A stretch of DNA of 64,000 nucleotides. Source: Utricularia gibba (Eukaryota > Streptophyta > Magnoliopsida > Lamiales > Lentibulariaceae). The position numbers and the translations under genes are program-made. The stretch covers positions 868,001-932,000 of the forward strand of contig NEEC01000016.1 of NCBI GenBank assembly GCA_002189035.1, read 5' to 3'. The notes beneath the pieces are model-generated. The model saw nothing but the letters and a program-made list of their open reading frames with translations, searched no databases and was not told where the DNA came from. This document shows, one piece after another, positions 1-64,000 of the stretch (positions are counted from its first letter, which is position 1; each line of letters opens with the position of its first letter).

Positions 1-452
1 GATCGGAAAATGAGCTCAATTCGTATAAATAATATTTTTTATTTTAAAATTAAAAATTATTTAATTCATTTCATCTCATTATAAAAGAGATTTAATCCAA
101 ATTAATAATTAAATAAAAAATGAATTAAATTCATTTTTTAAAACATTAATAATAAATAACAAATATTTAAAAGAAACTTTAGAAAAGGGATTTTTTTTTT
201 TTTTTTTTGCGAGATTGGGAATTCAAACCCTAATTCCATCTTTAACGGACAGAACGATTGCATCGCTCCGAAGCGATGGTGAGATTGAGGTAGTGGGATG
301 ATGTTAGTGTGAATAATTGTGGGCTGTATGTGCTTGAGAGGTGAAGGGGAAAGCTTTGTGTGTGGTCTTTCTTCTGCCTTTCATCACTGTATTCTAGTTT
401 GCTTGTATATTTGAAGTTTAATTCTTTCTGGGGGAGGAGGGCTTAGGAAATC
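1..452. other. AT-rich left edge and VPS20 upstream region
   Basis: The first 180 bases are very AT-rich with no coding signal. A T-run lies near 191-208, followed by a more mixed stretch leading to the VPS20 start at 453, which presumably holds its core promoter and 5' leader. No clear TATA box was identified. Confidence 0.5.
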
Positions 453-1979
453 ATGGGGAACGTGTTCGTGAAGAAACCTAAGATCACGGAGGTCGACAAA
501 GCCATTCTTTCTCTCAAAACCCAGCGGCGGAAGCTTGCGCAATACCAACAACAGGTATTTTTTGCTGCACTTTCCTTTTTCATCACTGGGTTTTGGGGTT
601 TTGAGAATTTCATGTTAGGTTGATGTGGATGATAAATTCAATCTCATCACTGGGAGAGGATGGGGCAGTTTCTTTTTTCATCACTTGAGGGTGCTTATGG
701 ATTTTTTTCTTTATTTTTGTAATGGCTCAATTTATTGTGCATTGAATTTTGATTTATTCATTCTGAGCATCCTAAGGTCACATAAATTGAAATCGTTCCA
801 CTTTTACTCCCTCGGAGCCTCTCTAGAACTTGCAAGAAAATTTAAGGGATTCAAGCATATGTACCAGGGTTTGATTAGGCAGCTAATCTCAAACAGGATA
901 TCAAGGTGTGCGTAGGATGGTGGATGCATTTAAATTATCAGTTGAATGCTGCATTGCTTCTATGGATGGAGTACTCTTTCCCTGCTGTTTCATTCTTCTT
1001 TCTTGTTGCTTCCAGTTGGAGGCTGTCATTGATGCTGAAAAGCAAGCTGCTATAGATTTGCTCCGTGAGAAGAAGAAAGATCGGGCATTATTAGCATTGA
1101 AGAAGAAGAAGCTTCAAGAGGACTTGTTGAAGCAAGTTGATGGCTGGCTCATTAACGTCGAACAGCAAGTACGTCATTCAACTCCAACTTCTCTCTCACC
1201 ATTATAATATTTTACGGCCTTGGTGTTGAGAATTGACACTGCTGCATCAGTTGGCAGACGTTGAATTGGCAAGCAAGCAAAAAGCAGTATTCGAGAGTTT
1301 GAAAGCTGGAAATAATGCAGTAAAGGCAATACAGAGTGAGATCAACCTGGATGATGTGCAAAAACTAGTTGATGACTCTGCTGAAGCAAAAGCGTATCAA
1401 GACGTGAGCACTTCATAGATCCCATTTCTCCATACCCTGCTTTTAGATATACACTATTTAGTTTCAAGCAACAGTTTTTACGTTTCTGTGATTATTTCTT
1501 ATCCCTTAGCCGGAAGAATGCCCTGTTCTCACTATATAATTGATGCATATACTCCTGTATAGGAGATTAATGCCATTTTGGGAGAGAAGTTATCTGCTGA
1601 AGATGAAGAAGAGGTTTTGGCCGAATTTGAGAATCTGGAGGCGCAGGTCCGTTGTCTTGCTGTTCATAGATATTAGGCTCTTAATGCCATTTCTACTTTA
1701 ATGGCTGCATTGACAACATTGAACATTGATTCGTGCAGATAACCCTTCAAGATCTGCCCAAGGTTCCATCCGCAGCACAGCCTTCTGAAGAATATGAAGA
1801 GAAGCTAGATCTTCCTGATGTGCCCACGAGTACACCTTCCATCACAGAGGAAATAACTGAAATTCCTGAGCGTAGAAAAGGTTTGTCCCACGCCTCATTT
1901 CTTGCTCTTTCATAGACACCGCCTCACAAAACTTAATTTTTGACAAACTGCAGTTATGGAAGAACCACTCCCCGCATAA
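453..1979 (+). CDS. VPS20: ESCRT-III subunit VPS20 (CHMP6-like, SNF7 family)
   Basis: Six exons give 219 aa: 453-554, 1016-1168, 1251-1403, 1563-1646, 1739-1880 and 1954-1979; all junctions are GT-AG and in phase. The protein begins [15 protein letters not shown], with the N-terminal Gly-2 expected for myristoylation of CHMP6/VPS20, followed by the long charged SNF7 helices ([20 protein letters not shown] in exon 2), and ends in the acidic tail and [14 protein letters not shown]20 links ESCRT-II to SNF7 polymerisation on late endosomes during multivesicular body sorting. Length and C-terminus match the Arabidopsis VPS20 proteins as I recall them. The next gene lies on the same strand about 660 bases downstream. 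Confidence 0.93.
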
Positions 1980-2638
1980 TCCTTCTTTAGTTTCTGGAAA
2001 AGGGAGTATATATTTCATGGTGATTGCTGCACTTGGGTTCTTTTTTCACTTTTGATCTGTCTATAGAAGCACTCTCATGTGGTTTTTGGAGTTAGTTTAC
2101 TCCATCATGAGTGCAAAGGTTTGTATTTGACTGTCACACATTTCCGATTAATCATGATTGACCATTCAAAATCAGAAAGGTTTCTTTTTTGACTCAAATC
2201 CTAGATTATGAACCACTCGATTTAAAACCCAGATAAAGCCACCTGAGTGATGGGACTTAAAACAAATAAGAACAAAAAATTTATAGGGGGCCGAGTTCAG
2301 TTGAACTATGAAAGGGGGATCAGTTGCACCTCTCTTCTTCAGTTTTGTAGGGGATGATTGCTGATTCTCCTTTTCAATCGCGCTTGGATTCTTTTACTAT
2401 TACCGGTCCCTCCCATTGTCGGTCGGAACAGCTGGGGAGATGAGTGAAATGGGCCATTTTCTCTAATTTTAGTATGAAATCTGGGTCCTGTGGCGAATTT
2501 CATCTCCTTCAATTCCGTCGCGATATTCCGGTTTATTGGGATCGTGCATTACAATTTTGGGTATTCGGTATTGCATCCTCTTTTTTTGGGTAGGAGAAGG
2601 AGCCTGCGAGAACTGTAAATGAGTTGCTGAAAGTTTGA
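1980..2638 (+). other. VPS20 3' region and APS kinase promoter
   Basis: No gene is seen. The first part is probably the VPS20 3' UTR and the last 250 bases the APS kinase 5' leader. Short open frames here have no recognisable protein similarity. Confidence 0.45.
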
Positions 2639-4103
<1,465 letters not shown>

Positions 4104-4480
4104 TTCATGTAGATGTAAGCTTCTCTTCATGCTTCAGTATGTTGATAAGCAGCAAGTCATGGTTGTCGTGTCTGTCACTCCCTGAATAAATATTGTAAAT
4201 GCATATCGCAGCTCAGTCTCTCTATTGGAGACTACAAATGGTAACTTGGATGTGCTCAGATAATGCTTGTGGTTGATTATGGATTTGCGTGGCGATCTAC
4301 TGCACTTTTTCTTGCTTCTGTTCGTCTGAAGATGTGTTTTGCCCAATAGCTTTACACTTTCCTTGCAATCAAATGCAACAGTAAGGACATCTGATAACAA
4401 CAAAATCAAGCGACCCAAAGAACAACATCCTTTTTTCTCTATCTCTACGGCCATTAAGTGTAAACATGCTTTGCTTCTCT
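4104..4480. other. Shared 3' space of convergent APK and uL23 genes
   Basis: A 377-base gap between two stop codons facing each other. Both 3' UTRs must lie here and may overlap. No other feature is seen. Confidence 0.5.
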
Positions 4481-5508
4481 TCAGTAGATTCTAACCTTCT
4501 TTGCCACATCCGCAGCATTGTATTCAGGGGACAGGGCGATAAACGCCTTCTTCTTACCTTCTGGTGTCATCAAGGTATTCACCCTCTTGATACTTACACC
4601 CAAAAGCTTCTTCATTGCTTCTTTGATTTCAATCTTATCAGAGCGCTTATCGACCATGAACACCAATGTGTTCCTCTCCACCATTTCCTTTTGGGCCGCC
4701 TCTGTCCTCACAGGGTACTTTATGACTTCTGTTATGTCAACCTTGAGGCTCCGAGACACAGCAGCAGCAGCAGCACGCTTTGTGGATTTCTTCTCCTTCA
4801 CATTGGATGATTCGGTGGCATCTTCAATCTTCAGCTCTAGAGAATCCGGGGCAAAAATGAGCTGGGATCTCGTATCGGGCTCGGCATATTTTGCATCGGA
4901 GTACGTAGCCTCGAAAGTAGAAAGATCATCCTTGGAAGAAGCCTGAAGAACTAACAAAACCATATAACATCGATTTGAACCATAGGAAACTGTTTAATCA
5001 AGATAAAAGCACCTTCTGGGAAAAATGAAATGAAGAAGCGTAAGGGCGACTGAGTTTCCCTGAAACTGAGGTCCTCCAAGAGAGCGATGGAAATCCCTGA
5101 GGGAGCGCCGAGATCTCACCGCCAGTGGGTGGAAGAGAAACCACTGTACGATTGAAGTATCTTATCTTAATCACAATACATGTTTGAGAACGGGGATAAC
5201 GTAGTCGGGTTTTCACAGATAACAACAAAAAAAAAAAAAAAAAAAAAAAAGCTGCCGCAAAGGCGTGCACGACGAACCCTATCCGCAGATTTCAGACGCA
5301 CATCTACTGTTAGCTTCAAGAAATCGAAATGGCGCAGAAACATCGACCGTCTCCGGGAAAATTAAACCAGGAGAATCAAACCAAACAACTCGAAATCCAG
5401 TAGTATTGGAGGAAGAAAGACTTTACCTGGAGGAGAAGGCGAAGATGACGAAAGGATGGATAGAGCAAAGGAGCCAGACGGGACGACTAACCCTAAAGCT
5501 CCAGCCAT
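4481..5508 (-). CDS. Ribosomal protein uL23, eukaryotic/archaeal type with organelle-like leader
   Basis: Three exons on the minus strand (5508-5427, 5143-5013, 4942-4481) join in phase to 224 aa. The C-terminal ~85 residues are a uL23/L23a domain of cytosolic (not bacterial) type: VIKYPVRTEAAQKE, NTLVFMVDKRSDKI, KRVNTLMTPEGKKKA, NAADVAKKVRIY. The N-terminus is not the Lys-rich tail of cytosolic L23a. It starts MAGALGLVVPSGSFALSILS and continues Ser/Pro-rich through exon 2 (LPQGFPSLSWRTSVSGKLSR), poor in acidic residues, as in a transit peptide, followed by an acidic linker. Spinach plastid ribosomes are known to use a nuclear L23 of cytosolic origin, so I infer a plastid (less likely mitochondrial) protein. 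Intron 1 holds a long homopolymer near 5227-5250. Confidence 0.8.
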
Positions 5509-5645
5509 TGCACTTGCACCGAAGGGGAAGGTGTTCGTACCGTTGAAGAGGCAAATAATAACTGTGGAATATGTAGTTAATAATTAAAAAAATAAAACAA
5601 TATTAGAGGGCAGAAGGGCAGCAGGAGGGAGGAGGAGGAGGCGCG
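5509..5645. promoter_or_regulatory. Compact bidirectional promoter, uL23 / FYVE protein
   Basis: Only 137 bases separate the start codons of the divergent uL23 (minus) and FYVE (plus) genes, so both 5' leaders and core promoters share this space or overlap. It contains a short AT-rich core (about 5560-5605) and a purine-rich GGAGG run just before the plus-strand ATG. No classical TATA box is evident. Confidence 0.6.
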
Positions 5646-8600
5646 ATGTTGGAGAAGATTGGATTGCCGCCGAAGCCATCTCTGAGGGGTAACAGTTGGG
5701 TCGTCGATGCGTCGCATTGCCAAGGCTGTTCCTCGCAGTTCTCCTTCATCAATCGCAAGGTCTGCTAGAGTCTTCGATTTCGCTTTCAATTCAATTCCCT
5801 TTTTCCTTGATTACTCGTATCTTTGAGCTTTCCGTTGGTCATCTTGGATGGCCAGTGGCTTACGGTACCGCCGTCGGTGGATAATGGAAGATCACGCATC
5901 ATTTGAGCTAGTGAATCACCAGTTCTTGTTAGATTCACTCTGATGATCACATGTCTCATTGTGTTTTCAGCATCATTGTCGAAGATGTGGGGGGATCTTC
6001 TGTGGTAACTGCACTCGCCACAGAATTATCTTGCGTGGACAGGGTGATTCGCCAGTGCGCATTTGTGATCCCTGCAAAAATTTAGAAGAGGCGGCACGAT
6101 TCGAAAATCGGAATCGATACAAAAGCAAACCTTCGAAAGGTAGCTTCCTTGTTCGTCTACATGCATCTGGATTTCATCTCTACCTTGCTTTCGCTGCCTT
6201 ATGGATGAGAAATTCGCGTTGCTCTGTTCAGAGATGAGTTAAGCTAAGTAACCCCTCTCTGTAAGTTGTTTTGCTCTACTCTGTGTGTATATGAGATTCT
6301 GGTAAGCTGCAACTGTTAAGGGGCATCTTCTGAAACACACAAGTGGAAATGAGATGTTTTGAGCAGTAGCCATTACTTTTCTCCAGTCCCTTCTCTGACT
6401 AAATTCCTTGTTTGTCCCATTCTCAGGAGCTTCTGGAGTTGCTTCCCAGAAAGAAGATGACATGTTGAATGACACGGCGTCGAAGCTAGTTGTCGGATCA
6501 TCTTCTTCCTCAGATCAGGCATCATCGGAACTTGAAGGTGAAACCCCCGCGAGATTGCGAGAGAAGGCCTTGGAGGAGAAGAAAAACTATAGGATATTAA
6601 AAGATGAAGGGAAATCTGAGGATGCCATGAAAGCTTTTAAACGGGGGAAGGAACTGGAGAGGCAGGCCGCAGCACTGGAGATCTCCCTGCGGAAAAATCG
6701 AAAAAAAGCTTTATCCTCCGGTGCAGTGGATGACACACAAGATATTAAGAATCATTTTAGAGCAGCCACAGAAAAAATTACACCCTCATTGGGTAAGAAG
6801 AGTAAAGAGAAAGAGGATCTCTCTGCTGAACTTAGAGAATTGGGTTGGTCAGATTTAGATCTTCATGAGGGTGAGAAGAAACCATCCGCATCAACTGTGG
6901 AGGGTGAGCTCTCTTCATTAGTTCAGGAGGTTTTTCCTGAACCTTATAAACCGAAGCCTGCCATTACGGCTGATAGATCTCTGGTCCTTGTTCATAAGAA
7001 AAAGGCTCTTGAACTGAAGCGAGCTGGGAATCTTTCTGAAGCCAAAGAAGAACTGAAGAAGGCGAAGGTCCTTGAGAGGAAAATAGAGGAGGAAGAACTG
7101 TTGGGTGGTGCTGATGATTCTGATGATGAGCTCTCTTCACTGATTCGAAGCATGGACGCTGAACCTGAAAAGTTCAATATTGGGACTGATATTGATAATA
7201 TTTCTGGCCTTGCGGATGACTTCGATATTGATGGGAATTTTGAAGTCACTGAAGAAGACATGGAAGATCCTGATATGGCTTCTGCTCTAAAATCATTAGG
7301 TTGGGTTGAAGAATCCATCGATATCCAAGTGAAGGCTTCGTCAGTTCAGTCATCAGAAAGAGATTTTCTAAATCAGAAGAGGGCTGATGGAAGGGAACAT
7401 GAGACAAGTGTTTCGCATGGAGGTAGCTATCCAGCACAAAAACTTCCATCAAGGAGTAAAATTATGATTCAGAAAGACCTCATTGCTGTAAAAAAGAGAG
7501 CTCTAACTCTGAAGAGAGAGGGTAGATTTGATGAGTCGGAGCAAGAATTGAAGAAGGCTAGGGTTCTCGAGGCAGAACTTGAGGAATTCAGTAAAGCTTC
7601 TGCACATGGACGGGCAAGTTCAGGCACTGACATGAACATCAGTGATGAAGAGGTAGCTGAGGATGATGCCGATCAAGTGACGGATCAAGATATGCACGAT
7701 CCTACTTATCTCGCTCTCTTGAAGAACATGGGATGGGAGGATGAATATGCCACTGCACAGGCTCAGCCATCTACATCGCAAAAAGCTGCTGCACCTATTG
7801 TGTCTAATAAAAATGAAGTCACGAGCACTGGATTAACAGCACATTATGCTGGTGATTATCTGACCCCTGGAAAAACTAAGAAGGAAATTCAGAGTGACCT
7901 TTTGGCGCTGAAAAGGAAGGCTCTTACCCTAAGGCGGCAAGGAGAGACCGACTCTGCAGATGAAGTACTGGAAACTGCGAGGGCATTAGAGCTACAGTTG
8001 CAGGAGCTTGAAAAGCAAACAAAACAAGTTCCAAATAAAAATGTGGAGAACCAGTCAAAGGAACCACAGTTACCAGACAAGGTTACAGTTGTGAAACCTG
8101 AACAAATGGCTCCCCACGGGGAGATATCACAGACACAGCAACCGGAGCTGCCTTCTCATCCACCAGATTCATCTCCAAATAAGAATAGCTTATCACAAGA
8201 AATCCTATCTCACAAGAGGAAGGCAGTTGCCTTGAAGAGAGAAGGGAAACTTTCCGAAGCCAAGGAGGAGCTCCGGCTAGCAAAGCTTTTAGAGAAGCAG
8301 GCAGATGTCGCCACGAGTCAGGTTACGAGTTCTGATTCTGATGCCTCCGGCGTACGTAACAAAGAAACAAGTTCGCCTAATCCATCATCCAGCCATGAGA
8401 GGGTTTCCAATACCGACTCTTTAACCTCCGATGTTCCTAGAAAAGAAAAGGTTTCACCTATTACATCAAGTCGTGAGAGGTTCAAAGTGCAGCAGGAGTC
8501 ACTTGCCCACAAGCGCCAAGCTCTAAAGCTTAGAAGAGAAGGTAAAATCACTGAAGCTGAGGCTGAATTAGAGCTGGCAAAATCTCTAGAATCCCGTTTA

Positions 8601-8942
8601 CAAGAGCTGGATTCTGCAAATTCCTTGGATTCTTCCAAAGGTGTGGATGAGGTGGAGGATTTTCTTGATCCTCAGTTGTTGTCTGCACTGCAGTCAATTG
8701 GATTTGAAGATCTCGGGATCGCGCCTCACAGCAAAGAAACAGATCAGAGCAAAGATAGTACTAGAAGTGGTGGAGCAGGAGCAAAAGCAGATACAGAGGC
8801 AGCGGACTTAGCTGAACGAATCAAGTCGGAGAAGCTAATGGCAGTTAACTTAAAACGCGCTGGAAAGCAAACAGAAGCCTTGGCTGCCTTGAGACGAGCT
8901 AAGATGTATGAAAAGAAGTTGCATTCTCTAGATGCACGCTAG
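5646..8942 (+). CDS. FYVE zinc-finger protein with seven DM14-like helical repeats
   Basis: Three exons (5646-5759, 5971-6139, 6427-8942) encode 932 aa. Residues ~18-75 form a FYVE finger: WVVD at the start, CQGC, KHHCRRCGG, FCGNC, VRICDPC, so PI3P binding is expected. The rest is one large exon with seven ~40-residue Lys/Glu/Leu-rich helical hairpins at about 136-179, 278-317, 444-482, 584-625, 685-724, 783-825 and 890-932, for example HKKKALELKRAGNLSEAKEE. They look like DM14 repeats, known from CC2D1A/Lgd, where they bind ESCRT-III. Acidic linkers carry a repeated motif, e.g. DPDMASALKSLGW and DPTYLALLKNMGW. Similar to the uncharacterised Arabidopsis FYVE protein At1g61690. The endosomal role is inference. 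Confidence 0.85.
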
Positions 8943-9071
8943 CCAGGACAGCACATTTTTTGTACATGGGAAAATATTTTCCACTTTCCCTCCTTGAACT
9001 TTGAAATACATTGCAAGTTATACTTTTCGTTCACTTTACCTAGTGAATAAAAAACATTTTACCCACGAAAT

Positions 9072-11345
9072 CTAGTTCACTGAAATTGCCTTTTCTCGTT
9101 TTCTTCTCATTTCTGATCCCAACAACTCTGCCATGATATATATGTCCTTAGACAAGGGATGAGATCTATCACCTGACGAAAAACCATGCAAGTCTACTGA
9201 ATTACCAACGTCTGCCCAACTAAATCCTATTTCTTTGGTGACTTGCTTCTGCCTCATCAATCTCCTCAGTTTGGCAACCTTCTCCCACTTACCCTGCTCG
9301 GCAAACAAGTTGGACATCAAGATATAAGATCCTGATTCCTTTGGTTGCATATCAATCAAAGCATTGGATATACGTGATGCCATCTCGACTTCTCCGTAAA
9401 TCTTACACGCCCCAAGTAGGCTTTGCAGAACAGATACTCCTGGCCCGCCTGGAATGCCATCTAAAAATTCTTCAGCCTCCTTCAAACGCCCATCTCTTCC
9501 TAACATGTCCACTACACAAGAATAATGCTCAGCAGATGGCTCAACATAGTGGTTTTTCACCATTGATTTGAAGATCTCCACTCCCATATCTATCATTCTG
9601 TTGTGACCACATGATGCTAGTACAGAAAGAAACGTTATTGCGTCTGGTCGGACACCTTCATTTATCATCTGCTTAAAGCAAGTTATAACTGATTCATGGT
9701 CACCATGCCTTGAATGAGCAGAGATCATAGCTGTCCAAGCAACTTGGGTTCTATTTGTCAACTCATTGAATATCTTCAAGGAATCAGATATGCTCCCACG
9801 CTTTGAATACATATCAAGGAGAGCACCAGAGACGATTGAATGAAAATTCAGTCCAAGCTTGTTTAAATAACCATGGCATCTCTGTCCCTGTTTCAGAGAG
9901 ACAGATTCTGAAGAAGCAATAGCATGCAAAACACTGCCAAAGGTATAAGGGTTAGGTGTTAATTCTTCTGAAGCAAGAAAGAACGTGTGCAGAGCTTCTT
10001 TGTACATTCCATTCAGCGAATGAGCAGATATCAAAGCATTCCAAGAAATGATGTCTCTACAGTTTATCTCCTCAAACACCTTCAAGCAATCCTCCACGAA
10101 ACCAAACTTACCATACATGGTAATGAAACTATTTGCTACATTAACATGAGAGACAAAATTTGACCCTATACAAAACCCATGGACAATTTGGCCTTCAACA
10201 ACAGTTTCTTGCTTTGTGATGGCATGAATTAATCCAATAAAAGTGACATCATTTGGGGAAACCCCTTCTCTGATCATTTTCTTAAAAAAATCCATGGCAT
10301 CACTTTCCATTATTGACAGCAATGTTGTCCAGGAAACTACATTAGGGTCAACAATACTCTCAAAGATCAATGCTGCGTCTCCATCAAGATCAGACTTGAA
10401 ATACATTGACATCAAGACATTACCAACCGAAACATGAGTTTCGTATCCTAGCTTCACAGCTAGACAATGCACCTGTCTCCCGAAATTTAAGTTTTTATCT
10501 TGACCACATGCTGAAATAACGCTGGAGAATGAAATGTGATCAGGCTTCACCTCTCCCTTCACCATGTCAATAAATACACAAATGGTTTCCCAGGCACATC
10601 TACCATTCTGTGCATAACCAGATAAAATTGCATTCCAAGAGACCACATCTTTATGATGCATCTCCTTGAAGAGTTGATCAGCAAATGAAATTTCCTCACA
10701 CTTCGAATATAAAGTCACCAGAGCATTTCCAACAAAGATTTCCATATGGAAACCAAGTTTCAGAACGAGGCAATGCAGTTGCCAACCGAAATCAAAATGC
10801 AGACCATCTGCACAATGCGCCAAGGCACTAGAAAACGTCACGGCATCAAACTGAAACCCGGCTGAATGCATCTGATGAGTAAAAAAAAGAGCATCTTTAC
10901 TCTCTTCAAACCCTGATAAGATTGTATTATAAGAAACCGTATCAGGGTATTCCAAGCTATAAAAAATTCGAAAAGCCCGCGTTATATCCTGGGACCTACA
11001 ATAGAACCCCATCAAAGAATTACACACGCAAACAAAATTCATGAAACCAGACACAAGCGCAAAACTGTGAATCTGAAAACCAAGTTCCCTCCGAGCAAGA
11101 CAAGCTTTCGAAGCGAGCGCGATCGCCACCTCATCCACACTCCCCATTCGGACATGTTTCCTGAAGACATCAAGCGCTTCATTGCTTCGATTTGCGCGCA
11201 TGAGATTAGACATGAGGCGGTGAAGGGTAACAAGCCGTGGCTTAGTAATTTCGTCGAACAGGACGTAGCCATTGCCCAACAGGGACTTGTCCCCAAAACA
11301 GGACTGACTAACAGATGATATGTTGCGCGCTAAGCGGGATATCAT
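9072..11345 (-). CDS. Pentatricopeptide repeat protein, PLS class, E+ type
   Basis: A single-exon gene of 757 aa, as most plant PPR genes. Repeats run from about residue 35 to 620 in the P-L-S pattern (DVVSWNAILSGYAQNGR, ALVTLYSKCEEISFADQLF), then E and E+ motifs (PSAEHYSCVVDMLGRDGRLK; FSWADVGNSVDLHGFSSGDR). There is no DYW domain. PLS-E+ proteins act as site recognition factors for C-to-U RNA editing in organelles. The start MISRLARNISSVSQ is Arg/Ser-rich and fits mitochondrial targeting. The best match I recall is Arabidopsis At4g32430 (GRS1), a mitochondrial editing factor of nearly the same length; orthology should be confirmed. Convergent with the FYVE gene, with only 129 bases between stops. 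Confidence 0.88.
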   Translation of the reverse strand: MISRLARNISSVSQSCFGDKSLLGNGYVLFDEITKPRLVTLHRLMSNLMRANRSNEALDVFRKHVRMGSVDEVAIALASKACLARRELGFQIHSFALVSGFMNFVCVCNSLMGFYCRSQDITRAFRIFYSLEYPDTVSYNTILSGFEESKDALFFTHQMHSAGFQFDAVTFSSALAHCADGLHFDFGWQLHCLVLKLGFHMEIFVGNALVTLYSKCEEISFADQLFKEMHHKDVVSWNAILSGYAQNGRCAWETICVFIDMVKGEVKPDHISFSSVISACGQDKNLNFGRQVHCLAVKLGYETHVSVGNVLMSMYFKSDLDGDAALIFESIVDPNVVSWTTLLSIMESDAMDFFKKMIREGVSPNDVTFIGLIHAITKQETVVEGQIVHGFCIGSNFVSHVNVANSFITMYGKFGFVEDCLKVFEEINCRDIISWNALISAHSLNGMYKEALHTFFLASEELTPNPYTFGSVLHAIASSESVSLKQGQRCHGYLNKLGLNFHSIVSGALLDMYSKRGSISDSLKIFNELTNRTQVAWTAMISAHSRHGDHESVITCFKQMINEGVRPDAITFLSVLASCGHNRMIDMGVEIFKSMVKNHYVEPSAEHYSCVVDMLGRDGRLKEAEEFLDGIPGGPGVSVLQSLLGACKIYGEVEMASRISNALIDMQPKESGSYILMSNLFAEQGKWEKVAKLRRLMRQKQVTKEIGFSWADVGNSVDLHGFSSGDRSHPLSKDIYIMAELLGSEMRRKREKAISVN

Positions 11346-11692
11346 CTGGATTTACCCTGTAACCGCAAATCACCTTTCTCCTCCATGCACACACACACCT
11401 TTAACCTGCACCTGCATCTTCCAAGTTCCATCTAACCGCCTCCGCCTCCGGTTGCATTTTTTTAAAAAAAACCTTGTAAACAAATATCAAAGTTTAGATG
11501 CAATAAATTAACAAAAAATATTTTTTTTTAATTTCACAATATATAAATGTATAATCAATAAAATAAACTGAAATTTACTTTTTTAATAATATTTAGTTTT
11601 GATCGGATTAATAAATTGAATTTCAAATTTAACAATGAATTTATACACTATTTTCACAAAATAAAAATAGTATTTTGTGTACAGACAAAATG
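11346..11692. other. Short intergenic region between PPR and BAM1 genes
   Basis: Upstream of the PPR start and downstream of the BAM1 stop. It is strongly AT-rich from 11460 onward, and no gene is seen. The C-rich first 100 bases are likely the PPR 5' leader. Confidence 0.5.
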
Positions 11693-13631
<1,939 letters not shown>

Positions 13632-13742
13632 CAATTCCGGGAATAGAGGGAGATAAAAAAACAAGCAATTCGGAGTGTGATACACGAAAGCGAGCTGATG
13701 ATTGACTTCCGAATACCTCGGATTCGGAAAAGAGCTGCAACA

Positions 13743-13749
13743 TTTATAG
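13743..13749 (-). promoter_or_regulatory. TATA box of the BAM1-like gene
   Basis: The minus strand reads CTATAAATG about 110 bases before the chosen start codon, giving a predicted 5' leader of roughly 80 bases. The position supports the 13631 start. Confidence 0.55.
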
Positions 13750-13824
13750 AGAACAATGAAGACGAAGAAGGAAATCCAGGAATATCGGTGTACCTGGACC
13801 ATCCCTGATTGAACAGAAACAACT

Positions 13825-13885
13825 ACACGTGGCGATAACCTAACGGATATAAAAACAACGCCTGCGATTTTCTTGCGGTCACGTG
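13825..13885. promoter_or_regulatory. Pair of G-box/ABRE elements upstream of BAM1-like gene
   Basis: Two CACGTG cores lie 54 bases apart, at 13826-13831 (context ACACGTGGC, a good ABRE) and 13880-13885 (TCACGTGGA), about 80-140 bases upstream of the TATA box. Paired ACGT elements are typical of ABA and osmotic-stress promoters, and BAM1 in Arabidopsis responds to osmotic stress. The regulatory role here is inferred. Confidence 0.5.
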
Positions 13886-15118
13886 GAAAAGGTGATTTGC
13901 CCGTACAAGGATTGGCTTATATTTTTCAAATAAAAACTCCGAATTTTCGTAAAATTAGTGAATAATATTCCAAAAAACTAGGTTGCATGGGAACCGATAT
14001 GATACTACATAAATATGCAATATGTTGCTACGATAATAATGATATATTAAAATATTTTCTAAATTTTTAATATAATAATATAATTTACACATCGAATAAA
14101 TTAATTTAAAAATTCAAAATTCAAAATTCAAAAATTTAAAAATGCATATGTTTGTAACAATTGATATTTCAAACTCGATTTGAAATGTTGATGTTATTGA
14201 GTACATTATTATTTTGAATTTCATTTCGAAGATTCTAATTCATTTGATCATTCATCTTGAAATAAAATGAATATTAGATTGAATAAGAAAAAAGTTCAAA
14301 GCCGGGATAATGATAAAAGAAACGTAATTAAATCTCAAATTATCCAAATCTTACAAAAAAGAGAGGGTAAATAAAATAAATGAAAAATTTAGATAATAAT
14401 AGATAATTCAGAAAATTAAGGAGAAAATCAAAGTATTAGTGATTTAATTAAGTATTTTTTAAATATTTTTCATAATATTTTTTAAATATTTTTCATAATA
14501 TTTTTGAATTATTTTTATCTTTTAAAAAATAATAAAACAGATTAAAATAATGCATGTAGGCTGTAGCCCTTTAATATTTATCATATTGCATATTCAATAT
14601 TCATGAATATATAAAGATTATACCGAATTAAATTTGAATTTATGATTTTTTAAATTTATATAAAAAAAATAAAAATTTATGAAATTTACAAATATTATAT
14701 TTAGTTAATTATTTTATTTTTTGTAATATTTTTATATTTCAACGCATTATAAAAAGGATTTAATTGAAGTGAATTTTAAAACAGAGAGCAAAATTAACGA
14801 CTCGCAGAGACGCAATTACAGGTTATTAGAAGAGTGATTAGGGAATAGAACCCCCAGGTGCATTTTTGTAAATTCCTTTAACCAGCGACCAAGCTTGTGT
14901 CCAATCGGCCGAAGAGGAATTCATCGATCATCCCGTCTCCGAGATCTCCTCTACTTCCTTCTTGCTCTTCTCTCGAGTGTTCCAGGATTTCTGGGCCTGA
15001 GTTTTAAGGCTCTTTCGTGTGTTCTCCACCGGGTTTGGGGAGGATTTTGAACTTGGGTTGATTTGAATGGTTCTTTTGTACTGAATTTTCCTGCGTCGAT
15101 TGGCAATTTTGGTTAATC
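13886..15118. other. AT-rich spacer and 5' region of the WD40 gene
   Basis: Between two divergent genes. 13920-14790 is low-complexity AT-rich DNA with no open frame of note. From about 14800 the composition turns mixed and includes a pyrimidine-rich stretch (14935-15000), probably the 5' UTR of the gene starting at 15119. Confidence 0.5.
14453..14498. repeat. Perfect 23-bp tandem duplication
   Basis: The unit TATTTTTTAAATATTTTTC plus ATAA occurs at 14453-14475 and again, identical, at 14476-14498, followed by a decayed third start. A small AT-rich minisatellite with no evident function. Confidence 0.7.
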
Positions 15119-18100
15119 ATGCGGTCGTCGTCTGGTTTTCGGGAGAATGCGTCTTCATCAGCTGAGGCTTCACTGCGGTCATCGTCGAACTTCCATCAGC
15201 TCGTCTTTCCGCCTGTAGTTGCCGCTGAAAAAAATATTTCCAGGCAGAGGTAAGATTTTTGCCTCAATTTCACGCTTCGACGTGGAATTTAGTTGTTTCA
15301 AGTGAGCTGATAGTTGGGGTTTGATTGTAGATGGGGGTACAAGAACATAGGTGCTATTCTACTTTGGAGCAAGATCATCTTGCTCTTCACTCGGAGTTTT
15401 CTCTTTTCAGTTTTTAATATTTTTGTTAACTGGGTTGCGTGCAAGATCTGGTGATAATCTCTCATGAGTAAGAGAGATTTCAAATGTATACTAGGTAGCA
15501 AGATTAGAGTTTGTTACTCTTTCTGCATTGACGATATGAGCAGAAGGTAACCAGATAATGTAGTTGCCGATTCTTTTTAAGAAAAGCAGATGGGGTAGTC
15601 ATGTAGTTTTGTTTGTTGTTCTTTAAAAAGCGTACAACTTGGTTTTGAATCGTGTAGTTCCATTTGCAGCAATGTATGTGATCTGTTATTGAAGAGAGAA
15701 ATATCTCCCCAAACAAAGAGAGCTCCGGATAGATTTTGGCGAAAACCGTCCAGTCAGCATTCGAGCGTTGGAATTTCTGTAGATGCCAGACAAGAACTTC
15801 GATCTTGGTACTCCATATCTTCCACATCTAACTCATTTGGTGCCAAGAAGTTTGATCCGACATTTAAATCTTCTGCTAACTACAGGGGTGAGGCAGAGTC
15901 CTTACACCGCTTGTCTGCAAAATACTGCCCCCTTCTGCCACCACCAAGATCAACCATTGCTGCAGCCTTTAGTTCCGATGGAAAGACTCTTGCTTCAACC
16001 CAGTTAGTATATTTCTCTCCCTACCACTCTCTCTCTCTCGTTTCCTTCCTCCAAAGCACAATTATTATATTTTTCTTACAGTGGAGACCATACAGTAAAG
16101 ATAATTGACTGCCGATCTGGAAAGTGCTTAAGGGTGCTCATTGGGCATCGGAGGACACCCTGGGTGGTGAGTATTTTGGCCATTTTGACGCCCATAGCAT
16201 GTTGAAATATCTCTTAATCTTCAGGAAAAAAATCACTGCGTCTGTGGTAATTTGAATATTGTACACAATTCTCTTCTATGTTTCTCGAAAAAAATGTACG
16301 ATTATAAATTTCTTATTGGAATGCAGGTTAGATTTCATCCACTCTATCCTGAAATTCTTGCAAGTGGTAGTTTGGATCATGAGGTTAGGTTGTGGGATGC
16401 AAAAACTGAAGAATGCTTAGGATCACGAGATTTCTGTCAGTATTATTTTGGAGTTCTTATTTTGGTGCATGAGAATCTTTAACATTAGAATATCCTTGTT
16501 TAACACATGCAGACCGTCCAATAGCTTCAATCGCCTTCCATGCCCTAGGTGAAATTTTAGCTGTAGCTTCAGGCCACAAGGTTAGGTTCTAAAACGGGAC
16601 ACTGTCCTTGGGTCAAACTTACTTTAACTGCTTGATAACATGCGTCTGTGGCAGCTTTATATATGGCACTATAACAGAAGGGGTGAGGCCTCTTCCCCAG
16701 CAGTTATACTGAAGACACGGCGTTCAATACGGGCAGTTCATTTCCATCCCCATGCTGCTCCTTTTCTGCTAACTGCGGAGGTGATAATTCTGCTACGCTT
16801 AATGATTTTATCAAATTTTTTTCTCTAATTTTTTGTTATTCTCAGATCAATGATCTTGATTCATCTGATCCTTCAATGACTCTAGCTACTTCTACCGGTT
16901 ACTTGCAATATCCTCCACCTACCATATATCTGGTTAATGGTCACTCTGCGTGTCAGTCAAACTCAACAAATGAGTTGCCAATCATGTCTGTACCATATAC
17001 ATCATGGACTTCAGTAAGCGGATTGGATGCAAATTCACTTTCTCAGCGAAGTGATGCAGAAATGAGATCTGATGTTTCTCAGCAAAGGGGCAATTCATCT
17101 GGTTCTGTGCGGCTATTCACAACCAAATCTCCAGTACGGGAAGATGCACAAAATAATTCTTTGACAAGGGAAATTAGCATCCATTCTTCTCAAGCTGCAG
17201 TTGAATCAATGGGGACTGAAGTGCAAAATGAAGAGAGGAGTAATGAGTATTTTCAATTTGGAGATCTTGCACGTTGGGAGGTTCCATTTTTGCAGGGGTG
17301 GTTGGTTGGTCAAAGTCACACTCTCCAACGTGGGATTCGATCACATAATGAAGTGCCTAATGAAGAATTAGCCTCCAATAATTTAGCAGGGAATCCCCCA
17401 GTCGTGCCCTCTATAAATCCTAATGTTAGCAGTTTCAGGTTTTCAAGAGTGCCTAGTTCACAAAATAGATCACGCTCCAGTGCTAGAATGGTGTCTGGGT
17501 CCAGTGAGATTCCTGCTTTTAACACTATCCCACGTGCGCAGAGAAATCCAGAACCTTATGTAAGCCAAATTCAAACTGAGGTAGCATCATCAATTGCTGC
17601 AGCCACGGCTACAGCTGCCGAGTTACCTTGCACTGTGAAGCTCCGGATTTGGTTCCATGATGTGAAGGATCCTTGCAAGCTTCTTGATTCAGAACGCTGT
17701 CGCCTAATGATTCCACATGCTGTTCTTTGCAGGTAGATTCATTGTTTGTTATATTTTTCCATCAATCTACTGCAAGCCAAACTAATGAAAATGAGTGTTT
17801 TGCTACTGCTGAAAAAAGTGTAGTGACTGAATCAATGCTTAACTATGGTGTTGATTTTTTTTTTTCCAGTGAGATGGGTGCTCATTTTTCACCATGTGGA
17901 AAGTTTTTGGCTGTTTGTGTAGCGTGTATCATGCCAAACATGGACACTGATCGACGATTTCAAAGTCATCGTCATAATGATAATGCTGTTGCTTCAACCT
18001 CCCCAACAAGACATCCGATTTCTGCCCATCAAGTTATGTATGAACTAAGGATATATTCCCTTGAGGAGGCCACGTAAGTACAGAACATCTGTGGGTTCTT

Positions 18101-19158
18101 TATTACATGGTAATCTTATATTGTTATCTTATTAGCGGAGCTAATAATTGCTTTTTATTTTAAGATTTGGTTTTATTCTAGCATCTAGAGCGATCAGAGC
18201 TGCACATTGTTTGACATCAATACAGGTGGAGTTTTCACTTCATTTTCTGCTTTGAAGCTGGTAGTTTTTTTCACGGCCTTGGCCTAATGCCAAATCTTTA
18301 ATGTTATACGTAAAAAAGGTTCAATATGATTGAATTGAAACGACATGTAACTAAATGAGGGAGTTCCAAATCTTAGTCAGATTAAATTTTTACTTTAAAA
18401 AGATTATGATTGAAGTTGATGGATTATGTTATCAGCAATTATTTTTTATTGGTTTTCTACATTCAAAAATGTGTCTAGAACATTAGAGCTCAATATGTAT
18501 ATGTGTTACCTGGCACCAACACTTTTCCCCTGCACTTGTGTTTGCATGCGGCCTGATTTATCGGCAGTTCATCAGAAATTTGCTTGGTCCAAGTTCCTGA
18601 AATTTTGCATCCACCAATTTTGTGTTTGCAGTTTTCTCCTACTTCTGAGCATTTATTATTATCCTATGGGCGGCGACATAGTTCACTTCTTAGGAGTGTG
18701 GTGATTGACGGAGACACGGCCGTCCCAATATACACAGTTCTAGAGGTGATTCGTGCTTACCACAGTGAACATTAGAAAAAGAGAATTTTTGAATAGTTGG
18801 CCGTTTTTTTTTTTTTATCAAAGTGCTCTTACAACTTCATAATGTATACGGGTTTTATGGAAATATAACTTTGTGCCGTGTTTTATGGTTTTACTCCAGA
18901 TCTACAGAGCTTCAGATATGGAACTTGTTAGAGTTCTTCCAAGTGCAGAAGATGAGGTTAATGTGGCATGCTTTCATCCCCATGTTGGTGGTGGGTTTGT
19001 GTACGGAACAAAGGTGAGGGTGCGATGGATTTACACCTCATTGTCAGCAGTATAATTATCATCATTTTCAGGAAGGGAAGTTGAGGATTCTTCAATGTGA
19101 CTTTTCCGAGGGATTCAACAATGAGGAGACAAGCACTCCCGATGACCCCATTTTTTGA
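15119..19158 (+). CDS. AMBRA1-like WD40-repeat protein
   Basis: Thirteen exons can be joined in phase to 772 aa (15119-15249, 15670-16002, 16082-16166, 16327-16435, 16513-16580, 16655-16780, 16846-17732, 17870-18073, 18165-18225, 18632-18745, 18900-19013, 19072-19158, with all intron borders GT-AG; 12 are certain and a further small one cannot be excluded). WD40 blades are clear near the N-terminus: AFSSDGKTLASTHGDHTVKI, VRFHPLYPEILASGSLDHEV, RLWDAKTEECLG, AIAFHALGEILAVASGHKL. A long Ser/Asn-rich middle (exon from 16846) separates these from C-terminal blades (FSPTSEHLLLSYGRR, VNVACFHPHVGGG). This split architecture matches AMBRA1 and the Arabidopsis proteins At1g04140 and At5g43930. AMBRA1 works as a CUL4-DDB1 receptor and autophagy regulator in animals; the plant function is inferred. 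Confidence 0.83.
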
Positions 19159-20375
19159 GGTAACTAATCAGAAAGCCATGGTACAAAAAGTCTGGATTTC
19201 ATATCAAGTATAGAATCCTTCTGTTACAGTTGATGTACATCAATCATGAGATCTGTACTGCAATTGCTCATGGTCTTGCTGTGGTGATCGTAGGCCCAGA
19301 CATACATTTCACAAAGCTGATGATAATCTTCGACGAAGTCGGCATCACCACAGGTATGCCGGGACAACAGATGATTCACCAGACCATGGCCAAGTGGATT
19401 TTTGACTAGCTTCTGTTGTTCAGTCAGGCCAGGCACCCATCCACCCCGGCAATGCTTTTAGATACCAATTGAATGCTTGGGGGTGGGGGGAAGCAACAGG
19501 AGAGCCAGAGGACATGGCTTGCGGTTTCACTGGAGCTGTGCACCCAGCTGATGGGGAGGATTCTTTTTAGTGGTGGCCAATGCAGCTCAATGCTCTACAC
19601 AACAATATAGTGATTTGCTCTTTCAGCCCTGTTGTACATCACCTTCATCCAATTCCAAGTGGAAAATCAACACCTTCCATGTTCTCTCTACTCTTGCGCG
19701 AAATAGTGGAGTGGATTGGTTTGGATTCCAGCCGCTGTTCTACTTCATCCAGCTCCTCAAGTGACGGAACAGCTTTTCACTAATCCCACGGCATTCAATA
19801 GAGTTGACGGCAACCAATGCACCCCACTGCACATTGCTTATTCTATGCTCTCGATAAATACTTCCGTTTCTAAAAGCAGGTACTTTGTAGTTCGTCGGAG
19901 CCTACGAAAAGAGAGAGATCGTCACCGCCGTCAATTTCTTTCAACGGAAGGGTTCCGTGAGAGTGAATTACGCTGCTCCAGTTTCTTCTACGACTCATCA
20001 CAGGGGGCCACTTCTTCGTCGTTGTCTTCGTCTGCGTGCTCCTGTTACCGTTCCCTTCCAACCGGTCGCCACCGTCGACAGCAGGAGGATTAAGAATTTT
20101 AGTCGGTGAAAAAGGTTCCATTAAACCCATCAAACCCTTTAAACAAAATTTAAAATATATGTCGATATATATATATACTTGGCCTGCGTAGGCTCGGCAC
20201 CATAATTTCCCGGTGGAATTGCAAAAATCTGACCAGTCATTCCCTTGTGCATCCCGTTCCTTGCCGCCGCCCGCCGCCGTTACCACCGCTTGTGGAGGAA
20301 ACGAGAGGGAAATACTAAGAGTGAATCGCGAATCGCATTGAGTGGCCAAAACTTTACTGTTCCTACCAGATATCA
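19159..20375. other. Intergenic region with unexplained coding-like stretch
   Basis: Holds the WD40 gene's 3' region and, from about 20100, the promoter and leader of the IPMI gene. 19220-19800 is unusually GC-rich for a spacer in this window and carries open frames on both strands (see the separate entry). A TA microsatellite lies at about 20163-20176. Confidence 0.5.
19224..19457 (-). other. Possible coding remnant, unidentified
   Basis: The minus strand is open for about 77 codons, ending TAA at 19224, with protein-like composition and varied codons (GGWVPGLTEQQKLVKNPLGH; CGDADFVEDYHQLCEMYVWA). A stop lies just upstream and I find no convincing start. On the plus strand the same DNA is open from an acceptor-like CTGTTACAG at 19220-19228 to a donor-like CAG|GTATGC near 19356. 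I do not recognise either product. It could be an unannotated exon, a gene relic, or chance in 3' UTR sequence. Confidence 0.25.
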
Positions 20376-23300
20376 ATGGCTTTATCTTCTATGTCTTCTG
20401 TAGCCGTGTTCTCTGCTGACAACGTAAGTGGGATTGTTTACTGTGTAGGGGTGATTCATCGGGTTGAAATGGGAGCTCTACAATTCTCCTTTTTGCTTCT
20501 ATTCAATACAATGGGAATATTGGTTCGAGTAATGAATGTTTCGTTTACGTTTCAGTGGAAACATGGGAACGCGGCGAGCTGTGGGTTCTACAAACAAAAA
20601 TCATTTCCGTGTACTGGGCATACGCAGGGTTCCAAGAAAATTGTGTCTGTCATGGCACCACAGCAATCTGAGCGAAAGCCCTATGAAACGGGCACGGTAA
20701 ATCCGTTGCTTTTTATGTCTGATGTTAACATTTAGCTAATGCTTGAGCTTTAGTTTTGAGGTTTGTGTAAAAGTTTGGATTTTTACAGGTTAAGACCGCG
20801 ATGACTTTGACAGAGAAGATACTGGCAAAGGCTTCGGAGAAATCTCATCTGGTTCCTGGTGAAAATGTGTGGGTTAACGTTGATGTTTTGATGACACATG
20901 ACGTTTGTGGCCCTGGTGCCATTGGAATTTTCAAGAAAGAGTTTGGAGAAAATGCGAAGGTGGTTACGAATTCTTTGTTGGTAACAAATATATATGCTAT
21001 AGCATGTCGATATATTCTGCTAACAAATGGCTTGGTTATTCATATATACTGGAGACCAAAGTGTCAGCATGTTGATGTCACTTGTAATTGCTTACTCTTT
21101 CCCCGTGTACAGTAGTTGGTTCTGCTATCATACGATGCATAGCCAATCCCAGCTTCCTTGTTGCTATACAGGTTTGGGACCGTGAAAAACTTGTGGTTAT
21201 TCCAGATCACTATATCTTCACTTCTGATGAGCGTGCCAATCGTAACGTAGACATTCTGAGAGATTTTTGCAACGAGCAAAACATCAAGTACTTCTATGAT
21301 ATTAAAGATCTAGGAAACTTCAAGGTATGGTTCCTCATCAAAATATATGCTAAAGCTTTTGCTGTCTCATTACGAATTCTTTGTTGCACTAAACACAGAA
21401 TCTAACCCGGTGTATTTTTAGGTTAATCCGGATTACAAAGGTGTATGCCATGTAGCACTTGCTCAAGAGGGACATTGCCGACCTGGAGAGGTATTGGTCT
21501 TTATGCATACATGTAATTATATAAGTGGTATGAAAGGGTTCGTGATCTAGGTGGTGGAGTAGTGATTAGTCAATTTTATGCCTGTAGGTGTTGCTGGGTA
21601 CGGACTCCCACACTTGTACTGCGGGAGCATTTGGCCAATTTGCGACTGGAATTGGAAATACTGATGCTGGTTTTGTGCTTGGGGCTGGAAAGATTTTACT
21701 AAAGGCATAGGCTTCTGCACTCCCTGTTATTTCTTTCATCGTGAATTTAACATTTCTTCCTTGTCATATAACTGGACTTCTGAATGTTTGCATAATCTGC
21801 AGGTACCTCCGACTCTGAGATTTGTGATGGACGGTGAGATGCCAGATTACTTGCTAGCTAAAGATTTGATTTTGCAAGTAAGCTTGTCAAATATTTCACA
21901 TCATCCAAGAACAATATTAGGAGCGGAATAGAAGCAGTGTCTCGCTTGATTTCTTTTTTTTTTTGGGTTGTATGACTCTGTTCAGCCACTGAGTTTCTGT
22001 GCTCTTTCAGATTATAGGGGAAATTTCAGTGTCTGGTGCAACTTATAAAGCAATGGAGTTTCTTGGAACAACTGTTGAAAGTTTGACAGTAAGATCCATT
22101 TTTCCATATATTCTATCAAGGCGACCACTGACTTCAATGAGATTTTTTTTCCTTGTATTCTGTACTTTTTCAATGTGATAGATGGAAGAGAGAATGACAT
22201 TATGCAACATGGTTGTTGAAGCTGGAGGGAAAAATGGTGTTGTCCCTGCAGATGAGACCACATATAAGTATCTTGAGGTTAGTTATATCCCCAGGTTAAG
22301 TCGCATGGTGATCTGGAAATCTAAGACATGTTTGAGATAGTAATAAATATTTACATGAGTCACTGTTAAATCAGTACGCTTCTGCATTTCAGGATAAAAC
22401 ATCTGTACCATATGAAGCTGTCTTTAGCGATGAGGGAGCAAGGTAACCTTCAGTAACATGATTCTGAAAAAATTGTTGGAGAAAATTATCATTTTCAACG
22501 TGCATTTTACTTTTTTTATAGATATCTTTCTAATTACCGATTTGATATCTCAAAGCTGGAGCCTTTGGTTGCCAAGGTCAGTAGCATAAACCTAGTGTTA
22601 ACACAGAAGTTTGGTTTTTTTTTAACCTTAAACTGCAAGAGTTGGCTGTTGTCCCGGTCTCATTGTTTGTTTTCCCTTAGCCCCATTCTCCAGATAATCG
22701 TGCTTTGGCTAGGGAATGCAAGGATGTGAAAATTGATAGAGTGTATATTGGATCTTGTACGGGTGGGAAAACAGAGGATTTCATGGCCGCAGCTAAAGTA
22801 TTTCTTGCTTCGGTAAGAAAAATGCCTCTGGAAGATCTTGACATTCTCTCATATGAGTGCCAATTGTAGACTCTCGTTTCTGGATTGACAGGGGAAAAAG
22901 GTTAAAGTTCCCACATTCCTAGTTCCTGCAACACAAAAAGTAAATGGATCATTCTCTCTACCGATTTCCAGCACAGCTGAACGCTTCATGACTACAGTGA
23001 CCTCCTTTCATTTGTCTGTTTCAGGTCTGGATGGATGTCTACAGCCTCCCTGTTCCCGGCTCCGGTGGGAAAACTTGCTCCCAGATATTCGAGGAAGCCG
23101 GCTGTGACACACCGACCAGCCCGAGCTGTGGAGCATGCTTGGGAGGCCCAAAAGACACCTACGCCCGAATGAATGAACCAAAAGTCAGCCAGCCCCCTTG
23201 CTTCATAGAATCTGATACATTCACCTCCTGACCTCTGGTTTCTTCCGGCTGACATGAGGCTTCTTAACTGACAGGTCTGTGTTTCGACGACGAACAGAAA

Positions 23301-23412
23301 CTTCCCAGGGCGAATGGGCCACAAAGAAGGCGAGATATACCTCGCCTCACCCTACACCGCCGCAGCATCTGCATTGACAGGCCATGTGACGGACCCGCGC
23401 GAGTTCCTGTAG
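20376..23412 (+). CDS. IIL1: 3-isopropylmalate dehydratase large subunit, plastid
   Basis: About 15 exons from ATG 20376 to TAG 23412 give a ~500-aa aconitase-family protein. It isomerises 2- to 3-isopropylmalate in leucine biosynthesis, and in Brassicaceae also serves methionine chain elongation, as a heterodimer with a small subunit in the plastid. The leader ([16 protein letters not shown] then a Lys/Ser-rich stretch) is a probable transit peptide. The three Fe-S cysteines lie in [25 protein letters not shown] and [28 protein letters not shown] and [15 protein letters not shown] close the protein. One intron (21705-21802) starts with GC: CTAAAG|GCATAG, and no GT donor precedes the in-frame stop just downstream; the joined protein KILLK-VPPTLRF is what the family has. 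Confidence 0.94.
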
Positions 23413-23460
23413 CAACCGTCACTCAATCTGTGATGAGGTGCTGGTTTTGGTAAGGCTGTT

Positions 23461-23584
23461 GTTTGAGAACATGTGTCACATGTAATAATATCATAAGCTT
23501 TTCGTACACCAAATTATGGGACGTTTCAGCACATGTGTCAGATGTAATAATATCATAAGCTTTTCCTACACCAAATTATGGGAC
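23461..23584. repeat. 62-bp tandem duplication downstream of IPMI
   Basis: Positions 23461-23522 and 23523-23584 are near-identical copies with about four mismatches. Each contains TGTAATAATATCATAAGC and ends CACCAAATTATGGGAC. It starts 49 bases after the IPMI stop codon, so the duplication probably lies in the 3' UTR and doubles AATAAT-like near-upstream poly(A) sequences. Confidence 0.8.
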
Positions 23585-24271
23585 ATCAATATCGAGGATT
23601 GTCTGAACATTTAATTTTGACTGAACATAATTCATATCACGCTTCACAGCGCGGGATACGAGGCCCAGACCAACCCGCTTTGTCAGCCCAATGCACCACC
23701 CGAACTGGCTCGGCCCATCATATCACATTGACCCCTAGCCCAAACCCTATCAGCGACTCACCCAACGTACACCATATAACTTGCCCTACGGCCATCTAAT
23801 TCGACCAAACCTGGATCATTTTTCTAAATGATCACCATCACATTCTATCACATATACTTCAACAAAAAATTTTGAATAACTAATTTTACCACTAAAAAGA
23901 GGATAACCAGATTTATACTACACTCAATAACCCCCAGATTGATCCTCGATTTCTGCAACAAGTTCTTCGTTTGCCAAGGAAACCACAGGCAACAGGAACT
24001 GAACTGAATGAAGTCTACATCAAAAAAGGCAATCATCAGTCGTCACTACAAGTACACATTGTTTGGCGGCTCCAATGACTCTTCTGCCTACACTTTCAGA
24101 AGCAGAGTGGTGACACTATAGCAGCAGTAGCAGCAGCACAGATGAGAATGTTAATTATCTTGGAACGCATGGATACCACAAAGTTGATGATTCTCTGAAC
24201 TAACGGATACAGGGTTGACAGCAGACGCACAGGAGTTGATTTAAAAAAAAAATAAACGGCTGCTAAAAGTT
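23585..24271. other. Space between convergent IPMI and PRP19 genes
   Basis: No gene is seen. 23640-23790 is a GC-richer patch with promoter-type words: AGCCCA at 23686, GGCCCA near 23713 and TAGCCCAAACCCTA near 23737, unusual between two gene ends. 24060-24271 is likely the PRP19 3' UTR. Confidence 0.45.
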
Positions 24272-27200
24272 TCAAGAAGCAGAGACGGGCTCCTCCTCCT
24301 CTGGCAGCCCGAAAATTCTGAGATTTCTATCCATGGACCCGACTGCTAAGTATTTTGCATCAGGACCAAACTTGACACAAGTGGCTTTACCTGCGCGACG
24401 AAGGACAACATAATGAGCAAATGTGTTGAACGAAGCAGATGAACGCCAAGCGCTTTAAATCCCCACCTGTACCAGATAAATCAGGCAACGTTTTGATGCA
24501 GTTCCATTCGGATTTCACGCTAGCAACTTGATAGACCCTGCATGCGAAGCTCGGTGACAAGTACAGACTGTTATTGAGGGGATGAGGTAAGGGGGAAAGG
24601 AGATTACCTTATGTCTGATCCTGCTAATGCGAGGTAACTTCCACTATGGTCGAATTCCACTGCAATATCATGTAAATGTTACATTAATTAGTTAAAAGGG
24701 AAAGAGACTCACATAGTGTGATGTGACCAGAAGTGAAGAGTGAAGTAGATTGAAACGACAAGCATCAATTTTGAAATCATCGCCAGCCAGGAAGTTGATT
24801 TATCCGACAAGCTTATGGTTGATGTACTGTGAAATCTATAATGCCGTTACCTGATAGTGTGGGCACATTTTCATCGTAAGGTGCAAAGCTACGGAAATTT
24901 TTCAATTTGCGAAGATCCCAAAGCTTAACACCATCCTGGGCTGCAGTCTGAGAAACCAAATAATAAGATTATCAGTCCACTGAACTTGGTCCTTCTGGCA
25001 ATTTTCACCATAGACACGCATAGAACACGTACAGCCAGGAAGTAACCATTTTCTGAAAATGAAATAGCGGTTACTGCCCCAACATGTCCATCAAATGTTG
25101 CTACATTTGCCTGAAGATTGTGAATTACAATGGAAGTCCATGAGAACAGCAAGAATAAACAAAACACCAAGCCACGGAGGAAGAAAATTTACCTGACTTT
25201 TTACATCCCAAACTTTAACATGAGCGTCAGATGAGCCAGTCCCCAGGATAAGGCCATCAGGATGAAAAGAAGCAGATGTGTAACCTCCAGAAGATCCTGA
25301 AGGGTCTTCAACCTGAAAAAACTCCTCGAAATTAGTCATACCAGGGGCATGAGGAGAAAAGAGTGTATCTTGATTCGGCATGTTAAAGCCATTGGCAAGA
25401 ATATCACCTGACTGAGGCATAACCCAGAAGCAAGTTCATAAAAGCACCATGTTCCATCAAGAGATGCAGTGGCAAAGTAGTTTTTAGTGGCATGAATTGT
25501 GACGGCTTGCACCTGGAACCAGGAAGAACTAATGCTATGATGAACAAAGTAGGCATGACCCAGATAGCACCATTGAAACAGCCAACCAAAAAAGTATTAT
25601 TACCTCCGCTGAATGATCCTTCAGGGTACTCCGGCAATCATAATGTGCATTTTCTGATTCCCGCCATACACGAACTGTCTGCAAAAGGCACAGTGATATG
25701 ATATTTTAAAGCAGCATGCTTAATTGAAGCGAGGAGAAAGACCCCGCACATACAATATAACCCAATGCCAACCTTGTGATATGATACGACTCTTTCATGT
25801 AGACAGCATGTTTAACATAAAATGACACACGTGTGAAGAAATAGAATTCGAGTATAAAATTATCCATATACTTTCATCATAGACTACAGTGACAAATACA
25901 ACTACATACGGCCCTCCATCATGTGAAAAGGAGGCATTGCTTTGTTGTTGCTCTATGGATTTTCATCCGTAGAATTTCTGCAGGTATTAACATTCTAGAT
26001 TGCTTAACACCTAATATTTATGGCAACTAAAAAAACAGGGAAACGTCTTGATTTTTATTTCAACACAAAACACCTTAAACAAAGAAAAATCATTCTTGCA
26101 TCACTCAAATACCTTATCAGCAGATCCAGTGACAATCAAATCAGTATCTGCAACAAATTTGACACTTGTAACCTGCATAACAGACGGAGATGTAGACATA
26201 CTAAATGGAAATAAAACTCGAAAACGAAAACAAAGTTACACGGCTAAAAAAAGAAGATGAAATATCCGAACCTTCTTTGAATGGCCACTGAGAGTAGAAA
26301 CTACTTGACCAGAAGCTCTATCAAATACTACAGCATTAGAATCAGCTCCACCAGTGGCGATTATATCCTAAAATAAAATTAAAAGAAATCATTAAAAGTT
26401 CCTTGGCAATTAAACGAACTAAACTAAACAAATAATAACAAATGGAATACGTGAGAGATTATCGGTGCCAAAAGCAACATAAAAAATGCAAAATGTTTTC
26501 AAATAAGAGTCCTGCTATTGTGCACTAAAATGTTTTTATTAGTAGTCAAAGGGTCAAAAACATCCTAACCCAGTGATCAGAATCTTACTTATCCCTACAT
26601 AGAGCAGATCTACAAATAAAAAGTTGCCCTGCTATGATCCAAGAATCATGAGACATAGAGTGAAATTCCTTTAAACGGTCTTTTGATAACATGGTTATTA
26701 TACCTTCGAATACATGATGTCCAAAGACAATATCCCAGGTTTGTTGGTTCGATGAAGGGGGTTTACAGTGAGCTGAGTGTACCTCTCTACAGCATCAAGA
26801 GGGGCCAATGACGCAGGTAGCTGGTATAATGCATCAAAATAAAACAAATGAATTAACTTACAATGTCGTTAAAGCACAAACAAATTACTTGAACTTTACC
26901 GTTCGCATTTTTCTTTGTTTAGAAATGGCATCATTGAATTCTGTAAGCTCTGAAATAATGGCACTTGAAATTCCTGGACGAAACCTTTTCCCATCTGCAT
27001 TGATATCACCATCCTCGGCAACTGAAATGGAAAGGGTTAATAATCAACATTTACCATGGGAAATTTCGTGTAGCAGATCCTAACATGCGCATGTTTACCC
27101 CTTTTCCCATTGCTAACAGCAGAAACATTCACGCGTTCAGACATGGCAACTTGTGATGGTATCTGTCTTTCGGCTTGTGCTAACAATGCTCTTGACTCAT

Positions 27201-28452
27201 CTCTTTCCTTCTTTAACCTAGCAATTACACGGCAGGCAGCATCATGCTGCAAAACGACAAGTACATATTAAAGATACACTTTAATGCAACATTCGTTAAA
27301 TGTCAAACGGACTATCTCAAGTACCTGGTAAAGGGCATGACTTAGCTCTTGCCTGGCGGTGTGCAGTTGTTGCTCTAATGCAAAGTTTGACAGCATTAGC
27401 GCATCCCATTCCTTAGACAAAGGAAAAAAAAAACATATATAGATGATGAGTATACAACATAACATGAAATAATACTCTAGCATAGTGGTATGACTTACAT
27501 AAATAATTTATTTCATATACCCACACAATATAACAAGAGACTTCAAGCGGGTTATCAGAAAAATGTAACACTCCATTTGGAAGGTCTATAAGTTAATACC
27601 CAAGTTGGTAGACTGATATAACAGGGAAATCATGTAATCATGTTGCAAAATAGAAGTACTAAATTTCAAATTTCCCATGGTCCTTGATTAAATGCATCTT
27701 AAAAGTTTGTAAGTACAGTTTGAAATATTCCAAGCATTCCTGGAATACTTGCAGCCTGCACTGGTCGGGGCTTCACAATCTGCAGGAATAGCCAACAATG
27801 GCTGTCATTGGTAAGGTAAAAAAAAAAAATACTAATGCATTTATTTAGTAGAAATATGCGGATACCAAAAATCATACATTTCCTGTCTTAATTTGAACTA
27901 TGTCATCCATTGTCAAAGGCTCCCCAGTAATAGGGCATTTACCAAAATCCTGCATAGAAGAATGAATAGCAAAAACGATGAATAATGGGAGAAAGTAGCC
28001 TGCAAAAGGCACTTTTGAAACACCAATCCACGATCATCCAACTGGCAGCACCAGCGCATCCGTAAACGCGTTTTCAAATAGACATCTGAACTCTAGGCCC
28101 AGAAGTATTCAAGTTTTTAAAACAAAAACAAAAAGAGACAGAGAGAGAGAGAGAGATAGAACTTGATACTTCAGCCTCATAAAACCGACGATTTCTCAGC
28201 AGCAGAAAACAAATACATAAAAAAATATAGCCAATGCAGTACAGCAGACAAAACGGACACACCGAAATGTGACGCTCGATTAGGCGCTTCTCGAAGAGGA
28301 GTCCAGAACTTTTAGAGATGACGGGTTCCACCGGCACTTCGCCGGAAACTGTAGTCACCCAACCCAATTCATAAACTGCATCAGGATCGCCGAAGAACGC
28401 AGCAGAAGCATCAAAAACGAAGGGAAATTACGAACTTACTTGAGCAAATCAT
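24272..28452 (-). CDS. PRP19: Pre-mRNA-processing factor 19 (MAC3/PUB59-60), U-box E3 ligase
   Basis: A many-exon minus-strand gene from ATG 28452 (a 13-base first exon, MICS) to TGA at 24272, about 520 aa. Order of domains: N-terminal U-box ([37 protein letters not shown]), the PRP19 coiled-coil region ([40 protein letters not shown]), then seven WD40 repeats ([77 protein letters not shown]), ending EEEEPVSAS. It forms the core of the nineteen complex that activates the spliceosome; in Arabidopsis the MAC complex also supports immunity and microRNA processing. Lengths and order are normal for plants. Exon 1's tiny size is confirmed by the phase of exon 2 at 28348. Confidence 0.94.
28141..28156. 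repeat. (GA)n microsatellite
   Basis: Eight GA units inside the first long intron of the PRP19 gene; CT-type on the transcribed strand. Confidence 0.8.
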
Positions 28453-29165
28453 CTCCGCAAGTCACAGACGGGCCACTAGTTTCCGCTAGGGTTTACTTGC
28501 GCTCGAGGGACTGGAGAGAGAATCGTGGGTTTAAATCAGTAGGCGAGGGATACCGCCACATTTTTATTGCAAGAAAAAGAATACGTAGATAAAATAAATT
28601 AATAATAATCACTATATTTTAATTTGTGTTCATAGTCTCTCAAGAATTATATTTATCAACAAATTTCTCATTAATTTTCTTAATTAAATGAATTTAATTT
28701 TTTGCATATTCTGAACATAATCATATTCTAAATACATACATTGATTTCTAACGATCGAGATCTTAAAATCCCTAAAGATGTATATAGTAGTTCGTATAAA
28801 CAAATATATATCAAGTATTAAGATACATAATATGTGTTAAAATTAGTAATTAGTATAAGTTTTTATCGATATATTTTTTTTACTTACTATAAACATGCAT
28901 TTTTTTAATATACCATTTCTTTTTAAATTTATCTTAGTATTACAAATAAATTTATATTGAGATAATGTATACGATATAGTTATCAAACACGATCTAATAA
29001 ATCATATTTATTTAAGTTCACATTTCTTTAAGCCAACTACTGGAATGGATTATTGTCTTGCCAGCTTGGCCATGTGGCAATGAAGATGAGATGAGCTGCT
29101 GCAGTGAGCTCGCGCTCTTAACCTATATAACTTACACCAACACAAAGCCTGGGGGTCTTTCAGCC
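28453..29165. other. Divergent spacer between PRP19 and the acid phosphatase
   Basis: 28560-29030 is AT-rich with no gene. The PRP19 leader and promoter lie close to 28453-28560, and the acid phosphatase promoter occupies the right end. Confidence 0.5.
29124..29130 (+). promoter_or_regulatory. TATA box of the acid phosphatase gene
   Basis: CTATATAA lies 36-42 bases before the ATG at 29166, which would give a very short 5' leader of roughly 10 bases. An in-frame ORF extends upstream, but its start codons lie before this TATA box, so ATG 29166 with its signal peptide is preferred. Confidence 0.55.
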
Positions 29166-30101
29166 ATGGGGAAACATCTGTTGCTGGCTCTGCTGCTCTC
29201 TGGTTTCTTCTTGTCCTGTGTTTCATCTGCAGATTGGAACATTTTGCACCAGGGAAAAGTTACCAAATCTGGGCTCCAGATCACACTCAAGAACTACTGT
29301 GAGAGCTGGAGGGTGAATGTTGAGCTTCACAACATCAGAGGATTTGAGGTTGTGCCTGAGGAATGCGTTGATTATATCTGGAAATATGTGACTTCAACTC
29401 AGTACAGAGTCGACTCAGAGAGAGCTGTTGATGAGATCATTTCATATATAAGCACAAGCTGCAGCCTGAGGAAAGATGGGACTGATGCCTGGATCTTTGA
29501 TGTTGATGACACTCTTGTTTCCACCATTCCTTACTACAAGAAGAACGGTTTAGGGTATGCTTTTTTTCTCCTGGAGCTCAAACTCAAGGAACAAACTTGG
29601 CTTGGTTCATGAATTCATCATTCATGAGTACTGACTGATGCAGGGGAAATAAGCTGAACTTGACTTCTCTCGAGGAATGGATCTTGAAGGCTAAGGCACC
29701 AGTTCTGGAATATTCACTGAAGCTGTTTGATCATTTGAAAGGCTTGGGATTTCAGATATTCATCATCTCATCAAGAGCAGAATGCTTGCGCTCTGCCACT
29801 ACAGATAATCTGGTTGGGGTTGGCTACCATGGATGGGCAAGTCTCATCCTAAGGTCTGACCTCTTAATATATGTACACTGTTTAAAAAATATCGGGTTGT
29901 GAGATTCAGCACTGACCTTGCAGGAAGCCAGAGGACAAGAACAAAGAGATACAGAGCTACAAAGCTGATGTGAGAAAGCAGCTGGTGAACAGCGGATACC
30001 ATATTTGGGGAATCTTGGGAGATCAGTGGAGCAGCTTTGAAGGCACTCCAGCAGCAAGGAGAGGATTTAAGCTCCCCAATCCTCTCTACTATGTTGCTTG
30101 A
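29166..30101 (+). CDS. Class-B acid phosphatase / vegetative-storage-protein-like
   Basis: Three exons (29166-29554, 29644-29853, 29924-30101) encode 258 aa. A clear signal peptide (MGKHLLLALLLSGFFLSCVS) sends the protein to the secretory pathway, wall or vacuole. It belongs to the HAD superfamily acid phosphatase class B, with VSPs and tomato APS1: motif 1 is DVDDT at residues 112-116, with both Asp present, so unlike some storage VSPs it should be catalytic. Further blocks are PVLEYSLKLFDHLKGLGFQI, FIISSRAE and YHIWGILGDQWSSFEG, ending KLPNPLYYVA. Length is normal for the family. It is a single gene with no tandem copies in view. Confidence 0.9.
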
Positions 30102-30476
30102 GATGAAACAGAGGGAATGGTGCATCAAAAGTTATTGAATAAGGCTGCTTCTGTTTGCCAATGCAGCATCTGCAATAATTTGTATTGAAGCCTACTTCAC
30201 AGCCCATATTTCTCATATTCACATGAGTTTGCAACAAAGCCCATCACATGCATAGCTAGTTAAACCATGCTGGTTTTTCATACAATGAGTATTGTATAGA
30301 TTGATCCGTGAAAATAAAAAAGGTGTAGAGTAGTACAACACGTACAATATTAATGAATGAAAAGACAAATTTTGTTTACATCGACTCATTATTCAGGCAT
30401 ACCAAGCATAAAAGATGGATTCATGGCTACTCCCCTAATTTGATCCCTATTCCTGTTGCCCCTTTTTTCGTTGTTT
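30102..30476. other. Convergent 3' space, acid phosphatase / NNRD
   Basis: A 375-base gap between two stops. AT-rich with AATAAA-like words near 30316; only 3' UTRs are expected. Confidence 0.5.
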
Positions 30477-32565
30477 CTAGGGCAATGTGACTGGAGAGAA
30501 CTCTTCCATGCTGTACGAACATGGGATTGATTAGTTAGTCAGAAATGCATTTTAACTAGGAAGCAATATCGAAAGTAACCTTGTTCCCAAGCATTCGATT
30601 ATATCAGTAGTCAGAGTAGATCTGCCTTTACTTTTGAATGCAATTGAAGCAGCCTTTCTCACCAAAATGGAACCCGCAATGCATCCCAAAATAGTCGAGC
30701 TCAAGCTTGGCTCAGCTTTAGCAGCATGTTGGGCCCATGAAACGAACACAGCAACGCTAATTGCAGAAGTCACAATTATGATGGAAAATAAACTAAGGAA
30801 TAAGGTATGAAACAGGTGGTGTTATATACCTCCCAGAGAGAATATCACCCTGGCCACCACAACGTCGAGGTGAACCAAAATCTTTCACAACTTTAACTGC
30901 ATACATATTCACTTTTGTTTGGTAAAATTGATTATGCCATCTAGCACAAGGTCACACGACATTGAATAACACATGGAAGGTAAACTCTACATACCAAAAA
31001 TCAAGTAGAGACGTCTGATTCATTCAACATAGGAAAAGATTACCTGTTTCACCATTACAAATGGTGTCTGAAGCACCTTTCCTCAATATTGTCACACCTC
31101 CTAATCTGTTTTCATGGGCCGAGTAGAATTTCCAGTCAGTTACACTCTTGCAACTAGTTTCTCATGAAGAGTTGAAACATGTGAACTTGAAGCCAAAGTG
31201 ATGATATATGAGATTCTCGAGTGATCTCAGGCATTTAAAGGATGAGAAGATGGGCATTACCCTTTAGCCAGAGACAGTAACTGTTGATGTTCATCTTGAT
31301 CCTTTACCTCAGAGTGTAAGACTTTTTGAACGAGGCGCGTATATTCATTAACATTAGGTGTCAGGACGGCCAAGGGATAGCCATTTACCAAATCAAGGCA
31401 ATTCGTAACGAGGAAAAGCCCATCCTGTGAAATCCATTAAAGATCACATTCAATTCCAGTTACGGAGGAAAAACATGTTTTACTGCTTACCCCATCTATA
31501 ACCATCGGAACGTTGGATTTCCTCACATGTTTCATTATTTCAGCCACACACTCCTGAGGCCAACCATTTGCACAGTTAGCTCTTTGAAGGATTTAGAAAG
31601 CTGATTTTTCACAGCTTTTACACATTCTTTTATTAAGAAGAAAAAAAATGCTCATGATGAGTAGGAAATGTGATGCTTGAAAGGAGGAACAGAACAAACT
31701 AAATACTCCAGAGTTTCTTACCAAGAGAAATGAATCCCGGCCAAGACCAGGACCCACTACTAAACAATCAAATCTTGCCATCCATTTATCAATCTCTTCA
31801 ATAACCTTGGATGATATTGCCTTCTTATTCTCTTCCCTAAATGAATCAAATCAGTAAATGAGCATGCAACCATATATAACTTTAGAAAACAACCTGTAAC
31901 AAGATTCACCTCACACTATAAGACTCTTCCAGGATAGGATGTACAATTAGCTCAGGACTGTAACTTTTAATAACTGCAGCAGCATCTTTCGTGCAGAAGA
32001 CATGAGAAAGATCAGCACCCTGAAAAAAACCCACATTCTAAATTTACAGCACAACCAGTTATGTTCACGCCAGGGGAGGAATAGACTAACGATTTTTAAG
32101 GCCGAAATAGCAGAGAAGAACGGTGCACCAGTGTACTCACGGCAACCTCCCACAACTGCTATTTTTCCTGGTAAGAGGCTAATGTTTGAGACACATTACA
32201 GGCCGCAAGTTAACCATAATCTACTCCACCAAAACTGCCTTTTACCTGCTTGGCCCTTATGCTTCAAATGGTCCAGACATGGAGTGATTGATCTCAAAAT
32301 CCCGATCGCATCAACCTCCATTGAAAGAGCTCGGCCACTCACTAGAGACTGCGATTTGATGGGGGTACCACAGATATTCTTGATGCTGGTATCAAACGCT
32401 CCTAAACACATACTTAAAAATTTCTGTCTCCTGATCACTACATCCGAGAAACCTACCATTAGCTGGAACTAAAAAATCTTGTATTCGTAGAGGAAGCAGA
32501 TTACAGATTACATCGAAGAGACGAGGTGCACGGGCCAGTTCTCGCACCCAGGTGGCTGTGAACAT
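30477..32565 (-). CDS. NNRD: ATP-dependent (S)-NAD(P)H-hydrate dehydratase
   Basis: A minus-strand multi-exon gene starting [18 protein letters not shown] at 32565. The core is the ribokinase-like CARKD/NNRD fold: [116 protein letters not shown]. It repairs damaged NADHX/NADPHX hydrates using ATP. The basic N-terminus fits mitochondrial or plastid import. For the 3' end I splice the penultimate exon at ACAAG|GTTACT to a last exon ending TAG at 30477 ([11 protein letters not shown]); reading straight through gives a shorter tail ending at 30552, so that end is less certain. Confidence 0.88.
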
Positions 32566-32618
32566 CCTCCTCGAGAAACAACCGTTTCTAGAAAAAAGAC
32601 GCCATTAGAAAATACATT

Positions 32619-32641
32619 TGGGCTGGTTCAAACCCAGCCCA
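32619..32641. promoter_or_regulatory. Hairpin of paired TGGGCT (site II) motifs upstream of NNRD
   Basis: TGGGCTGG at 32619-32626 pairs perfectly with CCAGCCCA at 32634-32641 across a 7-base loop, 54 bases upstream of the NNRD start; another AGCCCA sits at 32670. TGGGCY site II elements bind TCP factors and are enriched in promoters of plant organelle-protein genes. Confidence 0.5.
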
Positions 32642-33941
32642 TTTATAACCACAACCACAGGCTCAAAAAAGCCCAATCCAAAAATAATAATTATATTAAT
32701 ATTATAAATACCGAAATGATAATTTTCAAAATTACAAAAAAACACTTCAAATTATCAATACCGTACAAAGAAAATCCAAAAGATTTTCAAAATTTTTAGA
32801 AAATAAATCAATTTACAACATCATGAACCAATTCTGATTTTACATTCAATAAAATTTTGTGATACAATTTTTAGTATTCGCATATGAAGTTTAATGATTC
32901 AAAATCTATTATTAGAGTTATATTGTGTTCGCATCTCATGATTTTTGAAGTGTGATGGGAGTAAGATCATGAGAGTAGAAGTAATGTAAATTATGAATAT
33001 TGTTTATAATAATATATTATAGTTTTGATAATATGAAAGTTTAAATATACAATTCACAAGTTTAGAATCAAACTATTTTCAAGAAAATTAAGTTGAAGAA
33101 TTTATGATAGAATTTTGAAACTTAAAAATTAAACTTTGTAACTTTGAGTGGTATCTTAAAACTTCACCCATATTCAAATGGAATAATTGTTTATTGTTAG
33201 ATGATCTCTCCAGCCACCTCAACATGAGACTTGTTTTGTCTCCTCTTTACACAGAGTGTCCGAAGATTCATTGAATGCAAGAAAAACCCTTTATGCGTAA
33301 CCCCATGTGCAGTTCCTTCGGTTTAAAGTGTCTGATAATCCGATGCTTTGGATTTAGGGCAGCCTCACCCTCACCACCATGTGCCTCTGTTGCTAAGCAA
33401 GTTACAGCAGTCAACAGAATGTGGTCACAGCAAAACCAGCATTTACTGCCTGCCTTTGGAAGTTGCAGTTTGCATAGTGTATTTTCACCGTGTGCTGCCA
33501 CTCTACTGAGATAATGCACCTCTGGGTAAAATGTTAAAAGGGGTTTTCACCCCTTTTGGACCACGCCCAATTCAATTACCTCGAGCCTGATGGCACCGAC
33601 AACGCCTCGTGGACGCTCAGTTCATGTGATCTGATACATTTCTTGGCTTTCTTCTTATCAGGACTATCTTCTCTTGGAAAGGGGAATGGATGACCACATA
33701 TATGTACATGTGTGTGTGTGTATGCGTCACTGCAATGTCAAGGTGCATCTTGGCTTTATTGCACATTCCCTGTGGGCTTATGACAGCATGGCCTGCTGAC
33801 TTATATTGCCCCACACCACATGTTCTCTTCATTTGGAACAACCAGAGGTTTTCCTATTTAAAAAGGGGGTGTTAGTGAGTGTCATTCATCACTAACTTGA
33901 AATAGAATAGCAGATCAGTGGGAGATCATCTGTGGGCTTCA
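32642..33941. other. Intergenic spacer left of the small uncharacterised gene
   Basis: 32690-33200 is AT-rich filler. 33230-33940 is of mixed composition with open frames on both strands that match nothing I know; a TG microsatellite lies at about 33708-33721. The last 100 bases, including TATTTAAAAAG at 33855, are probably the promoter and leader of the gene starting at 33942. Confidence 0.45.
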
Positions 33942-34415
33942 ATGGAAGGTGGAGTTGAGTTTGATCCTGATGATGCTTTCTTTGCAGACTTGAGCAAGCA
34001 GCTTTATCTTATTTTGGATGACTCAGAGGAAGATGCTCATCATGATCGCCATCATGAGCTATTCCCCCATTACCAATATGTTAATCTACAGGTTTTCTTT
34101 CCTCTCATCTGCTGTGCTTTCCAAAACATGTCACCAGGCTGAACATGTATCTGTTTTCAGGGATTTGCTACGGTAATTCATCCGACAAGGAAAGGATCCT
34201 TTCACGAAACGAGCAAGCGAGGAACCGGAGTTTTCATCCCGAATCCGGCGAGGAGGAGTAATCTGATGAGGCAAGGGAAGTTCACAGTGCCAACAACCAA
34301 GTGTCAAGGGCCATATGATCATGAAAACACAGCAGGGCTTCTTCCAAATGCTACCTATGGAAACATGGTCAATCAATCCCAGGATCAGCACTCCATTAAC
34401 TTCAGAAAGTTCTGA
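33942..34415 (+). CDS. Small uncharacterised plant protein with RGTGVFIP motif
   Basis: Two exons (33942-34091 and 34161-34415; intron GT-AG, phase 0) give 134 aa. I do not recognise a named family. The N-terminal half is acidic and His-rich (FDPDDAFFADLSKQLYLILD, then DDSEEDAHHDRHH); the second exon is basic, with the compact motif KRGTGVFIPN, which I have seen in several short plant proteins of unknown function. There is no signal peptide or membrane segment, so a cytosolic or nuclear adaptor is possible. The 5' flank has a TATTTAAA box about 85 bases upstream of the ATG. The splice phase and conserved-looking motif make it a real gene rather than a chance ORF. Confidence 0.7.
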
Positions 34416-34855
34416 TTGGGATCTAAGGATCAAGATGGTTTATTATTACAAATAAAACAGACACCCAGGTTGTATTGCTTGATCTTGATACTATATGTAG
34501 GAGTTTGTACTTGTATAGAGTACAGTGTACGGCTGTAATGGAAATGGTGAATAACTAAATTGTTAATTATCAGAAAGAATTCATTGCTTTTATGCCTCAA
34601 ATGGATGGTTCTCCACATGATCTACTTACCAGTTACCATTAGTAATTTTTCGAAAAACTGTACAATTCAGCGTTCTGAAGGTGATGAAGCCCCTAGAAAA
34701 ATCCCATCTTGAAGACGGAAGCATCTATTTTGTTGAAGAATTGGAAGACAGATGATCCCTTTTTGGTTTGGAGTTTTGCAGATTCAGTAGAAAATTATGA
34801 TGTTAAGAAGTTTCTTTATCAATAGAAATTGGAACTAGGGTGGAGTAACCCCTCC
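34416..34855 (+). other. Spacer between the small gene and RH58-like gene
   Basis: No further gene is seen; it holds the 3' UTR of the small gene and the leader of the helicase. Confidence 0.5.
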
Positions 34856-37061
34856 ATGGCGTGTTGTTCCGCGGCCCGGCTGCGGTTCTTCCCGCTAGGC
34901 ATCTCCGTGAGACCGCCGTTGCTGCATACTAAATGTTCATATTCAACGTTTTTGCCTTCTGCTGCTTCCCTTTGCTCAACGCCCATGGAGCAAAACGAAG
35001 CATTAACGCCAAAAAAGGGTTTCAGAGTGCTCTGCGAAGGCCATGTCCCCGAACATATGCTTCGCAGGTAAGGCAATGATTCTTTTTCAGTTCAAATCTC
35101 GAATTTGGGTAGTTTTTTATATGGGCCTTTGATTATTGCATTTTAGGCTGGAGGAGGTGGGATACAGAGAGCCGACTGAGGTGCAGAAGGAAGCTTTGCC
35201 AGTGCTATTATCTGGGGTTGACTGTGTGATGCAAGCTCAGGTATATATCATTCATATTTGGATAAACAAGTAAAAAACTGGTGGAAGTGGAATGAATATT
35301 ACAGTTTCTAAGCCATCCAATGAAAATCTGTGTGTTTGCAATGCCATCTATTGTTCTGCAGACGGGTTCAGGGAAGACGCTAGCTTACCTGCTTTTGGTG
35401 TTCTCAGTTATCAATCCCCAACGATCTGCTGTGCAGGCCCTGATAGTCGTCCCAACAAGGGAACTTGGTATGCAGGTAGAATGTCGTCTGTATTGACCAT
35501 TTACATTAAGCTTTCTGGCTTTTGATATCAGTCTGGTATCTTGCATTGAGAAAGGTTACAAAAGTTGCAAGGATGTTGAATACCAAGTCTTCAGTGCTGG
35601 AATCCGAGCACAAGTCGTCTTCAGTGATGGCCCTTTTAGATGGTGGAACACTTAGAAGACACAAGAGTTGGTTAAAGGTTTGTTTACTGCTGATTGTCTG
35701 AGAGAAGCTATGTCACTGCTTTACTGTACTTTGGTTAAGAATCCATTCTCTGTTTCCATCAATCTGAGGAAACCAGTGTTGCATTTATTTCCCTTTTAGT
35801 ACTGATTTGGAACCAGCACTCCATTCATCTGTAGGTGGAACCCCCTGCTATAGTAATCGCCACTCTGCGGAGCCTCTTCCAAATGCTGGATAGGAAAACT
35901 CTCAACTTGGATACCATCAAAGTCATGGTGATTGATGAGGTAATCAAGATCTTCTTGCCATTTTTTCCCCATCATCCACCTGCATTAGTTCCAGCACAGG
36001 CCTTCTTTCTGATCATGGAGCCTGTGCTTGTTTGCAGGTTGACTGCATGTTCAACTCCTCCAAAGATGTGAATCTATTAAAAAAGCTATTGACAGTCCAT
36101 TCTTCAATCAGCAACCGTCAAACAGTGTTTGCCAGTGCATCCATTCCTCAGCACAGACGATTCCTCTATGACTGCATTCAGCAGAAATGGACCAGGGTCT
36201 GAAATCAAGCATCTGTTTCACAATTGCAGCAACACCTCAATCATCATTCTATAGCATCAGTTTGCTCTTCCTTTTGATAGGCTGATGTTGTGCATGTCCA
36301 TGTGAATGCTCTTCGGCCGATGCCATCATGTCTGCATCACCGGTTCCTGGTAACACGCACACCCTTTGCTCTTCACCTTCTACATCTCCATTTTCTTTCT
36401 GTAACACAGCGCCTGTCAGACGTGCGATAAAACAGAGAGGTATTCAGCACTGCTGCATCTCTTGAAGGCAGATAATCCTCAGTCCGCTATAGTTTTTGTT
36501 GGCGAGCAGGTTACTTACTACCTGCTTTACAGAGACATATTGCGCTGAACTAGAGACTCTCCCGTGTCATCTTCTTGATCTTCCTTGCAGTCAGCAAAGT
36601 CGAAGAATCTCGGAGACCCCCCACCATCATCCCTTTTGACCAGTTTCTTGAAAGATTCGTACAGCGAAGGCCTGGACATTGTGGTGCTGGAGGAAGACAT
36701 AAATTTCAACCAAAGAGCTTCTGTGCTGATGGTAACCACCGCCCCGCCCTTCATCCCCTTTTGCATCTTCCATTTACCGATCGGTGATGAAACTGCAGGA
36801 GCTGAAGCAGTCGGGAGGCCATCTTCTGATTGCGAGCGATATCGCCGCCAGGGGGTCGACTTACCCACGACAACCCACATCTATAACTTCGATCTTCCGG
36901 TGGATGCCGTCAGTTACCTCCACCGCGCCGGAAGAACCGGCCGGAAACCGTTCTCCGACAGCGCATGCTTCGTCACGAGCCTGTTGACCGCCGAAGAACG
37001 TTTTGTGTTGAAAAGATTCGAGAATGAGTTACAGTTTCACTGTGAAGAATTACTTTTTTGA
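34856..37061 (+). CDS. RH58: Plastid DEAD-box RNA helicase RH58-like, frameshifted as written
   Basis: Ten exons: 34856-35067, 35147-35240, 35362-35475, 35555-35677, 35835-35939, 36038-36196, 36281-36349, 36420-36509, 36591-36731, 36799-37061. Start MACCSAARLRFFPLGISV is a plausible plastid transit peptide. Motifs: AQTGSGKT (I), PTREL (Ia), VMVIDEVD (II, DEVD not DEAD), FASASIPQ (III as SAS), SDIAARG-VDLP (V), HRAGRTGR (VI). The DEVD and SAS variants match the RH58 family. The reading frame breaks in the last exon: SDIAARG and VDLPTTTHIYNFDLP lie in different frames across the G5 run at 36851-36855, where six G would restore it. Either a one-base deletion or a homopolymer sequence error. As written, the C-terminal helicase lobe with motif VI would be lost. 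Confidence 0.82.
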
Positions 37062-37143
37062 CCTTGTGGTAATAAATTATTTATTGCTCATTTAAAATAA
37101 TAATTATTGTTAATAATTTATTAAAAATACATATTTAAATAAA

Positions 37144-38136
37144 TTAGGGAGAGTTGATGAAAGAAGCCATGCTTTGGAAGAGAAGCTTGGCTTTTTCACT
37201 TTGGGGATCGAAGATATGAAAGCAGTGATCTTCTCCGGCGACCTCCGCCGTCTCCAGTGCGCCGCTCCACCCGCTTTCCTTCAATTTATTCCAGTACGCC
37301 ACCGCCCTGTTCTTCAACGTGTCATTCTCCGCCGCTGAGACGAAGACTTTCGAGCAGGCCAGTCGCGATAAGCACGGCGCCTGTTCTCCGATGGGGTTGA
37401 TCATCGGATTATCAATTCCTCCCGGCGCGTCAGGGTAAACGAATTGCCAGACTCTGTAACCCAACGTCTTCTCCAATTCAGCCTCAAATTCATTTACCCC
37501 GACTGGAACCGAACCCCAGAAGAAGGGGTGATTCACAATAAGCCCCTGGATTTTCAGATTCCCCGGCAACGGCTCCGAGTCAGCGCGCATCACCATATTG
37601 TGAGCGATGTTCCCTCCGGCGCTGTCGCCGATCACAAAAACTTTCCCAAAATCGCCGTGATTCGCGATCCAGGGGTCTCCGTCAAAGTGGGTCTTTTCCA
37701 GAACGTGGGAACAGACCCACCGCAGCGCCGCCCACGAATCATCGTACGCGGCGGGGAGTCTCCGCTCCGGCGCGAGCGGGTACTCCACAGAAACAATCAG
37801 AGCATTGAGATGGTACGACAAATGGTTCAGGTACTTGAGATCCGTTTCACCGAAAGCCGATCCGACGCAGAAGCCACCAGCGTGGAAGTGGACGAGGATC
37901 GGCAGCTTCTGAGCCGGGCTCCCTAGTTGCGGCATGAAGATTCGAGAAGGCGGCACGGTGGCAGTGTCTCTGGAGGACACTCCCGTCATGGGGTCCCGGT
38001 GCAGAGGAGGGACGTAAGGGGTGGCGACGAGGCGGTGGAAGGTGTCGTCACTGTAGATCCTGAGGAACGGAGACAGATCAAAAGCTACTTTCCGATCAGC
38101 CGCCGCCAAGTGAGAAGCAGAGACGAGGGCAGCCAT
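37144..38136 (-). CDS. Carboxylesterase, plant CXE / HSL alpha-beta hydrolase
   Basis: A single-exon gene of 330 aa. The fold is the hormone-sensitive-lipase-like group that also contains GID1 and the CXE esterases. The oxyanion-hole motif reads HFHAGGFC at residues 83-90, with Ala in place of the second Gly of the usual HGGG; the nucleophile Ser-172 sits in GDSAGGN; SVEYPLAPERRLPAAYDD is the classic family block; and the later Asp (AAENDTLKNRA) and His (EDHCFHIFDP) complete the triad. Substrate is unknown; relatives hydrolyse small esters and xenobiotics. No signal peptide. It is convergent with RH58 (82 bases between stops) and has its own TATA box at 38173-38178. Confidence 0.9.
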   Translation of the reverse strand: MAALVSASHLAAADRKVAFDLSPFLRIYSDDTFHRLVATPYVPPLHRDPMTGVSSRDTATVPPSRIFMPQLGSPAQKLPILVHFHAGGFCVGSAFGETDLKYLNHLSYHLNALIVSVEYPLAPERRLPAAYDDSWAALRWVCSHVLEKTHFDGDPWIANHGDFGKVFVIGDSAGGNIAHNMVMRADSEPLPGNLKIQGLIVNHPFFWGSVPVGVNEFEAELEKTLGYRVWQFVYPDAPGGIDNPMINPIGEQAPCLSRLACSKVFVSAAENDTLKNRAVAYWNKLKESGWSGALETAEVAGEDHCFHIFDPQSEKAKLLFQSMASFINSP

Positions 38137-38172
38137 TGCAGTCCGTACTGGTTGCTCTTCCTCTTGCCGCTT

Positions 38173-38178
38173 CTTATA
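38173..38178 (-). promoter_or_regulatory. TATA box of the carboxylesterase gene
   Basis: The minus strand reads CTATAAGAA about 38 bases before the ATG at 38136, implying a very short leader. Confidence 0.55.
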
Positions 38179-40110
38179 GACGCGATAGGCTCCTCATTCC
38201 CCCACGGCAGCGCCGTGCCCCTTTGTACAAGACGTCAACAAATAAAAAAAAAAACCAATTTACTATAATAATTTGAACAGGCTGGGCTTAATATGTAGGG
38301 TGTATTACAAATACCTTTTGTATGAAGTGTGTGAAAAAATTTACTCTCAATTAAAAATTTTTTGCATAAAAAATAAAAATACATAAAACTTAATCAGTCT
38401 TGTGAAAAAATTTTGAAATTTATTTTTATTTTTTAAAAAATTAAAATTAAAATTAAAAGTAATCTATTTTTTATTTTTCTAAAATAGAATTATTTTTATA
38501 ATTAATAGTATTATAAAATAAAATTATTTTTACTTTTTAAAAAATATCAATAAACTTCAAAAATTTTCCAAAACAGTGTTTTAATCTCTAAATTTCAAAA
38601 CATAATACTAAATCCAAAATTTTTAAATTCCATAATCTAAACCCTAAAATCTAAAACTTAAATCTGAAATATTAAATTCTCAAATATTAAATCACAAAAC
38701 TAAATACCAAATTGTACACTTTAAACCTTAAACTCTAAAATTTAAATCTAAAATCCAAAAAAAAAGACAATAGGAAAATAGCTATTTTTGTAAATGACTT
38801 TTAATATGTAATTATATTAACAAATAAAATAATAAATTCTATTTTTTAATTTCATTCAAATCAATAAAATTCCTGAAATCCAAATTTAATGAAAAATACC
38901 AAATAAGCAGTCATATTTGGTACTCTGCGTTTTGTCGAGCCGGTCGAAGTCTTGTCTGGATGGCGGTTCGTTGGCAGGCAAATATTAATAATCCCAATTC
39001 CGAACCACCCGAGAACCTGTGTGTGTGTTTTGGTTTGGAGTTCATCCGGACCTCCTGAAACGTGTGTTTGCACGCATTCAACTATGATTTTGAAAATTGG
39101 TCACTTTTCAATAAAAAAAATATATAATATTTATCTTTTTCTTTTCATGTATAGAAACAAGATCAGTAACTTAAATCTACCTATAATTACAAAATTCAAG
39201 AAATAATTCATTTTATATAATTTTTCTAAAGCATGCAATGGATTAGTTATTTATTCATACTAAAATCTCTAAGAACCTTAATATGTAGTGTCAATATCCA
39301 TCGAATACGACATACGAGATGGTCTTTACGCCTTTTATATATTCATTGACATTCTTTGTGTAATAGTTTGTGATCACTCCTAATTTTACTATTGATTTCA
39401 TTAAGTACGTAGTCCACCATCATACCATCTTTTTAAATTATTTCAAAAAAACTATATCAGATCATCGCAAATTAGTATTGGATGGAATTTTTTAAGAATA
39501 AAGATTAAAAAACACCAAAAAGCATGTTTGGTATTTGTCTTTCATTATTTGAATATAATTTTTTTCAATTTTTTTTCCTAATGTTGTTGATGTGGATTAA
39601 CTCTTTCCCTCTTTATTTGCAATGCCATCGACAATCATACCTAAAAATCAATGTATTATTTTTTAACAAATAATATTTATTTTAAATAGGAAAATAGCTA
39701 TATTTGATGAATTAATCCGTCATGCCGGTAGGCTTGGTTTTTGGTTCGGATAACCACGTGGTCAATTTTGCCGCCAGTGCAGTGCACGCTTACGTCTCTT
39801 CACCATGTGGTAATAATTCCCTTTTATTGTACAAGTTCCTTGTAGCGCAGCACCAGTCCAAGTGCGACACGTCATGTGAGCTTTCTATTTATTTCCGTAT
39901 TTTCCCGTTGAACACGTCACAATATTGACAAAGAAGCCCAATAATGAGAATTGGGCCAACGTGGGGGTCATAAAAAAGCCCAATAATGTGACCTAAAACT
40001 GAAACTATTACCGCATAACAATGCGAATCCAAATGGAAGCTAGTTGCAGTACGGTCTCATGCCAAAAGAAGAAGCTACCTAACAACCACCAATTGTTAGT
40101 AGAAGGGTTT
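38179..40110. other. Large AT-rich spacer with a promoter-like island
   Basis: 38280-39700 is AT-rich, with decayed AAACCCTAAA-like and TCTAAAAT-like repeats at about 38590-38760, a common pattern of degenerate plant intergenic DNA. 39715-40000 is GC-richer, with a CCACGTGG palindrome at 39754-39761 and two copies of AAGCCCAATAATG (about 39936 and 39975), yet no gene is seen beside it. Confidence 0.45.
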
Positions 40111-41965
40111 TCAAGTGGCGTGGCCGTTTCCTGAACTTATGGCATCTTCTGGTTTCTCCTTCACGGAGGCCATCTCCTCCTCATGCAGTTTCTTTAGATA
40201 CCCTCTTGCAGTTGAGTTCACAATTTGAATGAAGAAGTTCAAGATCATGAACCAAACAACGGTATTCCATGCAGAAGCGACCGAGAATCCCCACTTCTTT
40301 CCCTGATGGAAAAGAAGAATGTATCGATGATGAATCACGGGTGGATTAAGGCGTATTCGATATGTGTGTACATGGGGGGAACTGAACTAGCAAGTACCTG
40401 TGAGATTGGAGAATGTTTGGGAGCTAAGAGCTTGTCCTTCACGGAGTGAAGCTTGTTGACTAGGTTGGGTATGAAAGAATCGGAAATTGGCAGGAAACTA
40501 AGGATCCAGACAAGCTCATTTTCCATCCAGTTAAGGAGCTGGTTGTTGCAGATGGATATGACGAACATCATCTGCTTGCATTTGATCAGAGAAATCAGGA
40601 AAAATGTACACCGAAAAGAATAAAAAGAAAGGGAATGGTCGAGGAGTCAGCTATGTACCTGTAAATGAGTCTTAATGACGGCCTTGCCTATCAGTGTCGC
40701 CAGAAAAAACTCCCAGAAACTTACTCCAAATTGACCACTCATTATGCCCGCTAGATCAAATAGAGGATTGGGTATCTACAGGTAAACAATGCAAAATGCA
40801 ATGTAATGAATGAACAAGTATGCTAACACAGAAATTTTTATGGTACATAGAAACAACTGACCGAAGAAAGTAATAAAATGGTGAAGAAGTTCAGGTACTG
40901 AGCATTGGAGAGCAACCAGCGCTTTATGTGAGACAGCCTAGATGCAAAGAAGCCTCCATTATTTTCAGTAGAAGCATTCAGTTCTTCCATGGTAGAACCA
41001 GAGAAGCGAGCTTCATGACCAGCATTTCAAAAGATTAGTATTTCCTTGATAAAATCTTCGGAAGATCTGACTTTCTTAAAGATTTCATACCAGCCCTTGA
41101 AATAAAGTAAGGGGGGAGCTCGCCAAGTGCAGTCCCAATGCCCCACAGGATCGCCTCAAAATGGATCTGCGGCAATATCTTGCTAAGAGGGATCCCTTGT
41201 GATGTTGGAAACACCGGGGGACCAAAGTCAGCACAATCCTTTCCGAGCCATGAAGGGCCTCTATTAAAATTTATTGTGTCGTAAGGAGAGGTTTTGATGT
41301 CCACACGGCCACACTGTGTTGCCTTTAGAGTGAACAAGGCGATATGAGGTCCCAGGTAGAGAACAAAAGTGTGCAATCCAGATCCTTGCAATTTATAGAA
41401 ATGAAAAAGGCTCAGAATGTCATTCCCCAGTTTCCATATTCTCTCAGGACACAGGTATTCATTGTGAATAATGCTTATTTAACCAAAAAAAGACAACTGC
41501 GGCTGAGGTAAAAAGGAAAAAAAAAAAAAAAACTATGGCTTAGTATAAGTCAAAACACTAACCAAGCCCAATGGAAGATGCAACTCCAAGTGCTACCCAC
41601 CATAGGCCGAATTCTATATACTGCACAACTTCCTCCACATGCTGCAGTATACAACATAGGTCAGATGCATAGGATTGCAATGAGCTGTAAAGGAACATCC
41701 TAGAAAAACACATTTCCAGTCAACAGAACACTTTAGACATATTCAAATTATTGTTTACCTTTTCATGAGGACCATCAACGTTTGCGAGCAGAATGGCACA
41801 AAGCATAATAATGAGGCTCAATGGTATTAACCAACCACCACCATATGACCATAGATATGATCCCACCTGACTCAAATACTCCCCAAGGGCGAGAATGAAA
41901 AGCTTTGTTGTCTTCAAAGGCTGTGTGGTCAAGCTCAAGTTTTCCATCTCCTTTTCAGGGTCCAT
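40111..41965 (-). CDS. KMS1: KMS1/VMP1-like ER membrane protein (SNARE-associated, DedA/VTT family)
   Basis: Minus-strand gene with about seven coding exons. I start at [20 protein letters not shown] (41965), because the longer in-frame ORF runs through a pyrimidine-rich intron end and CAG. Membrane segments include [59 protein letters not shown] and [15 protein letters not shown]. Family landmarks: [40 protein letters not shown], the VTT-domain [28 protein letters not shown]. The tail [14 protein letters not shown] is cytosolic. Animal VMP1/EPG-3 controls ER-autophagosome contacts; Arabidopsis KMS1/2 are needed for ER export and Golgi structure. A 5' noncoding exon probably lies further upstream, toward 42500. 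Confidence 0.88.
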
Positions 41966-43448
41966 ACGAAGAGCTGCAAACGAAACCCACGAGAGAAACA
42001 AGCAGGGTATCACTGGACCACCACTCATAAGTAGAACCAGAAAATCAGATAATCTACAACAAAGATCACAACATCACTCTCACACATAGTCATTTTCCGA
42101 AAAAAGAAGCGCAATTTGCACTTAGACATGGGAAACTGAACACCAAGCAACAGTCCACATGCATCACAAAACCAATTACACAAATCCAATTAACATCGGT
42201 ACTCTTACATCAATTACACAAATCCAATCTTACTTTCAGGTACATAAACGGAATCATTTCTACTCACCCGAAATCGACATGCCTCAAACGTCCAAAATGA
42301 TGGGTCCTCACAAAAAATTCTCCCAGCAAATCATCAATAGGAAACCCCTTCCCTTCCCTAATCCAACAAACCAAATAATCTCTAAATCTCACGATTCTCA
42401 AATACTCGGCGAGAAAGACGAAAAGGGGAAGCAAGGGTAGGCATTCGGAGAAGGGACCAATGAAGCGCACACGCAAAAAAATACGAGAGAGAGAGAGAGC
42501 AGCGAGATGCCACCAATTTGGAATTTCGGGCCTCGCACAGAACAAAAAGCGTCGTCTCTTCGCGTTTGGCATCTCCATCGGGTTACCTTAGAACAAATAC
42601 CTAACTACAACTAAAAAATAAATAAATAAAAATTCCTAATCACACACGCACTCCACATTTAATTTTACTGTATATGAATGAAATCTTGTCCCCTTTTGAA
42701 AAAAATATTATAAAAATAATTTTATTTTCATCATAATTTATCTGATATTGTTCGTTTTTTATATTCAATCTTCATAATTTTAGGTTTTTATTTTTTAGTA
42801 AAAAGGTTTTATATAATATTATAAGGATTTATATTTATTATTTCTAAGAATTCATAAATCTATTAACTTTGATTTTATGAAAAATATTTCTCGTGAAATT
42901 AAAGAAAACAAAACATTAAATTTCACGTTTATTTTTTTCGTTATTAATACCAAGAGTGGAATTAGGAACTCCCAAATTTGATAAAATTTGGAATTGAATC
43001 CGAAAATCGAAAGTCAAAAAATTTGTAAATATTATATTTTATAAAAAAATAACTAAAATTTAAAATATTGATATTACTACCATAGGGTGGGCTAACTATC
43101 GGCCCTGCGTCTTGGACCGGACGCTGCAATAAAAAGAGCCCACACGCCGTGTACGGTAATCAATGTAGAACGATCACCAACGGGCCTGTCAATTGATGAA
43201 GTAAAACTCCGTACTTCGGTGCTTCTCTCTCTAAGTCTGCATCATTTCTAATGCATTGATGTCGTGTCTCTGTCTTTAGTGATTTATAAAAGTGCTGAAA
43301 TAGATTTTCGAAAATTACTTTTATTTTTATGGAAATGATTAATTTGAGTAAATTTTATGATGCATAAATCATTTTGAGAAAGTTCCATTTCCTCATGAAA
43401 ACTCAATAACGAAGGCCGCATCATCATTTTTGTTAATAAATAAAGATG
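41966..43448. other. KMS1 upstream region and spacer
   Basis: Contains the end of the KMS1 5' UTR intron and likely its first, noncoding exon near 42480-42580; the latter shows a CT/GA microsatellite at about 42486-42500. 42600-43080 is AT-rich. 43085-43260 is of mixed composition with a GGCCC-containing patch. No coding region is seen. Confidence 0.4.
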
Positions 43449-44352
43449 CTATGAGGGATCGACACTGGGAACAGTAGGACATGCGCTTTGGCTCCCGGAT
43501 TGGGACTTTGAAGCCATTAGCTATGGAACTAATCAGTGAAGTGTGTGATGAGGGGGTGAAGTTGCTGCTGTTTGGCAACTAGAGAAAGCTTCTTGTGCTG
43601 CTGTGAATACATGTGGTGTCATTGAGGCATTCCTGATCCCTTCAAAGTGCGCCATGGAAATGCCTTCAAAGTATCTTCACAATGTTGGACTGGGTGCATG
43701 AGAAAGCTCATCACCTGTTTGATAAAATGTTTGAAAACCACCACCATGGTCTTCGTCTCATGATCGAGGACCATCCATATGCTGTGGATGAACTGGAAAT
43801 ATGCATTGTCAGAAAATGAATCTCGGTTTAGAGAGTGTTGCTCCATATACTATTCTGAGATGACCAAGTGCACCATCATCATATGGATAGCCTCTGCACT
43901 CCGTGCTGCTGTAAGCCTTGGACAATATCCGCTTCCATGGATATCTAGCTCACAGGAAAACGATGAGCTGGAGATTCTTGTCCAAGAAGGGTCCTCCAGA
44001 GTTCGCCAAACTAAAGAAAAATGCGGATGGAGTATTCTTCAAGACCATACCAGCACAGTTTCAGGCTCTTCTTGGCATTTCTTTTATCAAAATCTTGTCG
44101 GGACACTCAGCATCGAGGAAGTGCTTGATGGGCTGATGACAAAATGCCAATGGAGGCATTTGATAAGTTTGCATCAACTTTTATGGAGGGATCCTGCGGA
44201 GGAACAAAAATTCATGCCTTAAGAAACGTACTTGGCCAGTGAAGATGGATTATATGCTGGTATTTCCCAATACCTCTGGGGCCATTCAAGGTGGAGGCTT
44301 GCTCATTAAAGGAATACTAAACAGCATTCCATTTGAGGTTTCATACGTGTGA
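43449..44352 (+). pseudogene. Decayed 9-lipoxygenase (LOX1-type) C-terminal relic
   Basis: Fragments of a plant lipoxygenase follow each other in the right order but in different frames and with stops: GTLKPLAMEL (43499), VWQLEKASCAAVNTCGVIEA (43570), GLRLMIEDHPYAVDELEI (43749), MTKCTIIIWIASALRAAVSL (43860), PPEFAKLKKNADGVFFKTIP, AQFQALLGISFIKILSGHSA (44051) and GGLLIKGILNSIPFEV (44288). Intervening blocks, including the first iron-binding His region, are missing. The His of SALHAAVNFGQYP, an iron ligand, is Arg here, and the terminal Ile ligand is gone. Introns are absent where I can judge, so it may be a processed copy or simply eroded. No functional LOX is expected. Confidence 0.82.
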
Positions 44353-44679
44353 CTGTAATTTCACCATTGTAATGACTGCACTTGTTCTGGTGAATAACAA
44401 GAAGAAAGTTCAACTGAAACCAAAAGCAGTGTTGTATCTTTGAAAATGAACTCAACCATGAGAATCGAATCAATCTGACTCTTGGAACAACAATTCAAGA
44501 TATGATCAACGTAACAAACCAGCGATCCAAATGGTTTCTGAAACACATGATCCATAAGCCAAGAGCTCATTCAGAGAGAATCCAACTTCTGAATAACTCA
44601 GAGATAAAAAAATTCTTCAATGAAGCATTAAAAATTGCTAAATATAAACTCAAAAGGTCATTGAGTGTAGAGCTATGTA
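44353..44679. other. Space between the lipoxygenase relic and TIM22
   Basis: AT-rich with a few short frames without similarity. It should include the TIM22 3' UTR. Confidence 0.4.
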
Positions 44680-45507
44680 TCAGGTATGCCTTTCCATGAA
44701 CTTCTCTATTACAACTGAGAACGCAGCAAAACCAGCACAACCAGCGCATGCTGCTCTTGGTCCGGCTGGTGAAACAACAAGACTCAGTACGGTTTACATG
44801 TGGCAGATATTCACAAAAACAAAATTAACCATGAATTAACCATGAAACCATGAAGGGTTTAGGATAGTGCGATGCCAGTAAATTAATTCTTTGGACATGT
44901 AAATGCATGCTAACCTCTAGCTGATATGGCACCTCCAGTTGTACATCCAGCCACAACAGTATTTGTAATGTCATGCTTCGCACGGACCTTCAACAAATTG
45001 TGGGCAGTCAAAACTACAATTTTTTTTCTGCTGAACTGATGCTTGAAAATCAAAGAGATTTTTCAAGAAGAGGTACCTTCTCAACAATACATTCGGAAGC
45101 CGAGAAGATGAGCCCCATAACGGCAAAGGCCTTGCAGGAACTCCAGCTCCTTTGGGCCATCTGCTTAGCCTGAAAGGCAATCTGTTGTCTTGCAGTCAAT
45201 TCTTCATGCAAAAGTGGATTCTCCAGTGCCCCAAAAAATAGTCCCATGAGCAAACCCAGTCCACCTCCTGTGATAATCAGTTATCAAATGCTACACACAG
45301 GACACTAATCCTTCAAGAATTTGAAAGAGAACCGAGGGCCTAACCCATAACCCCACTGACAACACTGCGAACAGCACAGTTGTTCCAAATGTCCTGTCCC
45401 CGAATTTCCTCGATTGTCGGGAGATGAATAGGCTCAATGGTTGGCTTAGGTGGATCAGGTGTTCCTGAAGAAGCATCCTGTGATTCACCACCTCCACTTG
45501 AACTCAT
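44680..45507 (-). CDS. TIM22: Mitochondrial inner-membrane translocase subunit TIM22
   Basis: Four exons (45507-45345, 45267-45077, 44987-44915, 44765-44680) give 170 aa in a perfectly consistent frame. Tim17/22/23 family: VVSGVMGGGLGLLMGLFFGA, QRSWSSCKAFAVMGLIFSAS, ECIVEKVRAKHDITNTVVAG, CTTGGAISARAG, CAGCAGFAAFSVVIEKFMER. Glycine-zipper membrane helices are obvious. The N-terminus (MSSSGGGESQDASSGTPDPP) is polar and faces the intermembrane space. TIM22 forms the channel that inserts carrier proteins into the inner membrane. The 5' leader appears to be split by an intron, with TGGGCC at 46017-46022 just upstream of the likely first exon, typical of mitochondrial-protein genes. Confidence 0.93.
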
Positions 45508-46551
45508 CGTGGTCGCCTGAAGAGCATCAGAAAATGTAAACTACATTCCAAGGAAGCAGCTTTACGCCTTACCAATGTTTCCGAAAAACAAAAAAACACT
45601 CTCCACTGATGCTCCTTGAAAGACATATAATAAACTCCGTTGTAATGAGAAATTCTTTTCCTAGTTCAGTTATCAAACACCTGATGTGCATGGAACTAAA
45701 TTCTCTCTCCGAGCCGATTAACCACGCATTAAAATTACAAACCACTGATTGAGAACTAAACAAGGATAAAACAAAACAGCGGCGAGTAAACACAACGAGT
45801 CCGTCAAAAAAGCATACCACGACTGCCCAACCTAAGCAAGCAAACACAAAGAGCCGACCAAATGAATAACCTAAATAAACCATCAAAATCCAACCAAAAG
45901 AAATGAAAATGCCGAAAACTGAAACTGTATTCTGCCTGCTCAACGAAAGTTTACCTCAGCTCGGAAACAAGACAGACGCCAACCACGATACCTTTCTTTC
46001 AAAGAAACGACGGCACTGGGCCGGATCCCAGACTACATAAATGAAATTACTTTTCCCCCTCTTAATTCTCAACCAAATAATTATTATTTAAAATAAATTA
46101 AAACATAACAAGGGCTGGGTCGGCATGCCCTGGGCTCAGCCCGCGGGCCGAACCTTTCGGGCTGGGCCGAGGTCCACCTTTGTTCTTGTGGACTACACTT
46201 TTTCAAGAGATGATTTGAAAAATGATTATATCCACTTTTTGTGCATTTGAAACTTAATCATCTATAGATATATTTAAAATAAATATTTTATAAATTGATT
46301 TTTTTAAAAAAACCCATTTAGAAGAATATTTTACAATATTTTTATAAAAAAATCATGTATTATTAAAGTAATCATCAAATACATATTGTTATGAATGCGC
46401 GAATATTTAAACAGTTAAATCAACCTTTACAAGAATGAACCCACGGATTTAGGAATCAAGGTAATATGGTCAATGATAAAATAATAATAATAATACTAAT
46501 AATAAATAATAGAATATGTAGTCTGATTTGTTTTTAAAAATGAGGCTTTTA

Positions 46552-46600
46552 GGACAAGTTGTGTACGGGTGCGGACAAGTGTATTTAGTGGTGGACAAGT
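46552..46600. repeat. Three GGACAAGT motifs spaced by ~20 bases
   Basis: GGACAAGT occurs at 46552-46559, 46573-46580 and 46593-46600, with 21 and 20 bases between starts, about two turns of the helix. The rest of the units are not repeated. Could be a protein-binding cluster; no gene lies within 1 kb. Confidence 0.45.
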
Positions 46601-48614
46601 AAGGGTGCCCCGAAAGCATCTACAATAACAAGCCCACCCCACGCGGGGCGCGTGAGAGACAGACACTTCCATTAACAAGTCACACGTTTCCCAGAAGTTG
46701 TCGAAATTCGATTCGAGACCACCCCGACCTTTCCCAACGTCACAAACAGTCCCCATAAAACGACCCTACAATTCCATAACCTAATTCAGAATTCACAATA
46801 TTCAAAATTCGGAAAAATTTCAATTTTAGTTTAGAAATCGAAATTACGAAAACAAATGTCAAATAATATGCATGAGTTATATTATTTAGAAAAAAACATA
46901 AAATCATGAAAGATAGATGTACGAAATAAATAATATCATATAAAAAAATAGTACGTAATTAGTTGTGCAAATCTCAATGAAGACAGTATGTTTCCAAGGA
47001 GGGCAAGAGAGTTCCACTTAAGCAAGAATGTAAGGATTTTAGATAAATCCTATATTGATTATGGATGTGAGATAAATAGAGTTTATTTAGAAGAAAATTA
47101 TAATTATAAAAGTTATCTTATATGAAAAAGTAAAATTTTAACAAACAATGCCATACAAGGAGAGGTATATCATATTTATACGAATTATATTATATAATAA
47201 CAAATGTAATCAAGCATAATGTTCATTATTGAAATATTAAAGAAAAAGTATAATTTATAAACTGCAATGTAATGAAGAGGAGCCCATGTTTTGTTGCGCA
47301 GTGTTGTTGGTCGTTCCGACATTAAACATGTTGGGGGCGGCATACTATTTATAGAACTTCCGATTAATTCAATTGGTAATGGATGTGACATTTAAACTTG
47401 GTACCAGGAAATTTAAATTTTGAATATTTCCACGTAGATAATAATTCCTGCACCTTTTGCATCATGGCTCGCAACAAACAATAATGGATGTCACAATCTG
47501 TGAGCAACATTATTGGGAATAATTATTTTGATTTTCAATGGATTTAATTACAAAATTAGTAAAACAGATATTGAAACTTTCACCAAATTGACAGTAACAG
47601 AAGAGGAAAGCATGAATGAATAATGCATGGAAATGAAGCGAGGGAAGGCCACACATAATTGTGCCAACTCCGTTCATTCAAAACTTGCGCTCTGCGGTGG
47701 ACTGTAAAAACCGGTGGGCCGCCGCCGTGCAAGCAAATGGAATGGATTACACGACGCGGTTCGGCGGCGCGCATTCATTGTGACCACTGTACATTTTTAT
47801 CACGCTAACCGTAAAAGAATGTAAATTTTTAACACAATTAAAATACAATGGATATTTTTCAAAAAAACTCGGAAGACGAAGTCAATGTAACTTCCAGTGA
47901 GGATGATGCATGCGCTGTTGTTATAAGCTCACTTCATTCACACAAACTTGTATTGTGAATTGAACACCAATAACAATAAACGATAAAAACTTAACCCACG
48001 TTATATGCTATTCTAAAATATTTTTAGATACTCTAGCATTCAATGAGTTCTTCGAGAACATGATGTTGATATTAAAAGTCAATGGATGATATATGTATCT
48101 AATATTAATGTACTCGACACAAAAATGAGACAAAACATAGTATTAGCATGCACACACATGTAATAGTCTTTTGGAATCTGTTTTACAACCTCACTCCTCC
48201 TTGCATATGTAGCATTTTTGGATTTTGGGGCTAGAAATTCAATCCGATGTGATAAATTAGTGTCGCGTGGACATGAAATTCAGCTAATAATTAATTTATA
48301 GAAATTGGTATCCAATATAAACTAATTGAAGATATTTCAACTAACAATCTAGTATACTCATCTATTCTACTGCATACGATGTTTTTCCAACAAGTTCATC
48401 GGGGGTCGGTGGTGCTCGTCCTCGCCGATTGCATCAGTCCAGTCCATTTATTGGTAATCCACTTGCGATGTGGGATAGGCTGGGGAGGAGGAGCATAAAA
48501 GGGTAGGTGACGGTTGAAGTAAATGCACTCATTCTGATAGGTGGGATGAGTTGAGGAGGGGGGTGGAGGTGGGGGACTACCGATGTGAACTCATCGCTGA
48601 CCGAAGTGCTTCTT

Positions 48615-48620
48615 TATAAG
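48615..48620 (+). promoter_or_regulatory. TATA box of the glycine-rich protein gene
   Basis: TTTATAAG lies 52-57 bases before the ATG at 48672, leaving a leader of about 25 bases. Confidence 0.6.
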
Positions 48621-48671
48621 TAGTAGTAGTACTATTGGGGAATGGTGTGTTGCTGTTCCAAGTGAAGCGAC

Positions 48672-49627
48672 ATGGGGTGTGTTTCTAGGGTTTTCCTGGT
48701 ATTCGTTTTGCTGGTTTCTGTGGTTGCTGGTTTGGATGGAAAGAATGGGGCGAAGATGAAGTAGCTGATGAGAAATCCTTGCCTCCGAAACCCCTTTTCT
48801 TCGCTAAACCGTTTCCTAAGGTTTTGATCGGCGCCGCCAGTGGTTTGGGTGGTGGTGGCGGTCTCGGTGGTGGCTATGGAGGCGGTGGTGGTCTGGGCGG
48901 CGGTGATGGTGGTCTTGGTGGTGGTTATGGAGGCGGTGGTGGTCTCGGTGGCGGCGGCGGTCTTGGTGGTGGCTATGGAAGTGGTGGTGGTCTTGGTGGA
49001 GGGGTTGGTTTTGGCGGTGGTGGTGGTTTTGTGAAGCCATTTCCGACACCGTTTCCTAAGCCGTTCCCGAAACCGTTTGTGAAGCCGTTCCCGAAACCGT
49101 TCGTGAAGCCGTTCCCGACGCCATTTGTGAAGCCGTTCCCGAAGCCGTTCCCGAAGCCGTTTGTGAAGCCGTTTCCGAAGCCGTTTCCGAAGCCGATGCC
49201 AAAGCCTTTCCTCGGTGGGGGCGGCGGAGGTCTTGGTGGAGGAGGTGGTTTTGGGGGTGGCGGTGGTTTTGAGAAGCCATTCCCGAAGCCAATGCCAAAG
49301 CCTTTCCTCGGCGGCGGCGGGGGAGGCCTCGGTGGTTTTGATAAGCCGTTTCCTAAGCCCGGCATTGGCGGAGGTATTGGTGGCGGCGCCGGTCTGGGCG
49401 GAGGCGGTGGTTTGGGTTCCGGTGGCGGGTTGGGCGGCGAAGGTGGTTTCGGCCATGGCGGTGGTCTAGGTGGCGGAGCCGGCGGTGGCCTTGGCGGCGG
49501 AGGTGGGTTCGGAGGAGGAGGCGGTGGAGGTTTTTCCGGCGGTGTTGGATTTGGCACCGGTGGCGGAGTTGGTGGAGGTTTGGGCGGTGGTTTCGGTGGC
49601 GGCGGAGGGTTCGGCGGTGGTCACTGA
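48672..49627 (+). CDS. Secreted glycine-rich protein with KPFPKPF repeats; leader out of frame
   Basis: The ATG at 48672 opens a good signal peptide ([20 protein letters not shown]) but runs into TAG at 48762 after 30 codons. The glycine-rich frame, open from about 48686 to TGA 49625-49627, has no ATG of its own: it reads [20 protein letters not shown], then alternating blocks of [12 protein letters not shown] and of [11 protein letters not shown] repeats. One missing base between about 48735 and 48762 would join leader and body, giving a protein of roughly 318 aa. Cell-wall structural role by composition. It is either frameshifted by mutation or by sequence error. The long antisense frame over this gene is a low-complexity shadow. 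Confidence 0.75.
49050..49200 (+). repeat. Coding minisatellite, Lys-Pro-Phe units
   Basis: Within the glycine-rich gene, 12-base units such as AAGCCGTTCCCG and AAGCCGTTTGTG repeat a dozen times in frame, encoding KPFP and KPFV. Partial copies recur near 49195 and 49280, flanked each time by Gly-rich DNA, which suggests internal duplication. Confidence 0.75.
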
Positions 49628-50102
49628 GGTGCGCGCGTGCATGAATTTGAAAACGCGCGTCTTTTTTCCCTAATCTTATTTGGTCATTGTTTCTTTGACT
49701 TCAAAATGCCCCACCTTACAAACAAACTATCACCATCACACAGTTGTGATGTTGACATTAAAAAAGATATATTAAATATAATATACTTAATTAATTAAGT
49801 ATATTGTATCCCAATGCTGCAATTATCTTAATTAATGCCCTAATCCTATACTTGATCCATTAAATTCTGCATTTTTAGTAATTTTTTTTTTAAATTCAGA
49901 TTAAAATCAAGAAAAATAACGATTTGAGGGAAGGTGGAGGATCTTCGAAGCCAAAGGAGACTTAGAAGGCTTGCCCTTGGGAGCGTGGCTCTCAAGTTTG
50001 TACTGTCTTCTTTAGACATTAATTGCCCTGTTTCCTCCTCCTCTGTTTCGGCTCTGCTTCTGGGTTAGTTGCAAAGTCTTGTTCTTTACCTTCATTCATT
50101 CA
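49628..50102 (+). other. Spacer between glycine-rich and ARM genes
   Basis: AT-rich to about 49920, then likely 5' leader of the ARM gene. A GGTTAG-type leader end precedes the ATG at 50103. No gene is seen. Confidence 0.5.
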
Positions 50103-52659
50103 ATGGCGTATCTCAATAGCGTAGAAAACGTGATTGTTGACATCTCCAAGCTCACCGGAGAAGGAAACGCCGGTGGCAGAAACACCGTCTTCGCACCACA
50201 AACAAGCTTGGAAACAAGGCCTACCCCGACCGTATCCCGGCCGGTTTTCAGAGCTCCGGAGAAGCGCCTAACGTTGTTCGCTCTCCATCTTGCGGTTCTA
50301 GAGAAATCAGCTACGAGTATCGGAACTCTGGGGTTCATCTGGGCCACCGTCCTTTTACTCGGCGGCTTCGCCATCACGCTTGACGTGACCGACTTCTGGT
50401 TCGTCACGGTGATCTTGGTTATAGAAGGGACAAGGATTTTCGGAAGGAGCTATGAGCTGGAATGGCAGCATCAGGCTACATGGTCGTTGACCGATATGGG
50501 AATCAGCAGCTTTCGAGCAATGAAATGGGGCTCGAGCTCCGTTGTCGGAAAAGTAAAGACTCTGTTTCGCAGGCCAGAGCAAGCGAGTGGAAGCAGGGAG
50601 GTTTCTTTGGCTGGAGCGGTGTCGAGAAAGCAGCAATTTGATGATCAAAAAGCCGCAAGTCGAACATGGACAACCTCCGAGGTCCCTGTTTTTCCGGTGC
50701 TGCAATGGATCTTCCTGTCCAAGCACATCAGCAATCTTCTGTACTGGCTTCAGTTGGCTTCTGCTACCGCGTGTGTTGTTCTGTCATTGCTGAAGCTTGT
50801 CCAGCGAAACTTCGGAGAGATCGAAAAGGGCGATACCGATAAAAGAAACCGGAATCAGGCTCTGATCATATTCTACTCCCTGGCTCTGGCGGACGCAGTG
50901 CTGTTTCTCCTGGAGAAAGCTTACTGGGAATGGAAGTTCAGAGTGGAGAAGCTCCTGGAAAAGGTGAACGATGAGTGTGAGCTTGGAGAATCGGGGTTGG
51001 TTTCGACGACAAGATTTTTCTACGATTCTTACTCCAAGTGCCTCAACAGTAGCATCTTTGATGGCCTGAAAATGGACATGATTTCATTCGCCATGGAGCT
51101 GGTGGAATCGGACTCCTCCGACGAGCAGTTCATCGGAGTGCGAATCCTTAAGAAGTTCTCTGAGAATCCAAGATTTTCAAAGGATACACTTCAGAAGATC
51201 GGAGTGAAACTCTCCCTTATTTCAAGACTCCTGGAAATGCTCAACTGGAAGCACGAGGAAGAGGAAGAGATTCGCTATTCCGCAGCTGAAATCCTGGCGA
51301 ATCTGGCTGAGAAGAAGCAGAATCCTCTCCGGATTGCTGAGATTCCGGGATCCCTGGATTCCATTTCCAGCTTACTTCACGCCTGCCGGACTACCGGCGG
51401 CGCCAGTTACGAGATACTAGAGAAAGGGATCATATTCGATAACGGAAACTACAGCACTTGGTCATTTAACCATCTTGGCCTGGAGATCTTGAGAAAGCTT
51501 GCCCGTGATCACGATATATGTGGAAAGATTGGCAACACACGGGGACTTTTGACTAAGATCATCGACTTTTTGCACACGGAGGAGCAGATTCTCCGGCAGC
51601 CAACAGCCGCACCGGCGCAGATAGCCACCGTGGAGCAATCACTCCATCTTCTCCAAAGACTTGCTAGCACTTCAGGCACAGCTGGGAAGCAGCTACGAAA
51701 AGATATTTCAGAGATTGTGTTTACAGTTAGTTACATCAGAGACATCCTGAAACATGGGGAGACGCATCCTCATCTTCAGCTTCTGGGAATACAAATTCTA
51801 AGCAGCTTGGCTTCTGATGAGGAAGCCACCGATCGTATTGCAGAAACAGGTGGAGTTCTGAAAGTTTTATTCTGCATCTTCTTCAACGAAAGCGTACCGG
51901 GATACCCGAACAACTTGCGAGAAGCTGCAGGGGAAGCTTTAGCAACACTAGCATTGCAAAGCATGATTACATGTCAGAGGATTTTGAAGCTGCAACACGA
52001 CGTGAAGCTGGTGAAAGCACTGAGTGATCTATTGCTTCGTGTGAATGCAGCTCGAATCCTGCGGAATTTATGCCGGTACAGTGGCGATGATAGCTTCCAG
52101 CAACTTAAAGGACTAACAAACGCTGCTCCCACTGTAAGTACATGAACATTTCACATGTTTTTCATTGGAAGAGATGATCTTTGAGAGCCTGATTCGAATC
52201 CCCCCTCCACACACTGTGTTTCAGATCCTTGAAGCGATCATGAACGAAGAAGAGGAAGAAAAAGTTCAGGAAGTAATGATAGCAGCAGCAACCAGCATAT
52301 TCAAGCTCATGCAAACTCAAGAATCTGCAACCCTTTTCCATAAAGCTGGCATCACAAAACTTCACTTGGCTCACCGGCTGTCAGCCATTCTGAGGAAGTA
52401 TCCCCGTCCCTGTATACAAGTTCCCGGGATCAGACGATACACAGTAGAGTTAGCCATTTGGATGATGAAAGATGATCCGGAGAATACAAGAAGCTTCCGC
52501 AGTCTCGGAGTATCAGAAGACCTGAAATCTGTTCTTGATACAGTTTCTGAGATGGAGAGCTTCCACATCTTCTCTGGAACTGTTGGCGTGTATAGGCACA
52601 AAGTGGAGATGCAGTCGCTCATCGAGATGGCCATGGAGCTGCTCCAAAAAGACGCTTAG
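50103..52659 (+). CDS. Plant membrane ARM-repeat protein, unknown function
   Basis: Two exons (50103-52133 and 52225-52659, phase 0) encode 821 aa. After a polar N-terminus (MAYLNSVENVIVDISKLTGE) there are two close hydrophobic segments at about residues 78-118 (TLGFIWATVLLLGGFAITLD; FWFVTVILVIEG) and two more near 215-280 (LLYWLQLASATACVVLSLLK; ALIIFYSLALADAVLFLLEK). The remaining ~500 residues are armadillo-type helices (IRYSAAEILANLAEKKQNPL, LREAAGEALATLALQSM, VNAARILRNLCRYSG). It resembles the Arabidopsis ARM-repeat proteins At4g14280, At3g06210 and At5g18980, with no assigned role. Start chosen at 50103 because the conserved-looking MAYLNSVE begins there. Confidence 0.85.
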
Positions 52660-53940
52660 ATTAGTGTTGTGACCGATCAATTTTATCAAATCGCGGTTCC
52701 AGTTCAAACCGATTATAACTTAAGCCTTATTTGGTATAAAAGTATAAAGTTGATTTATAATGAATTGAATAAAATTATATTCTTTGATATATAAATATAA
52801 TTATATCAATTATATGAATATAATCATCTTTTGATATAATTATACCTATATATTATCATTAAACCATCTTTATTGATGTTTGGAAACATGCAATTCCACA
52901 TCAGATTACTAACCTTAAAGAAATGAAATAAATGTGTTTCCACTTTTTTCATATTCATCTTCGGAAACAAGTTTAATTATGAATAGAGAATGATTGAATA
53001 TCAATATTTATTTTACTGATTTTTTCAGTGGAAATTAGATTTACGTAAAGATAGTTTTCGGAAATCGAAAAGTTGACTGTATTAATGTTTGAAAATTTAA
53101 ATGTTAAAAATATACATCGACGTCATCATTTTCGAACATGAATAATGATGACCTTATATATAAGTATATATATAACTAAGAGTAGCTATAGTTATTTTTA
53201 TATTTATATATTTGGATTTAAAGTTGTATTCTGAAAAATTTTTGAAATCTATTTTTAATTTTAAAAAGTAAAATTAATTTTATTCTAGAATAATATTAAT
53301 TATAAAATTACTTTTATCAAAAAATATTTTTAAAATTATAATACAAAAAATTATTTTTAGAAAAATAAGTAATATGATATTTTTAATTATTATTTCTATT
53401 TTTTAAAATAATTTTAAAAAATAAAAATAAGTTTCAAAAAGTTTCAAAAATACTGCTTAAGTTTATAAAAATTTAAATCAATCATTCAAACAAAACCTTA
53501 TAAATAACTTCATCATGTAAAAATTAATTTTGTGTTAAATAATATAATTTAAACACATTTAATATAATTAGTTCGATTGTTTGATATAATGAACATAATT
53601 ATTTTCTAATATTTTAACATTAAATTAAACTAGTCTCTAATGTTTTTTTATAACCGAATATAATAGGTTTTTACTATTTCAAAATGGGAGATATCTAATT
53701 CTCACTATTGTAATATATAAAATAATTCTTATTATAACAAAATTATTAAATATTTTTGGCACATTTTTTTCAAAATTTATAATATTGAAACAAATTATTT
53801 ATTAAAATAATAATTGGCAACGTGCCCGGTCAACTCGAGCCGGGTCAACTCCGGGTCATTTTAAGACAATCGCCCTAACCATCCAATTTCGTCATCGTGG
53901 GAAGGGAGAATTCACAGAGATCTGTCTGGGTATCGGAAAG
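52660..53940 (+). other. AT-rich spacer upstream of the LIFEGUARD gene
   Basis: 52740-53810 is highly AT-rich and without genes. The last 130 bases are GC-richer and form the LIFEGUARD promoter and leader. Confidence 0.5.
53825..53857 (+). promoter_or_regulatory. Clustered W-boxes in the LIFEGUARD promoter
   Basis: GGTCAA, the reverse complement of the W-box core TTGACC, occurs at 53828-53833 and 53843-53848, and a third CCGGGTCA follows at 53851-53857; the flanking CCGG(G)TCAACTC is itself repeated with a 15-base period. It lies about 85-115 bases before the ATG. WRKY binding is inferred. Confidence 0.45.
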
Positions 53941-55221
53941 ATGCACGCCTACGCCGGAGTAAACAGCATCGATGTGGATGACATGAAGCGCGGGGAAATC
54001 GATCTGGAATCTGGAGAAGTGCTGTACCCTGGAATCGGACGAGGGGAGAATCAGTTGCGATGGGGATTCATCCGCAAAGTTTATGGGATCTTGGCCACTC
54101 AGATCCTTCTCACCACAGTGGTTTCTGCCGTCACAGTCCTTTACGAACCGGTCAACGAACTCCTGCGTGGAAGTTCCGGCTTGTTGCTATTTCTCACCAT
54201 TATCCCTTTCATTCGTGAGCAAATCTTGACCGATCGTTTATTTCGTTCAGAATACGTTTTTTTCTTGATCAAGAGTAATATGATTAGAAGGTGTTCGTTT
54301 TTAAGTTAATGATTTTTAAAAGAATTCTAGATTTGTGGCTCCTTGGTGTCTGTTTATCTGCCGTTTCGTTGCTAAATGTATTAAGCGGCTACCTGTCACT
54401 TGATCCTTGGAAATGAGACTCCTTTCTAAAGTTGCACAGAGAGATCTGGTGGGAGCCTGCCCTCTCTGAAAAACATATATACGTGTTGAAATCTAGTGAA
54501 GTTATCTACGTTTGTTTGCTGGAATGGGATGAATGATGATGGTTATTTGGGCGACACTGATATCCTTTTATCTTCTGTAGTGATATGGCCTTTATATGCC
54601 TATCGGCAGAAGCACCCATTGAATTTACTGTTCCTAGGGCTCTTCACTGCATGTATGAGTTTAACGATTGGCGTTGCCTGTGCCAGTACAGATGGTTAGT
54701 AGCACAATCCACGCTATATTGATCAAAAAGTATGAATTGACTGTTGTACAAGTGGCTTATTTTTTTTTTTTTTTGGCCAATTTCAGGTAGAACTGTGCTT
54801 GAAGCTTTAATCTTGACATCAGCTGTAGTTTTAGCTCTGACTGGATACACCTTCTGGGCTTCAAAGAGAGGAAAAGATTTCAGCTTCATGGGGCCAGCCT
54901 TGTTTACTTCCCTTTTTATCTTGATGTTCACCAGTTTAATTCAGGTGCGGGCTCTACTTCTTGTAAGGGTTGGTCTGTCTCCATTGATTTAACTCAAACA
55001 TGCATTTCTGGGTGCAGCTGTTTTTTCCCTTCGGGTCTACCACCACTGCTATCTACAGTGCATTGGGCGCGATAATCTTTTCAGGGTACGTCATTTATGA
55101 CACTGATAACCTGATCAAGCGCTTCACATACGACGAGTATATCTGGGCGTCCGTCACCCTCTACCTCGATATCCTCAATCTGTTCTTGTACATCCTTCGT
55201 TTGCTGAAGCAGGAAAACTGA
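53941..55221 (+). CDS. LFG: LIFEGUARD / BAX-inhibitor-1-like membrane protein
   Basis: Four exons (53941-54214, 54581-54694, 54787-54944, 55018-55221) encode 249 aa with consistent phases. A cytosolic N-terminus (DDMKRGEIDLESGEVLYPGI) and seven hydrophobic helices: FIRKVYGILATQILLTTVVS, GLLLFLTIIPFILIWPLYAY, LNLLFLGLFTACMSLTIGVA, LEALILTSAVVLALTGYTFW, PALFTSLFILMFTSLIQ, TAIYSALGAIIFSGYVIYDT, WASVTLYLDILNLFLYILRL. The tail YDTDNLIKRFTYDEYIWASV with conserved Asp residues is the UPF0005/TMBIM signature. LFG proteins restrain cell death and modulate ER calcium; plant members affect powdery mildew susceptibility. Confidence 0.93.
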
Positions 55222-56919
55222 CCGCTCACGTCCGGCTCTTCATTCAAAAGTACAACAGTAGGGTTTTTTCTTTTATGCCTATGAGCCAATTTACGTATGA
55301 TAACCATGTTTGCTTCCTGCTTCTCGTGCCTTGTGGTCTACTACGTTGTTGCTGAAACTCCATGCCTACTTACATGAGTATAATATCTGCAATAATTGTT
55401 GGGTTGCATGCAATTATGTGATCTAAAAAATGGATGAAAAGTCGGTCATCCACAGAGTCCATGGCATGGAAAGTGTTGCAAGAGGAACTCAGGATGACAA
55501 TGAGTTGAGTTGCTTTGGTTGAGTTTCATGAAAATACAAACTCAAACCAATATGGGCACTAAGTTCTGCTTGTTGGTTCAAGATTGATGGATACCTCTAT
55601 ACTAATCATTCCCTTGAAGCATGCCCACTTTTTTCTACTTCAAGACACTCCCTAAATGGACATCAGGAGAGCTCCATCTTCTCCACTCCACTAAGAGGGG
55701 CTTTTGGTGAAATCATGAAGCATCACACCGATCCTGCTTCCAAACGGTTGACCATAATTGTGCTGCGGCAGTCCTCCCAAGTTGTCATCATCATCGCCTT
55801 GCTTCCACAATGATGTTGCCTCTGTCAATCTTCCTGATGGCCAAAGACAATGCGGCGGCTGCTGAATGATGGGTGTCAGTTGGATTTGCATGAAAACGGG
55901 ACTCGCAAGTTTGGTAAAGAAGCTTCGGCGTGAGATTGGGTGTGTCCCATTCTCGTCTCATCTGTCTGGTTGCCCAACACATGTGCAGCCTGCGAGCTTA
56001 GAGAGAAGGATTTGTGATACCAAAACTGCTGTGAAAAGCGAGTGTCTGGTGGCGCGCCCGCATGCGCACACGATTGTGGTTTCTTGATGCCGACTCCATT
56101 ATCACCCCCATCCCCACACCTATCCTCAACCAACCTTCCATCCTTAGTGTTTAGATGCTGCAGAGTATTTTAATTAAATGTTATTTGATAGTAGAATATT
56201 AATATGTTTAAGTAATTGGGTATATATATATACATTCAATTGTAAGGTATATAATAAATAATGTGTTTGATATACGATAATAGAAATTCAATGTATAACA
56301 GTTGAAAAAAATATTTGATATATAATAAAAATATAAAGATCAAGGTTTGAAAGAAGAAATAATATTTGAAAAAATATAAATGATTAAACATGTCTTTATA
56401 TAGATATAATTAGTCCCTTATCTCCATTTGTGTATGTTGTTCACATACTCAAAAAATGAGTATGTAATTGATATGAACATATAAGTCTAACATACATATA
56501 TTAGTTAATCAAACAATAATTTATGTATTAATTTGAATATAAATATTATATAATATACTATCAAATATACTGTTTGACATTTGTGAATTCATTGTATCTA
56601 AACAAAGGATATTAAAATCGAGAGTTTTAAGAGTTTTGGGACATAAAATTATACAAGTGCCTTGTAAATTTCGTGTCACGTTTAGTAAACAAAGTTTGAG
56701 CATGATTCCATCGTGCTCAAGTCCAGGAGTCGGGTGATGGGGGATGGGTGTGTTTGTGTAAGGTTCATTTTTAAAACATGGAGTCTGGAAATGATTTCTT
56801 CTCCATTCCGAGCTCTCGCATGCCGAATCCCACTTTCTGTACTTTGAAGTTTGAACACATATATATATCACACTCTTGTCTACTCTTCCATATAAGATAC
56901 TCTGAACCGCCCCACTGCC
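55222..56919. other. Spacer between LIFEGUARD and SAMDC genes
   Basis: 55222-55680 is probably the LIFEGUARD 3' UTR and plain spacer. 55690-56130 holds coding-like minus-strand frames (separate entry). 56150-56640 is AT-rich with TA repeats near 56221-56234. 56700-56919 is the SAMDC promoter, with a likely TATA region at 56859-56868. Confidence 0.45.
55691..55945 (-). other. Coding-like minus-strand segment, unidentified
   Basis: The minus strand is open for about 85 codons, to a TGA at 55691, with a transcription-factor-tail composition (MQIQLTPIIQQPPHCLWPSG, DDDDNLGGLPQHNYGQPFGS, RIGVMLHDFTKSPS). A second open frame overlaps it upstream to 56133. I find no start, splice pattern or known domain. 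It may be the end of an unannotated gene, a relic, or chance. Confidence 0.25.
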
Positions 56920-58005
56920 ATGGCCGTTTCTGGGTTTGAGGGATTCGAGAAGCGCCTGGAGCTCCGATTCTCCGGCATCATCGACCCGAAAGGGCTCCGG
57001 CTGCTGGACTTCAGGGTGCTGGAGGAAGTTCTGAATGTGGTTCACTGCAGCGTGGTGTCCGCCGTCGGCAACCGGTACGTGGACTCGTACGTGTTGTCGG
57101 AGTCAAGCCTCTTTGTCTACCCTACACGAATCATAATCAAAACATGTGGAACCACGCACCTGCTGGAGTGTGTCACTCTTCTGGTGAACCATGCCGGCGC
57201 CATGGGATTCGCTCTCGCTCGCTGCAGCTACTCCCGCGGCAGCTTCTTTTTCCCCCAAGCTCAGCCCTTTCCTCACACCAGCTTCGAACAGGAAGTCTCG
57301 TTCCTGGAACGGAACCTGCCCGGAAATGTTTCCCGTCGGAAGGCCGCGGTTTTGAACTCCGGATCTCGCTACAAATGGCATGTTTTCACCGCGTGGGAGC
57401 TGGAAGATGGATTGAATGAAGATTTGTACACGGTGGAGATTTGTATGACGGGGCTCGACCGGGTTCAGGCGGAGAAGTTTTTCCGGGGACCGCAAGATGA
57501 TTGCAGCACCGGCGACTCCCAAGGAAAGGCGATGACGGCGGCGACAGGAATCAGTGAAATCAACAAGAATTCATTGGTTTGCGACTTTGCGTTCGATCCC
57601 TGCGGATACTCAATGAATGGGATCGACGCGAATCGTTATTCCACCATTCACGTCACTCCGGAGGAGGAGTTCAGCTACGCCAGTTTCGAGTGCCTGTGCG
57701 ACGATCGGGATACATTTTCCGAGGTACAAAGCACCACAACCGAATTTAGTAGGTAGCAAAAAAACCCTCCACATTATCGTCCTTGTCACCAGGCTATTTA
57801 TTCTCTACTCAAGGTATTGAAGAATGTGGTGAATGTTTTCCGGCCTGCGGCGGCTTCGGTAGCCATCACATGTCCGCCGGCGGAGTATGAGGTGCCCAAA
57901 ATGGCGGGGCATGCGCTTCGGAAGCTGGGGATGAAGCTCAGCAGCCGAGGAAGAGAAGAGTTTCCCGGCGCCGGAAGTGTTTTCTTTCAGAGCTTTACAA
58001 AGTAG
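56920..58005 (+). CDS. SAMDC: S-adenosylmethionine decarboxylase, SAMDC4/BUD2-like
   Basis: Two exons (56920-57723 and 57814-58005, phase 0) encode 331 aa, shorter than the usual ~360-aa plant SAMDC. The proenzyme self-cleaves to a pyruvoyl enzyme that supplies decarboxylated SAM for spermidine and spermine. Key sites: GFEGFEKRLELRF (catalytic Glu pair), the cleavage site YVLSESSLF with Glu-61/Ser-62, KTCGTT (catalytic Cys-76), FDPCGYSMNG and STIHVTPE (processing Ser and His). The missing internal loop and the C-terminus (REEFPGAGSVFFQSF) resemble SAMDC4/BUD2. No small regulatory uORF of the SAMDC1 type is visible in the short leader. Skipping the intron would stop the protein at TAG 57754, before the last 64 residues. 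Confidence 0.9.
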
Positions 58006-58691
58006 CGTTTTTTTGGGTGTTAATTACAAAAATAAATAAAAAATGATTATAATATTTGCATATAAAATAATATGAATTAAAAATCTGACCATATGTAAAA
58101 TAGTATATGATAAAATTAAATATTCGTAATATAAATTTTTTAATTTAATGTATGTGAAATATTATATTCATCACTACTCTTGTAAATGATACTATAAAAT
58201 ATTCCATTATTTTTGTATTTTTTATTTGATTTTTTTAAGGTCATAATGATTTACTCCACCACTAGGTTCTGCTTTAATGGAAGATGGCCCTAACTGTAAT
58301 ATGTATAAAATATTGTGGTCAATTTCTAAATTAACCTTTTTATTTAAATAATCAAGATATAAATAATGGAAAATGATATGGGCGCACGCGCAGATAGAGA
58401 AGGGGACCACCGCCACGTCAGGGATTAGATATAGGTTAGATTCTGATTAATTATATTTATAAGTTTTTAAATTATTTTTTTAAAAAAATAAAAATTATTA
58501 AATATAAAATAAAATAAAATAAAGATCACCTTCGAATATGATCTCGAAGCCCAATTGAACATTCTGGATCGGGTTTGGGTTGGCCCAGGTGAACCAGGTT
58601 TCGTTTTCGGGTTTGGGCCGAGAACTATGATTTGGAGGTAAACAAGCCTCATTCTCTGTACCTCCGCCGTCTTCTCCGATCGGCACCGGCC
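58006..58691 (+). other. Spacer and promoter of the uS5m gene
   Basis: 58010-58520 is AT-rich. The last 150 bases carry three site II type motifs: AGCCCA at 58548-58553, GGCCCA at 58582-58587 and TGGGCC at 58614-58619, the hallmark of plant promoters for mitochondrial and ribosomal proteins, in line with the gene that follows. Confidence 0.6.
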
Positions 58692-60963
58692 ATGAAGAGG
58701 GCAGTAATAGCGTATCGCCTTCTCCGTGGCGGTACTGTTGCCAGATTCTTGAAATGCCAAGAAAGTAACATTACGTTGGGTGGTCCTCGGAACACGGTTC
58801 CCACTTCGCAAACCACCGCAAGAAGATACTGCACCCATTTCTCCAGACTATCTCGAAACGCTCGTGACGCCGCTGAGGCTCGTGCATTGCAGGAGATTAC
58901 GTACGAAGCTGAGCGTGAGAGAGCTCGTGAGAGGGAGGAGGGGATCAAAGCCGGCCTTGATACTGCAGACCTTGATGCGGAATTAGAAGAGGATTACTTG
59001 GGTGTAAAACCGATAATTGAGAAGCTTGAGAAGGAGAGAGCGAAAGGTGACACGGCGGATTTGAACCGTTACGAGGAGCCGACGGATTCAGAATCTGAAG
59101 ATGAGGATAGAGCGTCGAGACAAGCAGCGACTAAGCGGTCCGAGCAATTCGAGAAAAAGTACAAGAGGCATGAAGAGCTGCTTGATGGGTTCGCCAAGGC
59201 CGGTTCGTGATCTTAGCTGATAATTCTTTGTGGCGTTTGGTATTTTTCCTGCTTGTTTTACATCGTTGCGGAGACTCTTGATTTTTGGTTTCGTTAGTGT
59301 ATCCGTTTTTCTGGTCTAAATTGTGCAGAGACTCTTGAAGATGCCCATAAATGGATGAATAGAATTGACAAGTTTGAGGAGAAGCATTTTCGGTTAAGGC
59401 TTGAGTATCGGGTGATTGGTGAGCTGATGCAGAGGCTTAAAGTAGCTGAAGATATTGAAACAAAATTTCTTCTTCAGAAGAAGATAGGAAGGGCGTTGCG
59501 GATGGTGGAGTGGAAAGAAGCTTTTGATCCTAATAATCCAGCGAATTATGGGGTTATTAAGAGTGAGGAGCTTGGATCTTCGGTGGATGCCTCGGAAAAT
59601 GCTGATGCTGGCGATGAGGAAAAGACAACAGAAAGTCACAAAGAAGATGCCGAATTGGAGTTTGATGATCTTAAAGAGAAAGATAATTTACTGTTGGAAC
59701 AGCTCAATGAAATAGATAAAAAGCTAGAACAAAAATTGGCTGAATTGGATCATACCTTTGGAAAGAAGGGTAAACTTCTAGAGGAGGAAATTAGAGATCT
59801 TGCTGAGGAGAGGAACTCATTAATGGAGCAGAAAAGGAAGCCGCTGTATAGAAAGGCAAGATAACTAATCTTTCATTCTTGCCATCTACAACTGGAGTTT
59901 CGTTGTGCATGACTTTTAAGTTATTTAATGTTTTTGCTGATTTGTCGAACCCCCTGTTGTTTATGTTACAGGGTTTTGATGTGAAGCTTATTGATGTCAA
60001 TAGAACCTGCAAAGTCACAAAGGTAAACAAAAAAGATCTTAATTTTTCCTTACCAGAGAAATTTGCATTGTGCTCACTGGAAAATGAGACAGGGTGGGCA
60101 AGTGGTGAAGTACACAGCGATGCTAGCATGTGGAAACTATCATGGTGTTGTTGGATTTGCTAAAGCTAAGGGTCCTGCAATCCCTGTAGCTCTTCAAAAG
60201 GTATACAGTGCATACATTTGAAGATTGCCCATGCAGAGTCGCCTGAAATTGCATGCCATCTATAGCTCTAAACTTTTTGGTTTTGAGTGATTTGGATTGA
60301 ACTCGTCTTTAGGTTAGGTGGAGAGATTTCTTTTGTGTGACTTCTTGCTGCCTTACAAATGTCGATAAATGCTTTTTCAGGCATACGAGAAGTGCTTTCA
60401 GAACCTTCATTTTATTGAGCGCCATGAGGAACATACAATTGCACATGCGATTCAAACATCATATAAGAAAACGAAGGTTTCATCGCCTGTTCTAACTTGT
60501 TCTTATTCATGAAGAGCTCCTGGTGCTTTTCTTCCTCTATGTCTTTTATGTTATCCAATTGTGACTTTTTTTTCTAGGTGTATCTTTGGCCAGCTTCAAC
60601 TCAGACCGGGATGAGAGCAGGCAAAACTGTCCAAACAATTCTTAATTTAGCTGGCTTCAGGAATGTGAAATCAAAGGTATTTGTCATACATAAACATCGG
60701 CAGGAAAAAATGATCTCCTTTGCATGCCTTGACAAGGATCATGCATGTAGGTAATTGGTTCAAGAAATCCTCATAACACAGTGAAGGCACTTTTCAAGGC
60801 TCTCAACGCGGTACCATTTTGATACGCTTGATGCATTTTCCATGCTATTATTTCACACGGTTTTTATCATATTTGCGTTTTTTTTTTCTTTTTTCAGATA
60901 GAAACTCCCAAGGATGTCCAGGAGAAGTTTGGACGAACTGTGGTGGAATCATATTTGCTGTAA
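58692..60963 (+). CDS. Mitochondrial ribosomal protein uS5m
   Basis: Eight exons (58692-59202, 59329-59855, 59972-60022, 60093-60200, 60381-60476, 60578-60676, 60751-60810, 60898-60963) total 505 aa. Start MKRAVIAYRLLRGGTVARFL is an Arg-rich mitochondrial presequence. About 330 residues of charged, coiled-coil-prone sequence precede the S5 domain (GFDVKLIDVNRTCKVTKGGQ; GVVGFAKAKGPAIPVALQKA; GMRAGKTVQTILNLAGFRNV), matching the long plant uS5m At1g64880. The S5 core lines the mRNA entry and decoding side of the small subunit. Intron 2 has a GC donor (AGAAAG|GCAAGA): reading on gives a stop within three codons and there is no GT alternative that keeps the frame. Site II motifs upstream support a mitochondrial role. 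Confidence 0.93.
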
Positions 60964-61637
60964 TAGGTAAGCTGCTTCACTATTTCAGTATTCTAGCATT
61001 CACCCACAAGTTGTCTAGTTAGGTTCATCTCAATTTAATGACAAGTTTTTATATAATTTTTTTTCCAGACGCAAGTTCTTGCTATGAAACGACGTTGATG
61101 CACCAATAGAACCGTACCCTGTTACTTATATTGCTCCGGGCGATGTTTAGGAATTTCAATAGTTATCTCATTCGTTGGATGCAAGAGAAATGCTTTGTAA
61201 CAATGGAGCTTCACCGCGGAAAGTTGAGGTTCATTCACGAAGTTGAAACACATGCTTCGGCTATAAAAACAGAGTTTTTGGTTGACTGATGATATCTTTT
61301 GTGACATTCTCATTCTTTGAAAGATAATGTGTAATCTCAACACATTTGGCAACTGGGGTATGAATGAAAGCTGACTTTCGATTTAGATGCATCATCCATA
61401 CGATTGTTACATTGTTGACTCTTGATATCCTAAGCAATAAGAAACATTGCAGCTGAAGAACTTGAATACAAGGTTGCAGAAAAGACATTTTAAGTTTGCT
61501 AGCCTCCATCAAGGGAGAGATATTGAGGAACATTATTATGCTGGAAAGTGATTTTGCTATACTAGTGCTTGTTGTTATGAATTGAGCAATGAGAATATCC
61601 ATTCAAAACTGATGGGGTGTGATTCCTCACCTCTTAC
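60964..61637. other. Convergent 3' space, uS5m / BIG5
   Basis: A 674-base gap between facing stop codons, of mixed composition. uS5m 3' UTR is expected to about 61130. No gene is seen. Confidence 0.5.
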
Positions 61638-64000
61638 TCAGGGTAACAGTCCTGTCAACTGCATACTCAAGAGATCTGCCAGAGCATCACGGACTTCAAT
61701 CTGAAAAGCCAGAGACAAGCTCCAGTTCACATTCATATTCATCTTCATATCCATTGGTAAGTGAAAGCAGTCTCTCAAACCTGGTCGCAGCGGATAAGTT
61801 TTGTAATCGAGGGAAAAAATGCATTGAGGTGACTCTTGAAGATGTGGGGGTTCATTCCACTCATGCTTTTCAGCACCTGCATGATCAGAGTTGAAGGGAG
61901 AGTGTGTCATGAAACCAAAAATCGGAATCTGCCTGGCTGAGAGAGATGATTAGTTACCTTGACAGTAATAGGAGATCGGAGCTCTGCAACTCGATGGATC
62001 TCCATGTTGGTTGTCTCGTCCAAGCTAGCTTGAAAATCGGACGCCTCTCTGAGAACCTCTTCACAGAAAGAAACCAGCTTTGCTTCTGCTACACAGTCAA
62101 GTTTCTCTTTCACCGCTTGTTCTTCATTCACTGCTGCTGTTGTCTTCTGCAGGATGTCCAGGTAAATGCTAGTTCCAGACAACTCCTGCCGGAACAGATT
62201 CGACGGGGACCTATTGTTGCAGAAAAAACGTTTCAGAGCTATACAACAAAAGTAGGAAGAACATGAGGAAACTCTGTTGCAAGTCGAGATAACAACCTTT
62301 CAGTTGGAATTTGGTGCATCCGCAGTCTGAGGTTGGAGCATGAGTTGTAGGAGGCAGCGAACTCCAAGACAGAATACAGAATCTCCATCAAGCTAACCTT
62401 TTGCTGTGCATTCAGCTTACTCCAATATTTGCTCTGGAATTTGGAAACGGTGAAGCTAAGCCGAAAGTCAAATCTCAAATGCACAAGATATGAAGATGTC
62501 TCCGCAAAAACATTTGCAATACAGGAACCAAGCTTTAGTAGGAAGAACAATGGAAAGAAAGTTAAACTGGAAGTGTTTCTGTTCACCTGAATACAATCAA
62601 CGACGCCCAAGAGTAAAAGCTGAGTGATGCATTTACTCCTCACAATGTCCAGGCCAAGGCCTTCCTTTGTACCTCTCGTATCCACATCAGGAACAGCAGT
62701 CTAGCAAAATCACACAGAAAAAAAAAAAAAATCTTTCACCTTGACAATAGAAGTGCAGCGGAATATAAAGTTTGGCATGTAAAGAACGAAAGATTTACAT
62801 GATCACCAGCTCTTGTAGGAGAAGATGGAGTTACTTCATCAAACTCAAGTGCTTTTCGCCTCGATGTGACGCCTCTCATTAACAGGTTCTCTTTCATATT
62901 TTCCATAATTTTTTGTCCAAATGATTGACTGCTCTGAAGGCTTGCAGTTTTGGAAGGATTTCCAGCTGCTCCAGGTGATGATAGAATGCCTAGACAAGAA
63001 AGCCAATATTTGAAGTTTTAGAACAGTGACAAGATGTTAACTGGAAACTGTGCATTTTACAGGCTAGCAATATAGACGAAGCACTAACCGTTGGTTCTCT
63101 CGGCATCACCATGGCTCATAGTTTCTTGATTATGATCCGCTCCATGCAAATCAACGCTAGCAACTATGAGTGCTGGAGATGAGTCCCTTGGTAGATACTT
63201 GCCCTTCTCAAAACCCGGATCATTGAGCAGCTCAAGAGGTTGGGTGGTGTAAGAAACATCCCTGCTCAGAGATCAGATGATTTACTACTCAGGTTACAAC
63301 ACTTGAAATTATCTATAAAAAAAAAGCCTCTACCTTGTGCTTTTTAACAATGCATCCCAGTCCGGGTCACTGAACTGGTAACCTCCAACTTCGATGAGAT
63401 GCACCAGAGCACCAAAAGAGATTGAGATAACTAATTGGTCATTTTTCTTGGCACAGTCGAACAGCAAACTGAGGAGTTGTGGCAGCATATGACTCACGTC
63501 CTAATGTGAGGAATCCATTACATAGAATATTTTAATATGCATACTCGACATGTTAGGCACATTTGACATGAAAGACATAGCCAAAATATTTGTTCCCAAC
63601 GCAGTGATATTCAGTGCATCAAAGGAAAAAGAAGTTTTGTGGCATTACAAAGTGGAGCTCACAAACACATCAAAAGATTCAGTAAGCTTATTACCTTGTA
63701 AAAAGAATTGAACAGATTGCACAGCAACTGCAGGGCATGAGCACTGCTTTCACGGGTCAAATCACTACTAGAGGATACAAAATCCTGTCTTCCAGCTTTT
63801 ATTATGTTGCTAAAAATGGGAAACAGGACTTGCTGGAAAATTGTCTCCCAAAATAATTTTGAAAACTGGTTACCCCTCTGATCAAGCAAATCAAACAAAA
63901 CCTCAAGTGCACAGTCTCGAATCTCTGGTCTTCGATCAGAGGTTAGGTGAGACAGGCCATTAAGCATGGCATACCAATATTTCTCAGCATAAGCATGGTC
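61638..64000 (-). CDS. BIG5: BIG5-like ARF guanine-nucleotide exchange factor, C-terminal part
   Basis: Minus-strand gene cut by the right window edge; only C-terminal HEAT-type exons are present, ending MQLTGLLP with TGA at 61638. Readable pieces in order: [153 protein letters not shown]. These match the C-terminus of large BIG ARF-GEFs, best BIG5 (MIN7/BEN1). The Sec7 catalytic domain lies beyond the window. BIG5 acts at the trans-Golgi network/early endosome in recycling and immunity, and is a target of the bacterial effector HopM1. Confidence 0.85.

Follow-up and report, generated by a model that had tools for sequence, protein, structure and literature searches.

A nuclear uL23 gene of eukaryotic type with a putative plastid-targeting leader in Utricularia gibba

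Introduction

Why should a plant carry, apart from its cytosolic RPL23A genes, another uL23 gene of eukaryotic type whose product begins with a leader resembling an organelle targeting peptide, and in which compartment would such a protein serve? The question is raised by a locus on the minus strand at 5508-4481 of the window, by which we mean the whole stretch of 64,000 nucleotides of Utricularia gibba DNA analysed here. In our judgement this is probably a functional nuclear gene whose product, a uL23 of the eukaryotic (cytosolic) type, is imported into an organelle, with the plastid as the most likely destination, the targeting being predicted from the composition of the leader. In kind, it is likely a further case of the eukaryotic-type plastid uL23 of spinach, Geranium, and Hypericum.

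Structure and Surroundings of the Gene

The uL23 gene reported by the first-pass annotation is present as described: three exons joined across GT-AG introns give a stop-free coding sequence of 675 nt, or 224 codons, on the minus strand. The gene is nuclear, since it lies on a nuclear contig of 2.6 Mb (C402). Its start context, GTGCAATGG, is usable, with a purine at −3 and G at +4. Exon 1 (5427..5508), with its ATG in GTGCAATGGC and its donor CCAG/GTAAAG, encodes residues 1-27 and the first base of codon 28, and it is here that the Ser/Pro-rich leader begins. Intron 1 (5144..5426; 283 nt, G+C 0.40) contains a poly-T tract and is followed by exon 2 (5013..5143; G+C 0.53), which encodes residues 28-71, the remainder of the leader, and whose donor, AG/GTGCTT, keeps the frame. 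Intron 2 (4943..5012) is 70 nt long with a G+C of 0.31. The first part of exon 3 (full extent 4481-4942), at 4757..4942, encodes an acidic linker, residues 72-133, which is predicted to be disordered (pLDDT mostly below 50); the uL23 domain, residues 134-224, follows in a single uninterrupted stretch at 4484..4756, and the stop codon occupies 4481..4483. Protein and DNA searches of the contigs of the genome (100.09 Mb in 516 contigs, including a plastid contig, C516, with intact rbcL, and a mitochondrial contig, C515) found one copy of the gene.

A spacer of 137 bp (5509..5645), probably a shared promoter region, separates the gene from a divergent neighbour on the plus strand with its start codon at 5646. 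This neighbour (5646-8942) has an N-terminal Cys-rich FYVE-like finger across two exons and, after it, an 847-aa frame with many repeated KRxALxLKREG-like units and without a Pfam match. On the other side, a convergent neighbour ends at about 4103.

Type and Fold of the uL23 Domain

The C-terminal ~91 residues (134-224) form a complete uL23 domain (Pfam PF00276, E 1.6e-11), whose nearest sequence match is plant 60S uL23 (E 2e-24). It scores much higher with archaeal models and eukaryotic chains than with bacterial ones, and it stands near the archaeal models. A structure model of the product, built with archaeal rows, predicts the uL23 fold at a pLDDT of about 90 with a disordered linker; the modelled domain overlays solved uL23 chains with Z of 17-18, and spinach chloroplast uL23 (5mmi_U) with an rmsd of 1.1 Å over 85 columns at 46% identity. 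By both sequence and predicted fold, this is a uL23 of the eukaryotic/archaeal type. In our wider tree, which includes a yeast row, the eukaryote/archaea split is supported at 97/99 and the gene falls inside the eukaryotes on a long branch. This placement rules out an archaeal origin, for which an identity of ~50% to Asgard uL23 could be cited. Domain searches, fold, and tree together uphold the first-pass assignment to the eukaryotic type.

The cytosolic RPL23A genes of the same plant, found at five loci (L001-L004 and L007, of which some lie on small, possibly duplicate contigs), belong to the same domain family and are the likely source of the new gene, to which they show ~48% identity in the domain. 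They differ from it in having a basic tail and an intron within the domain. All five carry this intron just after VNTLI, and the gene at 5508-4481 lacks it, which suggests a retrocopy or intron loss; a retrocopy would be the simple explanation. As for the tail, a Pfam search of the product gave no match to the basic eukaryotic L23eN, so that the protein is not an ordinary cytosolic RPL23A, and the earlier statement that the basic N-terminal tail of cytosolic L23a has been replaced is borne out.

The Leader and Its Probable Destination

What has taken the place of the tail is a leader that had been described as Ser/Pro-rich and of transit-peptide character, and its composition agrees. Residues 1-71 comprise 18 Ser, 9 Pro, and a single acidic residue, with a pI of 10.3, and no charged residue occurs before residue 37. 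Across all six frames of the 64-kb window there are 2,019 open 71-aa windows, and in none of them do 20 or more Ser+Thr occur together with at most one acidic residue. The linker that follows is acidic, as had been proposed, with a pI of 4.8 over residues 72-131. As far as composition can tell, the leader is more like a plastid transit peptide than a mitochondrial presequence. A comparison of the transit region with PDB gave no match. The same first reading had spoken of captured targeting exons; a donor gene for the leader was sought across the genome by protein and by DNA and none was found, and this part of the proposal is left without support.

Since the cytosol is served by RPL23A and the mitochondrion by uL23m, the plastid is the remaining place for the product. 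The bacterial-type mitochondrial protein is encoded separately, by an orthodox, full-length uL23m gene that lies on C414 and matches plant uL23m at E 6e-56, and the gene at 5508-4481 is therefore not uL23m itself. Plant uL23m (At4g39880) is likewise a nuclear-encoded organelle uL23, but of the bacterial type. It could still be argued that the product is imported into mitochondria, or into mitochondria as well as plastids, and works in the mitoribosome, as plants are known to dual-target organelle ribosomal proteins (PMC6085651) and as the product has a weak amphipathic stretch with Arg/Lys around residues 50-75 (maximal moment 0.37 at residue 58). Against this, a full-length uL23m is already at hand on C414, and the first 36 residues are uncharged with a hydrophobic moment of at most 0.26, unlike a mitochondrial presequence; we consider a mitochondrial role rather improbable, and plastid import the better account.

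The weak point of plastid import is that exons 1 and 2 are predicted from splice signals and composition. If they were a false gene model and the true start lay elsewhere, the product would be either a variant uL23 of the cytosol or a protein acting outside the ribosome. The donor of intron 2 is indeed not strong, and a GTGAGA donor within exon 2 looks stronger, but its use would set exon 3 out of frame. Moreover, exon 3 lacks the basic tail expected of a cytosolic uL23, the composition of the leader is unmatched in the 2,019 open windows, and G+C is 0.47-0.54 in the exons versus 0.31-0.40 in the two introns. It seems to us doubtful, for these reasons, that the leader exons are spurious.

Nor does the gene look like a decaying retrocopy without function, even though its domain lacks the intron typical of the family and its identity to the cytosolic paralogues is only ~48%. 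Compared with the cytosolic copy, differences at codon positions 1, 2, and 3 amount to 0.31, 0.21, and 0.65, with a dN of 0.38 and a saturated dS of ~2.6. Changes biased to third positions, together with the lack of stops, argue for a protein under selection rather than a dead copy; there is no stop or frameshift in 224 codons, and neutral simulations left the domain stop-free at this divergence in 7% of cases. Decay is thus very improbable. The last candidate, a plastid rpl23 moved to the nucleus by intracellular transfer, is refuted by the sequence despite the frequency of such transfers among other plastid ribosomal genes (PMC8429499), as the domain is of the eukaryotic/archaeal rather than the bacterial/plastid type and falls inside the eukaryotes in the tree, and a search with tobacco rpl23 misses the gene.

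Kinship with Spinach Chloroplast uL23

The best-known protein of this kind is spinach uL23c (Q9LWB5; PDB 5mmi, 5h1s, 6eri), the product of a nuclear gene with an N-terminal extension, made as a precursor of 198 aa and matured to 122. Both proteins have a cytosolic-type domain without the bacterial hairpin, and they have in common the derived residues TEAA, GV, EYNA[A/S]xxAKK, and a terminal aromatic residue. They differ in the segment before the domain, which is acidic in the Utricularia protein; the spinach tail (residues 77-104) is disordered. Spinach has lost plastid rpl23 and its uL23c has been seen in the ribosome, a location predicted for the Utricularia product. Nuclear substitutions are also described for Geranium and Hypericum ascyron, where a cytosolic-type RPL23 copy has a predicted plastid transit peptide (PMC8941745, citing Weng 2016).

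How close is the tie to spinach? Overall identity, at 45%, was rejected as evidence, being within the range that independent origin allows. A query made mostly of the residues that depart from plant cytosolic uL23 put spinach chloroplast uL23 at the head of 93 PDB chains, by the small margin of 42.0 versus 39.5 bits. Measured against the cytosolic protein, eight columns are shared with uL23c, where 2.0-4.2 are expected under independence (P 0.002-0.05, depending on the model). A tree with plant and mammal rows joins the two at 95/93, and with the same rows the AU test speaks against a topology in which the gene groups with the cytosolic RPL23A of the same plant (p-AU 0.02). The likeness to the spinach protein claimed at the outset is thus supported by derived residues and by this join. 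The wider tree, on the other hand, does not join them. When independent origin was simulated with site-heterogeneous rates, a false join at 95% support or more arose in 30% of 44 trees, as against 0 of 36 under a homogeneous model, and the tie in the tree can be a long-branch effect. The features in common may reflect common origin, convergence on plastid rRNA, or artefact; a case of independent origin would need no shared descent with uL23c.

Substitution or Coexistence?

It had also been suggested that the gene represents the same kind of substitution as in spinach. Substitution requires that plastid rpl23 be lost, and since the plastomes of relatives list it, this claim is unsupported. The plastome of U. 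reniformis lists rpl23 (2x), of which few transcripts (11) were recorded (PMC5072713); in U. amethystina, it is likewise listed (2x), with transcripts unseen in two of three forms (PMC6940893); and the Genlisea plastome also lists it (2x) (PMC5749785). A survey of carnivorous plants found loss of rpl23 only in Drosera erythrorhiza and reported none for Lentibulariaceae (PMC10731798). By comparison, PMC8941745 describes the plastid gene as replaced in spinach, Geranium, and Hypericum, and plastid rpl23 of Hypericum is a pseudogene.

In the present genome, the tobacco rpl23 search returned only degenerate nuclear copies on C317. A match to rpl2 is likewise missing from the plastid contig, but the parts of C516 that would carry rpl2 and rpl23 read as N, and these missing matches therefore carry no weight. 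The nuclear copies (C317:1635437-1635658 and 1720133-1720521; L008, L009, L043) are two AT-rich, decayed pieces that derive from the plastid rpl2/rpl23 region and contain internal stops. With rpl23 listed throughout the plastomes cited for the family, there may be no vacancy for an imported uL23, and a plastid-bound protein alongside a plastid rpl23 gene, rather than a substitution, is at present the better reading.

Proposed Origin and Meaning

We propose that the gene began as a copy of a cytosolic RPL23A, probably one made from mRNA, given that the intron inside the RPL23A domain is missing from the gene, and that the copied domain came to sit behind exons supplying the leader. The leader would be removed in the stroma, and the mature uL23 would be placed at the tunnel exit of the plastid 50S subunit, either instead of or beside the plastid-encoded protein. 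The bacterial hairpin, which extends into the tunnel, is missing from spinach uL23c (PMC5071890); since the Utricularia product is of the same type, the tunnel of any ribosome carrying it would be wider close to the exit.

In a few known lineages a cytosolic-type protein has taken over from plastid rpl23, and each was observed after the plastid gene had disappeared. If this plant has both uL23 genes, it would catch the intermediate state of replacement, and it would put directly the question of whether two types of uL23 share the tunnel exit, the docking site of chaperones and targeting factors. The interest of the gene rises if both are active. It is tempting to go further, although we hold the following to be unlikely: the eukaryotic-type, plastid-imported uL23 would have arisen once, before the split of Caryophyllales and asterids, and have persisted beside plastid-encoded rpl23 to the present. 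In some plants, plastid ribosomes could then be built with one or the other uL23, the two differing in evolutionary origin, and the "substitutions" of spinach and the others would be late losses of a redundant gene.

Other Features of the Window and Genome

On the minus strand of the window, 9072-11351 holds an intact 759-aa frame for a pentatricopeptide-repeat protein with E and E+ motifs, of the organelle RNA-editing type. A plus-strand frame for S-adenosylmethionine decarboxylase (56896-57756) covers positions 3-270 of the 343 of the family and then meets a stop, the C-terminal part not being in frame, and it is possibly frameshifted or a pseudogene. On the mitochondrial contig, cox1 (C515:183547-185854; L053, L054) is split by an intron in which an endonuclease-like frame continues exon 1. 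Two cysteines stand next to each other in the cox1 sequence (LLLLCCSALVEV); this is the CC motif of Utricularia cox1, reported as a change in Utricularia and in some Genlisea (PMC3141634).
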